Assembly: GCF_013340305.1 (NCBI RefSeq)
Contig: NZ_BLVP01000005.1
Location: forward strand, 62,001 to 126,000
DNA from: Desulfovibrio psychrotolerans
Lineage (GTDB): Bacteria > Desulfobacterota > Desulfovibrionia > Desulfovibrionales > Desulfovibrionaceae
Direction of reading: 5' to 3'
DNA: 64,000 nt
The position numbers and the translations under genes are program-made. Below the pieces are notes generated by a model. The model worked only from the letters and a program-made list of their open reading frames with translations. It was not told the DNA's origin and searched no databases. Positions 1 to 64,000 of this stretch are shown piece by piece; the first letter of the stretch is position 1, and each line of letters opens with the position of its first letter.

Positions 1-114
1 ATGTCCGGCATCGGCGTGGCGGAACCGCCTCTCGCATATCCGTCCGGCTTCTTCGGCCAGCTCCTGCCCGCCGCCCGTCCGTGCATTGGCGGAAAATCGC
101 GTTTCCCACATCAT
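1..114 (-). CDS. Possible 5' end of an unidentified minus-strand gene, cut by the window edge
   Basis: Reading leftward from an ATG-ATG pair at 114 gives 38 open codons to the window edge, beginning MMWETRFSAN. A G-rich Shine-Dalgarno-like AAGGGGGG lies about 6 bases upstream on the minus strand. If real, it is transcribed divergently from the histidine kinase, and the two share the 115-381 gap. The fragment is too short to assign to a family. It could also be chance open frame in GC-rich DNA. Confidence 0.35.
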   Translation of the reverse strand, partial: MMWETRFSANARTGGGQELAEEAGRICERRFRHADAGH

Positions 115-381
115 CCGTAGCCCCCCTTATTCCACAGTGCGCGCACCGCCCTTGCGCGCATCATCCTGATTCCCATACCTATTGCAGGAATCGCGCGGCA
201 TGGCAAGAAAACCGCGCCCGCCCTGTGCTTCCCGTCCTTGACGGAACCCTCCGGCTGCATCATTAATACCCCTCCGGACCGGCAGCCGTCCCCCCTGCTT
301 CACAGAACACGGACGATACCGTAGAATAGGCGCGTACCATCATCACATCCGGCAATGCCGGAACAAGACCTCCGAGACCCC

Positions 382-3300
382 ATGCACGGCTCCCGCCCCG
401 CCATATATTCAGCCCTGCTTTTCGCCGCGCTGCTCGCCGCGTTCCTTGTGGTGTCGCCCGCCCATGCGCTGACGCAGAAAGAACGCAAGAACATCCTGTT
501 CCTGAATTCCTATCACAACGGCTACTCGTGGTCAGACACCATCTTCGACGGAATCAAACAGACGCTGGAAGCAAGCGGCTACAGCATTGTCCTGCAAGTA
601 GAATACATGGACTCCAAAAAGTTCCGGTATGAGGAAACGGTCCAGCCGCTGCTCAGCCTCTACCGCGACAAGTTCAGGGGCAAAAAGTTTGATGTCATCA
701 TCGTTTCAGACAACGCCGCCTTCGATTTCATCCTCGAATACGGCGAGCAGCTCTTTCCCGGCGTGCCCGCCGTATTCTGCGGCGTAAACGACTTCAACCC
801 CGCTTCGGTGGCATCACGCAACATCACCGGCGTGGTAGAAAGCTTCGACGTTGCCGCCAATCTGGAATTCGCCCTGCGCATGCACCCTGCCATGCGCCGC
901 ATGGTGGTCATCGGCGACCAGTCCGTCACCGGGGTTGCCATAAGCACGCAGATACGCGAGGCACTCCCCGCCTTCCGCAACAGGCTGACCATAGAATTCT
1001 GGAACGACTACTCTCTGGACCAGATGCTGAACTGGGTGCGCAACGCCGGACCGGACACCTTCTTCTATTTCATCCCCATGTACCGCGACATAGACGGGCA
1101 GTTTTACTCCGCGCAGGAACTGCTCCAGCTGGTACGGGCAAGCACCGGCGCACCGCTCTATTCCAACTGGGCATTCCTGCTGGGCAGCGGCATCACGGGC
1201 GGCAAGCTGCTCTCCGGCGAGGCGCACGGCTCCACCGCCGCCAAACTGGCGATAGAGGTGCTCGGCGGCACGCAGCCCCCCGATATCCCCGTTATCCTGA
1301 GCGGCGAAGAGCAGTGGAAATTCGACTACACCGAGCTGAAACGCCTGCACATAAGCGAAAACCTGCTCCCCAAGGGCGCAACCATCATCAATGCCCCCAA
1401 CCGCTTTTACGAACTGAACAAGCAGGTCTTCTGGACCATCATCGTCAGTCTGGTCATCCTCACCGTCACGCTGGTCATGCTGGTCATGAATATTCTTGAA
1501 AAGCGCTCGGTGGAACAGAAGATCAAAGACCAGCTTTCCTTCCTGCGGCTGCTTATGGACACCATTCCCATCCCCATCTACTCCAAGGATAAATACGGGC
1601 GATACAAGGAATGTAACGTGGCCTTCGAGCGGTTCTTCAACGTGACGCGCGAAGAGATACTAAACCGCAACGAATGGCAGTTGCAGGGCATGGGCCTTTC
1701 ACAACTGCACGATTCCGTAGACAGCGCCCTGCTGCGCGAACCCGGCGTGGCCATATACGAGCAGACCATCACCCCGCCCAGCGGGCAATTGCACAATATC
1801 ATCCTGCACAAGGCCACCAACATAAACGCCCGGTCAGAAATCGCAGGCCTTGTGGGCATCATCTTCGACTTCACCGACCGTAAGAAGGCAGAAGACAGCC
1901 TGCGTGCGGCGGAAGAAAAATACCGCTCCATCTTCGTCAATTCACCGCTGGGCATCTTCCGGCTCAAGCCGGACGGCGACCTTGTGGACATAAACCCGGC
2001 CCTCGCGCACATGGCCGGATATGCCACGCCGGAGGCCATGCTCGAATCGGATTCAGACATCCCCCGCCGCCTCATCAGCGACCTTACCCTCACGGGAGAA
2101 GGAGAAACAGGCGAAGAGGTGCGCACCTACGAAAAGGCCTTTTCCCGCAAAGACGGCTCCACCGTCATAGCCAACATTTCTGTCCGCATCATCCGCGACA
2201 GGCTGGGCAACGTAGACCTGCTGGAAGGCTTCGCGGAAAACGTGACCAAGCGCAAACGCGCGGAAAAGGCACGGCGCGAGTCGGAACGCATGCTCCAGTT
2301 GGTGCTGGACAACATCCCCCAGCTGGTCTCGTGGAAGGACAAAACCCTGCGCTACCTCGGCGCAAACAAATCCTTCTGCGCGTTTTTCGGACTGGACGGG
2401 CCGGGAGAACTCGCGGGCAAAACCAACCGCGACATCATGCCCTACCCGCCGGATGCGGAAGAACTGTTCGCCGCAGAACAGCGCGTGGTGGCAGAAAACA
2501 ACGCCCAGTACCAGACCCGGCTTGCCATCACCGGGCCGCACGGCGAAATGGTATGGCTGGAGACCAACCGCGTTCCCCTGCATGGCGACGACGGCGAGGT
2601 CGTGGGCCTGCTCACGGCGGCAGAAGACATCACCCAACGCATCAATCTGGAACGCCAGTTGCTCCAGTCACAAAAAATGGAGGCCATCGGCACCCTTGCG
2701 GGCGGCATATCGCACGACTTCAACAACATCCTCACCTCCATCATCAACTCCGTAGAACTGGCCCTGATGGATATTGAAGAAGACTCGCATACATGGACCG
2801 ACATGGTGCGCGCCCTGCGCGCAGCCCAGCGCGGCAGCCAGCTGGTAAAACAGATACTCACCTTCAGCCGTCCCTCCATGGAAGGCTTCATCACCACAAA
2901 CATCAACGACGTGCTGAGCGAGGCTCTGGGCATCATCAAGGCCTCCATGCCCCGCAACATAGATATCCGGGAACACACGGAGCAGGTGCAGGCCGTAACC
3001 ATGGCAGACCCCACCCAGATTCATCAGGTCGTCATGAACCTGTGCACAAATGCCTTCCACTCCCTGCGCAACTACGGCGGCGTGCTGGAACTTTCGCTGG
3101 ACAAGACCCGTCTGGACGAAGAGGACGCCAAACTCATCAACGTCACGCCGGGCAACTATTTTGTGCTCTCCGTGGCGGACAACGGTCCCGGCATCGCACC
3201 GGAGATACTGGACAAAATCTTTGACCCCTTCTTCACCACCAAGGGCAAGACAGAAGGCACAGGACTGGGGCTGGCCGTTGTGCACGGCATCATCAAGGCC

Positions 3301-3789
3301 CACCGTGGCGGCATTCTGGTGCACAGCCGCCCCTTCCAGCGCACTGCGTTCGAAATATACCTCCCCAGCATGGAAGACGCGCAAAACCCGCAGGAAGCAG
3401 GCGTAAGCCAACCCCTGCACGGGGCAGGGCGCATCCTCTTTGTGGAAGATGACGAAGACCAGCTGCAGACCATTCCCCGTGTGCTGGAAAACCTCGGCTA
3501 TACGGTGCAGGCTGCCGCCCACCCGGCCGATGCGCTTGCCATGCTGCAACACACCCCCACGGCGTGGGACCTGCTCATCACCGACTTTGACATGCCCGAC
3601 ATCAACGGGCTGGAACTGGCGGAAGAGGTGCTCGGCGTGGCCCCCGGCCTGCCCGTCATCCTCGTTTCCGGGCGCGATGTGGCCTCGCAGGGGGCGGGCA
3701 CCATTCCCAACATCCGCAGCGTGGTCAGCAAGCCGTACAACCGTAATACGCTGGCAGAAGCCATCCGCAAGGTGCTTACCCGAACATGA
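382..3789 (+). CDS. Membrane hybrid sensor histidine kinase with ABC-type substrate-binding sensor, three PAS domains and a receiver (LurS-like)
   Basis: This is a 1135-residue hybrid kinase. Residues 1-30 form a signal peptide ending near PAHA. Residues about 31-345 resemble the periplasmic ABC-substrate-binding sensor fold, and one membrane span follows at about 349-371. Three PAS domains start near 385, 514 and 637. The HisKA box (GGISHDFNN) puts the phospho-acceptor at His778; the ATPase motifs DNGPGI and GTGLGL lie near 933 and 960. The C-terminal receiver (FVEDDED) has its acceptor Asp at 1068 in DFDMPD. The Met at 382 is preferred over the one at 355 because it opens the signal peptide, but no strong ribosome site precedes either. 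Position beside a sigma-54 regulator and the PFOR/lactate genes matches the LurSR pair of Desulfovibrio. A periplasmic organic-acid ligand is inferred. Confidence 0.9.
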   Translation: MHGSRPAIYSALLFAALLAAFLVVSPAHALTQKERKNILFLNSYHNGYSWSDTIFDGIKQTLEASGYSIVLQVEYMDSKKFRYEETVQPLLSLYRDKFRGKKFDVIIVSDNAAFDFILEYGEQLFPGVPAVFCGVNDFNPASVASRNITGVVESFDVAANLEFALRMHPAMRRMVVIGDQSVTGVAISTQIREALPAFRNRLTIEFWNDYSLDQMLNWVRNAGPDTFFYFIPMYRDIDGQFYSAQELLQLVRASTGAPLYSNWAFLLGSGITGGKLLSGEAHGSTAAKLAIEVLGGTQPPDIPVILSGEEQWKFDYTELKRLHISENLLPKGATIINAPNRFYELNKQVFWTIIVSLVILTVTLVMLVMNILEKRSVEQKIKDQLSFLRLLMDTIPIPIYSKDKYGRYKECNVAFERFFNVTREEILNRNEWQLQGMGLSQLHDSVDSALLREPGVAIYEQTITPPSGQLHNIILHKATNINARSEIAGLVGIIFDFTDRKKAEDSLRAAEEKYRSIFVNSPLGIFRLKPDGDLVDINPALAHMAGYATPEAMLESDSDIPRRLISDLTLTGEGETGEEVRTYEKAFSRKDGSTVIANISVRIIRDRLGNVDLLEGFAENVTKRKRAEKARRESERMLQLVLDNIPQLVSWKDKTLRYLGANKSFCAFFGLDGPGELAGKTNRDIMPYPPDAEELFAAEQRVVAENNAQYQTRLAITGPHGEMVWLETNRVPLHGDDGEVVGLLTAAEDITQRINLERQLLQSQKMEAIGTLAGGISHDFNNILTSIINSVELALMDIEEDSHTWTDMVRALRAAQRGSQLVKQILTFSRPSMEGFITTNINDVLSEALGIIKASMPRNIDIREHTEQVQAVTMADPTQIHQVVMNLCTNAFHSLRNYGGVLELSLDKTRLDEEDAKLINVTPGNYFVLSVADNGPGIAPEILDKIFDPFFTTKGKTEGTGLGLAVVHGIIKAHRGGILVHSRPFQRTAFEIYLPSMEDAQNPQEAGVSQPLHGAGRILFVEDDEDQLQTIPRVLENLGYTVQAAAHPADALAMLQHTPTAWDLLITDFDMPDINGLELAEEVLGVAPGLPVILVSGRDVASQGAGTIPNIRSVVSKPYNRNTLAEAIRKVLTRT

Positions 3790-3817
3790 GACCGGCCAAG
3801 AGACCAGTTGTGCGTCT

Positions 3818-3925
3818 GGTCATACCCTTGGCCATACCCTTGGTCATATGCACAGACATGCGCCCGGGCACAATCCCGGGCACGATTTGAGCCACAATAT
3901 GGGGCATGCTCGCGGGCATGCTCTC
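3818..3925. repeat. Nine-unit 12-bp tandem repeat (GGNCAY-N6)
   Basis: Nine 12-bp units in perfect register start at 3818, 3830, 3842, 3854, 3866, 3878, 3890, 3902 and 3914. Each opens with a GGTCAT, GGCCAT, GGGCAC or GGGCAT-like hexamer followed by a variable hexamer such as ACCCTT. In one plus-strand frame the units read as Gly-His-X-X repeats, but that frame has no own start codon. The array lies in the 311-bp gap between the kinase and its regulator. Confidence 0.85.
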
Positions 3926-4100
3926 TATGACCTCAGGCAAAGCAGGCCATGCCTCCCCTCTGTATGCTCCGACACCAAACAGAGGCTTTACAAGCGACCC
4001 GTTTCTGGGAATGATGCGGATGTGAGCATCACTGGCTTTTTGTAGAGCGGCATATGTTTGACCGCTCAACCCAACCACAAGACTTCCCAAGCAGACACCC

Positions 4101-5594
4101 ATGCCCAACATCCTGATCATAGACGACGACCTCCACGTGTGCGAAACCCTCCAGAGTCTCGTCGCGCGTCTCAACTATACCGGCAGGGCGGCAAACACCA
4201 TTGCCGCCGGACTCAAGGCGTTGCAGGAAGAACAGTTCGACGTGGTGTTTCTGGATATCCGCCTCCCGGACGGAAACGGCCTGAACGCCCTGCCCCAGAT
4301 CCGCAGTGCCAAAGATGCGCCGGAAGTCATCATCCTCACCGGAAGGGGCGACCCGGACGGCGCGGAACTGGCCATTCAGGGCGGCGTGTGGGATTATCTG
4401 GTCAAACCCACCCCCATAAAGCAGACCACGCTCACCCTCAAACGCGCCCTGCAGTACCGTGAAGAAAAGCTGAGCAAAAGTCCGGCACCCGTGGTGCTGA
4501 ATCTGGAAAACCTCATCGGCATAAGCGCCGCCATGCGGGAGTGCTTCAATCTGGTGGCACAGGCAGCCTCCACAGATGCCAACGTGCTCATCACCGGAGA
4601 GACCGGCACAGGCAAAGAGCTTACCGCCCGCACCGTACATGCAAACAGCCTGCGCCGTGACAACCGCTTCGTGGTGGTAGACTGCGCCGCCCTTACGGAA
4701 ACACTGGTGGAATCAACCCTCTTCGGTCATAAAAAGGGGTCCTTCACCGGCGCGCAGCAAGATCAGGACGGACTGGTCAAGGTGGCGGACAAAGGCACCC
4801 TCTTTCTGGACGAAGTGGGCGAGATGCCTCTCTCCATCCAAAAATCCTTCTTGCGTTTCCTGCAGGAGCGGGTCTTCCGCCCCGTGGGCGGCACGCAGGA
4901 AATAAAGAGCGATTTCCGCCTCATTTCCGCAACCAACAAAGATCTGGACCAGATGGTGGAACGCGGCGAATTCCGCAAAGACCTGCTCTTCCGCCTGAAG
5001 ACCATGCACATAGAACTGCCCCCGCTGCGCCTGCGCTGCGACGACCTCAAGCCCCTTGCCATGTTCTATGTGAACAGGCTGTGCGAGCAGTATGGCGTGC
5101 CCAACAAGGGCTTCTCCTCAGACTTTTTCGGCACGCTGGCAGGCAACGACTGGCCGGGCAACGTGCGCGAACTGTTCAACGTGCTGGAACGCGCCTTCGT
5201 TTCATCCGGCATGGAATCCATGCTCTATGCCATGCACCTGCCGCACGACCTGCGCATAAAGGTGGCCAAGGCCAACCTTTCCCGCACCCCCGGCGAGACA
5301 TGCTCAAATACCTTTTCTCAGGTGCCCGCACCACCTGCTGCATCGTCAGCGGCCGGGGCATCCCCTGCTCTTTCGTCTGAAAAAACAGACACAGATTTCG
5401 AACAATCCCTCGCCGCGTCCCTTGCCGCCATGCACCTGCCGGAGCTCAAAGATATGAAAAAACTGCTCGAACGCCTGTATATCGAGGCGCTTATCGTCCA
5501 GACAGGCGGCAACGTGCAAGAAATCATCAGCCGTTCCGGGCTGTCCCGGTCGCATTTTTATGCGTTGCTCAAAAAGAATAATATCAACCTGTAA
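4101..5594 (+). CDS. lurR: Sigma-54-dependent response regulator, NtrC family (LurR-like)
   Basis: This 497-residue enhancer-binding protein activates sigma-54 RNA polymerase after phosphorylation. The receiver covers about 1-120 with acceptor Asp52 (FLDIRLPDG). The AAA+ domain spans about 140-375, with Walker A GETGTGKE near 166, Walker B LFLDEVGEM near 234 and the sigma-54 contact loop near 213. That loop reads GSFTGA rather than the commoner GAFTGA, a conservative change. A proline/alanine linker leads to a Fis-type helix-turn-helix at the C-terminus (RSGLSRSHFYALL). It follows the hybrid kinase on the same strand and precedes the PFOR operon, whose upstream gap holds a sigma-54-like element. 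The gene name rests on this arrangement, which matches the lactate-utilisation regulator LurR of Desulfovibrio. The Shine-Dalgarno before ATG 4101 is weak. Confidence 0.85.
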   Translation: MPNILIIDDDLHVCETLQSLVARLNYTGRAANTIAAGLKALQEEQFDVVFLDIRLPDGNGLNALPQIRSAKDAPEVIILTGRGDPDGAELAIQGGVWDYLVKPTPIKQTTLTLKRALQYREEKLSKSPAPVVLNLENLIGISAAMRECFNLVAQAASTDANVLITGETGTGKELTARTVHANSLRRDNRFVVVDCAALTETLVESTLFGHKKGSFTGAQQDQDGLVKVADKGTLFLDEVGEMPLSIQKSFLRFLQERVFRPVGGTQEIKSDFRLISATNKDLDQMVERGEFRKDLLFRLKTMHIELPPLRLRCDDLKPLAMFYVNRLCEQYGVPNKGFSSDFFGTLAGNDWPGNVRELFNVLERAFVSSGMESMLYAMHLPHDLRIKVAKANLSRTPGETCSNTFSQVPAPPAASSAAGASPALSSEKTDTDFEQSLAASLAAMHLPELKDMKKLLERLYIEALIVQTGGNVQEIISRSGLSRSHFYALLKKNNINL

Positions 5595-9738
<4,144 letters not shown>

Positions 9739-10126
9739 CTGATTAATGGCCGTGCGGGCATGCCGGGCCGGACGTTCCGGCCCGGCACCCGCACTTGAAT
9801 TGTAGCAACCGTATAACTGCCTGAAGACTCCGAGCGCCTGTTCTGTGGGTGATGCGCGTCACGAAGCATATGCCGGCTTCCGTGAAAAGCGATCTGGGCG
9901 CAACCGGATATTCGGCACAACCGTACCCGTAAGGGATGTGTGGTTTCGTTAGGCAGTTCGGCAAGGAATACGCAAAAACAACGCCGGGTACCACGGTTCA
10001 GGAAAAGCACAGGGCATCGCTGCAATTGTTGCCCCGTAAACTGCCCCGAACAAGATTGCGGTACCTCAGCGTCACAGCCTTTCCTGATCGATACTGCAAC
10101 AAGAATTAACAGGAGGAGTTGGAAAA
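9739..10126. other. 388-bp gap between PFOR and lactate permease
   Basis: Apart from the GC-rich hairpin just after the PFOR stop, nothing recognisable was found. The short open frames have no ribosome site and no family resemblance. Loose complementarity between a GGCAGTTCGG segment near 9953 and a CTGCCCCGAAC segment near 10041 might form a weak long-range stem, but this is not convincing. The permease is preceded by AGGAGGAG. Confidence 0.5.
9752..9794 (+). promoter_or_regulatory. GC-rich intercistronic hairpin after the PFOR gene
   Basis: GTGCGGG pairs with CCCGCAC and an inner GCCGGGCCGG pairs with CCGGCCCGGC around an ACGTT loop. The total is about 17 base pairs with a small asymmetric bulge. 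No T-run follows, so it looks like an mRNA stabiliser or processing block rather than a classical terminator. Confidence 0.75.
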
Positions 10127-11806
10127 ATGCATGCTTTCTTGGCTTTTACACCAATCCTGGTCGTCTTCGTTCTGCTGGTTATGATGCGCTGGCCCGCCAA
10201 ACACGCCATGCCCGTTGTTTGGCTTTACACCGGTGCCATGGGCATCTTCCTCTGGGGAATGGACGTCACCAGGGTTGTTGCCTCCAGCCTTCAGGGTGTT
10301 TTCATTGCCGCCACGATCCTCTACATCGTGTTCGGCGCAATCCTGATGCTTAACACGCTTACCTTCAGCGGCGCAGTGACCACCATCCGTCAGGGCTTTA
10401 TGGATATCAGCCCCGACCGCCGCATTCAGGCAATCATCGTGGCCTTCCTCTTCGGTGCGTTCATCGAAGGTGCAGCCGGCTTCGGTACTCCTGCGGCCAT
10501 TGCCGCCCCCCTGCTGGTCGTGCTGGGCTTCCCGGCCATCGCCGCCGTCCTCATGGCTCTGATCATCCAGAGCACCCCGGTGTCCTTCGGTGCCGTAGGT
10601 ACGCCCATCCTTCTGGGTGTGCGCACCGGTCTGGATGCCGCCCCCGTGCACGCCATGCTCGGCACTGAAAAGTTCACCGACCCGGCCTTCATGGCTTACC
10701 TGCTGAAGATCGCCTCCAACGTGGCTATCTTCCACGGCATCATCGGCACCCTGATTCCCACCTTCCTGTGCATCATGCTCACCCGCTTCTTCGGACAGAA
10801 CAAGTCCTGGAAGGAAGGTCTGGAAGCAGCTCCCTTCGCCATCTTCGCCGGTCTGTGCTTCACCATTCCTTACATGATCGTGGGTGTGACCCTCGGCCCC
10901 GACTTCCCGTCCCTCATCGCTCCCCTCTTTGCTCTGCCCGTGGTCATCACGGCTGCCAAGAAGGGCTTCCTGGTTCCCAAGCGTGTATGGGACTTCCCCC
11001 CGGAATCCCAGTGGGGCTCCGACTGGATGGGCAGCCTGAAGGCCGACTCCAGCGAAAAGAACGGCAAGACCAAGGTTTCCCTGCTCGCCGCTTGGGTTCC
11101 CTACCTGATCGTTGCCCTGCTGCTGGTGCTCAGCCGTACCTGGGCCCCGCTCAAGGCTTTCCTGACCAGCCCTGCGGTGACCATCAACTACAGCAACATC
11201 CTCGGCACCGGCCTGTCCACCAACGCTCAGATGCTGTACCTTCCCGGTACCATCTTCATCGTGACCGTGGCCCTTACCTTCTTCATCCAGAAGATGCGTA
11301 GCGAAGATATGGTCAAGGCCATCGGCGTTTCCGCCAAGACCATGGTCGGTGCCAGCGTGGCCCTCGGCTTTGCCGTGCCCATGGTGCGTATCTTCATCAA
11401 CTCCGGCGTGAACGAAGCCGGCCTTGCCAGCATGCCGCTGACTCTGGCCAACGGCGTTTCCGCCATTGCCGGTACCGCATGGCCCGCCTTCGCATCCATC
11501 ATCGGTGCTCTGGGCGCGTTCATCGCAGGCAGTAACACCGTCAGTAACATGATGTTCTCGCTCTTCCAGTTCGGCGTTGCCGACCAGATCGGTGCCCCCG
11601 CCACCATCATCGTGGCCCTGCAGGCCATCGGCGGTGCAGCGGGCAACATGATCTGCGTGCACAACGTCGTGGCCGCATGCGCCACCGTCGGCCTTGTGGG
11701 CGTGGAAGGCAAGCTCATCAAGTTTGCTCTTATCCCCATGACCTACTACGTGGCATTCGCAGGCATCCTTGGCCTCATCGCGGTTTCCATGGGTCTGGGT
11801 TTCTAG
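10127..11806 (+). CDS. lctP: L-lactate permease (LctP/LldP family)
   Basis: This 559-residue polytopic membrane protein carries lactate across the inner membrane, by lactate-proton symport in the characterised family members. It opens [22 protein letters not shown] and contains at least twelve hydrophobic spans. The diagnostic glycine-rich block [17 protein letters not shown] lies at about 107-123, and [18 protein letters not shown] lies near the end, as in the family. An AGGAGGAG ribosome site precedes the start. It sits between PFOR and the lactate dehydrogenase pair. Unlike many annotated operons, it is separated from both by gaps of about 390 and 490 bases with strong hairpins. Confidence 0.95.
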
Positions 11807-11813
11807 CATGAAT

Positions 11814-11842
11814 ACAGGGGCGCGGAACACCCGCGCCCCTGT
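11814..11842 (+). terminator. Hairpin after lactate permease, possible partial terminator
   Basis: ACAGGGGCGCGG pairs perfectly with CCGCGCCCCTGT around an AACAC loop. It is followed by CCTAAATTTT, a weak T-rich tail. It starts eight bases after the permease stop codon. It could end a fraction of transcripts or stabilise the upstream mRNA. Confidence 0.6.
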
Positions 11843-12112
11843 CCTAAATTTTGCACCGCAGCACCCGCCTGTACCAGTGCACCTGCGGTGCCATGAAGTT
11901 GAAATAACGCCGTATTCTCCGCACAGTCGCTTTTTCCGGGTGGTGCGCCCACAGCACACGGAAAAGGGCTGGCAGAAAGAATAGGCAGAAAGAGCAGGCC
12001 GCATGACACGGCTGTAAACGGAAAGGGCGTAACGCGGACGCAAGCCGCCCACCTCCCGCAGACCCCATGCCCCCAAGCTCTTTCAAGATATGTTCTACCC
12101 CCCGTCTCTTGT

Positions 12113-12142
12113 CGGGAGCGGGATGCGCGATACCCGCTCCCG
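12113..12142 (+). promoter_or_regulatory. Leader hairpin upstream of the lactate dehydrogenase pair
   Basis: CGGGAGCGGG pairs with CCCGCTCCCG across a ten-base loop. No T-run follows. It lies 38 bases before the terminator-like stem at 12181, so the two could be parts of one leader. Confidence 0.5.
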
Positions 12143-12180
12143 GCAATCAAGACGGTGGTGCTCCCAGCAAACGTTGGTCA

Positions 12181-12216
12181 ACGGAGCGGTCTACCACAGG
12201 TTGCTCCGTCTTTTTT
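12181..12216 (+). terminator. Terminator-like stem with T-run inside the lactate operon
   Basis: ACGGAGC pairs with GCTCCGT across a 15-base loop and is followed at once by CTTTTTT, the form of a Rho-independent terminator. It stands 80 bases before the dehydrogenase start codon, facing the direction of transcription. This makes it either the end of the por-lctP transcript or an attenuator. Confidence 0.6.
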
Positions 12217-12295
12217 CACCGCTCCTGCCTCCCGTTGCCGGATATCGGGGCAGAAAGCGGCAGACCCTAAAACGCCCTTTCGGAGGAACTTCTCC

Positions 12296-13684
12296 ATGCT
12301 CAGTGAATCGCTCATCAAGGAATTCAAGTCCATCGTAGGCGACGAAAACGTCTTCACCACCGAAGCCGACCGTCAGTCCTACTCGTACGATTCCGCCGTG
12401 CTCGAACCTGTTGTCCCCGCATTGGTTGTTCGCCCGACCAATTCCGAGCAGCTCGGCAAGGTCGTTGCCCTGTGTAACGAGAACAACAACCCCATCACCG
12501 TGCGCGGTGCAGGCACCAATCTTTCCGGCGGCACCATCCCGGACAAGCGCGACGGCATCGTGGTGCTCACCAACGGCCTGAACAAAATTCTGGAAATCAA
12601 CGAACAGGACCTCTACGCCGTGGTACAGCCCGGTGTGGTCACCGCCAAATTCGCCGCAGAAGTGGCCAAGCGCGGCCTCTTCTATCCCCCGGACCCGGGT
12701 TCACAGGCTGTCTCCACCCTCGGCGGCAACGTTGCAGAAAACGCGGGCGGCCTGCGCGGTCTCAAGTACGGCGTTACCAAAGACTACGTCATGGGCATGG
12801 AGTTCTTTGACGTGAACGGCCAACTGGTCAAGACCGGCTCGCGCACCGTCAAGTGTGTCACCGGCTACAATCTTGCCGGACTCATGGCCGCTTCCGAAGG
12901 CACCCTCGGCGTATTCAACGAAATCATCCTCAAGCTCACCCCGCCCCCGGCAGCCTCCAAGGCCATGATGGCCGTGTTCGACGACGTGAACAAAGCTTCC
13001 GAGGCCGTGGCAGGCATCATTGCCGCCCACGTGGTTCCCTGTACCCTCGAGTTCATGGACCAGGCCTGCATGCGTTACGTAGAAGACTTCACCAAGGCCG
13101 GTCTGCCTGTAGATTCCGCCGCCATCCTGCTTATCGAGGTGGACGGACACCCCGCACAGGTGGCCGATGAAGCCGAAACCGTGGTCAAGGTGCTGGAAAA
13201 GACCGGCGCCACCAAGATCGTTGTCGCCAAGGACGCCGCAGAAAAGCTCAAGCTGTGGGAAGCCCGCCGCAACGCGCTGCCTTCCCTTGCCCGCGCCCGT
13301 CCCACCACCGTGCTGGAAGACGCCACCGTGCCGCGCTCGCAGATCCCGGCCATGGTCGCCGCCATCAACAACATCGCCAAGAAGTACGACATCCAGATCG
13401 GCACCTTCGGTCACGCCGGTGACGGCAACCTGCACCCCACCATCCTGTGCGACAAGCGCGATACCAAGGAATTCCACCGCGTGGAAGCAGCCGTGGACGA
13501 AATCTTCGACGTGGCCCTTTCGCTCAAGGGCACCCTTTCCGGTGAGCACGGCATAGGCATGGCCAAGTCCAAGTGGATGGAGAAGGAAACCTCCCGCGCC
13601 ACCATCGAGTACTCGCTGAACATGAAAAAGGCCATTGACCCCAAGAATATTCTGAACCCCGGCAAGATCATTGCGGGGAGGTAA
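12296..13684 (+). CDS. glcD: FAD-linked D-lactate/glycolate dehydrogenase, GlcD-type subunit
   Basis: This is a 462-residue flavoprotein of the vanillyl-alcohol-oxidase fold family. The FAD-binding half contains VRGAGTNLSGG and PPDPGSQAVSTLGGNVAEN. The C-terminal half carries GTFGHAGDGNLHPTI and LSGEHGIGMAKSKW, typical of GlcD/Dld proteins. In this context it should oxidise lactate to pyruvate with electrons passed to the iron-sulfur partner encoded next. ATG 12296 is chosen because CGGAGGAACTTCTCC stands just before it; the frame is open 47 codons further upstream, but that part reads through leader structure. The stop is three bases before the start of the partner gene, so the two are coupled. 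D- versus L-lactate specificity cannot be read from sequence. Confidence 0.92.
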   Translation: MLSESLIKEFKSIVGDENVFTTEADRQSYSYDSAVLEPVVPALVVRPTNSEQLGKVVALCNENNNPITVRGAGTNLSGGTIPDKRDGIVVLTNGLNKILEINEQDLYAVVQPGVVTAKFAAEVAKRGLFYPPDPGSQAVSTLGGNVAENAGGLRGLKYGVTKDYVMGMEFFDVNGQLVKTGSRTVKCVTGYNLAGLMAASEGTLGVFNEIILKLTPPPAASKAMMAVFDDVNKASEAVAGIIAAHVVPCTLEFMDQACMRYVEDFTKAGLPVDSAAILLIEVDGHPAQVADEAETVVKVLEKTGATKIVVAKDAAEKLKLWEARRNALPSLARARPTTVLEDATVPRSQIPAMVAAINNIAKKYDIQIGTFGHAGDGNLHPTILCDKRDTKEFHRVEAAVDEIFDVALSLKGTLSGEHGIGMAKSKWMEKETSRATIEYSLNMKKAIDPKNILNPGKIIAGR

Positions 13685-13687
13685 ATC

Positions 13688-14977
13688 ATGGCCGATCTGA
13701 ACAAACTCGCAAAAATGCTCCAGGAACTGGACGACATGATGGTCGCCTGCATGAAGTGCGGCATGTGCCAGGCTGTCTGTCCCGTATTCACGGAAACGAT
13801 GAAGGAAGCGGACGTTACCCGGGGCAAGATCGCCCTGCTGGAAAATCTTGCCCACGAGATGATCCGCGACGCAGACGGCGTGCAGGAACGGCTGAACCGC
13901 TGCCTGCTGTGCGGCTCCTGCGCCGCCAACTGTCCGTCCGGCGTGAAGGTCATGGATATCTTCCTGCGCGGCCGCACCATCGTGAACACTTACATGGGCC
14001 TTTCGCCCGTCAAAAAAGCTATCCTGCGCGGCATGGTGGGCAACCCCAAGCTGTTTAACATGCTGCTGGACGTCGGTTCCAAGTTCCAGGGCATCTTCAC
14101 CTCGCAGGCCAACGAACTGCTCGGCTCCTCGTGCTCCAAGTTCCTTTCGCCCATCATAGGCGACAGGCACTTCTCGCCCCTTGCCAAGCAGTCGCTGCAC
14201 AGCAAATACGGCACCATAGACATCCCCACGGGCAAGTCCGGCATCCGCGTGCTGTTCTTCCCCGGCTGCGTGGCGGACAAAATGTACACCAAGGCGGGCG
14301 AAGCCTGCCTTAAGGTCTTCCGCCACCACGGCGTGGGCGTGTGGATGCCCGCCGCACAGGCCTGCTGCGGCATTCCGGCCCTTTCCGCCGGTGACCGCGT
14401 GGCCTACGACAAGATGGTCAAGTTCAACGTGAACATCTTTGCAGACGGCGACTACGACTACATTGTCGCGCCGTGCGGGTCGTGCATTTCCACCATCCAC
14501 GAGCTGTGGCCCCAGTTCGCAGGCGAATACCCGGAAGACCTGCGTAACAAGATCGACCGCATTGCGGCCAAGGCCATGGATATAAACAAGTTCGTGGTAG
14601 ATGTGCTGGGCGTCAAGCCTGCAGAGGCACCCAAGGGCGGCACCAAGGTCACCTTCCATGACTCATGCCATCTGAAAAAGAGCCTCGGCGTGGCCACGCA
14701 GCCCCGCGACCTCATCCGCATGAACCCCAACTATGAACTGGTAGAGATGAACGAAGCCGACCGCTGCTGCGGCTGCGGCGGCACTTTCAACCTCTATCAC
14801 TACGATCTTTCCAAGAAGATCGGCGAACGCAAGCGCGAGAATATCGTTGCTTCCGAAGCAAAAATAGTGTCCACAGGCTGCCCTGCGTGTATGATGCAGA
14901 TGACGGACATGCTGTCGCAGCATAATGACAGCGTGGCCGTGAAACATAGCATTGAGATATACGCAGAAACGCTCTAA
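13688..14977 (+). CDS. glcF: Iron-sulfur subunit of lactate dehydrogenase, GlcF-type (two [4Fe-4S], two CCG domains)
   Basis: The 429-residue protein passes electrons from the FAD subunit, probably toward a membrane quinone or another carrier. Two ferredoxin-type motifs are visible: CMKCGMCQAVCPVF (about 20-33) and CLLCGSCAANCPSG (about 74-87). Two cysteine-rich CCG domains follow, with AQACCGIP near 222 and SCHLKKSLG / DRCCGCGGTF near 325-365, as in GlcF and heterodisulfide reductase subunit B-type proteins. The gene starts three bases after glcD, with GGGGAGG spanning the glcD stop as its ribosome site. A 12-bp hairpin follows its stop codon, separating it from pta. Confidence 0.92.
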   Translation: MADLNKLAKMLQELDDMMVACMKCGMCQAVCPVFTETMKEADVTRGKIALLENLAHEMIRDADGVQERLNRCLLCGSCAANCPSGVKVMDIFLRGRTIVNTYMGLSPVKKAILRGMVGNPKLFNMLLDVGSKFQGIFTSQANELLGSSCSKFLSPIIGDRHFSPLAKQSLHSKYGTIDIPTGKSGIRVLFFPGCVADKMYTKAGEACLKVFRHHGVGVWMPAAQACCGIPALSAGDRVAYDKMVKFNVNIFADGDYDYIVAPCGSCISTIHELWPQFAGEYPEDLRNKIDRIAAKAMDINKFVVDVLGVKPAEAPKGGTKVTFHDSCHLKKSLGVATQPRDLIRMNPNYELVEMNEADRCCGCGGTFNLYHYDLSKKIGERKRENIVASEAKIVSTGCPACMMQMTDMLSQHNDSVAVKHSIEIYAETL

Positions 14978-14988
14978 TGTACTACAAT

Positions 14989-15018
14989 GCATCCGCCCCT
15001 CACGGGAGGGGCGGATGC
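14989..15018 (+). promoter_or_regulatory. Perfect 12-bp intercistronic hairpin between glcF and pta
   Basis: GCATCCGCCCCT pairs perfectly with AGGGGCGGATGC around a CACGGG loop. No T-run follows. It begins 12 bases after the glcF stop. Confidence 0.75.
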
Positions 15019-15103
15019 CTGTCCGTCTCGGGAATGGGTCCCGTTACGCCCCGGAGCCGGCATCACGCCCGGCAAGTGTCTGGATATGCAAGGAGCCTCA
15101 ACC

Positions 15104-17218
15104 GTGTCCAACAACCTGTACATCACTGCCACGGAATCCAAGAGCGGCAAATCCGCCGTCGTGCTGGGCATGATGCAACTACTGCTCAGGGATGTCCGCA
15201 AAGTCGCCTTCTTCAGGCCCATCATCAACAACCTCAAGCAGGAAACGCGTGACCACGATATCAATCTCATCCTCACGCATTTCGGGCTGGACATCCCCTA
15301 CGAGGATACCTACGCCTACTCCCTGCACGAAGCACGCGAACTGATCAACCACGGTCAGCACGCCACGCTGCTGGACAACATCCTCAACAAGTACAAGAAG
15401 CTCGCAGACAACTACGACTTCGTGCTGTGCGAGGGAACCGACTTTCTGGGCAAGGATGCGGCTTTCGAATTTGACCTGAACGCAGACATCGCCGCCAACC
15501 TGGGCTGTCCCGTGGTGGTGGTAGCCAACGGGCAGGGCAAGGGAACGGAAGAGATCATCAGCTCCACCCAGCTTACCATCGACTCGCTGGAAGAGAAGGG
15601 GCTGGATATCGTCTCCGCCGTCATCAACCGGGCCGATGTCGCCTCGGTAAACGCCGAGCAGATCATCGGCTCGCTGCTGTGCAAGACCCGCTGCACCAAT
15701 CCCCTGTGCGTCTATGTCATTCCGGAGGAGCCCACCCTCGGCAAGCCCACCATGAATGACGTCAAAAAATGGCTCAAGGGCACCGTGCTCTACGGTCACG
15801 GCCGTCTGGACACACTGGTGGACGACTACCTCATCGCCGCCATGCAGATAGGCAACTTCCTCGATTACGTGAACACGGGCAGCCTCATCATCACCCCCGG
15901 CGACCGCAGCGACATCATCATCGCCACCCTTGCCACGCGCCTGTCCAACGCCTATCCCGATATTTCCGGCATCGTCCTCACAGGCGGCCTGGAACCTGCG
16001 CCCAACGTCCACCGCCTTATCGAAGGCTGGACAGGCGTCCCCGTGCCCATCCTGCTGGTGAAGGAGCACACCTACCTCACCACCCAAATCCTGAACGACC
16101 TGTACGGAAAGATTGACCCCGAGAACGATCGTAAGATAAACACCGCCCTCGGCGTGTTCGAGCGGCATGTGGATACGGCGGAAATCGCCCGCCGCGTCAT
16201 CGGCCGCAAGTCTTCCAAGGTCACCCCCAAGATGTTCGAGTTCAACCTCATCGAAAAGGCCAAGCGCAACAAAATGCGCATCGTGCTGCCGGAAGGCACG
16301 GATGAGCGCATCCTGCGCGCTGCCGAAATTCTGGACCGGCGCGGCGTGGCCGAAATCATCCTGCTGGGTGATGCGGACGAGGTGGGCAAAAGGATTTCCG
16401 AACTGGGTCTGGACCTTGGCGATGTGCAGATCATGCAGCCCAATCTGTCTCCCAAGTTCAACCAGTATGTGGAAGCCTACTACGAATTCCGCAAGGCCAA
16501 GGGCATCAGCATGGAACAGGCGCGGGACGCCATGAGCGACCCCACCTACTTCGGCACCATGATGGTGAAGATGGACGATGCGGACGGCATGGTATCCGGT
16601 GCCATAAACACCACGGCCCACACCATCCGCCCGGCGTTCGAATTCATCAAGACCAAGCCTGCGGCCTCCATCGTCTCGTCGGTGTTCCTCATGTGCCTCA
16701 AGGACCGGGTGCTGGTGTTCGGCGACTGCGCCGTCAACCCCAACCCCTCCTCGGAGCAGCTTGCGGAAATCGCCATCAACTCGGCGGAAACCGCCCGCAT
16801 CTTCGGTGTTGAGCCGCGTATCGCCATGCTCTCGTACTCCACCGGCTCGTCCGGCAAGGGCGCAGACGTGGAAAAGGTTATCGAAGCCACACGCATAGCC
16901 AAGGAACGCGCACCCGAACTGCTGCTGGAAGGCCCGCTCCAGTACGATGCCGCCATCGATGAATCCGTTGCCGCCACCAAGCTGCCCAATTCGCAGGTTG
17001 CGGGCAAGGCCACGGTCTTCATCTTCCCGGACCTGAACACCGGTAACAACACGTACAAGGCGGTGCAGCGTGCCGCCAATGCTGTAGCCATCGGTCCCGT
17101 GCTGCAAGGTCTTAACAAGCCCGTTAACGACCTTTCCCGCGGCTGCACGGTGCCGGATATAGTCAACACCGTCGCCATAACCGCCATTCAGGCGCAGGCG
17201 GAAAAAGGACTGCTGTAG
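15104..17218 (+). CDS. pta: Phosphate acetyltransferase, long form with P-loop and DRTGG domains
   Basis: This enzyme converts acetyl-CoA and phosphate to acetyl phosphate and CoA. The 704-residue form has an N-terminal dethiobiotin-synthetase-like P-loop domain (ATESKSGKSAVVLG near residue 7), a DRTGG regulatory domain around 220-330, and the C-terminal catalytic PTA domain from about 370 (RIVLPEGTDERILRAAEIL, then YSTGSSGKGADVEKV). A GTG start at 15104 is preferred: AAGGAG ends eight bases upstream, and the alternative ATG at 15086 would place that ribosome site inside the gene. It is followed after 23 bases by ackA. The neighbouring DRTGG gene at 18550 duplicates its N-terminal architecture without the catalytic domain. 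Confidence 0.95.
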   Translation: MSNNLYITATESKSGKSAVVLGMMQLLLRDVRKVAFFRPIINNLKQETRDHDINLILTHFGLDIPYEDTYAYSLHEARELINHGQHATLLDNILNKYKKLADNYDFVLCEGTDFLGKDAAFEFDLNADIAANLGCPVVVVANGQGKGTEEIISSTQLTIDSLEEKGLDIVSAVINRADVASVNAEQIIGSLLCKTRCTNPLCVYVIPEEPTLGKPTMNDVKKWLKGTVLYGHGRLDTLVDDYLIAAMQIGNFLDYVNTGSLIITPGDRSDIIIATLATRLSNAYPDISGIVLTGGLEPAPNVHRLIEGWTGVPVPILLVKEHTYLTTQILNDLYGKIDPENDRKINTALGVFERHVDTAEIARRVIGRKSSKVTPKMFEFNLIEKAKRNKMRIVLPEGTDERILRAAEILDRRGVAEIILLGDADEVGKRISELGLDLGDVQIMQPNLSPKFNQYVEAYYEFRKAKGISMEQARDAMSDPTYFGTMMVKMDDADGMVSGAINTTAHTIRPAFEFIKTKPAASIVSSVFLMCLKDRVLVFGDCAVNPNPSSEQLAEIAINSAETARIFGVEPRIAMLSYSTGSSGKGADVEKVIEATRIAKERAPELLLEGPLQYDAAIDESVAATKLPNSQVAGKATVFIFPDLNTGNNTYKAVQRAANAVAIGPVLQGLNKPVNDLSRGCTVPDIVNTVAITAIQAQAEKGLL

Positions 17219-17241
17219 CAGCCCCCAAGGAATCAGGAACC

Positions 17242-18450
17242 ATGAACGTACTCGTTATCAACTCCGGCTCGTCTTCCTTTAAGTACCAGCTCATCGACAT
17301 GAACACCGAGGCATCGCTGTGCTCCGGCCTTGTCGAGCGCATCGGCGAAACTCAGGGCAAACTTACCCACAAAGTCATGCCCGGCACCGCTGAAGAGAAG
17401 AAGTTCACCGTAGAACAGCCTTTCCCCGACCACGTGGCAGGCATGAAGACCGTGGTGGACATCCTCACCGACCCCGAGCGCGGCGTCATCAAGGACAAGT
17501 CGGAAATCCACGCCATCGGTCACCGCGTGGTGCAGGGCGGCGAAACCTTCTCCAAGTCCGTGGTGGTGGACAGCGTTGTCCGCGCCGCCATCCACGACAA
17601 CATTCCCCTTGCCCCCCTGCACAACCCTGCCAACCTCTCCGGCATTGAAGTGGCGCAGGAACTCTTCCCCGGCGTGCCCTCCGTGGCCGTTTTCGACACG
17701 GAATTCCATCAGACCATGCCCGCCAAGGCATACCTGTACCCGCTGCCCACCAGCCTGTACAAGGAACTGAAGATCCGCCGCTACGGCTTCCACGGCACCT
17801 CGCACCGTTTTGTCACCAAGCAGGCAGCCAAGTTCCTCGGCAAAAAGGCAGATGAGGTCAACCTCGTCACCTGCCATCTGGGCAACGGCTGCTCCATGGC
17901 TGCGGTCAAAAACGGCCAGTGCATTGATACCAGCATGGGCATGACCCCCCTTGCCGGTCTGATGATGGGCACCCGCTGCGGCGATATAGACCCCGCCATC
18001 CTGCCCTTCCTCGCAGAGAACAAGGGCCTTACCATCAAGGAAATCGACGCCATCCTGAACAAGGAATCGGGCCTCAAGGGCGTGTGCGGCATGAACGACA
18101 TGCGCGACATCCACACCGCCCGCCTTGAAAAGGGTGACGACAAGGCCCAGCTTGCCTTCGAAATGTTCTGCTACCGCATCAAGCAGTACATCGGCGCCTA
18201 CATTGCCACCGTGGGCCCCATCGACGCCGTGGTCTTCACCGCCGGCGTGGGTGAGAACGATGAATACATGCGTGCCGAGGTCTGCAAAGACATGGAACAT
18301 CTGGGCATTGAAATCGATCTGGAAGAAAACAATACCCGCCGCGGCGTTGCCCGCTCCATCAGCAAGGGCGGCAAGGTGCAGGTGCTGATCATTCCCACCA
18401 ACGAAGAACTGGAAATCGCACAGGCAACCGTGGACGTGCTGAAGGGCTAA
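17242..18450 (+). CDS. ackA: Acetate kinase
   Basis: It transfers the phosphate of acetyl phosphate to ADP, giving acetate and ATP, the substrate-level phosphorylation step of lactate oxidation. At 402 residues it is full length. ASKHA-fold landmarks are present: NSGSSSFKYQLI at the N-terminus, GHRVVQGGE near 93, RYGFHGTSHRFV near 177, LGNGCSMAAV near 213, GMTPLAGLMMGTR near 233 and VFTAGVGENDE near 331. AAGGAATCAGG precedes the start. It directly follows pta in the same operon. Confidence 0.97.
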   Translation: MNVLVINSGSSSFKYQLIDMNTEASLCSGLVERIGETQGKLTHKVMPGTAEEKKFTVEQPFPDHVAGMKTVVDILTDPERGVIKDKSEIHAIGHRVVQGGETFSKSVVVDSVVRAAIHDNIPLAPLHNPANLSGIEVAQELFPGVPSVAVFDTEFHQTMPAKAYLYPLPTSLYKELKIRRYGFHGTSHRFVTKQAAKFLGKKADEVNLVTCHLGNGCSMAAVKNGQCIDTSMGMTPLAGLMMGTRCGDIDPAILPFLAENKGLTIKEIDAILNKESGLKGVCGMNDMRDIHTARLEKGDDKAQLAFEMFCYRIKQYIGAYIATVGPIDAVVFTAGVGENDEYMRAEVCKDMEHLGIEIDLEENNTRRGVARSISKGGKVQVLIIPTNEELEIAQATVDVLKG

Positions 18451-18477
18451 TCCCTTTCAGACCGGTTCTGCATTCCC

Positions 18478-18505
18478 GGGGCGGGGCTGTGCGCAGCCCT
18501 GCCCC
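18478..18505 (+). promoter_or_regulatory. GC-rich hairpin after ackA
   Basis: Twelve bases (GGGGCGGGGCTG) pair with CAGCCCTGCCCC around a TGCG loop, with a single G-U pair. TTTGCCTTT follows, a weak T-rich tail. It lies between ackA and the DRTGG gene. Confidence 0.6.
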
Positions 18506-18549
18506 TTTGCCTTTACCCGCCGCGCGGCACGCACAGAAGGAAGAACGGC

Positions 18550-19611
18550 ATGAACGGCATCTACATCGCCTCCACCGGGGTTTTTGCGGGCAAAAACATC
18601 ACCACGCTGGCTCTGGGTCTCTCCCTGCAAAAGCAGGGTCTGCGCGTGGGCTACATGAAGCCCGTGGGCGCGCTGCCCGTCACCGTGGACGAGGTGCAGG
18701 GCGATGAAGACGCCATGCTCATCCGCGAGGTGCTGGGGCTGGAAGCCGCCCCGGACATGCTCACCCCCGTGCTCATCCCCCACAACCTGCGCGCCACCCG
18801 GCTGGGCGAATGCGGCAACTGCATGCAGCGGGTGCGCGATGCGTATGCCGCCCTCTCCCGCGACAAGGATGTCATGCTGGTCTGCGGCAGCGGCTCCTTC
18901 CTGTACCGGGGCAAGCATCTGGGCGTAGACGGGCTTGCCGTCTCCCGCGCGCTGGGGCTGCAAACCCTGCTGGTAGACCGTTACGACACCACCCTGCACT
19001 ACGACGCGGTGCTCACCATCCGCGAGCAACTGAACGATTCCCTGCTGGGCGTGCTCTTCAACGACGTGCCGGACCACTTCATGCGCGATGCGGAAGAAAT
19101 TCTGGTGCCCTACCTGAGAGACAAGGGCATAGACGTGCTGGGCATCATCCCGCGCGATCCGCTGCTCAACGCCATCAAGGCATCGGAACTGGCGTGGCGG
19201 CTCGGCGGCAAAATCATCTCCGGCAACGCCCACTCCCAGCGCATCATCGAAGATTTTCTCATCGGCACCATGCAGGTGGAAAACTTCATGGCCCATTTCC
19301 GCAGGCAGCAGCACTCCGCCACCATCGTGGGCGGCGACCGGACAGACCTGCAACTGGTCGCGCTGGAAGGCGACTGCCCCTGCCTCATCCTCACCGGCAA
19401 CATCACGCCCAACGAACTGGTGCGCGCCCGCTCGGAACAGAAGGGCGTCCCCGTCATTCAGGTCAGTGCAGATACCTACACCGTTGCCAAGCACATGGAA
19501 CACATTCTGGGCAGCCAGAAACTGCGCGAACTGGTCAAGATAGAGCGCGCCGCCTCACTGGTCGGCAGCGTGGTGGATATGCAGCGTATCCGCGCTGCCG
19601 TAGCCCCGTAG
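18550..19611 (+). CDS. Stand-alone AAA_26/DRTGG-domain protein related to the Pta N-terminus
   Basis: The 353-residue protein has the same two modules as the non-catalytic part of Pta. A dethiobiotin-synthetase-like domain opens it (IASTGVFAGKNITTLALGLS), where the expected P-loop GK is followed by N instead of S/T. A DRTGG domain lies around 215-325 (VGGDRTDLQLVALEGDCPCLILTG). It has no phosphotransacetylase catalytic domain. Proteins of this type follow ackA in Desulfovibrio lactate operons. A regulatory role sensing acetyl-CoA, acetyl phosphate or a nucleotide is an inference; no activity can be read from the sequence. GGAAGAACGGC precedes the start. Confidence 0.85.
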   Translation: MNGIYIASTGVFAGKNITTLALGLSLQKQGLRVGYMKPVGALPVTVDEVQGDEDAMLIREVLGLEAAPDMLTPVLIPHNLRATRLGECGNCMQRVRDAYAALSRDKDVMLVCGSGSFLYRGKHLGVDGLAVSRALGLQTLLVDRYDTTLHYDAVLTIREQLNDSLLGVLFNDVPDHFMRDAEEILVPYLRDKGIDVLGIIPRDPLLNAIKASELAWRLGGKIISGNAHSQRIIEDFLIGTMQVENFMAHFRRQQHSATIVGGDRTDLQLVALEGDCPCLILTGNITPNELVRARSEQKGVPVIQVSADTYTVAKHMEHILGSQKLRELVKIERAASLVGSVVDMQRIRAAVAP

Positions 19612-19794
19612 CATCCGTGTCCCCCGCTTTCCCCGTTTGCTCCTGCCCCTTCCCGCGCCCCTCTGCGGCGCAGCGTAACCGTTTTGCCATGCCTGCGTAA
19701 CGCTACGGCGACTGCTCCATGAATATACTGTGGAAATCTGCATCTCATGCAGGGCCTGTCCTCGGTATTTCATAACAAAAGGAGCAATCGAGTC

Positions 19795-20823
19795 ATGATG
19801 AAGAAGTTTCGCGCGTTCATGCACACGGTTCTGTCTGCGGCAGTGCTCTGCACCACGCTGCTGTTCTCATCGGTCGCCATGGCGAACGAAATCACCGTCT
19901 ACACCTCCTACGAGGAAGACGAAGCCGCAGCATTTCTCGCCGCCATGCAGCGTGACCTGCCGGACCTGAAAGTCAACCTGCTGCGCCTTTCCACCGGCGA
20001 CCTGCACGCCCGCATGCTGGCAGAAGCCGACAATCCCCGTCATGATGTCATCTGGGGCTGGGCCGTTACCAACATGGTAGACCCCCGCATCCTCGATATG
20101 CTCGAACCCTACAAGCCCAAAGGCATTGAACGCGTTCCCGCCCGCTTCCGCGATGCGCAGGACCGCTGGTTTGCCACCACCGGATACATGGCGGCCTTCT
20201 GCGTGAATAACGAAGTGCTTGCCCGCAAAAACCTCCCCATGCCCACCTCGTGGGAAGACCTGCTCAAGCCCGAATTCAAGGGCGAGGTGGTCATGCCCAA
20301 CCCCGCCAGCTCCGGCACCGGCTACCTGCAAATCGCCTCTCTGCTTCAGATGAAGGGCGAAGAAAAAGGCTGGAAATACCTGAGCGATCTGGACAAGAAC
20401 ATCGCCCAATACATCAAGAGCGGCTCCCGCCCCTGCAACGCTGCCAGCGCCGGTGAATTTGCCGTGGGTGCCTCCTTTGCCCTGCGCGCCATAAAGAACA
20501 TCAACGAAGGCTACCCCATCACCATGGTCATTCCCAAGGAAGGTGCGGGAAACGAGCTGGAAGCAACCGGTCTCATGAAGTCCTCGCGCAACAAGGCAGC
20601 CGCCAAGCGGTTCATAGACTGGGCGCTCAGCGACTCCGCGGTGGACGAGTACTATGTGTGGAAGGAAATCGTCACCGTCAGCGGCGGCTCCATGCCGGAA
20701 GCCTTCATTAACGCCGGGTTGCCCAAGGACGTCGGCTCCGTGATGGTGGATATGGACTTTGCGTGGTCAGCCCAGAACCGCGACCGCATTCTGCAACAGT
20801 GGCAGAAGACGCTGGAACGCTAA
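19795..20823 (+). CDS. ABC transporter periplasmic substrate-binding protein (Fe3+/2-aminoethylphosphonate type)
   Basis: The 342-residue protein has a signal peptide (MMKKFRAFMHTVLSAAVLCTTL..., cleaved near AMA-NEITVYTSYEE). The mature part has the family 1 extracellular-binding pattern: ITVYTSYEEDE at the start, DVIWGWAV near 83, a PTSWEDLLKPEFKGEVVMPNP block near 155 and a tyrosine pair with VWKEI near 285. The nearest known groups are ferric-iron (FbpA/AfuA) and aminoethylphosphonate (PhnS) binding proteins; the substrate cannot be decided by eye. AAAAGGAG at 19777-19784 supports the ATG at 19795. A strong hairpin separates it from the ATPase gene, usual where binding protein is made in excess. 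Confidence 0.85.
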   Translation: MMKKFRAFMHTVLSAAVLCTTLLFSSVAMANEITVYTSYEEDEAAAFLAAMQRDLPDLKVNLLRLSTGDLHARMLAEADNPRHDVIWGWAVTNMVDPRILDMLEPYKPKGIERVPARFRDAQDRWFATTGYMAAFCVNNEVLARKNLPMPTSWEDLLKPEFKGEVVMPNPASSGTGYLQIASLLQMKGEEKGWKYLSDLDKNIAQYIKSGSRPCNAASAGEFAVGASFALRAIKNINEGYPITMVIPKEGAGNELEATGLMKSSRNKAAAKRFIDWALSDSAVDEYYVWKEIVTVSGGSMPEAFINAGLPKDVGSVMVDMDFAWSAQNRDRILQQWQKTLER

Positions 20824-20873
20824 GCCCGTTCCATCCCATCGGCCATCCTGTAGCTTCGCTTTATTCACAGGCT

Positions 20874-20900
20874 GTGCGGCCCCGCAACACGGGGCCGCAC
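20874..20900 (+). promoter_or_regulatory. Hairpin between binding-protein and ATPase genes
   Basis: GTGCGGCCCCG pairs perfectly with CGGGGCCGCAC around CAACA. No T-run follows. Such stems after a binding-protein gene commonly allow its message to outlast the downstream part; that role here is inferred. Confidence 0.7.
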
Positions 20901-21007
20901 CTCCCGTGTTTCACCGGACTGCATGTTGCACCCTGCCCGCCATCCTCACAGGGCAAACATGCAGACAAGCCTGATGCCTTGCGGTATCCGCAGCGGGGAC
21001 TATCCAT

Positions 21008-22111
21008 ATGTCACTGGAACTCAGCAACGTTACAAAGTATTTCGGCCACACTAAGGCGCTGGACGATGTTTCCATCTCCATAGAAACAGGAAGCCTTGTC
21101 TGTTTTCTCGGGCCTTCCGGATGCGGAAAAACCACCCTGCTGCGTGTCATCGCCGGACTGGAATCACACGACAGCGGCTCCCTGCGCCTCGACGGCAACG
21201 ACCTTTCCCCGGTGCCCGCGCGCAACCGCAACTTCGGCGTGGTGTTCCAGTCGTACTCCCTGTTCCCCAATCTGACCGTAGCGGCCAATATTGCCTACGG
21301 GCTGGAATGCCGCAAATGGACCAAAAAGGATACCGCTTTACGGGTTGGCGAAATGCTGGAACTGATACAGCTGCGTGATCACGCCGCCAAATATCCTCAC
21401 CAGCTTTCAGGCGGTCAGCAGCAGCGCATTGCCTTGGCCCGGGCACTTGCCCCTAATCCCTCCGCCCTGCTTCTGGACGAACCTCTTTCCGCCCTCGATG
21501 CAAAGGTCCGTGAAGAATTGCGGGGAGAAATACGGTCGCTTCAGCAGCGGTTGGGCATTACCACCATTATGGTCACGCATGATCAGGAAGAAGCACTCAC
21601 CATGGCGGACAGCGTGGTTGTCATGCAGAACGGCAAGGTCATGCAAAAGGGCAGCCCCATGGAGTTGTACCGCAAACCGCAGAACCGCTTTGTCGCAGAA
21701 TTCATAGGACAAATGAACATCATGCCCGCCAACATCGGCCTGTCCGCAATGCTCAGCGGAACCCCGGCAGGCAGTGCGGCAGAACCCGCCGCAAAGCAGC
21801 CCCTTCTGGTGGGCATACGTCCTGAAGATGTCCGCCTTGCCCCCCGCAACGGTGCACCGCACCTTGCCGCTGTGGTGGACAGGGTTGTCCATCTGGGCAA
21901 CCTGACACGGGTGAGCCTCAGGCTGCCCGCAGAGCATGACAGGCACATCGGAGCCGTCGGGCAGGTCCACGGCATGACCGCCCCGGCAACCGATGCAGAC
22001 GGGATGTGCATCGTTGCAGAACTGCAGGGAGTCCATGAAGGTCTGCACGCAGGCATGCCGCAGGCCGTCACCTTTGCGCCGGAATCCGTTCACGTTCTGG
22101 AATGGCAATGA
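21008..22111 (+). CDS. ABC transporter ATP-binding protein (FbpC/PhnT type)
   Basis: The 367-residue ATPase powers the importer. The nucleotide-binding domain shows Walker A GPSGCGKTT (about 38-46), the Q-loop VVFQSYSLFPNLT, the signature LSGGQQQRIALARAL (about 135-149), Walker B ALLLDEPLSALD, and the switch histidine in VTHDQEEAL. A C-terminal TOBE-like domain follows from about 240. The gene ends in an ATGA overlap with the permease start at 22108, indicating translational coupling. The substrate follows that of the binding protein, either ferric iron or a phosphonate. Confidence 0.92.
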   Translation: MSLELSNVTKYFGHTKALDDVSISIETGSLVCFLGPSGCGKTTLLRVIAGLESHDSGSLRLDGNDLSPVPARNRNFGVVFQSYSLFPNLTVAANIAYGLECRKWTKKDTALRVGEMLELIQLRDHAAKYPHQLSGGQQQRIALARALAPNPSALLLDEPLSALDAKVREELRGEIRSLQQRLGITTIMVTHDQEEALTMADSVVVMQNGKVMQKGSPMELYRKPQNRFVAEFIGQMNIMPANIGLSAMLSGTPAGSAAEPAAKQPLLVGIRPEDVRLAPRNGAPHLAAVVDRVVHLGNLTRVSLRLPAEHDRHIGAVGQVHGMTAPATDADGMCIVAELQGVHEGLHAGMPQAVTFAPESVHVLEWQ

Positions 22112-23772
22112 CGGAACCGGCGCGTACGCTCTCCATCAATTACGAACCGCTGCTGAAGGTTCTTGTCGCGGCCATCATAGCACTTCCCCTGCTCATCTTT
22201 GTGCTCTATCCGCTCATAAGCATTCTCGGCTTCAGCTTCCACACGCCGGAAGGCTTCGGACTCCAAAACTACGCCGCCACCCTCAGCACAGACCGTTTCA
22301 GACGCCTGCTCGGCAACAGCTTTGCCGTCACCTCCGTCACAACGGCCATTGCCGTTGTGCTCTCCTACGGCTTTGCCTTTGCCGTGCAGCGCACCTGCCT
22401 GCCATGCCGCAATCTGTTCCGCCTCATCGCGCTTATGCCGCTGTTCGCGCCCTCACTGGTGCAGGCTCAGGGTCTGGTGCTCATGCTGGGGCGCAACGGA
22501 CTCATAAACCGCATGCTGGGCACAGAAATATCCATCTACGGGTATTGGGGCATTGTCATCTCCAGCGTGCTCTATGTGTTCCCCTACGCCTTTCTCATCC
22601 TTTCCGCCTCGCTTTCGCAGGCGGATAACCGCCTCTACGAATCTTCGCGCATTCTGGGGGCAAGCCCCCTGCGCACCTTTCTCACCGTCACGCTTCCTTC
22701 CAACCGTTTCGCTCTTGTGGCCACATGCTTTGTCGTCTTCACGCTGGTGATAACGGACTTCGGCAACCCCATGGTCGTGGGCGGCGACTACAGCGTGCTC
22801 GCCACAGAGGTGTATAATCAGGTCATCGGGCAGGCCAACTTCGAACTCGGTGCCGTCATCGGTATGGTGCTGCTTATCCCGGTGGCTATCGCCGTGGGCG
22901 TGGAAAAGTGGTTCAACCGCCGCAGCTACGCGCAGATATCGGAAGGGTCGCAGCCGCTCAGCATACGGCCCCACGCCGTGCGCGACAGCCTGTTCACCCT
23001 CTATGCCCTGCTTCTGTGCGCTGCCATTCTCGCCGTGGTGGGCATTGTCGTCTTTGCCAGCTTCACCAGGCTGTGGCCCTACCGCATGGAGCTGACCCTG
23101 CTGCATTACGGTTTTGACGTACAAAACGGCATTCAGCCTCTCTGGAACAGCATATACACAGGTCTCATGGCCGCGCTTATCGGTGTCACCGTGACCGGGC
23201 TGGCAGCGTACGTCACGGAAAAATTCCGCACCATTCTGGACTCCCCCCTCTACTTCCTGTGCATCGTTCCCGCCGCCATCCCCGGCATGGTGCTGGGGCT
23301 GGGATACATCCTTGCCTTCAACTCACCGGATAACCCGATCTATCCCCTCTATGGCACGCTGGTGCTCATCGCCATCTGCAACGTCTACTACTACCATGCA
23401 CAGGGCTTCCTCATCGCCTCCACCAGCATGAAACAGATAAGCCCTTCTTTCGACGAGGCATCCTCCTCGCTCGGAGCAACCTTCCTGCGCACCATGCGCA
23501 AGGTCACGCTCCCCCTCATGTGGCCCACCCTTGTCGGGGTTGCCGTGTTCTTTTTCATGCGCAGCATGGTCACCTTGTCGGCGGTCATCTTCCTCATCAC
23601 CCCGTCCACGCAGGTGGCGGCGGTATCTGTCCTGCTGCTGGAAGACCGGGGAGCCGTCAATCAGGCCGCAGCCTTTTCCGTCTGCATCATGGCGGTGGTC
23701 ATGCTCGCCCTTGCCGTTGCCCGGCTTGTGCTGAATGCCGCAGGCTTCCGCCACATCTCGCTTATCCGCTAG
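22108..23772 (+). CDS. ABC transporter permease, fused double-length (FbpB/PhnU-V type)
   Basis: This 554-residue inner-membrane protein contains two fused permease halves of about six spans each, so one chain replaces a dimer. Each half has an EAA-type loop: YESSRILGASPLRTFLTVTLP near 189-209 and FDEASSSLGATFLRTMRKVTLP near 450-471. ATG 22108 is preferred because it makes the 4-base ATGA overlap with the ATPase stop; ATG 22102 is the alternative. It is the last gene of the importer operon. A bidirectional hairpin follows at 23807. Confidence 0.92.
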   Translation: MTEPARTLSINYEPLLKVLVAAIIALPLLIFVLYPLISILGFSFHTPEGFGLQNYAATLSTDRFRRLLGNSFAVTSVTTAIAVVLSYGFAFAVQRTCLPCRNLFRLIALMPLFAPSLVQAQGLVLMLGRNGLINRMLGTEISIYGYWGIVISSVLYVFPYAFLILSASLSQADNRLYESSRILGASPLRTFLTVTLPSNRFALVATCFVVFTLVITDFGNPMVVGGDYSVLATEVYNQVIGQANFELGAVIGMVLLIPVAIAVGVEKWFNRRSYAQISEGSQPLSIRPHAVRDSLFTLYALLLCAAILAVVGIVVFASFTRLWPYRMELTLLHYGFDVQNGIQPLWNSIYTGLMAALIGVTVTGLAAYVTEKFRTILDSPLYFLCIVPAAIPGMVLGLGYILAFNSPDNPIYPLYGTLVLIAICNVYYYHAQGFLIASTSMKQISPSFDEASSSLGATFLRTMRKVTLPLMWPTLVGVAVFFFMRSMVTLSAVIFLITPSTQVAAVSVLLLEDRGAVNQAAAFSVCIMAVVMLALAVARLVLNAAGFRHISLIR

Positions 23773-23806
23773 CGGAACCCGCACACCCGTTCCCGCACCA
23801 AAAGCA

Positions 23807-23839
23807 AAAGGGTATCGGACCATCGGCCCGATACCCTTT
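23807..23839. terminator. Convergent terminator between the importer operon and the HAD gene
   Basis: AAAGGGTATCGG pairs with CCGATACCCTTT across a nine-base loop. The minus-strand reading ends in CCCTTTTGCTTTT, a good T-tract for the leftward HAD gene; the plus-strand tail is weaker. The genes on both sides converge on it. Confidence 0.8.
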
Positions 23840-23880
23840 CTGAAAAACCCGGCAACTGTCTCCTGTCAGGACAGGGGCGT

Positions 23881-24597
23881 TCAAAAAATGAACTGCTCCG
23901 CAAGGCCGGAAATATCGTCCATCACCATGTCGGCATACCTGCCCAGCGTCTCCCGCGTTCCCGCCCCGGTCAGCACGCCTATGCACAGCCCTGCCCCGGC
24001 TGCGCGCCCCATGGCCATATCGTGGGCACTGTCGCCCACCACCGCCACGGCAGAAGGGGCAAGCCCCGCAACATCGCAAAAGGCCAGAGCCATTCCCGGC
24101 CCCGGCTTTGCGCCAAAGCCGCTGTCATACCCGGCAACAAACGAGACATACCGCTCCAGTCCGAACTGCCGTGCGGCGGATTGCGCCCCAGCAAGACTGT
24201 CGTTGGTGGCAATGCCCAGAACAAGCCCGGAGAGAGAAAGATCACGAAAAAGGTCTCGCAGTCCCGGCACAGGCGCGGAGCTTGTTTCCGCCTCACGCCT
24301 GAAAAGGGTGTCCAGCCCGTTCCTCAGTTCCGCCAGCGGAACCGATGCACCATGCCGCAACCAGAGTTCCGCCAGTTCCCCCGCATGCCCTGCCGCGATG
24401 ACGGAATCGGGCAAAAAACGCCCGCTCGCCGCATCATATCCCCCAACATGCAGCATCTCGGCGGCAAGATGCGCGTCCCCTGCAGCGGCAAAGAGCGCCG
24501 CCTTGTGCATAATGGGCCGCCACGTTTCATGAAAATCAAAAAGGGTTCCGTCCTTGTCAAAAAGGACACCGCGTATGGGGGTTCCTGCCCGCTGCAT
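23881..24597 (-). CDS. HAD-family hydrolase, phosphoglycolate phosphatase-like
   Basis: The 238-residue protein is a haloacid-dehalogenase phosphatase. Motif I is FDKDGTLFDF at about 12-21, with the nucleophile and acid/base aspartates both present. Motif II is the GIATNDS block near 123, and motif IV is AVVGDSAHDMAMG near 184, with a conserved lysine just before it (GAKPGPGMAL). The alpha-helical cap between motifs I and II marks the Gph/subfamily IA. The ATG at 24597 follows GAGGAGAATGC; the frame is open much further upstream, but that part lies antisense to the DUF401 gene and is not coding. The exact substrate is unknown. It lies 146 bases downstream of the DUF401 gene on the same strand. 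Confidence 0.88.
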   Translation of the reverse strand: MQRAGTPIRGVLFDKDGTLFDFHETWRPIMHKAALFAAAGDAHLAAEMLHVGGYDAASGRFLPDSVIAAGHAGELAELWLRHGASVPLAELRNGLDTLFRREAETSSAPVPGLRDLFRDLSLSGLVLGIATNDSLAGAQSAARQFGLERYVSFVAGYDSGFGAKPGPGMALAFCDVAGLAPSAVAVVGDSAHDMAMGRAAGAGLCIGVLTGAGTRETLGRYADMVMDDISGLAEQFIF

Positions 24598-24743
24598 TGC
24601 ATTCTCCTCGGTATGTCCGTCCACACTGGTGCGCTCCCCGCCAACCCCTCCGGCAACGCAGGAGCGCGCAGTCTTCGCACAATACCTACCTGCCATACGT
24701 GACCGGTTGTTGACGGAACATGCCCTACTGCAACAGCCGTGCT

Positions 24744-26059
24744 CTAAGACAGGAGGAAGAAATACCCCACGCCGCAGCCCAGAAGCAGCAGGCAGGGCAC
24801 CACCAGCCGCCGCCACACCGGCACGATATCCACATGAAAATAGCGGCAGGTGAGCACAAAGCAAATATGCAGCGGCGTGCACATAATGCCCGTAAAGCCG
24901 GAAAAGATGGCCAGCATCACATAGGCCATCTGGTGCTCCTGCATCCCCGTCTGGGCCAGCACCCCCGTCAGCAGCGGAAAGGTAGCCCCCACATAGGCAA
25001 GGGTAATGCCCGAAACCATGCCCACCAGAAAGGGCAGCAGCACGGCAGCCACCATCAGTGCCGTTGCCCCGCCCGCCAGCCGCGAGATTTCTTCCACCAC
25101 CCCTGCCGCCGCCAGCACATCCTTGAAGATGAAAATGGCAAACACCACCCCCAGCATCTCCCACAAATGTCCGCGCACAAGCGATTGCCACGCCAGCGGG
25201 GCACTGCCCGGATTCTGCACCATGGCCACCCCTATGGCTGCCAGCAGCGCCCCCGTCACCCCCAGTTCAAACGGCACCTGCGGAGCCCACAGGGCAATGC
25301 CCACCTCCATGAGCACCGCGCCCGCTATGGCTACCAGCAGCGGCAGTCCCAGCCGCAGCACCTCGCGCCAGTTCCGTGCATGCGCGGCAGGGGTGGAAAC
25401 CCCGCCTTCATCCGCCGCCACGGCTACGGGCAGAACGGTTTCCGCAAGGGGCAGCACGGCGGGGCGCAGCATAAAGAACCAGCCCAGTGCCAGCATCACC
25501 GCCATGCCGGGCAGCCCGTACAGGGCAATACGGCCAATGGAAATATTACAGATGGAAGCGGCAAGGATAATGCCCGGATACAACGGCCACCACGTCTCCC
25601 AGACATGCCGGAACCAGTAGTTCAGCAAGGCCCTGTCCGTCGGGGGCACGTCCAGCTTCTCCGAAACGCTGCCCAGCATGGGCGCAGAAAACACTGCCCC
25701 TCCCGGCATGGGCAAAAGCCCGATGAGCACGGGAAAAAAGACCAGTCGCAGGCGCGGGCGGGTCAGGTATCCGGTCAGGCTGTCCATAAGCCGTGTCGCC
25801 TGCCCGGTTTTCCCCAGCAGATCGCTGAACACCAGAATAAGGGCCACAATAAGGGCCAGAAAAACCGTCTGCGGATGCACCAGCGCAAGCCCCGCCGTTG
25901 CAGGCCATTGCGCCACGGGCAACCCGAACAGCAGCGCAAGCACAGGCTGCCCAGCGAGATGGAGAGAATAAGGCCCAGCCGCAGGCGGATACCGGCAAGC
26001 ATGGCGAGAAAAACCGCTGCCAGCTTCATCAGGGGAACGGCTGCGTGAAGAGAGAACAT
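24744..26059 (-). pseudogene. DUF401-type polytopic membrane protein with an apparent single-base frameshift
   Basis: The product is an anion-transporter-like membrane protein with many hydrophobic spans and conserved-looking blocks (LLPMPGGAVFSAPML, NYWFRHVWETWWPLYP). Two frames must be joined. The start is at 26059 (MFSLHAAVPLMKLAAVFLAML) behind CAGGAAATGCC, but after the ILSISLG segment near 25945 the hydrophobic reading continues in another frame as PVLALLFGLPV. Restoring one G in a CTG-TG context would give one continuous protein of about 438 residues. The downstream frame alone is open back to 26090, but its first 45 residues are not membrane-like. Either the gene is broken, a sequencing error removed one base, or the downstream frame uses a later start. 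The transported substrate is unknown. Confidence 0.75.
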
Positions 26060-26576
26060 GGCATTTCCTGTCGGCAAAAGGTGAAGCCATTTCTCATCCT
26101 CCCTTTTCTCCGCTTTGTAAACAGGCGGCACATGGCAGACGCTTAGAGCCGCCTGTGCCTACCCCGGCAGACCAAGGGCAAACCCCGCAGCCATGGCAAT
26201 GCAGAACCACAGCACGCCCTTCATGCGCCACGCCAGCCCGGCAGCCCGGCCGGACAGCATCGGGTGCACATCCGGCCTCATCCCCATTTCGCCTGTGCGG
26301 GTATCCTCCGGCTGACACATAAAGCAGAACAACGCGCACAGAACACGGCATAACGAAACGTAAACACGGAGCATACGGCACCTCCCCGGCACCACCGGCC
26401 ATCGGGCAACGTCATCATGCGCGCCGCCGTGCCGGTATTCACTTCCCGTAGCACCCCTCCCGTTTCACCTGCCAATGGATATTCCCCATGGGTGTGTTCT
26501 GTTTTTGCGATTGGCTTCCCGGCCCCATCCGCGCTACATCCTGTGTATCCACACGGCGCAGGGGAGAACACAACAC
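26060..26576. other. 517-bp gap between the divergent DUF401 and LysR genes
   Basis: The only possible gene is a 42-codon minus-strand frame (listed separately). The rest shows no recognisable site. As the flanking genes diverge, promoters for both should lie here, but no clear -35/-10 pair was picked out by eye. Confidence 0.4.
26159..26287 (-). CDS. Possible 42-residue single-span membrane peptide
   Basis: Starting at ATG 26287, the frame reads MGMRPDVHPMLSGRAAGLAW and ends in a hydrophobic stretch (GVLWFCIAMAAGFALGLPG) suited to one membrane span. A GGAGG lies about 18 bases upstream, which is farther than ideal. It is co-oriented with and 99 bases upstream of the DUF401 gene start. No family was recognised, and chance hydrophobic frames of this size are common in GC-rich DNA. 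Confidence 0.3.
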   Translation of the reverse strand: MGMRPDVHPMLSGRAAGLAWRMKGVLWFCIAMAAGFALGLPG

Positions 26577-27515
26577 ATGGAACTGCACCAGCTACGGTCC
26601 TTCGTGGCCATTGCCGAAGAAGAAAACATGACCCGCGCGGCAGAGCGCCTCTTCCTCAGCCAGTCCGCCGTCAGCGGGCATCTGCGCGCGCTGGAAGAGG
26701 AACTCGGCGTCCCCCTCTTCCTGCGCACGGCCAAGGGCATGACGCTCACTCCGGAAGGCCAGCGGCTGCTCATACGCGCCCGCAGCATTCTCGATTCCGC
26801 CAATGCCCTGCTCAGCGAGGCACGCACGCTGGGCGGCAGCCTGCACGGCACCCTGAAGATAGGCTTTAATACCGACCCTGCCTTCCTGCGCGTGGCCCTG
26901 CTCTCCACCCGCATGCGGCAGCACCACCCGGAGGTGGAACTCAACCTCGTGCAGGCCATGACCTTCGAGGTGCTCGATGCCGTGGCAAAGGGCACCATGG
27001 ATGGCGGGTTCGTCTACGGCACCACCGGCGCCAACCCCGCCCTCACGGGCCATGAGCTTGCGCGCGTTCCGTTAAGCATCGTGGCACCAGCCAGATGGCG
27101 CACCAGGATCGACGGGGCAGACATGCGCGGCATCGCGGAAATGCCGTGGGTATGGGTGCCCCCGGCGTGCCCGTTCCACAGCCTTCTGAACAGCCATTTC
27201 GCGGCACAGGGCCTCACCCTCAGGCGCGTGGTGGAAACCGATCACGAAGATATCCTGCGCGCTCTGGTCATCGCGGGCGAAGGCCTGAGCGTGCTGCGCC
27301 GCTGCGAAGCGGAAGAACTGGAAAGGCTGGGCCATGTGGCCGTCTGGCGCGGCGCGGAAATGGATATCCCCCTCACCTTTGCCTGCAAGACCGCACGCAG
27401 CGACGAACCGCTTATGCAGGCCATCCTGTCCGTGGTACAGGCGGTATGGGCCGACTCTGCCCCCGCCGCGGACGAGGCATGCTGGACACATGCCCCGCCC
27501 CACTATAGACAATAG
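26577..27515 (+). CDS. LysR-family transcriptional regulator
   Basis: The 312-residue protein has the LysR winged helix-turn-helix at the N-terminus (MELHQLRSFVAIAEEENMTR, then LFLSQSAVSGHLRALEEELG) followed by a two-lobed effector-binding domain starting near residue 90 (GTLKIGFNTDPAFLRVALLS). The ATG at 26577 is the canonical LysR start; the open frame upstream lacks the family pattern. Its effector is unknown. It lies 57 bases upstream of and parallel to the fumarase gene, rather than divergent from its target as is common for LysR. A role in fumarase or C4-dicarboxylate control is only suggested by position. Confidence 0.92.
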   Translation: MELHQLRSFVAIAEEENMTRAAERLFLSQSAVSGHLRALEEELGVPLFLRTAKGMTLTPEGQRLLIRARSILDSANALLSEARTLGGSLHGTLKIGFNTDPAFLRVALLSTRMRQHHPEVELNLVQAMTFEVLDAVAKGTMDGGFVYGTTGANPALTGHELARVPLSIVAPARWRTRIDGADMRGIAEMPWVWVPPACPFHSLLNSHFAAQGLTLRRVVETDHEDILRALVIAGEGLSVLRRCEAEELERLGHVAVWRGAEMDIPLTFACKTARSDEPLMQAILSVVQAVWADSAPAADEACWTHAPPHYRQ

Positions 27516-27572
27516 AAGGAGCCCACGTCCAATCAGTTCCGCCCGCAGGCACAGCAGAAACGAGGAGAGCCC

Positions 27573-28982
27573 ATGAACCTTACCCCCGTCACACGTACAG
27601 AAACCGACAGCATGGGACCGGTACAGGTTCCGGCAGACCGCTACTGGGGTGCGCAGACCCAGCGCTCGCTGCACTACTTCGCCATCGGCAGCGATCGCAT
27701 GCCGCATGAGGTCATTCTCGCCTTCGGTCTGCTGAAAACAGCCGCCGCCCGGGCCAACAAAGCGCTGGGCAAACTCGCTCCAGACAAGGCAGACCTCATC
27801 ATCGCCGCCGCCCGCGAGGTCGCGCAGGGCAAACTTTCCGATCACTTTCCGCTGCATGTCTGGCAGACAGGCAGCGGCACCCAGACAAACATGAACGTGA
27901 ACGAGGTCATCGCCAACCGTGCCATAGAAATGGCGGGCGGCACGCCGGGCAGCAAGCACCCCGTACACCCGAACGACCACGTGAACATGTCTCAGTCGTC
28001 CAACGATACCTTCCCCGCCGCCATGCACATCGCCGCCGCCCTCACCCTCACGCGCACCCTCATTCCTGCCGTGCGCTATCTGCGCCTCGCCCTGCAGGAC
28101 AAGGCCGCCCGCTGGGACCATATCGTCAAGATAGGACGCACCCATCTGCAGGACGCCGTGCCCATGACGCTGGGGCAGGAATTTTCAGGCTATGTGGCCC
28201 TGCTTGATGAAAATCTGGAACGCATGGAAGCCGCCCTGCCCCACCTCATGCGGCTCGCGCTGGGCGGCACGGCCGTGGGCACTGGGCTGCACACCCATCC
28301 GGAATTCGCCCCCGCCGCCATAGCAGACATCGCCGAAGAAACAGGCCTGCCCTTTGTACCCGCCCCCAACTACTTCGCCGCGCTTTCCGCCCACGATGCT
28401 GTTGTCATGACCTCCGGCACCCTGCGCACACTTGCCGGTTCCCTCATGAAAATAGCCAACGACATCCGGTGGCTGGCCTCCGGTCCGCGCAGCGGCATCG
28501 GCGAACTGGAACTCCCCGCCAACGAGCCGGGGTCCTCCATCATGCCCGGCAAGGTAAACCCCACCCAGTGCGAAGCCCTGACCATGGTTGCCACGCAGGT
28601 CGTGGGGCTGGATACCGCCGTGGCCATGGCGGGCGCACAGGGCCATTTTGAGCTTAATGTCTTCAAACCGCTCATGATACACAACCTGCTCACCTCCATG
28701 AACCTGCTGGCAGACGCCTGCCGCTCCTTCACCGACCACGCGGTAAAAGGGCTTAAGGCAGACGAGGCAGCCATCGCCCGCCATGTGGAGGCCTCGCTCA
28801 TGCTGGTCACGGCACTCACGCCGGAGATAGGCTACGACAAGGCCGCACAGGTGGCGCACACAGCCCACACTCAGGGAACCACGCTCAAGGCCGCCTGCCT
28901 TGCGCTGGGCTATCTCACGGAAGAACGGTTCAACGCCATCGTGCAGCCCCTCGCCATGGCCAAACCGCACCAGGCCCCATAG
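27573..28982 (+). CDS. fumC: Fumarate hydratase, class II
   Basis: This is an iron-independent fumarase interconverting fumarate and L-malate in the cytoplasm. The 469-residue length is normal. Superfamily landmarks are [18 protein letters not shown] near 108, [20 protein letters not shown] near 130, the active-site helix [19 protein letters not shown] near 189 and the signature [17 protein letters not shown] near 320. The substrate-specific regions match FumC rather than aspartase or argininosuccinate lyase, although aspartase cannot be fully excluded by eye. GAGGAG precedes the start. A convergent terminator follows. Confidence 0.92.
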
Positions 28983-28996
28983 CCGCACAAACAAAA

Positions 28997-29025
28997 AAGG
29001 CCGGAAGCAATCCGCTCCCGGCCCT
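28997..29025. terminator. Convergent terminator between fumC and rlpA
   Basis: GGCCGG at 28999-29004 pairs with CCGGCC at 29018-29023, extended inward by AGC/GCT. A-runs precede it and CTTCTATTT follows, so it can serve transcripts from either side. Confidence 0.7.
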
Positions 29026-29057
29026 TCTATTTCCCGTTTTCCGTTCAGCCGCTGGGG

Positions 29058-29948
29058 CTAATCCGCAAAAATAAAACTCTTGTCGTTCACATACACCAGT
29101 TCATTTCTGGTGTTCTCCGCCACGTCCACACGGGCAAACGGTCCCACCTGCACGCGCCACATACCGCTGTTCTCATCATACACCATACGGCTGGGCTTGT
29201 TGCTCTGCTGCATGGTACGCACCAGATTTTCCGCGTTTTCCTTCTTGCCAAAGGCCCCTATCTGCACAAAATAGCGTCCCTCGGGCAAAAAACTCTCCGG
29301 CCGTGCGGCAGGTCGCGGCTGCGCAGCCACCGCCTGCGTGGTCAGGGAAAAAGAAGACGACCGGGCTGCGGGTTCATCCGCAATATTGGCTTCCGCAAAG
29401 GTGTTCGACGTGTCGTTAAAGTTGTCCAGCGCCTCCACCCGCACGCGTGCCGTGCCCGTTTCCGCCATGCCTATTTCCTGCGCCGCCGTGTAGGTCAGGT
29501 CTATGATGCGGTCCTTGATAAACGGCCCGCGGTCATTCACGCGCAGAATGGTAGACCGGCCGTTCTCTAGGTTGGTCACCCGCACCGGCGTGTTAAAGGG
29601 CAGCAGCTTGTGCGCGGCAGTCATGCCGTACATATCGTACACTTCGCCGTTGGCGGTCTTGCGCCCGTGAAAATCCTTGCCGTACCAAGAGGCCACGCCA
29701 TCTTCCACAAATCCTGCGGCTGAGGACATGGTGGTGTAGGTCTTGCCGTTTATGGTATAGGTCCGCGGCTTCTGCCAGCGCGAAGGGGGCTGAAGCGGCT
29801 CGGGCTGCCCCGGCTGCGTCACCGCCGGGGGAGTGGGCCTGTGTATGGTCTCCGGCGGAGATATCTTCTTCTTCGCGCAACCGGCGGAAAGCGCCACCGC
29901 CATCAGGAGCGTTGCGAGCAGAAGGAACGGCAGGCATTTTCTATGCAT
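29058..29948 (-). CDS. rlpA: RlpA-family septal lipoprotein with SPOR domain
   Basis: The 296-residue protein starts with a lipoprotein signal (LLMAVALSAGC, lipid-modified Cys near residue 25). After a proline-rich linker, the double-psi beta-barrel domain lies around 80-180 (GVASWYGKDFHGRKTANGE, then ILRVNDRGPFIKDRIIDLT). A SPOR domain closes the protein (GRYFVQIGAFGKKENAENL to the end). RlpA proteins act on denuded peptidoglycan at the septum, as a lytic transglycosylase in some species. The ATG at 29948 follows GGAGGACCC. It is transcribed alone toward the terminator shared with fumC. Confidence 0.92.
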   Translation of the reverse strand: MHRKCLPFLLLATLLMAVALSAGCAKKKISPPETIHRPTPPAVTQPGQPEPLQPPSRWQKPRTYTINGKTYTTMSSAAGFVEDGVASWYGKDFHGRKTANGEVYDMYGMTAAHKLLPFNTPVRVTNLENGRSTILRVNDRGPFIKDRIIDLTYTAAQEIGMAETGTARVRVEALDNFNDTSNTFAEANIADEPAARSSSFSLTTQAVAAQPRPAARPESFLPEGRYFVQIGAFGKKENAENLVRTMQQSNKPSRMVYDENSGMWRVQVGPFARVDVAENTRNELVYVNDKSFIFAD

Positions 29949-30133
29949 GGGTCCTCCGTTGTATATGTATCTTCTTAATTTCCTCAATATATACTCTAGA
30001 GTCCAATGCCGCAAGCTTCACGTGCAGGCACGGAAAGGCCAAAACCCGCCTTCCGTGCCTGCCGCAAAAATGCCCGTTGTGCCCTGTCCCTGCCCTATAC
30101 GGTCAGCCAGACCTGTCACACGGGGCAAACGTA

Positions 30134-31036
30134 TCAGCGCTCTATCTGCTGTATGCCTTCCAGCACCCAAAAATCTTCGGGGCGGTCGCGGTCGCGGCTG
30201 AAGTGCCACAGTTCGCGGTCCTGTCTGGAGTGCGTGTCACCATCTTCCCGCAGCATAACGTCATACAGCACAGTGGCAATAATCTGCTGCCCCACCTCGC
30301 GCGCTTCGATAAGCTGCGGGGTAATGAGCAGCAGTTCGGTCTTGCCGGGAGTGGGATCTTCCGTGGCCTGCCGCGCTATTTCTTCATACACCTCGTCCGA
30401 GGTAAACTGGCGGATATCGTCAATGTCGCGCTTGTCCCATGAGGATTGCAGACGCACATAGATAGCCTTGGCTCCCTGCAAAAACTCATCGGGATCAAAC
30501 CCGGCAGGCAGATCGGGACCGTAAGCCGGTTCCGACGCCGTGGAAAGGTTGCCCCATGCATTGGCAGCCCGCTCATGCGTCTGCGCGCCGCCCGCCTGCG
30601 GTCCTGCACCTTCGGCAGCCATGCGCCGCGCACGCAGAAAGCGGAACAACAGGAACAGGCCGCCGCCTATAAGCAGCATATCCAGCATCCCCGGACCGCC
30701 TAACCCGGCTCCGCCGCCGAACAGCATGGAACCTATAAGTCCGCCCATAAGCATGCCGCCCAGCATACCGCCAAACCCGCTTCTGGCTCCCATGGGCGGT
30801 GCCGCGGCACCCTGCTGCGCCTGCTGGCCCTGCCGTGCCTGCTCATTGGTGTTCTGCGTCCGCGCAGGCGAGGTCGGGCTCTGCGCCGGCTGCTGCGTGC
30901 TGCGCTGGTAGCTGGGCTTGCTGCCAAACGACTTGCCGCCGCCCATCTTGCGGGCGTCCGCCGTGTCATGCATAAGCGCAAACGCGCCCAGCGTCATAAA
31001 AAAGATAATAAAGACGGATACCAGTCTTCTGTTCAT
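30134..31036 (-). CDS. Tim44-like domain membrane protein
   Basis: The 300-residue protein has an N-terminal hydrophobic signal/anchor (MNRRLVSVFIIFFMTLGAFAL). A long Gly/Gln/Pro-rich stretch with a KMGGGKSFGSKPS block follows. A glycine-rich hydrophobic pair of spans lies around 90-135 (GFGGMLGGMLMGGLIGSMLF; LDMLLIGGGLFLLFRFLRARR), and a Tim44-like C-terminal domain from about 170 to 300. Bacterial proteins of this architecture are common but poorly characterised. It is co-oriented with its neighbours, but gaps of about 185 and 200 bases argue against tight coupling. A MISC domain assignment beyond Tim44-like is not supported. Confidence 0.85.
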   Translation of the reverse strand: MNRRLVSVFIIFFMTLGAFALMHDTADARKMGGGKSFGSKPSYQRSTQQPAQSPTSPARTQNTNEQARQGQQAQQGAAAPPMGARSGFGGMLGGMLMGGLIGSMLFGGGAGLGGPGMLDMLLIGGGLFLLFRFLRARRMAAEGAGPQAGGAQTHERAANAWGNLSTASEPAYGPDLPAGFDPDEFLQGAKAIYVRLQSSWDKRDIDDIRQFTSDEVYEEIARQATEDPTPGKTELLLITPQLIEAREVGQQIIATVLYDVMLREDGDTHSRQDRELWHFSRDRDRPEDFWVLEGIQQIER

Positions 31037-31238
31037 GGTTCGGCACTCCCTTGTTTTCGTTGGTTAACGCTTCTTCTCCGGGGCAAGGGCCTCCGCCTTC
31101 CGGCATACTCTCCCTCACCTTGGCTGCACCGCCCACACGCGGCCAACTCCCGGACTCCGCTTGTGAAAAGCGGCCCCCCGTCCCGTTGCCGCAAAGCACA
31201 CAGGGCGGAAGGCCGCAATGGTTCCAGTATGGCTGCCG

Positions 31239-33062
31239 TTAATACAGCTCGCCGGGATGCAGTTCGTCATCCAGCTCGCCCTGCCGCTTAAGCAGCTGTT
31301 CAAGCTGAATATCCGCCCCTATCACGCCGGTTATGTTGTCATTCTCATCCGTCACGGCGGCGGAAACCGTAAGGATGAGCTTGCCGGTAAAATAAGAGGA
31401 ATACATGTCCGTAATATGCAGCTGCCCGGTACGCATGGGCTGGATGAACCACGAACGGTTGGAGAAGTCATACCCCGGCGCAAGGTCGGCATACTTGTGC
31501 TTGTTTGTCTCGTCCGTAATTTCCGCCGCGATAAGCCTGCCCTTGTTGTCCGTAAGGTACAGGTACTGGATGAAGGGGTATTCCTGCGCAAATTCCTTCA
31601 GGCAAAGCTGGTTTTCCTTGCCCAGACGGATTTCGCACTCCTCGGAAAGCCGCACGATAAGGTGCGCGGCAAGGTCGTTTGCCACCGCCTTCAAATGGTC
31701 GAAGTCAGAAGCAAAGAGCTCCGGCATGTACCGCTTGACCAGCTTGATCATTTCCTTATTGGAGAACGAGGTGTTACGCCCCTGTTCGTAGGCATGCATA
31801 ATGCGGTCGTAAATCTTGCCCACGGCGGGATGCTTCTTGGAAACCTGCTTTTCCTCAGGCACCTTGAGGTACTGGTTAATCCAGTAGGCCACCCCTGCCC
31901 GGCCCGACTTGTCGGTAATGATAATGGGCACGGAGCGGTTCAGAATCTTCCGGGTATCGAAGATATTGTATATTTCCTCGTTCTTGGCCAGCCCGTCCAC
32001 ATGTATGCCCGCGCTGGTGGCGTTAAAGTCCTTGCCCACAAAGGGATAGTTGTCCGGAATGTTGTATGAAAGCTCTGTTTCAAAATACTCGGAAACAGCG
32101 GCAATCATCTGCGTGTTGGCGGCGTCATCTTCTCCCGTCAGGGATATGTACTCAATAATCAGCGCCTCAATGGGCGTGTTGCCGGTGCGCTCGCCAAAGC
32201 CCAGCAGGGTTCCGTTCACCCCCGCACAGCCGTAGAGCCACGCGGTAACGCCGTTCACCAGCGTTTTATGAAAGTCGTTGTGCCCGTGCCATTCCAGCCA
32301 CTGCCCGGGAACCCCCGCCTCGTCCGTAAACGCCCGCACAATGCGGGGAACGGAGCGCGGCAGCGTCGCACCCGGATACGGCACCCCGTAGCCCATGGTG
32401 TCGCACAGGCGAATCTTGATGGGCAACCCGCTCTCCTTGGAAAGCTCCATGAGCCGCTCGGCAAAGGGCAGGCAAAAACCATGTATGTCGGCGCGGGTAA
32501 TATCCTCAAAATGGCAGCGCGGCGATATGCCCCACTCCAGCGCCTGTTCCACCACATCCAGATAACTGCGCATGGCCCGTTCGCGGTCCAGCCCCAGCTT
32601 GAGATACAGATGGTAGTCCGAAACCGAGGTGAGCATGCCCACTTCGCGGAACTCCATGTCCTTGGCGATCTTCAGGTCGTCCTTATGGGCGCGTATCCAG
32701 CCTGTTATCTCCGGATACTTGTATCCCTTGGCACGGCACGCCTCTATGGCGCGGCGGTCTTTGTCGGAATACATAAAGAATTCCGAAGCGCGAATAAGCC
32801 CGCTCATGCCGCCCAGCTTATGCATAAGCTCAAAAATGGTCTCAATCTGCTTCACCGTGTAGGGCGGCCGGGCCTGCTGCCCGTCACGGAAGGTGGTATC
32901 CGTTATGAACATGGGGTCCGCAGGCCGGGGCATAAGAAAAATATCGTCAAAGGCGATACGGCTCACCTTGGTGTACGGAAACAGCTCGCGGTACAATTCC
33001 GCCTTTTCGGGGTTATCCAGAATGTGCTTGGATGTGGCCCGGTTCAAATGCAGCAGACTCAT
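31239..33062 (-). CDS. DRE-TIM acyltransferase (homocitrate/isopropylmalate synthase-like) fused to a C-terminal Cache-like sensor domain
   Basis: The first about 400 of 607 residues resemble the homocitrate/isopropylmalate synthase family. The catalytic motif TTFRDGQQ gives Arg59 and Asp60, metal ligands HGHND are at 259-263, GERTGN is at 290-295, and AGIHVDG and KSGR fall at 351-357 and 385-388 as in the synthase subdomain. The residues needed for catalysis therefore look intact. Instead of the LeuA allosteric domain, a region from about 440 to 595 carries Cache/PDC hallmarks: FIQYLYLTDNKGRLIA, YDFSNRSWFIQPM, then KLILTVSAAVTDE and GVIGADI. No signal peptide or membrane span is present, so the sensor is cytoplasmic. 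The ATG at 33062 overlaps the upstream stop (ATGA) and follows AAGGAGGG. The substrate is unknown. Confidence 0.85.
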   Translation of the reverse strand: MSLLHLNRATSKHILDNPEKAELYRELFPYTKVSRIAFDDIFLMPRPADPMFITDTTFRDGQQARPPYTVKQIETIFELMHKLGGMSGLIRASEFFMYSDKDRRAIEACRAKGYKYPEITGWIRAHKDDLKIAKDMEFREVGMLTSVSDYHLYLKLGLDRERAMRSYLDVVEQALEWGISPRCHFEDITRADIHGFCLPFAERLMELSKESGLPIKIRLCDTMGYGVPYPGATLPRSVPRIVRAFTDEAGVPGQWLEWHGHNDFHKTLVNGVTAWLYGCAGVNGTLLGFGERTGNTPIEALIIEYISLTGEDDAANTQMIAAVSEYFETELSYNIPDNYPFVGKDFNATSAGIHVDGLAKNEEIYNIFDTRKILNRSVPIIITDKSGRAGVAYWINQYLKVPEEKQVSKKHPAVGKIYDRIMHAYEQGRNTSFSNKEMIKLVKRYMPELFASDFDHLKAVANDLAAHLIVRLSEECEIRLGKENQLCLKEFAQEYPFIQYLYLTDNKGRLIAAEITDETNKHKYADLAPGYDFSNRSWFIQPMRTGQLHITDMYSSYFTGKLILTVSAAVTDENDNITGVIGADIQLEQLLKRQGELDDELHPGELY

Positions 33063-33847
33063 ATATTCTGTACCCTCCTTGGGGAATTGGTCAGGAGCAT
33101 GGCCTCGGCGTCGGCAAGGCACCGTTTGGCCCGCGTGCATGCAGGATTAAGCCGCACGCCCTCGGTGGCAGCACGGTGCGCCTCTTCCGGGCGGCCGCAC
33201 TCCATCAGGCCTTCGGCGGCCAGAATGTACATACGCTCGGGAACATCCTCATACACGCTTGAAATCAGCGCCTCATACCGGGGGCCGAACACGGCACGCA
33301 CCAGTTCGTTGCGGTCAAACAGCAGGCGCGCCAGCAATCTGTTTCCGCCATGCCGGGCATAATAGATACATATAAGCTCCCGGCATTGCTCAAGAATAAA
33401 TTCTATCCGCCGCACTTCCCGCTCAATGCTCTGCCGCGTCTGGGTAAGCACCTCAGAAAGCGGGTCGCCCAGCCCGCGCACTTCTGCGTAGCCTTCGTGC
33501 TGCTGCAGGGTACGCAAAATGGGGGCATAGTGCTGTTGCTGGTAGGCGTCTTCCTTCAGCTTTATGCACTCATGAAATATATAGCCAAGCGCCCAGTCCA
33601 GCATCTTTGCCGTCACGTGGTCGTCCTGCCCGGTGCGGAAAAGATGATGTGCCGTGTCCTTGAGACGCCACAGAAGCCCCTTGTTCATCATGGTGCCCAA
33701 AAGGTCGCTCATGGTGGCAAAGCTCACCGCCCCGGTTTCTTCAAACCGGGCAAACTGCTCTTCCAGCACCTTGGTCGCCATGCAGAAATCCCGCATGACG
33801 TCACGTGTAAACTCGTTCCTGTTGGCTTCAATCCAGCGTCTGGACAT
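33059..33847 (-). CDS. Unrecognised cytoplasmic helical protein coupled to the DRE-TIM/Cache gene
   Basis: The 262-residue protein is mostly alpha-helical by composition, with no signal or membrane span. It opens MSRRWIEANRNEFTRDVMRD and contains a charged helical stretch near 130-165 (QTRQSIEREVRRIEFILEQ). Its last about 60 residues (RMYILAAEGLMECGRPEEAH) look like one or two tetratricopeptide-type helix pairs. No family was recognised. Its stop overlaps the next start by four bases, so the two products are probably made together and may interact. A GAGGAG ribosome site and a plausible promoter at 33871-33899 precede it. Confidence 0.75.
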   Translation of the reverse strand: MSRRWIEANRNEFTRDVMRDFCMATKVLEEQFARFEETGAVSFATMSDLLGTMMNKGLLWRLKDTAHHLFRTGQDDHVTAKMLDWALGYIFHECIKLKEDAYQQQHYAPILRTLQQHEGYAEVRGLGDPLSEVLTQTRQSIEREVRRIEFILEQCRELICIYYARHGGNRLLARLLFDRNELVRAVFGPRYEALISSVYEDVPERMYILAAEGLMECGRPEEAHRAATEGVRLNPACTRAKRCLADAEAMLLTNSPRRVQNI

Positions 33848-33870
33848 GCTTCTCCTCGTTGGAAAAAAGG

Positions 33871-33899
33871 GTTATACACGCTTTTTGCAAAAACGCAAA
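33871..33899 (-). promoter_or_regulatory. Sigma-70-like promoter for the unknown/DRE-TIM-Cache operon
   Basis: On the minus strand, TTTGCG and TATAAC are separated by 17 bases, 24 bases before the start codon. The spacer holds the palindrome TTTTTGCAAAAA, which could be an operator. Confidence 0.4.
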
Positions 33900-33948
33900 A
33901 TAGCCCCATTCCAGCATTTATTCAGCAAAATCAAACAACTGGCAGCAA

Positions 33949-34518
33949 CTACAGCATGCATACCGAGGCATCGCAGCAGGTCTTAATGAACTCGCTGTAG
34001 GTGTGCAAAATCCGCCGCTCGCCCTCCTCCCGCTCAGGAGAAAGCGGGTGCACGGGGTGCGCCGCAACCAGCGCGGCAAGTTCGTTCCATGAAGGAACCG
34101 CCCGCATCCCCTCGCCCAGCACCACATCCTCCTGCACTCCCACAAGAATGGCTTCCCGTGTGTCCGTCACCAGTGCCAGCGGCACGGGACCGCCGGGAAA
34201 AAGCCGCGCTGCGGCAAGGCTTTCACGCCGGTAGGTATTCACCTGCCCGGGACAGAACAGCAGGATGAGCAGAGGGGTACCGTCGTCGGCATAGGCCGCC
34301 ACATCCACGGTGCGGCAGTATTCCTCGGCTTCACCTGATGATGCTGCAACCACGGGAAACCGCACGGCAACCTTGGAGCGCAGTGCCGCAGAAGGATACC
34401 CCCGCTCCTCCACAAGCATCTGCGCCAGCGCCTGCCGCAGGTCCTCGTAGGTGGTTTTGTCAATATGCTCCCCGGTCAGATAATCGCGAATGGTCTGCCC
34501 CAGACTCACCTCATGCAT
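33949..34518 (-). CDS. HsdR-N-like protein with degenerate nuclease motif
   Basis: The 189-residue protein resembles the short type I restriction enzyme R N-terminal family: a helical N-terminus (DKTTYEDLRQALAQMLVEE), then a PD-(D/E)XK-like core. In active members the core reads D, then E-x-K on the next strand. Here the aspartate is kept (CRTVDVAAYADDG), but the second strand reads LLILLFCPGQ, with no E or K, so nuclease activity is unlikely. The ATG at 34518 has GGAGGTGCC just before it; the longer open frame upstream runs through a 10-bp repeat array. No restriction-modification genes lie nearby. Function is unknown. Confidence 0.7.
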   Translation of the reverse strand: MHEVSLGQTIRDYLTGEHIDKTTYEDLRQALAQMLVEERGYPSAALRSKVAVRFPVVAASSGEAEEYCRTVDVAAYADDGTPLLILLFCPGQVNTYRRESLAAARLFPGGPVPLALVTDTREAILVGVQEDVVLGEGMRAVPSWNELAALVAAHPVHPLSPEREEGERRILHTYSEFIKTCCDASVCML

Positions 34519-34550
34519 GGCACCTCCTCCGGCGGACACCAGGCCCGACC

Positions 34551-34619
34551 ATGACTCCACCAGATTTCGCCAAATTTCACCAAATTTCACCAAATCTCAC
34601 AGGGTCTCACCAGACGCAC
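34551..34619. repeat. 10-bp tandem repeat (CAAATTTCAC-type)
   Basis: Six to seven decamers follow one another exactly, with CAAATTTCAC perfect at 34571 and 34581 and diverging copies on both sides (CAGATTTCGC, CAAATCTCAC, AGGGTCTCAC). The array lies 33 bases upstream of the HsdR-N-like start codon, in its presumed leader or promoter. Confidence 0.85.
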
Positions 34620-34714
34620 GGTGATTTCCATACAGCATAAAACCTCACCACGGCCCTGTCCATGCTGTCCGCAATATCTGTCCCCTATCTTGCGGCACCC
34701 ACCAAAAAAAGAAA

Positions 34715-34736
34715 GGGCAGCCTGCGCAGGCTGCCC
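34715..34736 (-). terminator. Rho-independent terminator of the 85-residue protein gene
   Basis: GGGCAGCCTGC pairs perfectly with GCAGGCTGCCC as a 22-base palindrome. In the minus direction it is followed by TTTCTTTTTTT. It begins 25 bases after the stop codon of the minus-strand gene. Confidence 0.85.
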
Positions 34737-34760
34737 GGAAATAACATAAACAACGGCGCG

Positions 34761-35018
34761 CTACCCTTCCCGCAGCAACACCTTGGCAACACCTATGTCG
34801 TACAGACGCATGGGGTCAGACGCCCGCCCCATCTCCTTGTACAGTCCGGCGGCCTGCTCGATGGCGGAATAGGGCACCCACCCGTGCCGGTCCCACACCT
34901 GCGGATGATCGTCCCGCCACACGCGAAAGTGCACTTCGTCGGCCTCCATGCACACATACACGCGGGTTTTCTTGTCCGCCGGGTCGGGATAGTAGTAGAG
35001 TCCCAGATTATCCTTCAT
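34761..35018 (-). CDS. Small protein of unknown function divergent from dsrA
   Basis: The 85-residue soluble protein opens MKDNLGLYYYPDPADKKTRV and is rich in aromatic and charged residues, with a WRDDHPQVWDRHGWVP block near 34-49. No cysteines suitable for metal clusters are clustered. The ATG at 35018 sits behind GGAGGTTCGGC; the open frame further upstream is not needed. It has its own promoter candidate and its own terminator, which supports a real gene. No family was recognised. Its control region is shared with dsrAB, so a link to sulfite reduction is possible but only positional. Confidence 0.7.
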   Translation of the reverse strand: MKDNLGLYYYPDPADKKTRVYVCMEADEVHFRVWRDDHPQVWDRHGWVPYSAIEQAAGLYKEMGRASDPMRLYDIGVAKVLLREG

Positions 35019-35302
35019 GCCGAACCTCCGTTTTCTGGGACGGATGTGGCCTCTTTTCAGGCCAAGGTCAAGGGCATTCGCTCCCTTTGCAACACCGCGC
35101 GCAGGGACGGAGCACGCAGAAATGCCAACCCGCCTATGCACTCCGCAGAGTGCGGCGCAACACCACCGGCAAAACCGGAGCGGACAACATCCGGGCACAA
35201 TGCCTCTCAGCCCCCGGACTGCAGATGTTGCCTGTGCCGATGTCAGCCGGAACACGGCGCGGACAAGCCCTGAAAACTGCCGGAGTCAGGCTGCAAACTT
35301 CA

Positions 35303-35332
35303 ATTATAATATGCGCGATCAACCGATGTAAA
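35303..35332 (-). promoter_or_regulatory. Sigma-70-like promoter of the 85-residue protein gene
   Basis: On the minus strand, TTTACA (35332-35327) and a perfect TATAAT (35308-35303) are separated by 18 bases. The start codon is 285 bases further on, so a long leader would result. Confidence 0.5.
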
Positions 35333-35345
35333 AAGGGATTTGGGC

Positions 35346-35374
35346 TTGACAAAACGGGTACTTCCCAATAGCAA
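35346..35374 (+). promoter_or_regulatory. Sigma-70-like promoter candidate for dsrABD
   Basis: A perfect TTGACA at 35346-35351 is followed after 17 bases by TAGCAA, a poor -10. It is the best -35 in the gap and lies 184 bases upstream of dsrA. Confidence 0.5.
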
Positions 35375-35534
35375 GGGAGTACTTTGTCCAAAAAATCACG
35401 TGACCTCGGTGCAGGTTACAAGACCGGTTCCTGCACACGTACGCACGACCACGCAGCCCGACCAGAATCGCCAATGGGCGTGCGTGGACTGTCTGGTTTT
35501 GAACTTAAACCATACCATTTGTGGAGGTAAGGCA

Positions 35535-36848
35535 ATGGCGAAACATGCGACTCCCAAGTTGGACCAGCTCGAATCCGGGCCGTGGCCCAGCTTCGTGTCC
35601 GACATCAAGCAGGAAGCCGAATCTCGTGCCAAGAACCCCAAGGGTCTTGACTACCAGATTCCCGTGGACTGCCCCGAAGACCTTCTGGGCGTTCTCGAGC
35701 TTTCTTACAACGACGGTGAAACCCACTGGAAGCACGGCGGCATCGTGGGCGTTTTCGGTTACGGCGGCGGCGTTATCGGCCGTTACTGTGACCAGCCCGA
35801 AAAGTTCCCCGGCGTGGCGCACTTCCACACCGTCCGCCTGAACCAGCCCTCGGGCAAGTACTACACCTCCGAGTACCTGCGTGCCCTGTGTGATATCTGG
35901 GACCTGCGCGGTTCCGGCCTCACCAACATGCACGGTTCCACCGGCGACATCGTTCTGCTCGGCACCACCACTCCCCAGCTGGAAGAAATCTTCTGGGAAG
36001 TGACCCACAACCTGAACACCGACCTCGGCGGTTCCGGTTCCAACCTGCGTACCCCCGCAGACTGCCTGGGCGAAACCCGTTGCGAATACGCCTGTTACGA
36101 CACGTCGGCTCTCGCTTTCGAGATGACCAACGAGTATCAGGACGAACTGCACCGTCCGGCGTTCCCCTACAAGTTCAAGTTCAAGTTCGATGGCTGCCCC
36201 AACGGCTGCGTTGCCGCCATCGCACGTTCCGACTTCTCCGTCATCGGCACCTGGAAGGACAGCATCAAGATCGACCAGGCCGCCGTTAAGGCGTATGTTG
36301 CCGGCGAATTCAAGCCCAACGCAGGCGCCCACTCCGGCCGCGACTGGGGCAAGTTCGACCTCGTCAAGGAAGTTGTGGAGCTGTGCCCCTCCGAAGCCAT
36401 TACTTGGGACGGCGCAAAGCTCACCATCGACCGCAAGGAATGCGTGCGCTGCATGCACTGCATCAACACCATGCCCCGCGCCCTGCGCATCGGCGATGAA
36501 CGCGGCGCCTCCATCCTCTGCGGTGCAAAGGCTCCCATTCTCGACGGCGCTCAGATGTCCTCTCTCGTGGTTCCCTTCGTGGAAGCACAGTCTCCCTTCG
36601 ATGAAATCAAGGAAGTTGTTGAGAACATCTGGGACTGGTGGATGGAAGAAGGCAAGAACCGCGAGCGCCTCGGTGAGACCATGAAGCGTCTCTCCCTGCA
36701 GAAGCTGCTTGAAGTTACGGGCCAGCCCGCTGACCCCCGCCACGTCATGGAACCCCGCCACAATCCCTACATCTTCTTCAAGGAAGAAGAAGTACCCGGA
36801 GGTTGGGACCGCGACATCACCGAATACCGCAAGCGCCACCTGCGCTAG
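35535..36848 (+). CDS. dsrA: Dissimilatory sulfite reductase alpha subunit
   Basis: The alpha chain of DsrAB, the cytoplasmic enzyme that reduces sulfite in sulfate respiration, is 437 residues, the normal length. The siroheme-linked cluster cysteines fall at 177 and 183 (CLGETRC) and 221 and 225 (CPNGC), the same numbers as in D. vulgaris as I recall them. The inserted ferredoxin domain carries CVRCMHCINTMP around 302-313 with a further Cys in ELCPSEA. GGAGGTAAGGCA precedes the ATG at 35535. dsrB follows after 21 bases with its own GAGAGGAG site. Base composition is like the other highly expressed genes in the window. Confidence 0.98.
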   Translation: MAKHATPKLDQLESGPWPSFVSDIKQEAESRAKNPKGLDYQIPVDCPEDLLGVLELSYNDGETHWKHGGIVGVFGYGGGVIGRYCDQPEKFPGVAHFHTVRLNQPSGKYYTSEYLRALCDIWDLRGSGLTNMHGSTGDIVLLGTTTPQLEEIFWEVTHNLNTDLGGSGSNLRTPADCLGETRCEYACYDTSALAFEMTNEYQDELHRPAFPYKFKFKFDGCPNGCVAAIARSDFSVIGTWKDSIKIDQAAVKAYVAGEFKPNAGAHSGRDWGKFDLVKEVVELCPSEAITWDGAKLTIDRKECVRCMHCINTMPRALRIGDERGASILCGAKAPILDGAQMSSLVVPFVEAQSPFDEIKEVVENIWDWWMEEGKNRERLGETMKRLSLQKLLEVTGQPADPRHVMEPRHNPYIFFKEEEVPGGWDRDITEYRKRHLR

Positions 36849-36869
36849 TCAAGAGAGGAGTACTAAACA

Positions 36870-38015
36870 ATGGCATTCATCTCTTCCGGATACAATCCCG
36901 CGAAACCCATGGAAGGCCGTATTACTGACATCGGCCCCCGTGATTACAACGACTTCCTGCCGCCCGTCATCGCCAAGAACAAGGGTAAGTGGGCATACCA
37001 CGAAATCCTTGAGCCCGGCGTACTGGTCCACGTGGCCGAATCCGGCGACAAGGTGTTCACCGTCCGTGTCGGCGCAGCCCGTCTGATGTCCGTCACCCAC
37101 ATCCGCGAAATCTGCGAAATCGCAGACAAGCACTGCGGCGGCCACCTGCGCTTCACCACGCGTAACAACGTGGAATTCATGGTGGACGACGAATCCAAGC
37201 TGGCAGGCCTGAAGGCTGACCTTGCTTCCCGCAAGTTCGCCGGCGGCTCCAACAAGTTCCCCATCGGCGGAACCGGTGCCGGCATCTCCAACATCGTTCA
37301 CACCCAGGGTTGGGTTCACTGCCACACCCCCGCTACCGACGCCTCCGGCCCGGTTAAGGCGATCATGGACACCGTGTTCGATGACTTCCAGAACATGCGT
37401 ATGCCCGCCCCCGTGCGCATCGCACTGGCCTGCTGCCTGAACATGTGCGGCGCCGTGCATTGCTCCGACATCGGCGTTGTGGGTATCCACCGCAAGCCCC
37501 CGATGATCGACCACGAGTGGACTGACCAGCTGTGCGAAATCCCGCTGGCCGTTGCCTCCTGCCCCACCGCCGCAGTTCGTCCCACCAAGGTCGAAATCGG
37601 CGACAAGAAGGTCAACTCCATCGCTATCAAGAACGAACGCTGCATGTACTGCGGTAACTGCTACACCATGTGCCCCGCCCTGCCCATCTCCGATGGTGAA
37701 GGCGACGGACTTCTCATCATGGTCGGCGGTAAGGTTTCCAACCGTATCAGCCAGCCCATGTTCTCCAAGGTTGTTGTGGCTTACATCCCCAACGAGATGC
37801 CCCGCTGGCCTTCCCTCACCGAGAAGATCAAGCACATCATCGAAGTGTACGCCGCCAACGCACGGAAGTACGAGCGTCTGGGCGAATGGGCCGACCGCAT
37901 CGGCTGGGAAAAGTTCTTCGAACTGACCGGCCTTGAGTTCACCCACCACCTCATCGACGACTTCCGCGATCCTGCTTACTACACCTGGCGTCAGTCGACC
38001 CAGTTCAAGTTCTAA
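36870..38015 (+). CDS. dsrB: Dissimilatory sulfite reductase beta subunit
   Basis: The 381-residue beta chain binds the catalytically active siroheme and a coupled [4Fe-4S] cluster. The coupling cysteines lie in [15 protein letters not shown] near 186-200. The ferredoxin domain shows [15 protein letters not shown] near 259-273, with a partner cysteine in the upstream ASCPTAAV. It follows dsrA directly, in the order expected for the alpha2-beta2 enzyme. A hairpin lies in the 68-base gap to dsrD. Confidence 0.98.
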
Positions 38016-38037
38016 GCAGAGCCTGAGCAATCATTGT

Positions 38038-38060
38038 CGGGCGGGGATATTCCCCGCCCG
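38038..38060 (+). promoter_or_regulatory. Hairpin between dsrB and dsrD
   Basis: CGGGCGGGGA pairs perfectly with TCCCCGCCCG around a TAT loop. No T-run follows, so it probably protects the dsrAB message or tunes dsrD output. Confidence 0.7.
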
Positions 38061-38083
38061 CTTAAACGCTAAAGGGGCTTCCC

Positions 38084-38320
38084 ATGGAAGACGCACAGAA
38101 GATTATTGTAGATTTCCTCCAGTCCAAGGCCGGAAGCAAGTCCAAGTTCTATTTCAACGACTTCCTTCCGCTGTTCCCCGACCTCAAGCCCCGCGAAGTA
38201 AAGAAGATTCTTTCCGAACTCGTGAAGACTGAAGTCATGGAATACTGGTCCTCCGGTTCCACCACCATGTACGGACTCAAGGGTGCAGGCAAGCAGGCCG
38301 CTGCTGAGCACGAAGAGTAG
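38084..38320 (+). CDS. dsrD: DsrD, winged-helix accessory protein of sulfite reduction
   Basis: The 78-residue protein matches the size and sequence pattern of DsrD (MEDAQKIIVDFLQSKAGSKS; FYFNDFLPLFPDLKPREVKK). The family has a winged-helix fold; it was long thought to be regulatory and has more recently been described as activating DsrAB. It sits directly downstream of dsrB, as in other sulfate reducers, and is absent from sulfur oxidisers, which supports a reductive direction for this pathway. A terminator follows 30 bases after its stop. Confidence 0.96.
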   Translation: MEDAQKIIVDFLQSKAGSKSKFYFNDFLPLFPDLKPREVKKILSELVKTEVMEYWSSGSTTMYGLKGAGKQAAAEHEE

Positions 38321-38349
38321 TCTTTCCGTCTTGGTCTCGCGTTAAGAAA

Positions 38350-38378
38350 AGCGTATGGACACCGTCCATACGCTCTTT
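38350..38378 (+). terminator. Rho-independent terminator after dsrD
   Basis: AGCGTATGGAC pairs perfectly with GTCCATACGCT around ACC and is followed by CTTTCACTTTA. It separates dsrABD from cbiA, and overlaps any cbiA start placed upstream of 38424. Confidence 0.8.
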
Positions 38379-38423
38379 CACTTTATGGCCCGGCCCCATC
38401 CGCCCACCTACGGGAGAACCTCC

Positions 38424-39857
38424 ATGTTCCGTCCCCGCCTTATCATCGCCGGTCTGAACGGCGGCACCGGCAAGACCATCACCAGCCTCGGCACCACCCG
38501 CGCATGGATCCGCAAAGGCCTTGCCGTAAAGCCCTTCAAAAAGGGACCGGATTACATAGATGCCAAGTGGCTCGGTCTTGCCGCCCGCTGCCCCGCCACC
38601 AATCTGGACCCCTACCTGCTCCCGCAGGACATGCTGCGCGCCCTGTTCCGCACCTCTGTGGAGCCGTATGCCGGTGCGCTCATCGAAGGCAACCGGGGCC
38701 TGTTCGACGGCAAGGACCTCTCCGGCTCCTGCTCCACGGCAGAGCTTGCGCGCATCCTCCGCACCCCCGTGGTCCTCGCCATGGACTGCACCAAAATGAC
38801 GCGCACCGCCGCCGCCATTGTCTCCGGCATTGCCGGATTCGAACCGGACATACACATCGCCGGGGTCATCCTCAACCGCACGGCCAATGACAGGCACCGC
38901 GCCATGCTCCGGCAGACCATAGAGCACTACACGGGCATTCCGGTTCTGGGGGCGCTCCCCAAAATGCGCACCAACCCCATTCCGGAGCGCCACATGGGGC
39001 TTATTTCCGATCAGGAATACACGCCGGAGGACGATCCGCTGGAAACCGTGGCCGACCTCATAAGCGAACACTGCGATGTGGACGCCCTGTGGCAGATAGC
39101 CTGCACCGCTCCCGCCGTGCCGGACGCTCCGCCCCTGTGGGACATGGTGCCCAAGGCTCCCGGAGACGAACCCCCTGTGCGCATCGGCTACGTGCGCGAT
39201 GCCGCCCTGTGGTTCTATTATGAGGAAAATCTGCAGGCCCTGCGCCACGCCGGCGCGGAACTTATCGAACTTTCGCTGCTCTCGCCCGACCCTTGGCCCG
39301 CGCTGGACGCCCTGTACCTCGGCGGCGGATTCCCGGAAACACTGGCCGAGCGCATTGCGGAAAACACCCCCATACGCGACCATATCCGCCATCTCGCGGA
39401 CTCCGGCCTGCCCATCTACGCCGAGTGCGGCGGCTTCATGGTGCTCTCCCGCAGCCTCGTGTACAAGGGCTGCGAATACCCCATGACAGGCGTCTTCCCC
39501 GTCAGCACCCACCTGTGCGACAGGCCGCAGGGGCTGGGATACATAGACGCCACCGTCACGCTGGAAAACCCCTACCACCCCGCAGGCAGCGTGATCAAAG
39601 GACATGAGTTCCACTATTCCAAATGCGTGGTGGATGCGGGGGCGCAACCGGCCTTCGGCCTGCGCATGGACCGGGGCTTCGGCATGGTGGCAGACTGCGA
39701 CGGCCTTATCCGAAACAACGTCTTCGCCTCCTACACCCATCTTTTTGCCCTCGGCGAACCCCACTGGGCCGTCAATATGGTGCTGGCAGCCCGCCGCCAC
39801 CGTTCGGAAATGCGCGGAGCAGACCACCTCGTCCCGCCAGCACCCGGCAGAAGCTGA
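38424..39857 (+). CDS. cbiA: Cobyrinate a,c-diamide synthase (CbiA)
   Basis: It amidates the a and c side chains of cobyrinate with glutamine and ATP. In Desulfovibrio the copy beside dsrAB is thought to make siroheme amide. The 477-residue protein opens with the P-loop domain (IIAGLNGGTGKTITSLG). The C-terminal GATase domain has the nucleophile in YAECGGFM near 334 and the GGGFPE motif near 304. Start 38424 is chosen because an upstream in-frame ATG at 38355 falls inside the dsrD terminator; GGGAGAACCTCC stands before 38424. No promoter of its own was identified in the 49 bases after the terminator. Confidence 0.93.
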   Translation: MFRPRLIIAGLNGGTGKTITSLGTTRAWIRKGLAVKPFKKGPDYIDAKWLGLAARCPATNLDPYLLPQDMLRALFRTSVEPYAGALIEGNRGLFDGKDLSGSCSTAELARILRTPVVLAMDCTKMTRTAAAIVSGIAGFEPDIHIAGVILNRTANDRHRAMLRQTIEHYTGIPVLGALPKMRTNPIPERHMGLISDQEYTPEDDPLETVADLISEHCDVDALWQIACTAPAVPDAPPLWDMVPKAPGDEPPVRIGYVRDAALWFYYEENLQALRHAGAELIELSLLSPDPWPALDALYLGGGFPETLAERIAENTPIRDHIRHLADSGLPIYAECGGFMVLSRSLVYKGCEYPMTGVFPVSTHLCDRPQGLGYIDATVTLENPYHPAGSVIKGHEFHYSKCVVDAGAQPAFGLRMDRGFGMVADCDGLIRNNVFASYTHLFALGEPHWAVNMVLAARRHRSEMRGADHLVPPAPGRS

Positions 39858-39865
39858 CAAAAAAA

Positions 39866-39886
39866 CCGGGCACACAATGTGCCCGG
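39866..39886. terminator. Convergent terminator between cbiA and the EamA gene
   Basis: CCGGGCACA pairs with TGTGCCCGG around CAA. In the minus direction a run of seven T follows, making a strong terminator for the EamA gene; the plus-strand side lacks a T-run. Confidence 0.75.
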
Positions 39887-39956
39887 CTGATGCTATCAGA
39901 GTCTCAGAGATTTTGCCCGTACGGGCGGATATCCGGCTCTCCCCGGTATGCCCCGG

Positions 39957-40826
39957 CTATCCCCGGTTGGTGATAATCACGCCGCTGACCACCAGCATGC
40001 CGCCAGCCAGCAGGGAAATGGATATGCGTTCGTCCAGCAGCAGCCAGCCGCTGATAATGGCGGTAATGGGCACAAAATTGATGAACACCCCGGCCTTGGA
40101 TGCCCCCAGCGCCTTCACCCCCTCATAGAACCACGTAAATCCCGCCACCGTTCCCAGCACCCCCAGATACGCAAAGGCGAGCCATGTCTGTAGCGGATAC
40201 TCTCCCACATGCGCAAGCATGCCCTCCGCAAGGGCGCATGGCAGCAGCAGTGCCGTGCCCACAAGGCAGGAATACGTCACGGCGGCAAGGGGAGTAAGGT
40301 TGCGCATCATGCGCTTGCCCAGCAGGGAATAGGCAACCCAGCTGGCCACGCACCCGAATATGGCCGCATCCCCCCAGCTTATGGCTGTGGAAAACAGCGC
40401 CACAAAGTCCCCGCGCGATATGGCCGTGGCCGCCCCTGCCACGGACAGGACGATTCCGAGCATCTTCAGGCGTGAAAGCCCCTCCCCGAAAAAAAGCGCG
40501 GCCAGCAGGGCGATGAAGATGGGATTCATGGCCACAATAACCGCTGCACGTCCGGCGGGAACCGTCTGCAACCCGGTAAAGAAAAAGGCGTTGTAAGCAA
40601 ATATGCCCGTGGCCCCCAGCAAAAAAACGCCCATCCAGCCCCGCCTGTCCAGCGGCGGCAAGCCGCCCTGCCGGGTGTGCACCAGCCACAGCAGGCATAC
40701 GGAAGCCATGAGAAAACGCCAGAATCCCGCCGCAAACGGCTCAGCGCTCCCCGCCAGCATGCGGCCCGCCACAAAGGTTCCGCCCCATATAAACGCCGTG
40801 AGCAGCAGCCGCGCATACACCATCAT
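39957..40826 (-). CDS. EamA/DMT-family transporter
   Basis: The 289-residue protein has ten predicted membrane spans in two EamA repeats. The first starts LLLTAFIWGGTFVAGRML; the second starts around 150 (ISWGDAAIFGCVASWVAYSL). EamA members export amino acids or other metabolites, and specificity cannot be read from sequence. The ATG at 40826 overlaps the stop of the C_GCAxxG gene (ATGA), so the two genes form a coupled pair. A terminator follows on the minus strand. Confidence 0.88.
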   Translation of the reverse strand: MMVYARLLLTAFIWGGTFVAGRMLAGSAEPFAAGFWRFLMASVCLLWLVHTRQGGLPPLDRRGWMGVFLLGATGIFAYNAFFFTGLQTVPAGRAAVIVAMNPIFIALLAALFFGEGLSRLKMLGIVLSVAGAATAISRGDFVALFSTAISWGDAAIFGCVASWVAYSLLGKRMMRNLTPLAAVTYSCLVGTALLLPCALAEGMLAHVGEYPLQTWLAFAYLGVLGTVAGFTWFYEGVKALGASKAGVFINFVPITAIISGWLLLDERISISLLAGGMLVVSGVIITNRG

Positions 40827-41347
40827 GACCGCTCTTCCTCTCCGGCACCGGATACGCGCCCCACCTGTTCCATATCGGCCCGCACAAGCCACAGCGCCAT
40901 ACGGGCGCAGTCATCCGCCAGTGGCAGACACACGGCCTCTTTAAGCCCCTGTTCACGGAACCTGTCCTGCCCGGCCTGCGTGGTAAAGTCACACCCGGTA
41001 AGCGCAAGGCACTGGCAGGTGCCCCATTTGGCTTCTAGCGCACGGCACAGGGCCGCCACCCGCGCATACGCGGGCTCCACCGGGTCTTCGCCGCAATCCC
41101 GGCCATGCACCAGTGAAACAGCCATCACGGCACCGGCCACCGCTCCGCACAGCCCCCCCGTGCGGGCCATGCCGCTGCAAAAGCCCGTTGCCATGCGCGG
41201 AATAACGCTTTCCGCAATTCCTTCGGCTTCCGCTACGGCTCCCAGCACACTCTCCGCACAATACAGCGCAGAAAAGCGATTTTGGGCATCCTTTCCACAG
41301 GCAGCTATCTCACCGTCATCGTTGATCATTTGGAATAGACTTGACAT
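40823..41347 (-). CDS. C_GCAxxG_C_C-family cysteine-rich protein
   Basis: The 174-residue protein fits the C_GCAxxG_C_C family, with ten or more cysteines spread through helical segments: an AACG and LYCAESVLGAV block, the core FCSGMARTGGLCGAVAGAVMA near 70-90, then CQCLALTGC and later single cysteines. The family is thought to be redox-active or to bind metal clusters; its function is not established. The start at 41347 is uncertain because no strong ribosome site precedes it, and ATG 41329 is an alternative. The stop overlaps the EamA start, suggesting that transport and this redox protein are used together. Confidence 0.8.
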   Translation of the reverse strand: MSSLFQMINDDGEIAACGKDAQNRFSALYCAESVLGAVAEAEGIAESVIPRMATGFCSGMARTGGLCGAVAGAVMAVSLVHGRDCGEDPVEPAYARVAALCRALEAKWGTCQCLALTGCDFTTQAGQDRFREQGLKEAVCLPLADDCARMALWLVRADMEQVGRVSGAGEEERS

Positions 41348-41816
41348 ATGGCCCCGTATACGGAATTTTCCGTCACCGGTCGAGCGGAAACTGTGGGAAT
41401 CGCTCTTCCGCCACACTCTTTTTCGCACATTCCCGGCCTGTGGTTGCGCTAACACGCAGTTACGGTCCGGGAGCAGTGCATAAATAGGCGCGTGATCCGT
41501 GCGTTCCGGTGCCTGCTTCCGCATCCGGCCCCGCATGCCTCGCGCCGTCATGGACGAGCAAAGGTGGCTTCCGCACACCCCCGCCGTCCGGGAAGAACGC
41601 AAACCGGCCCGTGCCCTTCCGCCCCGTGCCCATGCCCGTGGCGGGGAGGCACCCAAAACACAACCGGCAGCAAGGCGCACACCCATGCGCGCCAAACTGC
41701 CATGCCCGAACGGGCAGCCCCGGCACACAGGCAACGCATCTACGGCCCCGCGCGGAAGGAGCCGGAACGCGTGTACCCTACCCAGCCCGTGCCGCCGCTG
41801 ACCACACGGACAACCC
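41348..41816. other. 469-bp gap upstream of the C_GCAxxG gene and the mini-SPOR gene
   Basis: Several overlapping open frames exist in different phases, but none has a ribosome site, a membrane or domain pattern, or coding-like composition. No promoter or RNA motif was recognised. The two flanking genes diverge from here. Confidence 0.45.
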
Positions 41817-42065
41817 ATGATCAACATCTGCGGCACATTCCATGTTCACATCGGCACCTTCGCGTGCCCCAAAGAGGCCCAAAAACTGGCGTCCACCCTT
41901 GTACAACAGGGTTTTTCCGCCAGCAATCCCGCTCCCATACATCGCAACGGCCACGCCCTGTGGACCGTGCGGGTAGGCAGCTATCCCAACATCAGACAGG
42001 CGCGCTCCGTAAGTTCATCCCTTGCGGAACAGCACCCGGACGTACGGATAAAACCGGCCATCTAA
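41817..42065 (+). CDS. Small SPOR-like domain protein
   Basis: The 82-residue protein is essentially one SPOR-like fold: FHVHIGTFACPKEAQKLAST at the start, then LWTVRVGSYPNIRQAR with the typical VRVGSYPN strand. SPOR domains bind denuded septal peptidoglycan, normally as part of an exported protein. This one has no signal peptide or membrane anchor, so where it acts is unclear. It could be the remnant of a longer gene or a mispredicted start. The ribosome site is weak. A 14-bp bidirectional terminator follows its stop directly, consistent with a transcribed gene. Confidence 0.55.
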   Translation: MINICGTFHVHIGTFACPKEAQKLASTLVQQGFSASNPAPIHRNGHALWTVRVGSYPNIRQARSVSSSLAEQHPDVRIKPAI

Positions 42066-42072
42066 TAAACAA

Positions 42073-42112
42073 AAAACGCCCGCGCATCTTGCCGAATTTG
42101 CGCGGGCGTTTT
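42073..42112. terminator. Bidirectional Rho-independent terminator
   Basis: AAAACGCCCGCGCA pairs perfectly with TGCGCGGGCGTTTT across a 12-base loop, with A-runs and T-runs outside. It serves both the mini-SPOR gene (plus) and gpsA (minus). Confidence 0.9.
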
Positions 42113-42114
42113 GC

Positions 42115-43107
42115 TCATTCTTCCTTCAGTTCGCGGGTCATCAGTTCCTGCCACACGCCCTGCGGATTCCTGCCGCAGTACATCACAGAATGCATGGCAT
42201 TGGTAATGGGCAGGTCCACGCCCATGCGGCAGCCAAGGGCATGCACCGCCTGCGTGGTCTTCACGCCCTCCGCCACCTGATGCATCTCGCCGAGAATCCG
42301 TTCCAGCGGCACCCCCTGCCCCAGACGCAGCCCCACCTGCCGGTTACGCGAAAGGCTGCCCGTGCAGGTCAGCACCAGATCGCCCATACCGGAAAGCCCC
42401 ATGAACGTCCCCGGACGCGCCCCCATGGCTTCGCCCAGACGTGACATCTCCGCAAGCCCCCGCGTAATCAGTGCCGCACGGGCGTTGTCGCCAAACCCCA
42501 TGCCGTCCGACATGCCCGCCGCAATGGCGATAACATTCTTAAACGCCCCCCCAAGCTCAACCCCGCGCACGTCCGTGCACGAATACACCCGGAACCACGG
42601 GGTGGAAAACACTTCGCGCAATTCCCGCCCAAGCTCCGGGTCCGCGCAGCCCATGACTATAGCCGTAGGCTGCCCGCGCACCACCTCTGCCGCAAACGAA
42701 GGACCGGAAATCATGGCAAACCGCGCCCCCATGCCCGCCAGCTCCTCTTCCACCATCTGCGAGACGGTCTTGCCGGAATCCACCTCCATGCCCTTGTTGG
42801 AACACACCACCACTGCCCCCTGCGGCAGCAACGGCGCGGCATCGCGCAACGCAGCGCGAAAAAACTGGCAGGGCACGGAAAAAAGCGTCAGGGCGGCCCC
42901 GGTCAGGGCAGCCTGTGCATCCGTTGTCGGCACTATGCGCGCATCCAGCCGCACTCCCGGCAGATAGGCAGAATTCATGCGCGTGGCCGCAATAGCTTCC
43001 GCCACATGCCGCTGGCGCACCAGCAGCGAAACATCATACCCCTTTCCGGCAAGCACCTGCGCCAGCGCCGTGCCCCAGCTGCCACCACCAATAACGGCTA
43101 TTTTCAT
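42115..43107 (-). CDS. gpsA: Glycerol-3-phosphate dehydrogenase [NAD(P)+]
   Basis: It reduces dihydroxyacetone phosphate to sn-glycerol-3-phosphate for phospholipid synthesis. The 330-residue length is normal. The Rossmann motif GGGSWGTALAQVLA opens the protein, with MISGPSFAAEV near 138-148. The catalytic lysine lies in ELGGAFKNVIAIAAG near 187-201, and GNNARAALI-type sequence is seen as GDNARAALITRGLAEM. The gene runs leftward into the bidirectional terminator and appears to be monocistronic. Confidence 0.96.
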   Translation of the reverse strand: MKIAVIGGGSWGTALAQVLAGKGYDVSLLVRQRHVAEAIAATRMNSAYLPGVRLDARIVPTTDAQAALTGAALTLFSVPCQFFRAALRDAAPLLPQGAVVVCSNKGMEVDSGKTVSQMVEEELAGMGARFAMISGPSFAAEVVRGQPTAIVMGCADPELGRELREVFSTPWFRVYSCTDVRGVELGGAFKNVIAIAAGMSDGMGFGDNARAALITRGLAEMSRLGEAMGARPGTFMGLSGMGDLVLTCTGSLSRNRQVGLRLGQGVPLERILGEMHQVAEGVKTTQAVHALGCRMGVDLPITNAMHSVMYCGRNPQGVWQELMTRELKEE

Positions 43108-43448
43108 GAACCATCCTTATGAGCCTGTTAACACGTCATGTCATTCAGGCAGTTCAGTGCGAAACAGTGCAAAGAGCAAACCATGTTCAGGCGCAGCCCC
43201 AAACAGCAGAACACCCGCCCGCGGCCTTCGCACACCGCATGAGGGATACCTTTTCACGTCCGTGCTTGCAACCCGCCTCCCTTCCGCCGTTCACAAAGCG
43301 CACATGCCCGCCGCTCACACGGGGCGGTTGCATCCCGCGCCGCGAACAGGTATCAACACCCTTTACGGCGCTCCCGCAACACCCGGTCGCACAACCGGGT
43401 GCCCCCGCACCAGCAACCCGCGCCCGCAAGCACCGGAAAGGATACGCC
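43108..43448. other. 341-bp gap upstream of the siroheme decarboxylase gene
   Basis: No gene, promoter or RNA structure was recognised. The gap lies between the divergent gpsA and siroheme decarboxylase genes, so promoters for both should be here. The open frame that reads through into the decarboxylase gene has no family pattern in this part. Confidence 0.4.
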
Positions 43449-43928
43449 ATGGCCAAAACCGAATTCACGGATATTGAAAAGCGCATACTGCACATCGTGC
43501 AGGCAGACCTGCCCGACAGCCTCACCCCCTATGCAGACATCGCCCGCGAGGTGGGAACAGACGAGGAAACCGTGCTCGGCCTCATCCGGCAGATGAAGGA
43601 AGAGGGCACCATCCGCCGCTTCGGGGTCAGCCTCAAGCACCAGAAAGCCGGATACAACCATAACGCCATGGTCGCATGGATCATCGCCGAAGACCGCATA
43701 GATGCCGCAGGCGAGCATGCCGCGCTCCATCCGCTCATCTCGCACTGTTACTACCGCCCCACCTCGCACCCGGAATGGCCCTACACGCTGTTCACCATGA
43801 TCCACGGTCGGCACGAAACCGAGTACCTGGAAGTCATAGAGCAACTGCGCAGAGAGACGGAACTGGAAGAATACGCGGTACTCACCTCGCTCAAGGAACT
43901 GAAAAAAATTTCCATGACGTATTTCTAA
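43449..43928 (+). CDS. Siroheme decarboxylase subunit, AhbA/AhbB type (Lrp/AsnC-like)
   Basis: The 159-residue protein has the AsnC/Lrp helix-turn-helix fold ([40 protein letters not shown]) followed by the Ahb-type domain ([40 protein letters not shown]). That domain forms siroheme decarboxylase in the alternative haem pathway, converting siroheme to 12,18-didecarboxysiroheme. AhbA and AhbB are paralogous partners, and which one this is cannot be decided here; the partner is not in the window. It lies 52 bases upstream of hemL and close to other tetrapyrrole genes, so an enzyme is likelier than an amino-acid regulator. GGAAAGGATACGCC precedes the ATG at 43449. Confidence 0.88.
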
Positions 43929-43980
43929 CGCGCCGCTGCCGCCCCGGCACCGCCCGCAAGCCCGCACAAGGAACCGCAAC

Positions 43981-45261
43981 ATGGCATACACCACCGCCCA
44001 ATCCAGCACACTCTACGCCCGAGCCAAGGAAGTCATTCCCGGCGGGGTAAACAGCCCCATCCGCGCCTGCCTGAGCGTAGAGAGCGAACCCCTGTTCATC
44101 GCCCGCGCCCACGGCTCCAAGCTGGTAAGCGTAGAGGGCGACACCTACATCGATTTCGTGCAGTCATGGGGCCCCATGCTGCTCGGGCACGCCCACCCCG
44201 CCGTCACGGAAGCCGCGCAGAAAGCCTGCGCTGCCGGTGCCAGCTACGGTGCCCCCTGCCCCGCCGAACTTGAACTTGCGGAACTGGTCATAGAGGCCGT
44301 TCCCGGCGTGGAAATGGTGCGCATGGTCAATTCGGGAACGGAAGCCACCATGACCGCCCTGCGCCTTGCACGCGGCTACACCAAGCGTGACAAGGTCATC
44401 AAGTTCGAAGGCTGCTACCACGGCCATGCCGATTCCTTCCTCGCCGCCGCAGGCTCCGGCTACGCCGACCTGTGCATTCCCGGCACCCCCGGCGTGCCCG
44501 CCGACACGGTCAAGGACACCCTGCTTGCGCCCTACAACAACCTTGAACGCGTCAAGGCACTGTTCGAACTGCACCCGCAGGACATCGCCGCCATCATCGT
44601 GGAGCCCACGGCGGGCAACATGGGCCTTGTGCCCCCCGCCCCCGGCTTCCTTGAAGGACTGCGCGCCCTGTGCGACCAATACGGCGCCCTGCTCATCTTC
44701 GATGAGGTCATCACCGGCTTCCGCCTCTCCTACGGCGGCGCGCAGGCCCGGTTCGGCATCACCCCAGACATCACCACCCTCGGCAAGATCATCGGCGGCG
44801 GCTTCCCCGTGGGCGCATACGGCGGCAAGCGCGAAATCATGCAGCACATCGCCCCCTGCGGCACCATCTTTCAGGCGGGCACCCTGTCTGGCAATCCCGT
44901 GGCCATGGCCACAGGCATAGCCACGCTCAAGCTGCTCAGGCAGGCAGACTACGCCGCGCTGGAAAAACGCACGGCAGACTTCGCCCACGCCCTGCTCGGC
45001 ATCCTCAAGGCCAAGGGCGTGCCGGTCACCATGAACACGCTGGCGTCCATGTTCACCATCTTCTTCACAGACACCCCGGTCACAGACTTTGCCACCGCAA
45101 AGACCTCCGTGCCCAAACTCTACACCGCCTTCTACAAGCAGATGCGCGCACAGGGCATTTACCTGGCCTCGCTCAGCTACGAGGCGGCCATGGTCTCCTT
45201 CGCCCACACGGACGAAGACTTCGAAAAAACGCTTGAAGCAGCCGCCAAGGTTACCTTCTAG
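43981..45261 (+). CDS. hemL: Glutamate-1-semialdehyde 2,1-aminomutase
   Basis: It makes 5-aminolevulinate from glutamate-1-semialdehyde in the C5 tetrapyrrole pathway. At 426 residues it is full length. Class III aminotransferase features are present: [17 protein letters not shown] near 120, the aspartate in [16 protein letters not shown] near 240-255, and the PLP lysine in [16 protein letters not shown] near 267. The opening [15 protein letters not shown]-type block is present as [28 protein letters not shown] precedes the start. It follows the siroheme decarboxylase gene, so early and late haem steps are encoded together. Confidence 0.97.
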
Positions 45262-45332
45262 CTCCGCACACAAACACGTCTGCGGCGGAACCGGCCCCGC
45301 CGCCTCCGCCGCAGACGCCTCACCATCACGCC

Positions 45333-46409
45333 ATGCTGCACACCACCGCCATATATGCCCTCACTCCGCAGGGTGCCCAGCTGGCCCGCAGGCTGGCGGC
45401 AGAATACGGCGGGCTGGTCTGCCTGCCCCACCGCATGGCCCGCGAAGGCGAACACGGCTTTGCCGCCCTGCGCGAATGCGTGGCAGAAGGTTACGCCCGT
45501 TTCGGGCATCATATCTTCATAGCGGCGGCAGGCATTGCCGTGCGCTGCATCGCCCCACACCTGCACACCAAGAGCACAGACCCCGCCGTGGTGGCGCTGG
45601 ACCAGCAGGGGCGCTTTGTCATCAGTCTGGTTTCCGGTCATCTGGGCGGTGCCAATGCACTTGCGCAGGATATCGCCCGCATCACCGGCGGCACCGCGAT
45701 TATCACCACCGCCACAGATACGGAATCGCTCCCCTCGCTGGACATGGTCGCCATGGAGGCGGGCTGCGCCATTCACAATCCGCAGGCCGTCAAGCACGTC
45801 AACGGCGCACTGCTGGCAGACCTGCCCGTTACCGTCCACGACCCGCACAATGCCCTGCGGCTGCAGGAAGGACCGCACGCCCACCGCTTCCGCTTTGTGG
45901 AACACATGGAAGAGGCCCTCTGCGGCAGCGAAGAGCGGGCGGCAAACGATGCGGCGGTGCTGGTCACATGGCGCGACCCCATGCTCTTTTCTCCGGGCGA
46001 ACACACGCTTGTGCTGCACCCCCGCGTGCTGCATCTGGGCGTGGGCTGCCGCAGCGGGCGTTCTGCGGACGCCATAGAATCCTTTGTGCGGCGCGAACTG
46101 GCCACCCGTATGATCGCGCTGGAAAGCGTGGCCTGCCTTGCCAGCGTAGATGCCAAAGCGGATGAAAAAGGGCTTCTGGAGGCCGCCCGGCGCATGGGCC
46201 TGCCTGTGCGCTTCTTTCCGGCAGACGCGCTTAAGGGCATCCCTGTGCCCAACCCGTCAGACAAACCCCTGCGTGCGGTGGGCACACGCAGCGTGGCAGA
46301 AGCCGCCGCCCTTGCCAGTGGTGCCGCCACAGGCAAAAACACCCTGCTGATACAGGAAAAAATAAAGGACAGCGGCACCACGCTGGCTGTCGCCATGGAG
46401 ACGGTATGA
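45333..46409 (+). CDS. cbiG: Cobalt-precorrin-5A hydrolase (CbiG)
   Basis: It opens the delta-lactone of cobalt-precorrin-5A with loss of acetaldehyde in anaerobic cobalamin synthesis. The 358-residue protein has the N-terminal CbiG pattern (FIAAAGIAVRCIAPHLHTK; VISLVSGHLGGANALA, near 60-115) and the C-terminal CobE/GbiG-like domain from about 225 (LGVGCRSGRSADAIE; SVACLASVDAKADEKGLLEA). Its stop overlaps the cobJ start by four bases (ATGA), so the two are translationally coupled. Confidence 0.93.
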   Translation: MLHTTAIYALTPQGAQLARRLAAEYGGLVCLPHRMAREGEHGFAALRECVAEGYARFGHHIFIAAAGIAVRCIAPHLHTKSTDPAVVALDQQGRFVISLVSGHLGGANALAQDIARITGGTAIITTATDTESLPSLDMVAMEAGCAIHNPQAVKHVNGALLADLPVTVHDPHNALRLQEGPHAHRFRFVEHMEEALCGSEERAANDAAVLVTWRDPMLFSPGEHTLVLHPRVLHLGVGCRSGRSADAIESFVRRELATRMIALESVACLASVDAKADEKGLLEAARRMGLPVRFFPADALKGIPVPNPSDKPLRAVGTRSVAEAAALASGAATGKNTLLIQEKIKDSGTTLAVAMETV

Positions 46410-47338
46410 CCGGATGGCTGAAGGTGGTGGGGCTTGGTCCCGGCCATGCATCGCTGCTCACCCCGCAGGCGGCGCAGGCCCTTGCGCAGGCCGATGTGAT
46501 TGTGGGCTACACCCTGTATGTGGACCTTGTCCCCCCGGAACTGAAGGCAGGCAAGGAAATCATCGCCACAGGCATGATGGGCGAGATGGAACGCTGCGCA
46601 GCCGCGCTGGCCTGCGCACAGGCAGGCCGCAACACGGCGGTGGTCTGCTCGGGCGACCCCGGCATCTACGCCATGGCCGGACTGGTCTTTGAACTGGCAG
46701 AAGAGAGGGCCGTATCCGCCGGGCAGGCACTGGCAAACGGACTGCCCAAAGCCAGCGGGCTCCCCAAAGACAGCGGACTCCCCAAGAACAGGCTGCACAA
46801 AAGCGTGCCGATTCAGACCGGGCAGCTTCAGGCCGAACAGATGCAGGCAGCCCGCCCCCCCCTTTCAGAAAGCAAGGGACAACCGGCAGACATGCCGGAC
46901 ATAGAAATCATCGCGGGGGTTCCCGCCCTGTCCGCTGCCGCCGCACTGCTGGGTGCGCCCCTCATGCACGACTTCGCCTGCATCAGCCTTTCCGACCTGC
47001 TCACGCCGTGGGAGGTCATTGAAAAACGCCTCGCCTGTGCCGCAGAGGGCGATTTCGTCATCGTGCTCTACAACCCCAAGTCAAAGAAACGCCACTGGCA
47101 ACTGCCCCGCGCGCTGGAAATCGTCGCCACCCACCGCACAGCGGAAACCCCCGTGGGCATTGTCCGGCAGGCCCACAGGCCGGAACAGGCCGTGCTTGTC
47201 ACCTCGCTGGCAGAGTGCTCACCGGAAGACGTGGACATGCTCTCCATCCTCATCATCGGCAACAGTTCCACCCGCCGCATGGGCAGGCACATGGTTACGC
47301 CCCGCGGGTACATGACAAAATACCGACACCGGGAATAA
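46406..47338 (+). CDS. cobJ: Precorrin-3B C17-methyltransferase (CobJ/CbiH) with a repeat-bearing insertion
   Basis: It uses S-adenosylmethionine to methylate C17 of cobalt-factor III with ring contraction in cobalamin synthesis. The tetrapyrrole methylase fold is clear: VGLGPGHASLLTPQAAQALA, VCSGDPGIYAMAG near 77-89, GVPALSAAAALLGAPLMHDF near 171 and VLYNPKSKKRHWQLPRAL near 220. At 310 residues it is about 55-60 longer than usual. The excess lies at about 100-160 and includes three GLPK repeats (GLPKAS, GLPKDS, GLPKNR) and a Gln-rich tract, at the place where the two methylase lobes meet. It starts at ATGA overlapping cbiG. Confidence 0.93.
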   Translation: MTGWLKVVGLGPGHASLLTPQAAQALAQADVIVGYTLYVDLVPPELKAGKEIIATGMMGEMERCAAALACAQAGRNTAVVCSGDPGIYAMAGLVFELAEERAVSAGQALANGLPKASGLPKDSGLPKNRLHKSVPIQTGQLQAEQMQAARPPLSESKGQPADMPDIEIIAGVPALSAAAALLGAPLMHDFACISLSDLLTPWEVIEKRLACAAEGDFVIVLYNPKSKKRHWQLPRALEIVATHRTAETPVGIVRQAHRPEQAVLVTSLAECSPEDVDMLSILIIGNSSTRRMGRHMVTPRGYMTKYRHRE

Positions 47339-47417
47339 TCCTCCGCACCTCCCTCTGTATGAGGATACAGAAACTTGTGTAAAACCGTGCACTAGTCCTG
47401 TCAAAAGGCGGCTATCC

Positions 47418-47444
47418 TTGACATGGCACGGTGCCTGCTATATC
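47418..47444 (+). promoter_or_regulatory. Sigma-54 promoter candidate, overlapping a sigma-70-like pair, for cytochrome c3
   Basis: TGGCACG, four bases, then CTGCTA gives GG at 47425-47426 and GC at 47437-47438 with exactly ten bases between, a near-consensus sigma-54 element. A perfect TTGACA at 47418 with TATATC at 47439 overlaps it. It lies 44 bases before the start codon. Confidence 0.6.
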
Positions 47445-47487
47445 CATTGTGTGAAATTCTTAACATGCCTTGTGAAGGAGGTTACTC

Positions 47488-47880
47488 ATGAGGAAGTCAT
47501 TGTTCATTGCTCTGGTTGCTGCTCTGGCTCTGGCCTTCGCGTTGCCGCTGGTTGCTGCTGAAGCTCCCGCAGACGGGTACAGGATGGAAGCCACGAAGAT
47601 GCCTGTGGTCTTCAACCACTCCACCCACGCGTCTGCACAGTGTGCCGACTGTCACCACCCCGTGGATGGCAAGGAAAACTTCGGCAAGTGCTCTACTGAG
47701 GGCTGCCACTCCACCGCCGAAGCCGACAAGAACGTCAAGGGCTCTTACTACAAGGTCATCCATGACCGTAAGGCTGGCACCGTTGCCACCTGTATTTCCT
47801 GCCACAACGACGTAGCGGGCGCAGACAAGGACAAGAAGAAGGCCCTCACCGGCTGCAAGCAGTCCAGCTGCCATCCCTAA
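47488..47880 (+). CDS. Periplasmic tetrahaem cytochrome c3 (type I)
   Basis: This is the abundant periplasmic electron carrier that links hydrogenases and formate dehydrogenases to membrane complexes. The 130-residue precursor has a signal peptide (MRKSLFIALVAALALAFALP, cut near VAA-EAPADG). Four haem sites occur in the classical order: CADCH, CSTEGCH, CISCH and CKQSSCH, that is CX2CH, CX4CH, CX2CH and CX4CH. Distal histidine ligands are supplied by VFNHSTH and VIHD. GAAGGAGGTTACTC precedes the start. It follows the tetrapyrrole genes but has its own promoter and terminator. Confidence 0.97.
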   Translation: MRKSLFIALVAALALAFALPLVAAEAPADGYRMEATKMPVVFNHSTHASAQCADCHHPVDGKENFGKCSTEGCHSTAEADKNVKGSYYKVIHDRKAGTVATCISCHNDVAGADKDKKKALTGCKQSSCHP

Positions 47881-47901
47881 GACTCAAGGATAATTGATTT
47901 G

Positions 47902-47929
47902 AAGAGGCCGTCCGCAAGGGCGGCCTCTT
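47902..47929 (+). terminator. Terminator after cytochrome c3
   Basis: AAGAGGCCGTCC pairs with GGGCGGCCTCTT around GCAA, with one G-U pair. The stem is strong but the T-run is poor (CTCTTGCGTTAT). Confidence 0.65.
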
Positions 47930-48084
47930 GCGTTATCGTCCGATGTATGGTTATTCTGGGTGGGATAGCGTGACAGAACCCTCCGCATAGGCCCGTGCGC
48001 CCTCCGTGGCTCCGCCCTGCCGGGGACTCCGGCGAGTCGCTTACTCGCTGTCAGGTTTGCAAACCAGAAAGCCCAAGGTACGCC

Positions 48085-50304
48085 ATGTCACCGAAAGACA
48101 CCCCCGAATTCGACGTCGAAGACGACATCATAGAGCTTACAGACATCGTGGAACACGGCACCCCGCCCGCCTCTGCAGGGGCGGAGGATCTGGCCGACGA
48201 TCTCTTTGATGCCGGCGGTGACGAGGTGGACTTCGAGAAAGAACTGGAGGACCTCTTCACCGATGGAAACGGCGCAGCGGCCTCACCGGGCGCATCTGCA
48301 AGGGATGCTGACGAGGGGCTCGATTTCGAAGCCGACCTTGACGATTTGCTGGGCAGTCTGGACTCAGAAGAAGACTCTCCGCCCGCCGTTCCTTCAGCCG
48401 CAAAGGCTGCCGCGTCTCCGTCAGCCCCTTCCCCGGCGGATGACGACGATGACTTTGCCGCAGAGCTGGACGACCTGCTCGGCGGACTGGACAGCGCCGG
48501 TCCCGCCGCACAAGGCGCATCTCCGGCAGATGACGATGACATGGATGCCGACCTTGATGCCCTCCTCGGCAGTCTGGATGATACGCCCGCCAAACCCGCC
48601 AAGGCTCCTCAGCCGTCCAAGCCCTCCCCCGCCATGGAAGAGGTGCCGGACGATGACGTGGACGACCTGCTCAGCGAGCTTGGCCTTGCACCGGAACCGG
48701 GCCCCGCTCCTGAAAAGGCACCTGCCCCAGCTGCCAAGCCACAGACTGCCGGTGCCGATACCGATATCGATTTTTCCGAACTGGATGCCCTCATAGAAGG
48801 GCTTGAAGTTCCTCAGGGAAGAACAGCCCCCGCTCCGGCAGAGGATGACGGCCTGCCGGACCTTTCCGATCTGGACAGCCTGCTGGAAGAAGCGACCGGC
48901 GGCCTTCCGGAACCGGCAGCCACGCGGAGCGCCGCTCCTGCGGACATGGACGGGCCGGACAGCGCAGACGATCAGGCAGACATGGACAACCTGGACAGCC
49001 TGCTCGAATCCCTGCAGACCCCCGCTCCGGCGGCAGCGGCGCAGCCCCTCCCCGCTGGCAGGCAAGGTTCGCCAAGCTCCCCAGACTCCCCGGACTCCCC
49101 GGATTCCCCGGATATGACCGACACCATGGGGACAACGGACGATCTGGACGCCTTCCTCGATTCTCTGGGCGATGACGATCAAGACCTCCAGCAGGAAAGC
49201 TCCCCCGCTCCGGCACCTGCCGCCGGGGAGCCTGCCCTGCCCTTCGACCCCAACGAATCTCTCGATACGCCGGATATGGACGATCTGGACGCCCTGCTGG
49301 GCGATCTCACCCAACCGGAGCAGACGGCAGACCATCATCCGGCAGAGGCACCCGGCCTTTCCGGCTCAGCGGACCTTGGGGATATGTCTGCCGCAGGCGA
49401 CGACGAAGATATTCCGGATCTGGATGACATTCTTGCCGCAGAAGAAGCCGCTTCCCCCGTGGCAGCCGGAGCAACCGGAACGGCAGGCGCACACCCGGCC
49501 GCAGTACCGGACGCTCTGGACGAACTGGAAGCCCTGCTCGGCAGCGCAGATGCGCCCGATATGGATACCGTTCAGCCCAATGGTCTGGCTGCCGATTTGA
49601 CCGACGATTTGGCCGACGATTTGGCTGCCGACCTGCTCGGCGATGATGTACCGGACCATGCGCCCAATGCAGACATAGACGCCCTGCTTGCCGATCTGGA
49701 CGCTTTACCCCCGCAGGATGGCGACGAAGACCCGCTTGCAGGCCTGTCGGGCAGCGATGCCCTCCATCTGGCAGACGATGACGGTTCGGACTTTGCGGAT
49801 TCCGCAGATGCACCTGACGCGGACGATATGCTGGCAGGCGGCCTCACGCTGGACGACCTTTCCCCGGCCGAAGCCGCCCCCGCCTCCCCGGACGCCGCCT
49901 TCGCCGCTTCCGCGCCCGATATGAAGTCCCTGCTGCAGCGCATTGCCGCACTGGAAGCCGCAGCCCGCCTTTCCGAGGAGTCCGTGGAAGATATCGTGGC
50001 CCGCAAAATCGCGGAAGCCGCTGCGGAGGAAGAAGCCTGCCCGGTGCACACAGACCTGCACGCCGCACTGGAAAATGCGCTGGCGGAAAACAGCCCCGTC
50101 ATGGAGCGCATCTCCGCCATGCTGGACGCCAAGCTGGACGCGCGGTTTGCGGAGCTGGAAGAATCCATGTTCACCCACAAGGACTGGAACATGCTTGGCC
50201 GTGAACTCAAGGACGAAATCAAGACCACGCTGGAAAAAACCGCCGCCAAGGCAGCCGCAGACATCATCCGCGAAGAGCTGGCTGCCCTTCTGGCAGAGGA
50301 ATAG
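48085..50304 (+). CDS. Large acidic repeat protein with about twelve DLDxLLG-type motifs and a coiled-coil C-terminus
   Basis: The 739-residue protein is dominated by Asp, Ala, Pro, Glu and Ser and is probably disordered over its first about 600 residues. Some twelve short helices of the form DLDDLLGSLD recur at irregular intervals (DLDDLLGSLD, ELDDLLGGLD, DLDALLGSLD, DVDDLLSELG, ELDALIEGLE, DLDSLLEEAT, NLDSLLESLQ, DLDAFLDSLG, DLDALLGDLT, DLDDILAAEE, ELEALLGSAD, DIDALLADLD). A SPDSPDSPDSPD tract lies near 350. The last about 120 residues (from MKSLLQRIAALEAAARLSEE) are helical and coiled-coil-like. No signal peptide or membrane span is seen. The ATG at 48085 is preceded by CCAAGGTACGCC. The function is unknown; the motif recalls the acidic repeats of FimV-type polar scaffolds, but no homology is claimed. 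Confidence 0.85.
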   Translation: MSPKDTPEFDVEDDIIELTDIVEHGTPPASAGAEDLADDLFDAGGDEVDFEKELEDLFTDGNGAAASPGASARDADEGLDFEADLDDLLGSLDSEEDSPPAVPSAAKAAASPSAPSPADDDDDFAAELDDLLGGLDSAGPAAQGASPADDDDMDADLDALLGSLDDTPAKPAKAPQPSKPSPAMEEVPDDDVDDLLSELGLAPEPGPAPEKAPAPAAKPQTAGADTDIDFSELDALIEGLEVPQGRTAPAPAEDDGLPDLSDLDSLLEEATGGLPEPAATRSAAPADMDGPDSADDQADMDNLDSLLESLQTPAPAAAAQPLPAGRQGSPSSPDSPDSPDSPDMTDTMGTTDDLDAFLDSLGDDDQDLQQESSPAPAPAAGEPALPFDPNESLDTPDMDDLDALLGDLTQPEQTADHHPAEAPGLSGSADLGDMSAAGDDEDIPDLDDILAAEEAASPVAAGATGTAGAHPAAVPDALDELEALLGSADAPDMDTVQPNGLAADLTDDLADDLAADLLGDDVPDHAPNADIDALLADLDALPPQDGDEDPLAGLSGSDALHLADDDGSDFADSADAPDADDMLAGGLTLDDLSPAEAAPASPDAAFAASAPDMKSLLQRIAALEAAARLSEESVEDIVARKIAEAAAEEEACPVHTDLHAALENALAENSPVMERISAMLDAKLDARFAELEESMFTHKDWNMLGRELKDEIKTTLEKTAAKAAADIIREELAALLAEE

Positions 50305-50330
50305 CCCGGCTCCGTGCCGCGCTTCTTTGG

Positions 50331-50410
50331 CGCATAACAAGCCGCGCATAACAAGCCGCACACAACATCCACGCATAACAGTCCGCACATACCAACCGCA
50401 CGCAACAAGG
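50331..50410. repeat. 13-14-bp degenerate tandem repeat (CGCATAACAAGCCG-type)
   Basis: Two perfect 14-bp copies at 50331 and 50345 are followed by four diverged copies of 13 or 14 bp (CACACAACATCCA, CGCATAACAGTCCG, CACATACCAACCG, CACGCAACAAGG). The array runs into the stem of the terminator at 50404. It lies 26 bases past the acidic repeat gene. Confidence 0.8.
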
Positions 50411-50437
50411 GCCGCTCCATACGGGGCGGCCCTTGTT
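50404..50437. terminator. Bidirectional terminator between the acidic repeat gene and fliQ
   Basis: AACAAGGGCCGCTCC pairs with GGGGCGGCCCTTGTT around ATAC, 15 bp with one G-U pair. It serves the plus-strand repeat gene and the minus-strand flagellar operon ending with fliQ. Confidence 0.85.
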
Positions 50438-50461
50438 TACATTGCGTCACTGCCGGAGCGG

Positions 50462-50731
50462 TCAGCGCACGTAGTTGGGAATATTGATGAATACGTCACG
50501 GGTAAACGTCACCATGCGCTCCATGAGCCACGGAAACGAGAACAGCAGGGCAATAAATATGGAGACGATCTTGGGAATGAACGAAAGGGTCATCTCCTGA
50601 ATTTGCGTTGCCGCCTGAATCACAGAGACAAACACACCCACGGCAAGTCCCACGCCCAACATGGGCAGGGCAAGCATCAGGGCCAATTCTATGGACTGTC
50701 TGGCAAAGCCAATCACAAATTCGGGCGTCAT
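50462..50731 (-). CDS. fliQ: Flagellar export apparatus protein FliQ
   Basis: The 89-residue inner-membrane protein has the two FliQ hydrophobic hairpins (IELALMLALPMLGVGLAVGV; IVSIFIALLFSFPWLMERMV), with the QAATQIQEMTLSFIPKI loop between them. It forms part of the FliPQR export gate of the flagellar type III secretion system. It is the last gene of the minus-strand flagellar operon, 15 bases after fliP, with GGAGACCGCCCC before the start. Confidence 0.96.
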   Translation of the reverse strand: MTPEFVIGFARQSIELALMLALPMLGVGLAVGVFVSVIQAATQIQEMTLSFIPKIVSIFIALLFSFPWLMERMVTFTRDVFINIPNYVR

Positions 50732-50746
50732 GGGGCGGTCTCCTTG

Positions 50747-51559
50747 CTATAAGAGAAAACTGTTCACCAAAGAGCCGGTCAGCAAACTCCATCCGTCCAC
50801 CATGACGAAGAGCAGCAGCTTGAACGGTGCGGAAACCATCATGGGCGGCAGCATCATCATACCCATGGCGAGCAGGATGCTGGAAATAACCATGTCGAGG
50901 ATGAGAAACGGAATGTAGATGAGAAACCCTATGGTAAAGGCTGTCTTCAATTCGCTGATGATGAACCCGGCCGCCAGCATAAAGGTGGGCACTTCGTCCT
51001 TGTTCTTCGGGCGCTCCATCTTGGTGATGGTATAGAAGATGGAAAGGTCCTTCTCCCGCGTGTGCTTGAACATGAACGTGCGCAGCGGCTGCTGCGCCGT
51101 ATCCAGCATTTTGGAAAACCCTATTTCTTCGTTCAGATAGGGCTGCACGGCGTTCTGGTTTATGTCGGTCACCACAGGCATCATAATGGCAACAGTCATA
51201 AATATGGCAAGGCTCGCCAGCACCTGGTTGGGCGGCAGCTGCTGCACGCCCAGCGCCATGCGGATAAAATGGAAGACGATGATGATGCGGGTAAAGGAGG
51301 TTACTGTCAGCATTATGGCCGGAGCCAGCGACAGTATGGTGAGCATGAACAGGATTTCAAAAAGGACAGAAACCTTCTCCGGCTCAGTCTCTCCCCCGGC
51401 AAGCTGTAACGAAAGCGTGGGCAGGGCAAGGTCCTGCGCCGCTGCTGCAAGAACTGGCAGCCCCAGCAGCAGAGCTAGGCTAAGAAGAACTCTCCCCGTC
51501 GCCCGCTTTTTCCAACATGGCCCTGAAGTCTGCTTTGTCCGATTCGCGTGTCCCGTCAT
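50747..51559 (-). CDS. fliP: Flagellar export apparatus protein FliP
   Basis: The 270-residue protein is a core component of the flagellar export gate. It begins with a signal-like hydrophobic segment (VLLSLALLLGLPVLAAAAQ), then the typical SLAPAIMLTVTSFTRIIIVF and LGVQQLPPNQVLASLAIFMT blocks and a C-terminal ILAMGMMMLPPMMVSAPFKL. The start at 51559 overlaps the end of fliO by 80 bases in another frame; no in-frame later start before the hydrophobic segment is apparent, so the overlap may be real. It precedes fliQ. Confidence 0.93.
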   Translation of the reverse strand: MTGHANRTKQTSGPCWKKRATGRVLLSLALLLGLPVLAAAAQDLALPTLSLQLAGGETEPEKVSVLFEILFMLTILSLAPAIMLTVTSFTRIIIVFHFIRMALGVQQLPPNQVLASLAIFMTVAIMMPVVTDINQNAVQPYLNEEIGFSKMLDTAQQPLRTFMFKHTREKDLSIFYTITKMERPKNKDEVPTFMLAAGFIISELKTAFTIGFLIYIPFLILDMVISSILLAMGMMMLPPMMVSAPFKLLLFVMVDGWSLLTGSLVNSFLL

Positions 51560-52061
51560 GGTCCGCTTCCGTCTCCGTTAAAAGATTGATGTTGTGGTCA
51601 GTGACCCCCAACAGCAACCGTTTATTCAAGAAGCGTACCACCACCAGAGATTTCTTGGGACCAAGGTGAAACTGCCCCTCCACGGCCAACCCCTGACGTC
51701 CAAGGCTGCCCATGGCCCGCAGCTTGCCGAACCGCTTGAGCGCCCACAGGCCCATGTACAGCGCGCCCAGAATGAGCAGCAGCACGCCTATGGCCTGAAA
51801 ATACCCACCCCAGCCCATTATCTGGGGAGCCGCCTCAAGGGGTGCGGTGCCGGAAGAAAACAGCGTCGTTGCGTTGACACCCTCTTCCACCGCCCGCGCA
51901 ACAGGGCTGCCAGGCCCGACAGCCCCTACAGACCCGATAGGCCCGCCAGGCGCAACCATGGCTTCTGCCGTGGCGTTGTGTGCCACGGCTGCCCGAAAAG
52001 TCGCATTTGTCGCGTTTGCCGCATCCGCCATGGCGGCGCTTATCTGCGTTGCGTTAAGCAA
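51480..52061 (-). CDS. fliO: Flagellar biosynthesis protein FliO
   Basis: The 193-residue protein has the FliO layout. An Ala/Thr-rich N-terminal region of about 75 residues comes first, then one membrane span (YFQAIGVLLLILGALYMGLW), then a cytoplasmic domain (LAVEGQFHLGPKKSLVVVRF; LLLGVTDHNINLL). FliO assists assembly of the FliP ring. It overlaps fliN by eight bases at its start and fliP by 80 bases at its end, so the three are tightly coupled. Confidence 0.9.
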   Translation of the reverse strand: MLNATQISAAMADAANATNATFRAAVAHNATAEAMVAPGGPIGSVGAVGPGSPVARAVEEGVNATTLFSSGTAPLEAAPQIMGWGGYFQAIGVLLLILGALYMGLWALKRFGKLRAMGSLGRQGLAVEGQFHLGPKKSLVVVRFLNKRLLLGVTDHNINLLTETEADHDGTRESDKADFRAMLEKAGDGESSS

Positions 52062-52647
52062 GCTGTTTCACCCGTTCAATGGGACTGATAATATCCGTGA
52101 GCCGCACCCCGAACTTTTCGTTAATAACCACGGCCTCACCGCGCGCCACAAGCTTGCCGTTCACAAAAATCTCCAGCGGTTCCCCGGCCAGCTTGTTCAG
52201 TTCCACCACCGAACCCTGACCGAGCTGAAGCAGTTCGTTTATGAGCAGCCGGGTGCGCCCAAGCTCCGCAGAAACATCCAGCGGGATGTCCAGAATGAAA
52301 TCCAGCTCGCGCTTGCCGCTGTCGGGCCGGGGGTTCTTGGCTTCTTCCGTCAAATCCTTGAACGTGGCTTCCCGCGCAGCAGAGGCAAAAAAGGCCTGTT
52401 CCTTCTCCTTCTTCACCTGATCCTGCTCGTCAGAGGCAAGGGCTGCTGCCCATTCTGCGGCAAGCCGTTCATCATCGCTCATACCGCCTGCCTTGCCGTT
52501 CTTCTGCGCTGCCGCGGGAGCTGCCGCCGGAGCGGCTGCCGCAGCGGCTGCAGCCGCCTCAAAGGGATCGGGATCGCCCTCTTCCTGCGCTTCCAGCGCT
52601 GCCGCCCATTGTGCCGCCAACTGATCCTGATCGAGTTCGTCAGCCAT
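52054..52647 (-). CDS. fliN: Flagellar motor switch protein FliN
   Basis: This C-ring protein of 197 residues binds CheY and helps switch rotation. The last about 80 residues are the SpoA/FliN domain (LDIPLDVSAELGRTRLLINE; GSVVELNKLAGEPLEIFVNG; VVINEKFGVRLTDII). The first about 110 residues are an Asp/Gln/Ala-rich extension with a poly-Ala run, longer than in E. coli FliN but common in this group. AGGAAGGTGGAAT precedes the start. Confidence 0.93.
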   Translation of the reverse strand: MADELDQDQLAAQWAAALEAQEEGDPDPFEAAAAAAAAAPAAAPAAAQKNGKAGGMSDDERLAAEWAAALASDEQDQVKKEKEQAFFASAAREATFKDLTEEAKNPRPDSGKRELDFILDIPLDVSAELGRTRLLINELLQLGQGSVVELNKLAGEPLEIFVNGKLVARGEAVVINEKFGVRLTDIISPIERVKQLA

Positions 52648-52700
52648 ATTCCACCTTCCTGCGTGAAAGGATGTTCGCCGTTACTGATCGGTACTTGCCA

Positions 52701-53192
52701 CTACTGAATGACCAGTTCCGTAAAATACACCCGCACCACCTTGGAGCCGCCCATAATCTGGTTCAGCCGCGTCACAATCTCGTTCTTGAGCAGAATCTTG
52801 TTCTCCAGCGGGGCAAGGTCCACATACGACTTGCTGGAAAGCAGCAGAATAATCGCGTCCCGCACCTTCGCCTGCGATGATTCCAATTCCGCGGCAGCGG
52901 CGGGGCTCACCACCTCCACATCCAGCGTCAGCTTAATGTAGCGGCGACCAAGCGGGTCCGCAAGGTTCACAAGAAACGTGGGCAGCGTCACCACGCGGGC
53001 ATCCTTGGGGCTTACTTCGCCCGCGGCACCCGCATCAAGGGGCAGTTGCTGCCCTGCGGGATCCTCCGGCGCGCTCAGAAAAAACTTCCACGCCGCAAAA
53101 CCACCCGCCCCCAGCACAATAACCAGCAGCACAAGCACAATTATCCACTTGAGCTTGCTCTTCTTCTTTTCCGGCTGTCCCGCATCGGCCAT
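52701..53192 (-). CDS. fliL: Flagellar basal body-associated protein FliL
   Basis: The 163-residue single-span membrane protein supports the stator. A short charged N-terminus (KKKSKLKW) precedes the span (IIVLVLLVIVLGAGGFAAWK), and the periplasmic FliL domain runs to the end (FLVNLADPLGRRYIKLTLDV; DAIILLLSSKSYVDLA). ATG 53192 is chosen because GGAGGCGATT stands right before it; another ATG lies 30 bases upstream. It lies between the motB genes and fliN. Confidence 0.93.
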   Translation of the reverse strand: MADAGQPEKKKSKLKWIIVLVLLVIVLGAGGFAAWKFFLSAPEDPAGQQLPLDAGAAGEVSPKDARVVTLPTFLVNLADPLGRRYIKLTLDVEVVSPAAAAELESSQAKVRDAIILLLSSKSYVDLAPLENKILLKNEIVTRLNQIMGGSKVVRVYFTELVIQ

Positions 53193-53231
53193 AATCGCCT
53201 CCTTGTCGCGCCCGCCTGCCAAGGCGACAGG

Positions 53232-53960
53232 CTACATATATCGTCCCATCCACTGGGAGGTCTTAATCAGAATCTCCACACGCCTGTTCTGCGCCCTTCC
53301 GGCTTCCGTCATGTTGTCCATCGCAGGCTTGTCCGGCCCGTAGCCGCTTACAGAAAACCGTTGCGGGGCAATGCCCAGCGCAAGAAAATAGTCCAGAACA
53401 GCCATCGCCCGCATGCCGGAAAGGGCATAATTGTCCAACGGTGCAGAAGGCATGTTGTCCGTATGCCCCGCTATGTTGCAGTCCGCCGTGGTGTATTGCA
53501 ACATCATTCCCACCTGTTCCAGCAGCTTTTCCGCCGCCGGGTTCAGCGTATAGCTGCCGGAAGGAAAAAGCAGCGAGTCCGTCAGCACAATGGCAAGCCC
53601 TTCGGGATGCTCCAGAATCCGCAAATTCCTGTCCAGCGTGCTCACATCAATATCAGGCGGCAGCACATCGTCCGGGAAGAGCAGGTCCTTTATGCGTTCC
53701 GGCTTGTTCAGAGCCATCTGCGTATCTTCCAGCAGTTTCAGCAGCACAGTCACCCTTGTGGGCACCTTCCCCGATCCCTGATGGCTGATAATTTCGGCAC
53801 GGCTCTGAAAAGGACTCATCTGCGAGAGCATTACCCGGTCCATAGAGGCCATACTCAGCAGCAACACAAAAAACGTCAGCAGCAGCGTGACAAGGTCCGA
53901 AAACGTAATCAACCACGCCGGGGTGCCGCCACCGCCCTTTTCCTTCTTCTTTCGTGCCAT
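53232..53960 (-). CDS. motB: MotB-type stator protein, second copy
   Basis: The 242-residue protein has a basic N-terminus and one membrane span with the essential proton-binding aspartate (PAWLITFSDLVTLLLTFFVLL). The OmpA-like peptidoglycan-binding domain (CNIAGHTDNMPSAPLDNYAL, SGMRAMAVLDYF, YGPDKPAMDN, RAQNRRVEILI) matches the consensus well. It starts three bases after the first motB-type gene. Which of the two pairs with MotA, or whether both do, is not visible from sequence. Confidence 0.92.
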   Translation of the reverse strand: MARKKKEKGGGGTPAWLITFSDLVTLLLTFFVLLLSMASMDRVMLSQMSPFQSRAEIISHQGSGKVPTRVTVLLKLLEDTQMALNKPERIKDLLFPDDVLPPDIDVSTLDRNLRILEHPEGLAIVLTDSLLFPSGSYTLNPAAEKLLEQVGMMLQYTTADCNIAGHTDNMPSAPLDNYALSGMRAMAVLDYFLALGIAPQRFSVSGYGPDKPAMDNMTEAGRAQNRRVEILIKTSQWMGRYM

Positions 53961-53963
53961 GGC

Positions 53964-54809
53964 TCACTCTCCCGTCTCTGGGGGCGAAGAACCCGGCAAG
54001 CTCAGCCGGAACCGAAAATCCCTGTAGTTAAAATCCCCGGAACCAGCGGCACCGCTCTGACGCAGCCTTTCCATGCGCTCAATCCATTCCTTGTTGCGCC
54101 GGTCAAGCACAATATCCACCCGCCGGTTCATGCGCCTGCCTTCGGGCGTGTTTTCCGTCCAGCGCGGTCGGTTGCTGCCAAACGCTTCCACCGTAAGCGA
54201 TTCCGTAGACATCCCCCTTCCCGTGAGGTAGCGGTAAATGCTCATCACGCGCAAAAAGGAAAGCTCCCATGCGGGCGAACGGGTCGGCAGGCTGCCCAGG
54301 TCCACCCGGTAATCCTCTCCCATCTCCTCCCGCAGGCCGGAGGTATGCCCCGCCAGCAGAAGCGGATGGTTCACCCGCAGCAGCCACGGCAGCATACGGT
54401 TGATAAGCACCACACCTTCTTCGCTTAACTCTGCCGTTCCGGGCCGGAAGAGCACCTCATCGCTTATGGAAAATATCTGCACATAGCTGTTTTCCTGAAA
54501 ATTCAAATCCCCGCGCTGGTCGTCCCACAGCATTTCCTTAAGCGGTTCCAGCGAGTCGGTTTCCATATCCATGGCCCCCGGTTCAATAAGCCGGGTGTGG
54601 TGTCGCGGCGTTTTGGGGTTAAAGCTGCCAAGCCCCTCGCCAAAGGCACCGGAAATGGAATTCAGCACCACCAGTTTGCGCCGCTCGTCAATAACCGCCA
54701 TACTTACCAGCAGCACAAAGAACGTGAGCATCAGCGTCATCATGTCCGAGAAGGTGATGAGCCATGCCGGGGCGTCTCCGCCGCCTTTTTTCTTCTTGCG
54801 CTTTGCCAT
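53964..54809 (-). CDS. motB: MotB-type stator protein, first copy
   Basis: The 281-residue protein has the MotB membrane span with its aspartate (PAWLITFSDMMTLMLTFFVLL), then a segment resembling the plug region (LNSISGAFGEGLGSFNPKTP). The OmpA-like domain is less standard: GHTSGLREE replaces the usual GHTD, and about ten to fifteen extra residues come before the WELSFLRVMSIYRYL helix. It is the paralogue of the next gene and lies downstream of motA with a gap of about 110 bases. Confidence 0.9.
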   Translation of the reverse strand: MAKRKKKKGGGDAPAWLITFSDMMTLMLTFFVLLVSMAVIDERRKLVVLNSISGAFGEGLGSFNPKTPRHHTRLIEPGAMDMETDSLEPLKEMLWDDQRGDLNFQENSYVQIFSISDEVLFRPGTAELSEEGVVLINRMLPWLLRVNHPLLLAGHTSGLREEMGEDYRVDLGSLPTRSPAWELSFLRVMSIYRYLTGRGMSTESLTVEAFGSNRPRWTENTPEGRRMNRRVDIVLDRRNKEWIERMERLRQSGAAGSGDFNYRDFRFRLSLPGSSPPETGE

Positions 54810-54922
54810 GCCGGTCTGCCTGCTGCGTCTGCCTTTTGGGCTTGCCTGTTGGGCTTACCTGTTGGGATTGCCGGCTGTCCCCGCCGGCTACACCCATCGG
54901 TTACACCCGTCCGTCATACCCG

Positions 54923-55684
54923 CTAGTCGCTGCTTTTGCGCTCCCTGGGCGGCTGGAAGCTGGAAAGCTTTTCCTGAATAATACGCGGGTTCTCCCCCTT
55001 GGAGATGGCCAGAATGCCTTCCATCTGCATCTCCTTGATGAGAATCTCGTCCTTGCTGCGCGATTTCAGCTTGCCCGCCATGGGGTTGAACACCAGGTTG
55101 GCCAGAATGGCCCCGTAAAAAGTCGTGATAAGCGCCACCGCCATGGCCGGGCCGATGGAACTGGGGTCGTTCATGGTCTGCAACATCTGCACAAGCCCGA
55201 TAACCGTACCAATCATGCCAAGGGCCGGAGCATATTCGCCAAGGGCTTTCACAATGTCGTAGCCGTTTTCGTGGCGGCCCTCTATGTTGGCGATTTCCGT
55301 CTCCATAATTTCCTGAATGGCCGCAGGCTCCAGTCCGTCCACGGTAAGCTGCAGCCCCTTGCGCAGATAGGCGTCATCAATCTCCTTGATAATGGGCTCA
55401 AGGGAAAGAATCCCCTCGCGGCGGGCGCGGTTGGCGTAGTCCATGAACTGTTCAATGATGGTGGAGGGGCTTTCCGACTTGGAGAACAGCGTCTTCTTGA
55501 TAACGCCGGTCACGGAAAGCACCTTGCCGAGCGGGTAGTTCACCAACAATGCGCCGGTCGTGCCCCCCAGAACAATGGCCATGGACGCGCCGTCAATGAA
55601 GATGAACAAGCTGCTGCCCGACATGATGGCGGCCACCACAAGCCCGAATGACAGCACTATTCCCAGTATGGTTGCCAAATCCAT
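54923..55684 (-). CDS. motA: Flagellar motor stator protein MotA
   Basis: The 253-residue four-span membrane protein forms the proton channel with MotB. Typical blocks are ILGIVLSFGLVVAAIMSGSS at the start and KTLFSKSESPSTIIEQFMDY, with the charged cytoplasmic loop RARREGILSLEPIIKEIDD around 90-110. The MIGTVIGLVQML helix lies near 163, followed by VALITTFYGAILANLVFNPM near 185. The gene heads the minus-strand motA-motB-motB-fliL-fliN-fliO-fliP-fliQ run. Its ribosome site (AAAGAGAGACTGATCTT) is modest. Confidence 0.95.
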   Translation of the reverse strand: MDLATILGIVLSFGLVVAAIMSGSSLFIFIDGASMAIVLGGTTGALLVNYPLGKVLSVTGVIKKTLFSKSESPSTIIEQFMDYANRARREGILSLEPIIKEIDDAYLRKGLQLTVDGLEPAAIQEIMETEIANIEGRHENGYDIVKALGEYAPALGMIGTVIGLVQMLQTMNDPSSIGPAMAVALITTFYGAILANLVFNPMAGKLKSRSKDEILIKEMQMEGILAISKGENPRIIQEKLSSFQPPRERKSSD

Positions 55685-55783
55685 AAGATCAGTCTCTCTT
55701 TACCTGTCCAGACCGAACCGGCTGCATGCCGAAGCCCTATCCGCCGCAACACCTCTTTCCCGCGCATTATGGCGCGCCGAAAA

Positions 55784-56542
55784 TCAGGCGTCCCGTGTAC
55801 CAAAAATATCTGTTCCCACGCGCACCAGCGTGGCGCCCTGCGCAATAGCCTGCTCAAAATCGTGCGACATGCCCATGGAAAGATGGGGCAGCGGCATACC
55901 CAGCCTGTGTTCCACGGCATCGCGTATGGTCCGCATATGCTCAAAAAATGGCGTAGCCATGTCGCCCGTGCAGTGAAACGGCGGCATGCACATAAAACCC
56001 TGCAGCCGCAGCAGGGGCATCTGCGCCACGTCTTCGGCAAGGGAGGCGGCATCCTCAATGGCAACGCCCGATTTTTGCGGCTCCCTGCCAATATTCACCT
56101 GAATGAGCACATCCTGCACTCCTGCCGGGGCACCTGTCTGCGTAACCGGCAGCATTGCCAAACGATTTTGCATGTTCTGTGCCAACTTGAGCGAATCCAC
56201 GGCATGGATAAGGGAAAACCTCCCCACCACATCCTTGGCCTTCTTGCTTTGCAGGTGGCCAATAAAATGCCACTGCACCTGTCGCCCGGCCTCCCCGCCC
56301 ATCAGGGAGCAAACCGCCTCCTGCTTGGCAAGGGCCTCCTGCACGTAACTTTCCCCGAACAGGGTATGCCCCAGGGCTGCCAGCTCAGCCACGGCTTCCG
56401 CCGGATGCGTCTTGGAAACGGCAACCAGTGCCACCGCATCCTCCTGCCTTCCGGATGCGCGGGCAGCGGCACGCACCCTGTCGCGCACTTCCAGAAAACG
56501 CTGCCGCAACGCCGCAGCCTGTTTTTCTTCCATCATCGCCAT
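55784..56542 (-). CDS. yggS: YggS/PLPBP-family pyridoxal-phosphate homeostasis protein
   Basis: The 252-residue protein has the alanine-racemase-like N-terminal barrel fold of the YggS family. The PLP lysine lies in ALVAVSKTHPAEAV near 40, FGESYVQEALAK replaces the usual FGENYVQE, and WHFIGHLQSKKAK and VLIQVNIGREPQKSGV follow, then LSMGMSHDFEQAIAQGATLV. Members bind PLP and buffer its level; no catalysis is known. It lies downstream of era, separated by the era terminator and a 16-bp tandem repeat. Confidence 0.94.
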   Translation of the reverse strand: MAMMEEKQAAALRQRFLEVRDRVRAAARASGRQEDAVALVAVSKTHPAEAVAELAALGHTLFGESYVQEALAKQEAVCSLMGGEAGRQVQWHFIGHLQSKKAKDVVGRFSLIHAVDSLKLAQNMQNRLAMLPVTQTGAPAGVQDVLIQVNIGREPQKSGVAIEDAASLAEDVAQMPLLRLQGFMCMPPFHCTGDMATPFFEHMRTIRDAVEHRLGMPLPHLSMGMSHDFEQAIAQGATLVRVGTDIFGTRDA

Positions 56543-56561
56543 TACGTCTCGGTTCCTTTAG

Positions 56562-56657
56562 AGCGGGCCTCGTCTAGAGCAGTATTTATCCGGAGCAGGC
56601 TTTATCCAGAGCAGGCTTTATCCAGAGCAGTCTTCGTCTGGAGCAGTCTTCATCAGG
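56562..56657. repeat. Six-unit 16-bp tandem repeat (GAGCAGGCTTTATCCA-type)
   Basis: Six 16-bp units in register start at 56562, 56578, 56594, 56610, 56626 and 56642. The third and fourth (56594 and 56610) are nearly identical; the others differ at several positions but keep GAGC at the start. The array lies just upstream of yggS on the minus strand, between its start and the era terminator. Confidence 0.85.
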
Positions 56658-56689
56658 CCCGGCAGGAAAACCGGGGCAAGCCTGAAAAA

Positions 56690-56713
56690 AAGGGCGGCTT
56701 TCGGCCGCCCCTT
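56690..56713 (-). terminator. Terminator after era
   Basis: GGGCGGC pairs with GCCGCCC across a five-base loop, and in the minus direction a run of seven T follows. It lies 11 bases after the era stop. Confidence 0.85.
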
Positions 56714-56723
56714 ACGACTGTTG

Positions 56724-57638
56724 CTATGAGGACAGCCCGAGCATGCGCAAAAAGCCAATATCCTCGGTCCACCCTTCGCGAATCTTCACCCACAGTTCCA
56801 GGTGCACCTTCTTGCCGGTCATCTCCTGCAGCTCCTTGCGGGCAGCCGTGCCCACACTCTTCAGGTTCTGTCCGCCCTTGCCTATAACCATGGCCTTGTG
56901 CGTCTTGCGGGCAACGTAAATAATGGCGTTCACAATAATGCGGTCGCCCGTGTCCTCCCACTTTTCAATCTCCACGGCCGTATAATACGGCAACTCCTGC
57001 CGCAGGTCGAGGAAGAGCTTCTCGCGCACCACTTCCGCAGCCATAAAGCGCAGCGGCATGGTAGAAAGCTGATCGGCAGGATACAGGGGCGGGCTTACGG
57101 GCAGCCTGCTTTGTATGAATTGCAGCACGGCAGTCAGTCCGTCCGCGTTCTTGGCGGAAACGGGAAACACCTCCGCATTGGGCCACAGCTTGCTCAGCCG
57201 TTCCAGCAGCGGAAGCATCTTGGCCTTGTCCCGGAACAGGTCCACCTTGTTCACCACCACTGCAACGGGACGCGTCTCGTTCAGAATGGCTTCGCTCAGC
57301 GGCTCAATGTCGTTGTCAAAAAAGTCCGGCTTGCGGATGTACAGGTCAGAATCCAGCACCACCATCACCACGTCCGCCCCGCTCATGGCCTGCCATGCGG
57401 TCTGCAGCAGCAACTTGTTCATCTTGCCGCGCAGCTGGTGAATCCCCGGGGTGTCCATGAAGATTATCTGGCTGTCCGGCCGGGAAAGAATGCCGCTTAT
57501 CTGGTGCCGGGTGGTCTGCGGCTTGGGGGTCACTATGGCCACCTTCTGCCCCAAAAAGGCGTTCAGCAGCGTAGATTTGCCCGCATTGGGCGGGCCCATC
57601 ATGGCCACCCATCCGCAACGGTGTTCTGTTTCGCTCAT
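56724..57638 (-). CDS. era: GTPase Era
   Basis: Era is an essential GTPase that binds 16S rRNA and helps assemble the 30S subunit. The 304-residue length is normal. G motifs are visible: G1 GPPNAGKST near 14, G3 [10 protein letters not shown] near 60 and G4 VVNKVDLF near 127. The C-terminal KH domain carries the [15 protein letters not shown] block near 262-276. The ATG at 57638 follows GAGGAGACC with a spacing of about eleven; in-frame ATGs 15 and 30 bases upstream are less well placed. Confidence 0.97.
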
Positions 57639-57909
57639 TGTATATGGTCTCCTCATCGGAAATAGCATGGGAATGTGTGCTCCGGGGCGGAATACCCGCC
57701 TGCCGGGTGCAAATCGGGGTGCGTCCCCTCATACGTCCGGGTACGGCCCGGAAACGGCGTAGGCACACTGGCGGAACAGCCCGCCACGGTGCATGGCGGC
57801 TTACTGCAACCATTTTTGTCTCGGCAGATCGTGCCGCAGCATACCGGAACGCGCATGTTTCACATGACATACCGGAAAGTCAAGCTGGCCGCCATCATAA
57901 TATACGAAA

Positions 57910-57938
57910 AGCCGGGAATGCGTCCTGCATTCCCGGCT
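57910..57938 (-). terminator. Terminator of the flagellar-chaperone-like operon
   Basis: AGCCGGGAATGC pairs perfectly with GCATTCCCGGCT around GTCCT-type loop bases. In the minus direction TTTTCG follows. It stands 29 bases after the stop at 57967. Confidence 0.8.
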
Positions 57939-57966
57939 GTGCCATGCAACTATTCCGGAGGAGAAA

Positions 57967-58317
57967 CTATCCTTGTTTGCTCACGAACTGGCTGTGCAGG
58001 CCATCGCCCCGCACCGCCTGCCGGTACCCCTGAAGGCGGGCCGAATGCTTTTTGGTTTTCTGAAGCTCGCTCTTGAGCGAGGCATGGAGCTTTCTGGCTT
58101 CTTCCGTAAGCAGCCCCTGCATGGATTGCAGCTTGAGCAGCTTGTCCTGCAGGGCGTCCAGCGCCACGCCTTCACGCTTTTCCCACGCCATGGATATAAG
58201 GCCGCTGCGCCGCTGGGCGTTTTCATCGGCAAAATCCACATCCCCCGCAGCAAGTGCGTGCAGTTCCTGTTCGCCAAGGGACAGGGCCTGATCAAGCAGT
58301 GAAAGGCTGTCGGCCAT
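57967..58317 (-). CDS. Small helical protein, FlgN/FliT-like export chaperone (tentative)
   Basis: The 116-residue protein is predicted to be almost entirely alpha-helical with heptad-like leucines (SLLDQALSLGEQELHALAAG; LQDKLLKLQSMQGLLTEEAR). The size and the opening pattern, including the AAGDVDFADENAQRRSGL block, recall flagellar export chaperones of the FlgN/FliT type, but the resemblance is general. It starts four bases after the stop of the gene upstream. Assignment is weak; any small coiled-coil protein could look like this. Confidence 0.55.
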   Translation of the reverse strand: MADSLSLLDQALSLGEQELHALAAGDVDFADENAQRRSGLISMAWEKREGVALDALQDKLLKLQSMQGLLTEEARKLHASLKSELQKTKKHSARLQGYRQAVRGDGLHSQFVSKQG

Positions 58318-58321
58318 GATA

Positions 58322-58927
58322 TTACCCCTTGTTCACCTTGCGGATATCTTCGCGCAGCAGGTGAATAACGTTCTTCCAGCGATCGGTGGCAGGAACGAAT
58401 TCATATTCCAGCAGGTCCGCCAGCAGAATCCAGTCCTCATTTTCCATCACCTCGGTCATTTCACCGAACAGATCGGAAATTTCTTCCACCCCGCTGTTAA
58501 AGGCGGCATGGTCCTTCAGCGTAAACTCGCTGCGCAGCACACCGATCATACCCAGGAAGTCACGCACAACCTGCAAGAGATCCTGATACATTTCCAGAGC
58601 TTCGGTGTCGTCTGCCTGACGGAACAGGTCCGCCACATGGCGCGCGCCGTCACCCATAATCTGCACCACCTTGTACAGCTCACGGGTTATGCTCATGGCC
58701 ATTTCCCCAACGGGAACGCTGATGATTTCCAGCGAGGAAATCTCAGAGGCTTCAATGTCTTCGGCCTGATGGGGATAAATTTCCGAGAACGGCTCGTTGT
58801 TCACCAACACATCGGTAACGATGCGGTTTTCCATCGTTCCGTTCTCCATCACCTTCACAAGAATCTCTTCCAGGTTCGCAAAGCTGGCAACCTGCATATC
58901 ACTGTGCTGACCATCAATAACAATCAT
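58322..58927 (-). CDS. Unrecognised helical protein in an operon with the FlgN/FliT-like gene
   Basis: The 201-residue acidic protein has no signal peptide or membrane span. It opens MIVIDGQHSDMQVASFANLE, with a short beta-type N-terminal domain of about 60 residues, then long helices rich in Glu and Leu to the end (TDRWKNVIHLLREDIRKV). No family was recognised. ATG 58927 is chosen for the AGGAGGGAAGCT just upstream. A perfect 19-bp palindrome overlaps the presumed promoter at 58978-58996. With the next gene it forms a two-gene operon, possibly linked to flagellum assembly. Confidence 0.65.
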   Translation of the reverse strand: MIVIDGQHSDMQVASFANLEEILVKVMENGTMENRIVTDVLVNNEPFSEIYPHQAEDIEASEISSLEIISVPVGEMAMSITRELYKVVQIMGDGARHVADLFRQADDTEALEMYQDLLQVVRDFLGMIGVLRSEFTLKDHAAFNSGVEEISDLFGEMTEVMENEDWILLADLLEYEFVPATDRWKNVIHLLREDIRKVNKG

Positions 58928-58977
58928 AGCTTCCCTCCTGATACTGCCCGAGCGGGCCAGAATTTTCCGGTTTGCCG

Positions 58978-58996
58978 ATGAATATTCAATATTCAT
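58978..58996. promoter_or_regulatory. Perfect 19-bp palindrome, possible operator overlapping a sigma-54-like element
   Basis: ATGAATATTCAATATTCAT is a perfect palindrome around a central C. On the minus strand it overlaps TGGCATG-N4-TTGAAT, which resembles a sigma-54 promoter except that the -12 GC is GA. The start codon is about 50 bases further on. Confidence 0.45.
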
Positions 58997-59045
58997 GCCA
59001 CAAAAGGAACATCAGGAGAAAACGCCGTGCGCCTGCGCACGGGCA

Positions 59046-60695
59046 TCAGGCTTCCGCCCCCTGCGCCCATGCCGCCATAAGCACGGCATACTGCTGCGCC
59101 AGCGCGAGCATGGCAGGCAAATCGCCCCCGGCTTCCTGCGATTCGCACATCCACAGATACCCCAGCACATTAAAATACGCGCTGTTGTCCCATAGGGTCT
59201 GCAACCGTTGCCACGTGCCCAAAAACCGCTGCTTGGCCATGTCCGTGGGCCGTGCTGCCAGCAGCTTGCCCTGTTCGGCCAGCAGGTGCAGCAGTTGCGA
59301 TGCCTGCAAAATTTCCCGCCGCACCGTTTCCCCCGCCTGTGCAGAAAGGCCGCAGGGGCGCATCGGCGGCACAATGGCGCGCACCGGCGTATCGCCCCGC
59401 GCCAGCGAGGCCGATGGACGGTCAAGAAATTGACTGTAAAAATGCCGCTGCAGGCGCACCCACTGTGTGCGGTCCGTCTCCTCGTGCCCGGAAAGGGAGG
59501 CAAGGTCCATGCCGCCGTCCGTCCCACGCCGTGCCACCCACACCCGCGCCTCGCCCGTGCCGGGGTCGCGCCATGCGCCCTGCTCAAGCCACGCGTCCGC
59601 AAGCGAAAACACTGTCTGCGCAGAAACGCGGGAGCGGCAGGCGTGCTCATACGGGCACGGCTTGCCGAACGGGCACGGATGACAGTCCATAGCCGGCTCA
59701 AGGCTGCAACTGCCTTCCAGATACGGCCCCGTGTCCCACGGCTGCGCGGTGGCAAGAAACACCGCCAGCACAGGCACACCCAGCCCTGCGGCAAGGTGCA
59801 TGGTCCCGGTGTCGTTGCTCGCCAGCAGCCGCATACGCCTGAGAACGGCAGCCAGCACGGGCAGCTCTGTCCTGCCTATGAGGCTCAGGTGCGGTTCCGT
59901 TGCAGACGCGGCGTAGCGTTCGCCCAGATGCGCCTCGCTCCCTGCCCCCAGCAATACGGGCAGCAGGCGGCGGCTGCGCCACAGCATATCGCCCAGCGCG
60001 GCAAAATGCGCCACGGGCCAACGGCGGCGGTCTTCGCTGGCTCCCAGTTGCAGGGCCACAAACCCCTGAATCTCCGCCCCGCCGGGTGCCGTGGCAAGCA
60101 GGGCATCCGCCGCTTCCGTGTGTCCGGGCTGCGGTGTCCGCAGGCAAAAAACGCGCTCCCCCGCACCGGGCAGACCATCCAGCCCCGCCGCCTTCCAATA
60201 CAGGTCCACCAGATTGAACGGGCTGCACCCACGCAGCCGGGTGGATGCCTGCAAAAACGTGCTCCACGGGTCGCTGTTCATCCCGAACCCGTAAGCGTCC
60301 AGCCCGAACCCGCGCAGCACGGCCCGGTTCGCTCCCGGTCCCTCCGTCTCCCCGGCAGGCAATGCCCGGTGCAAAACCAGGTGCGACGCCAGCAGGCGCA
60401 CACTGAGGGTGGCGGTCAGGTTCAGCACCTCGTCCGCTTCAAAGGCGGCGGCTTCCCCGCTCCACCGCCATAACCTGCCCAGTGCACCGCGCCAGTCGGC
60501 ATCCAGTGCCGCCAGCAGCCCGCCCCCCGCGAGCGGGTATACGGCGTCCACATCACGCAGCAGGTCCGTGGCCGGGGCAAAATTATCCAGACAGACCAGC
60601 CCCACCCTGCGCCCGGTGCGCGCAAAGCCGGAAATCACCGGCTGCGTCTGCAGCAGGTCGCCGAATCGGGTCAGGTTCACGAGCAGCGTATTCAT
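59046..60695 (-). CDS. Family 9 glycosyltransferase (heptosyltransferase-like)
   Basis: The 549-residue protein resembles ADP-heptose:lipopolysaccharide heptosyltransferases. The N-terminal block MNTLLVNLTRFGDLLQTQPV is typical, and the donor-binding half has GFVALQLGASEDRRRWPVAH near 215 and the LLASNDTGTMHLAAGLGVPV block near 290-310. The C-terminal about 200 residues, after a cysteine-rich stretch (CHPCPFGKPCPYEHACRS), are an extra domain not usual in WaaC/WaaF. ATG 60695 is chosen because the family start motif begins there; the open frame further upstream is not family-like. The acceptor is unknown; O-antigen, lipid A core or flagellin glycosylation are all possible. Confidence 0.85.
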   Translation of the reverse strand: MNTLLVNLTRFGDLLQTQPVISGFARTGRRVGLVCLDNFAPATDLLRDVDAVYPLAGGGLLAALDADWRGALGRLWRWSGEAAAFEADEVLNLTATLSVRLLASHLVLHRALPAGETEGPGANRAVLRGFGLDAYGFGMNSDPWSTFLQASTRLRGCSPFNLVDLYWKAAGLDGLPGAGERVFCLRTPQPGHTEAADALLATAPGGAEIQGFVALQLGASEDRRRWPVAHFAALGDMLWRSRRLLPVLLGAGSEAHLGERYAASATEPHLSLIGRTELPVLAAVLRRMRLLASNDTGTMHLAAGLGVPVLAVFLATAQPWDTGPYLEGSCSLEPAMDCHPCPFGKPCPYEHACRSRVSAQTVFSLADAWLEQGAWRDPGTGEARVWVARRGTDGGMDLASLSGHEETDRTQWVRLQRHFYSQFLDRPSASLARGDTPVRAIVPPMRPCGLSAQAGETVRREILQASQLLHLLAEQGKLLAARPTDMAKQRFLGTWQRLQTLWDNSAYFNVLGYLWMCESQEAGGDLPAMLALAQQYAVLMAAWAQGAEA

Positions 60696-60890
60696 GGGAC
60701 CCCGCATCATGCGGTAACAGGTTGCCCTTCTCCCGGAGACAATGACAAAAAGCCGCGCCGCAGGCAACGTCCGCAAAAGACAACGCCCGCAGCAGGCCGT
60801 TCCGGCAGAGGCAACAAGGCCCGGAGAGCGTCCGGGCCGGAAAAACGGGGCAGCCGGTGCCGGGCCGCAACAGAAAAGAGACAACGCACC

Positions 60891-61544
60891 TTACGATACC
60901 AGCCGCAGGATATCGGCCTCCTTGCCTATGGCGGCAAGGGTATCCCCCTGCAGCAGCACCCTGTCCGCCGCAGGCACAAAGGAATAATCCTGCTCACCCT
61001 TGGGCCGGATAGCCACCACCATTATGCCCTGTGCCGTCAGTTGCAGTTCCATGAGCGATTGGCCCGCCCAGTTGTTCACTTCCAGTTCCTGCAACAGCAC
61101 CCCGCCGCCCAGTTGCAGCATGTCCAGCATGCCGGGATTGGCGATGCGGTGCGCCAGCGTCAGGGCGGCGTCATGCTCCGGCTGAATGACATTTTCCACC
61201 CCCAGCCGGGTGAGTATCTTTTTATGCTCCGGAGTAATGGCCTTAACAGCCAGCTTGCGCACTCCCATCTCCAGCAGATTGAACACAATGAGAATGGAAG
61301 CCTCCATAGAAGACCCCACACTCACCACCACAAGATCCAGATCCTGAAAACGCAGCTGCCGCAACACGGCACTGTCCTTGGCATCGGCAATGTACACATG
61401 CGCCAGCAGGCTCTGCGCCTGCCGCACCCTGTTCTCGCTGCCGTCCACCCCCACCACCGAGTGTCCCCGCTCCTCAAGGGCAATCGCCAGCGGCAGGCCA
61501 AACTTGCCAAGCCCTATCACGCCTACTTCCATTTTCTTTTTCAT
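60891..61544 (-). CDS. ktrA: Potassium uptake regulatory protein KtrA/TrkA-type
   Basis: The 217-residue cytoplasmic RCK protein gates the KtrB channel. The Rossmann nucleotide-binding motif is VIGLGKFGLPLAIALEERGH near 8-27, followed by an acidic VVGVDGSENRV segment. A TrkA-C domain occupies about 135-217 (VNNWAGQSLMELQLTAQGIM; DTLAAIGKEADILRL). The gene lies 16 bases after ktrB on the same strand. Confidence 0.94.
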   Translation of the reverse strand: MKKKMEVGVIGLGKFGLPLAIALEERGHSVVGVDGSENRVRQAQSLLAHVYIADAKDSAVLRQLRFQDLDLVVVSVGSSMEASILIVFNLLEMGVRKLAVKAITPEHKKILTRLGVENVIQPEHDAALTLAHRIANPGMLDMLQLGGGVLLQELEVNNWAGQSLMELQLTAQGIMVVAIRPKGEQDYSFVPAADRVLLQGDTLAAIGKEADILRLVS

Positions 61545-61560
61545 GGCATTTCCTGCGCCG

Positions 61561-62952
61561 CTAGCCCACGGGCATGTCGCCTTCCGGCCAGCGGTAACGG
61601 GTTTCCGTCTGCATGTGCTGCAAGAGCGTCAGCAGCCATATGGGGCCTATGCGCCCCACAAACATAAGCACGGCAAGGCATATCTTGCCCGGCGGCGACA
61701 AATCAGGGGTTATCCCCGTGCTCAGTCCCACAGTGCCAAAGGCTGAAATGGCCTCGAACAAATAGTCCGCCAACTGCCCCCGCACCTCCCGGTGCGGCAG
61801 GTTCCCCCCCTCTGAAACGGAAAGGAACAGCACAGCCAGCAACACCGCGCACGAGGCGCAGAAAAAAAGCGCAAACGCCTTCTTCAGGTTCTCCGCAGGC
61901 ACGGCCCGCCCGGCCACCACCGTCTGCCCCCGTCCCCTGAACTGGGCCAGCATAAAGGCCCACAGCACACGCACCGTCGTTGTCTTTATGCCGCCCGCAC
62001 AGGAACCGGGTGAACCGCCCACAAACATGAGCAGCATCATGATGAGCAGCGAAACATTGGTCATGTTGCCGATATCCAGCGTGTTGAATCCCGCCGTACG
62101 GCACGAAACCGACTGGAACAGCGCCCCAAGGGCCGTGTCTGCCACAGAGTGCCCCTGCGTGCCCCCGACCATCTCCGAACCAAATATCAACACCGCGCCG
62201 CCAAAGGTAAACAGGGCAGATGTCCCCAGCACCACGCGCGAGGGGTAGCTGAGACCGCGCCTTCCAAAGCGCACCCCGCGCGCCAGAAGCAGGCATTCGT
62301 CAAGCACCGCAAAGCCCACCCCGCCGAAGGTGATGAGCAGCATGAACACAATGTTCATGCCCACGGCCCCCTGCCACTGCATGAGGCTGTCCGGAAAGAG
62401 CGAAAAGCCCGCGTTGCAGAAGGCGGAAACAGCATGGAACAGTGCCCCGAACAACCCCATCCCTTCAGGTGCAAGAGCATAGATAAGTGCCGCGCCCGCC
62501 AGTTCAATGACAAGCACCGTCCGCACCACGCGGATGAGGAACCTGCCCAGATGAAAGGAGGGGTCCTGCAGCAGAGCCTGCCCCACGGCAAGACGGTCGG
62601 TGAGCGAAACCCGGCGCCGCCACAGATAAAAGACAAGGCTGGTATAGGTCATCAGGCCCAGCCCTCCCAGTTGAAACAACCCCATGAGCACCCAATGCCC
62701 TTCCGGGCTGAAGGCTGTGCCCGTGTCCACCGTAACCAGTCCCGTCACGCATACGGCAGACGTGGCCATGAACAGGGCGTCCGTCCACGGCAGGCCATGG
62801 GGCAGAATGGCTGTGGCACGCAGGAGAACGGTGCCTGCAAGAATCGCCAGTATGAAGGTGCCCACCGGCAGAAAGAAGGGCAATACGGATTTTCCTCGCA
62901 TGGCGGAACACATACGCCTAATGTGCCTGCGGGGCAAGAGCAGCCGAATCAT
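61561..62952 (-). CDS. ktrB: Potassium uptake channel subunit KtrB/TrkH-type
   Basis: The 463-residue protein has the TrkH/KtrB fold of four M1-P-M2 units. Filter-like blocks are FMATSAVCVTGLVTVDTGTA near 63-82, FHAVSAFCNAGFSLFPDSLM near 176-195, FQSVSCRTAGFNTLDIGNMT near 280-299 and FEAISAFGTVGLSTGITPDL near 400-419, each with a T-G or N-G at the selectivity position. The start at 62952 is preferred over upstream alternatives for its basic N-terminus (MIRLLLPRRHIRRM). A Gly-rich loop (FVGGSPGSCAGGIKTTT) lies in M2 of the third unit, as in KtrB. ktrA follows. Confidence 0.94.
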   Translation of the reverse strand: MIRLLLPRRHIRRMCSAMRGKSVLPFFLPVGTFILAILAGTVLLRATAILPHGLPWTDALFMATSAVCVTGLVTVDTGTAFSPEGHWVLMGLFQLGGLGLMTYTSLVFYLWRRRVSLTDRLAVGQALLQDPSFHLGRFLIRVVRTVLVIELAGAALIYALAPEGMGLFGALFHAVSAFCNAGFSLFPDSLMQWQGAVGMNIVFMLLITFGGVGFAVLDECLLLARGVRFGRRGLSYPSRVVLGTSALFTFGGAVLIFGSEMVGGTQGHSVADTALGALFQSVSCRTAGFNTLDIGNMTNVSLLIMMLLMFVGGSPGSCAGGIKTTTVRVLWAFMLAQFRGRGQTVVAGRAVPAENLKKAFALFFCASCAVLLAVLFLSVSEGGNLPHREVRGQLADYLFEAISAFGTVGLSTGITPDLSPPGKICLAVLMFVGRIGPIWLLTLLQHMQTETRYRWPEGDMPVG

Positions 62953-63169
62953 GCTGGACTCCGCTCCGCGCAATGCCTATAGTCCCGGAGAAATTTGCCC
63001 TGCGGCCCGGGCTGCGCCCGGCCCGTGTCCGGTCTGCATCGGGCCCGTGTCCGAACCGTGTCCGGCCTTGGTCTGATCTGAGCCGGACCTGCGTAGAGCC
63101 GGCCCGTTCCCACAACCTGCACAGACACATGCCGGGTACGCACCCGGTATCCATATTCGGAGGCTGCAC

Positions 63170-64000
63170 ATGGACATCCGTTTTCAGAAAGGCCCCGCGT
63201 CCGACTGGCGCGCCAACACCGCTATTGTCTTCGGCTTCAAAAACGAGCCGCTGCTGGAACGCATCCCCGCACTGACAGATGCCGCACCGTGGATAACCAT
63301 CACCCCCGCGCACCTCGACTTCAGGGGCGACAAGAATCAGGTGGTGGTCATGTACGGCCATCCGGATATCCCCCTGCCCCGCTGCATCGCCGTGGGTCTG
63401 GGCGACCGCTCCAAGTTCACGCTGGAAACCCTGCGCGGTGCCGTGGCAACCGCCATGCAGAAATGCCGTGAACTGAAGGTGGAAACCTGCGCCATCCCGC
63501 TGGAAACCTTCAGCGACATGGATGCGGAAGACACCGTGCTTGTCGAAGAAGCGGTGCTCTCCATGCTGCTTTCGCTCTACACCTACGATGCGCTCAAGAC
63601 CACGCAGGAAGAACCGGCCTTTTCCCCGCGCTGGGCAGCCCTGCTCTCCACGGCAGAGGTCTTCCCGGACGACATTCACGCTGCCGCACGGCGCGGCGAA
63701 GCCGCCGCCAAAGGCGTGACCGCCGCCCGCACCCTTGTCAACGGTCCCGCAAACATCGTCACCCCCGCCCACCTTGCGGACAAGGCGCGGGCACTGGGCC
63801 GCACCTACGGATTTTCCGTGCGCGTGCTCGAAGCCCCCGAACTTGCCGCCATGGGCATGGGAGCCTTCGAGTCCGTGTTCAAGGGAGCCGAGGAGCAGGC
63901 AAAAATGCTGGTGCTGGAACACGCCCTCAAGGGCACGGAAAACGATGCCCCCATCGTGTTCGTGGGCAAGGGTGTCACCTTCGATACCGGCGGCATCTCC
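63170..64000 (+). CDS. pepA: Leucyl aminopeptidase (PepA, M17), truncated by the window edge
   Basis: The visible 277 codons begin MDIRFQKGPASDWRANTAIV and continue open to the window edge. The N-terminal substrate-independent domain covers about 1-160, and the catalytic domain begins with ARTLVNGPANIVTPAHLAD near 185-203. The start of the M17 metal site is visible at the very end: VGKGVTFDTGGIS matches the GKGITFDSGG-type motif with its lysine and aspartate. CGGAGGCTGCAC precedes the ATG at 63170. It diverges from ktrB across a 217-base gap. Confidence 0.92.
   Translation, partial: MDIRFQKGPASDWRANTAIVFGFKNEPLLERIPALTDAAPWITITPAHLDFRGDKNQVVVMYGHPDIPLPRCIAVGLGDRSKFTLETLRGAVATAMQKCRELKVETCAIPLETFSDMDAEDTVLVEEAVLSMLLSLYTYDALKTTQEEPAFSPRWAALLSTAEVFPDDIHAAARRGEAAAKGVTAARTLVNGPANIVTPAHLADKARALGRTYGFSVRVLEAPELAAMGMGAFESVFKGAEEQAKMLVLEHALKGTENDAPIVFVGKGVTFDTGGIS

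Follow-up and report, generated by a model that had tools for sequence, protein, structure and literature searches.

Gene and domain architecture of the locus

The window considered here is the whole stretch of 64,000 nucleotides that was analysed, and the gene under study occupies positions 31239 to 33062 of its minus strand. It encodes 607 amino acids plus a stop codon; the product is a Cache-fused synthase of the homocitrate/isopropylmalate family, predicted to be a Re-citrate synthase. The ORF caller sets the start 26 codons further upstream than position 33062; since the frame is open for just 609 codons in six relatives from the same genus, we place the start at 33062 or directly beside it. 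An upstream ORF of 262 amino acids (33059 to 33847, minus strand), which has no Pfam or NCBIfam match, ends at 33059, and its stop overlaps the ATG of the synthase in a 4-bp ATGA, so that the two are probably co-translated. Other ORFs can be recognized in the window: a class II fumarase (27573 to 28982, plus strand; TIGR00979, 738.9 bits, cut-off 664.75), a further TCA gene, which lies some 2 kb away from the synthase next to a LysR-type regulator, and two ORFs (35340 to 38015, plus strand) that by eye resemble dissimilatory sulfite reductase A and B and thus fit a sulfite/sulfate-reducing host.

The catalytic part is an HMGL-like TIM barrel at residues 53–324 (32091 to 32906, minus strand), delimited by Pfam (HMGL-like, 107.6 bits with a cut-off of 29), by the alignments and by the fold match of the full-length model. 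An earlier note on this DNA had quoted the catalytic motifs as intact, and all of them are found in the minus-strand translation of 607 residues: R59-D60, HGHND at 259–263 and GERTGN at 290–295. Residues R59, D60, H259, H261, E291 and N295 are invariant in alignments of 16 and of 56 rows. The full-length AlphaFold2 model, calculated with 56 rows (the protein itself and 55 of the best 80 loci, those with complete frames and ATG starts), has a mean pLDDT of 89.9 and a pTM of 0.76; its matches are homocitrate and isopropylmalate synthases, of which 6ktq is the best. The profile, the R-D and HxH motifs and the fold all place the protein in the DRE-TIM / HMGL family of homocitrate and isopropylmalate synthases, as had been proposed. 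The barrel is followed by post-barrel subdomains at residues 325–446 (31725 to 32090, minus strand), which contain DKSGRAG (384–390) and GR.TS...EM; the SGR subdomain is thus kept, with a weak, sub-threshold match to HCS_D2 at 348–409 (17.1 bits, cut-off 27). Relatives that have no further domain end near residue 446, after these subdomains.

The remainder of the protein is a Cache/PDC domain at residues 448–591 (31290 to 31721, minus strand), recognized by Pfam, by the structure models and by Foldseek. Two Pfam families match above their cut-offs: dCache_1 (residues 448–591, 58.8 bits, cut-off 45) and MCP-like_PDC_1 (residues 490–590, 53.1 bits, cut-off 27). The segments in which a Cache/PDC pattern had been noticed at first reading, YDFSNRSWF (531–539) and GVIGADI (579–585), fall inside both. 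Because only positions 34–156 of the 240 in the dCache_1 profile are matched, we regard the domain as a single PDC unit. A predicted ligand-pocket stretch extends over residues 536–584 (31311 to 31457, minus strand), based on alignment with PctA and KinD and on conservation. Cache domains are normally sensing domains on the outside of bacterial receptors. The synthase does not have the layout of such a receptor, with an extracytoplasmic domain behind membrane spans: its highest 19-residue Kyte-Doolittle mean is 1.03, which bears out the earlier statement that there is no membrane span.

Fold and putative ligand pocket of the C-terminal domain

The C-terminal region modelled alone (51 rows) has a pLDDT of 86.6 and a pTM of 0.81, and consists of a long helix (453–475) and a second helix (482–494), followed by a PAS-like sheet. 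In a Foldseek search with this model KinD comes first (E = 6.5e-10), followed by WalK, Tlp3, PctC, YkuI, PctA and further sensor domains; the best 50 matches are chiefly Cache-type sensor domains, going by entry titles or by the known nature of the proteins. A sequence search with the domain likewise recovers KinD, Tlp3 and PctA. Both dCache_1 and MCP-like_PDC_1 match 53 of the 56 aligned relatives at E ≤ 0.01 (the alignment includes three Cache-less rows from Bacillota, presumably the three that do not match), and the YkuI_C profile matches 5 of the 56. The C-terminus thus belongs to the Cache/PDC superfamily both by profile cut-offs and by predicted fold. Its structure had been singled out beforehand as the point on which the Cache proposal would stand or fall, and the best solved match is the Cache sensor KinD. 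That the C-terminus is instead a LeuA-type regulatory domain of the usual sort, or that its fold is unrelated to Cache and the Cache pattern arose by chance, seems exceedingly improbable. LeuA_dimer (PF08502), the domain of LeuA-type allosteric synthases, has no match in the synthase, compared with 121.3 bits in the LeuA (L002) and 77.5 bits in the CimA (L005) of the same genome, and on this ground we reject an ordinary LeuA regulatory domain; profiles, C-terminal model and Foldseek agree in putting a Cache fold where these two paralogues carry the LeuA domain. An unrelated fold is rejected, as far as a prediction can do so, by the Foldseek matches to Cache sensors, and the matches of the aligned relatives to Cache families also argue against it.

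The predicted pocket residues are R536, W538, F539, Y554, S556 and D584. In the alignment R536, W538, Y554 and D584 correspond to R126, W128, Y144 and D173 of PctA, and F539 and S556 to Y129 and D146, which, placed by PctA numbering, we take to be ligand residues as well. W538, F539, S556 and D584 are invariant (51 of 51 rows), R536 is kept in 46 rows and Y554 in 42; a seventh position, 531, equivalent to PctA Y121, varies (Y in 9 of the 51 rows). Therefore six of the seven positions equivalent to the PctA pocket are kept in 42–51 of 51 rows. The mean conservation of all seven is 0.85 versus 0.56 for the domain, a value that random sets of seven columns reach in 0.05% of draws. Some of the conserved pocket residues may be structural and not related to a ligand.

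A more general form of this reservation is that the enzyme is a Re-citrate synthase whose Cache fold is purely structural, serving dimer or tetramer formation or stability, with no regulatory ligand. The long N-terminal helix of the Cache model is in keeping with such a role, as this helix often serves dimers in PDC domains; moreover, the catalytic part is intact in relatives that lack the Cache domain, which is thus dispensable for the fold. Yet the PctA-pocket positions, first of all the four invariant ones and R536, are kept beyond what a scaffold alone would need, and we consider a purely structural domain rather unlikely. We therefore prefer a ligand-binding Cache domain. Of the PctA residues, R126, W128, Y144 and D173 are named as ligand residues in excerpts of PMC10104139. 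The full dCache_1AA pocket motif (Y121, R126, W128, Y129, Y144, D146, D173) is not present in the synthase: it is incomplete because S556 stands for D146 and the Y121 position varies, and for this reason the label of dCache_1AA amino-acid sensor would be too strong. The alignment also shows that KinD shares R and YSS with the domain. KinD has a pyruvate-bound structure (4jgp, by entry title) and is classed as a carboxylic-acid-binding dCache in excerpts of PMC8694187; by analogy, the ligand class is likely to be a small carboxylate or an amino acid.

Metabolic role and distribution of the fusion

On genome content, gene neighbourhood and published accounts of the class, the gene is most likely that of a Re-citrate synthase. 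The protein stays under every curated NCBIfam synthase cut-off; its best matches are NifV and LEU1_arch, with LeuA near (for NifV, 133.6 bits versus a cut-off of 462.9). A search of its own genome for Si-citrate synthase (PF00285) gave no match, with a positive control in 13 of 14 named genomes. The genome contains two aconitase-family frames (PF00330) of 430 and 726 amino acids, of which the shorter lies near LeuA and is probably its LeuC, as well as an NADP-isocitrate dehydrogenase (L069, 551.4 bits, cut-off 490); all lie on contigs other than that of the window. Searched with the synthase, the genome yields three other synthases: LeuA (L002) and the citramalate synthase CimA (L005), both above NCBIfam cut-offs and with LeuA_dimer, and L004, which is nearest to NifV, stays below its cut-off and has no LeuA_dimer. 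Since aconitase-family and isocitrate dehydrogenase genes are present and no Si enzyme was found, a citrate maker is needed, and the synthase is the free candidate for it; it would fill the citrate gap in the way expected of a Re-citrate synthase. We take DVU0398 to be the Re-citrate synthase gene of Desulfovibrio vulgaris; no mention of DVU0398 was found in the open-licence literature searched. Desulfovibrio vulgaris is named as a user of this enzyme in excerpts of PMC12016533, and anaerobes that lack the Si enzyme are described as using Re-citrate synthase, a relative of homocitrate and isopropylmalate synthases, in excerpts of PMC12016533, PMC8027424 and PMC8542988.

Gene neighbourhoods were collected for the best 80 loci of the contig search, with ORFs grouped by BLAST. 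Downstream of the synthase, on the same strand, 18 of the 80 loci have an ORF of the isocitrate dehydrogenase type, an aconitase-family ORF, or both (10 loci); the isocitrate/isopropylmalate dehydrogenase type occurs in 14 and the aconitase family in 14. Two of these ORFs as called overlap the end of the synthase, and the counts are lower bounds, as many loci stop at contig ends. The lineages concerned are Desulfovibrionaceae, Syntrophorhabdaceae, Nitrospirota (one case, L105, grouped by BLAST only), Elusimicrobiota, Omnitrophota and Auribacterota. NCBIfam classification covered 10 of the 34 downstream ORFs, from six loci. Aconitate hydratase is above cut-off in L125 and L135, and NADP-isocitrate dehydrogenase in L097; isocitrate dehydrogenase is the best match, below cut-off, in L076, L125 and L126; the dehydrogenase of L129 is below all cut-offs. 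The aconitase-like gene of L076 exceeds the cut-off of an unspecific 'hydratase' model and not that of an aconitase model, and the one of L097 is of the two-subunit aconitase/homoaconitase/isopropylmalate isomerase type. The neighbourhood with aconitase and isocitrate dehydrogenase that is expected of a Re-citrate synthase is thus found at the loci of relatives, and the gene has no such neighbours in the window. On the upstream side, in the same orientation, an ORF that by eye resembles aspartyl-tRNA synthetase is seen in 33 of the best 80 loci and one resembling histidyl-tRNA synthetase in 21; these loci (within L083–L139) are mostly from Desulfobacterota.

A Cache-regulated enzyme acting on a different 2-oxo acid, as a homocitrate, citramalate or isopropylmalate synthase, would agree with the top NCBIfam scores of NifV and LEU1_arch and with homocitrate synthases being the best solved relatives. 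Those scores, however, lie far under the cut-offs, the LeuA and CimA roles are already filled by L002 and L005, the genes that follow the synthase in relatives encode isocitrate dehydrogenase, with aconitate hydratase encoded at L125 and L135, and the genome would otherwise be left with no citrate synthase match; we judge a different substrate to be quite improbable, and retain Re-citrate synthase. Of the picture given in the earlier note, the synthase family, the Cache fold and the soluble nature of the protein stand; its open-ended 2-oxo acid substrate is narrowed to that of a Re-citrate synthase as the most likely one, and the architecture is not a peculiarity of one genome.

The relation to the Si enzyme was also followed in a sample of 395 genomes of the phylum, own genome included, in which the synthase was counted at E ≤ 1e-60. 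The synthase is found in 195 and PF00285 in 213 of these genomes; both occur together in 41, versus 105 expected, and neither in 28. If 14 PF00285 matches that are weak (E > 1e-60) are left out, the figures become 199 for PF00285, 38 for both (98 expected) and 39 for neither. Fisher p-values ignore relatedness and are replaced here by a tally of families: among the 100 families of the phylum with either enzyme, 52 have only the Si enzyme, 26 only the Re enzyme, 18 are mixed, and 4 have both in every genome sampled. In seven of the mixed families (f1, f25, f40, f50, f72, f78 and f100) the two enzymes never occur in one genome; f1 is the family of the window itself, and the PF00285 matches are weak in f25, f78 and f100. 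Family f1 also contains genomes whose catalytic part, over the columns used for the tree, equals that of Fundidesulfovibrio agrisoli and that of an uncultured Desulfovibrionaceae bacterium, so that the host belongs almost surely to the Desulfovibrionaceae. No exclusion is seen in Bacillota (299 genomes, the phylum of L144), with the synthase in 31, PF00285 in 96 and both in 8, where about 10 are expected. PF00285 is also present in 4 of 8 genomes checked through their loci (L126, L130, L138 and L145). Excerpts of PMC8542988 describe Omnitrophota MAGs as never having both citrate synthases; unlike these, L126 lies in an Omnitrophota genome that carries the two together.

Judged from sequence, the fusion is widespread and not peculiar to the genome studied here. 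An accident of assembly or annotation in one genome is excluded because 26 of 39 genomes, the one studied here among them, have a match that extends into the Cache part; this count leaves out G019 (match without the Cache part) and includes G037 (match ending at residue 543, where its contig ends). It is further excluded by the best 80 loci, of which 68 have complete frames of at least 580 amino acids, the remaining 12 being truncated, broken, masked or without the Cache part. A tree of 95 family rows contains 85 with and 10 without the Cache domain. It omits 7 of the 80 loci on account of breaks, truncation or missing starts, and takes 21 of 59 near-relative loci (L006–L064), including all six complete Cache-less ones; as these rows were selected, the ratio of 85 to 10 is not a frequency. 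In this tree, calculated by a quick method, the 10 Cache-less rows need 4 changes, of which strong branches force only one. By their record labels, the Cache-bearing rows among the matches listed come from nine phyla, most of them as metagenome bins: Thermodesulfobacteriota and other 'Deltaproteobacteria', Nitrospirota, Spirochaetota, Elusimicrobiota, Omnitrophota, Lentisphaerota, Fibrobacterota, Auribacterota and Margulisiibacteriota. The 36 Bacillota matches, in 31 genomes, are without Cache, and none of them extends past query residue 460; four Bacillota genomes (G592, G619, G644, G717) have two or three domain-less copies each, 41–52% identical to the query. In the phylum of the window, domain-less forms of 449–465 amino acids occur at L054, L057, L058, L059, L061 and L062, and provide natural controls for the role of the domain; in the search of the phylum, every match listed reaches residue 592 or beyond. 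The plasmid collection gave only two distant matches, from Deinococcus (residues 22–443 and 31–442).

Proposed regulation and comparison with known systems

The explanation that we favour for these observations as a whole, with a probability of about 0.65, is a Re-citrate synthase tuned by a cytosolic, ligand-binding Cache domain. By family knowledge, the enzyme would condense acetyl-CoA and oxaloacetate to citrate on a homocitrate synthase fold, presumably with Re stereochemistry. It would replace the missing Si-citrate synthase and so form the entry to the branch that leads through citrate, isocitrate and 2-oxoglutarate to glutamate. The single PDC/Cache unit, facing the cytosol, may bind a small carboxylate or amino acid, with R536, W538, Y554/S556 and D584 as contacts, and may report a pathway product to the active site, as the C-terminal domains of LeuA and of the RAM-bearing homocitrate synthase suggest by analogy. 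As to the ligand, our guess is feedback inhibition by what the branch finally yields, either glutamate or 2-oxoglutarate. The broader proposal is that anaerobes of some nine phyla control the entry of carbon into the oxidative TCA branch by allosteric switching of Re-citrate synthase, the switch being a cytosolic Cache domain that senses an internal metabolite such as glutamate, 2-oxoglutarate or some other small acid; it is one that we hold at slightly better than even odds.

Each half on its own belongs to a known family, and it is their combination in one soluble metabolic enzyme for which no description was found in the literature searched. The Pfam models of both halves match above cut-off, and for that reason domain databases will list the architecture implicitly. 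The earlier note knew of no described enzyme regulated in this way; in the open-licence literature we likewise found none that joins a Re-citrate or isopropylmalate synthase to a Cache domain, and an earlier mention elsewhere is possible. Searches of the same literature for citrate synthase, Cache domain and enzyme gave only unrelated animal studies, those for intracellular Cache domains only matches unrelated by title, and no account of the regulation of Re-citrate synthase in anaerobes was found in its excerpts. A receptor-type Cache domain on a citrate-making enzyme is probably a so far undescribed control of central metabolism. If true, it extends Cache domains to the direct control of a metabolic enzyme and turns a receptor domain into a feedback regulator of a core one. 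A conserved sensor domain makes the regulation of Re-citrate synthase directly testable in a sulfate reducer, and the fusion offers a signature by which a large group of genes can be recognized from sequence; the member in the window lies under every curated synthase cut-off.

The closest known enzyme is the Re-citrate synthase (presumably EC 2.3.3.3) of the Clostridium kluyveri type, reportedly the subject of Li et al. in 2007. According to excerpts of the literature, it belongs to the same homocitrate/isopropylmalate family and is used by anaerobes without Si-citrate synthase. In excerpts of PMC12016533 and PMC8027424, Re-citrate synthase is said to feed an incomplete oxidative branch to 2-oxoglutarate. 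The fusion differs from the Clostridium kluyveri type in that the Bacillota relatives end at the catalytic part, and the excerpts contain no mention of a Cache extension. LeuA and CimA share the catalytic family and have a ligand-binding domain at the same C-terminal place; here LeuA_dimer (PF08502) is replaced by the unrelated Cache/PDC fold. The Sulfolobus acidocaldarius homocitrate synthase, the best full-model match (6ktq, whose title specifies catalytic domain and dRAM), carries a C-terminal RAM and is a precedent for a swapped C-terminal regulatory domain in this family; RAM and Cache are different folds.

As for the sensor half, Cache domains are described in excerpts of the literature as extracellular sensors, and those of the amine and purine types are said to form part of chemoreceptors, kinases, cyclases, phosphodiesterases and phosphatases. 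The fold is common to KinD (4jgo, 4jgp), PctA, PctC and Tlp3, with R and YSS of KinD and R, W, Y and D of PctA aligned to the domain; these proteins are extracytoplasmic and mostly have two PDC units, whereas the synthase has a single unit on a soluble enzyme. An intracellular location is in itself not unique to the Cache-like domain of the synthase, because soluble or inner-facing C-terminal precedents are found in YkuI and in a chemoreceptor of the same genome. This chemoreceptor (L003 / L172, contig C5 near 43 kb, outside the window), the only match to the Cache part elsewhere in the genome when searched with the synthase, has N-terminal hydrophobic stretches (by eye) and MCPsignal, followed by a C-terminal, presumably cytosolic PDC (MCP-like_PDC_1, 35.7 bits, cut-off 27); further MCP-like_PDC_1 matches occur in frames of 723 and 703 amino acids (L170 and L173, contig C6). 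YkuI, an EAL protein found among the Foldseek matches, is cytosolic and has a C-terminal Cache-like domain (YkuI_C) on a soluble protein, but it is a signalling protein, unlike the metabolic enzyme described here.
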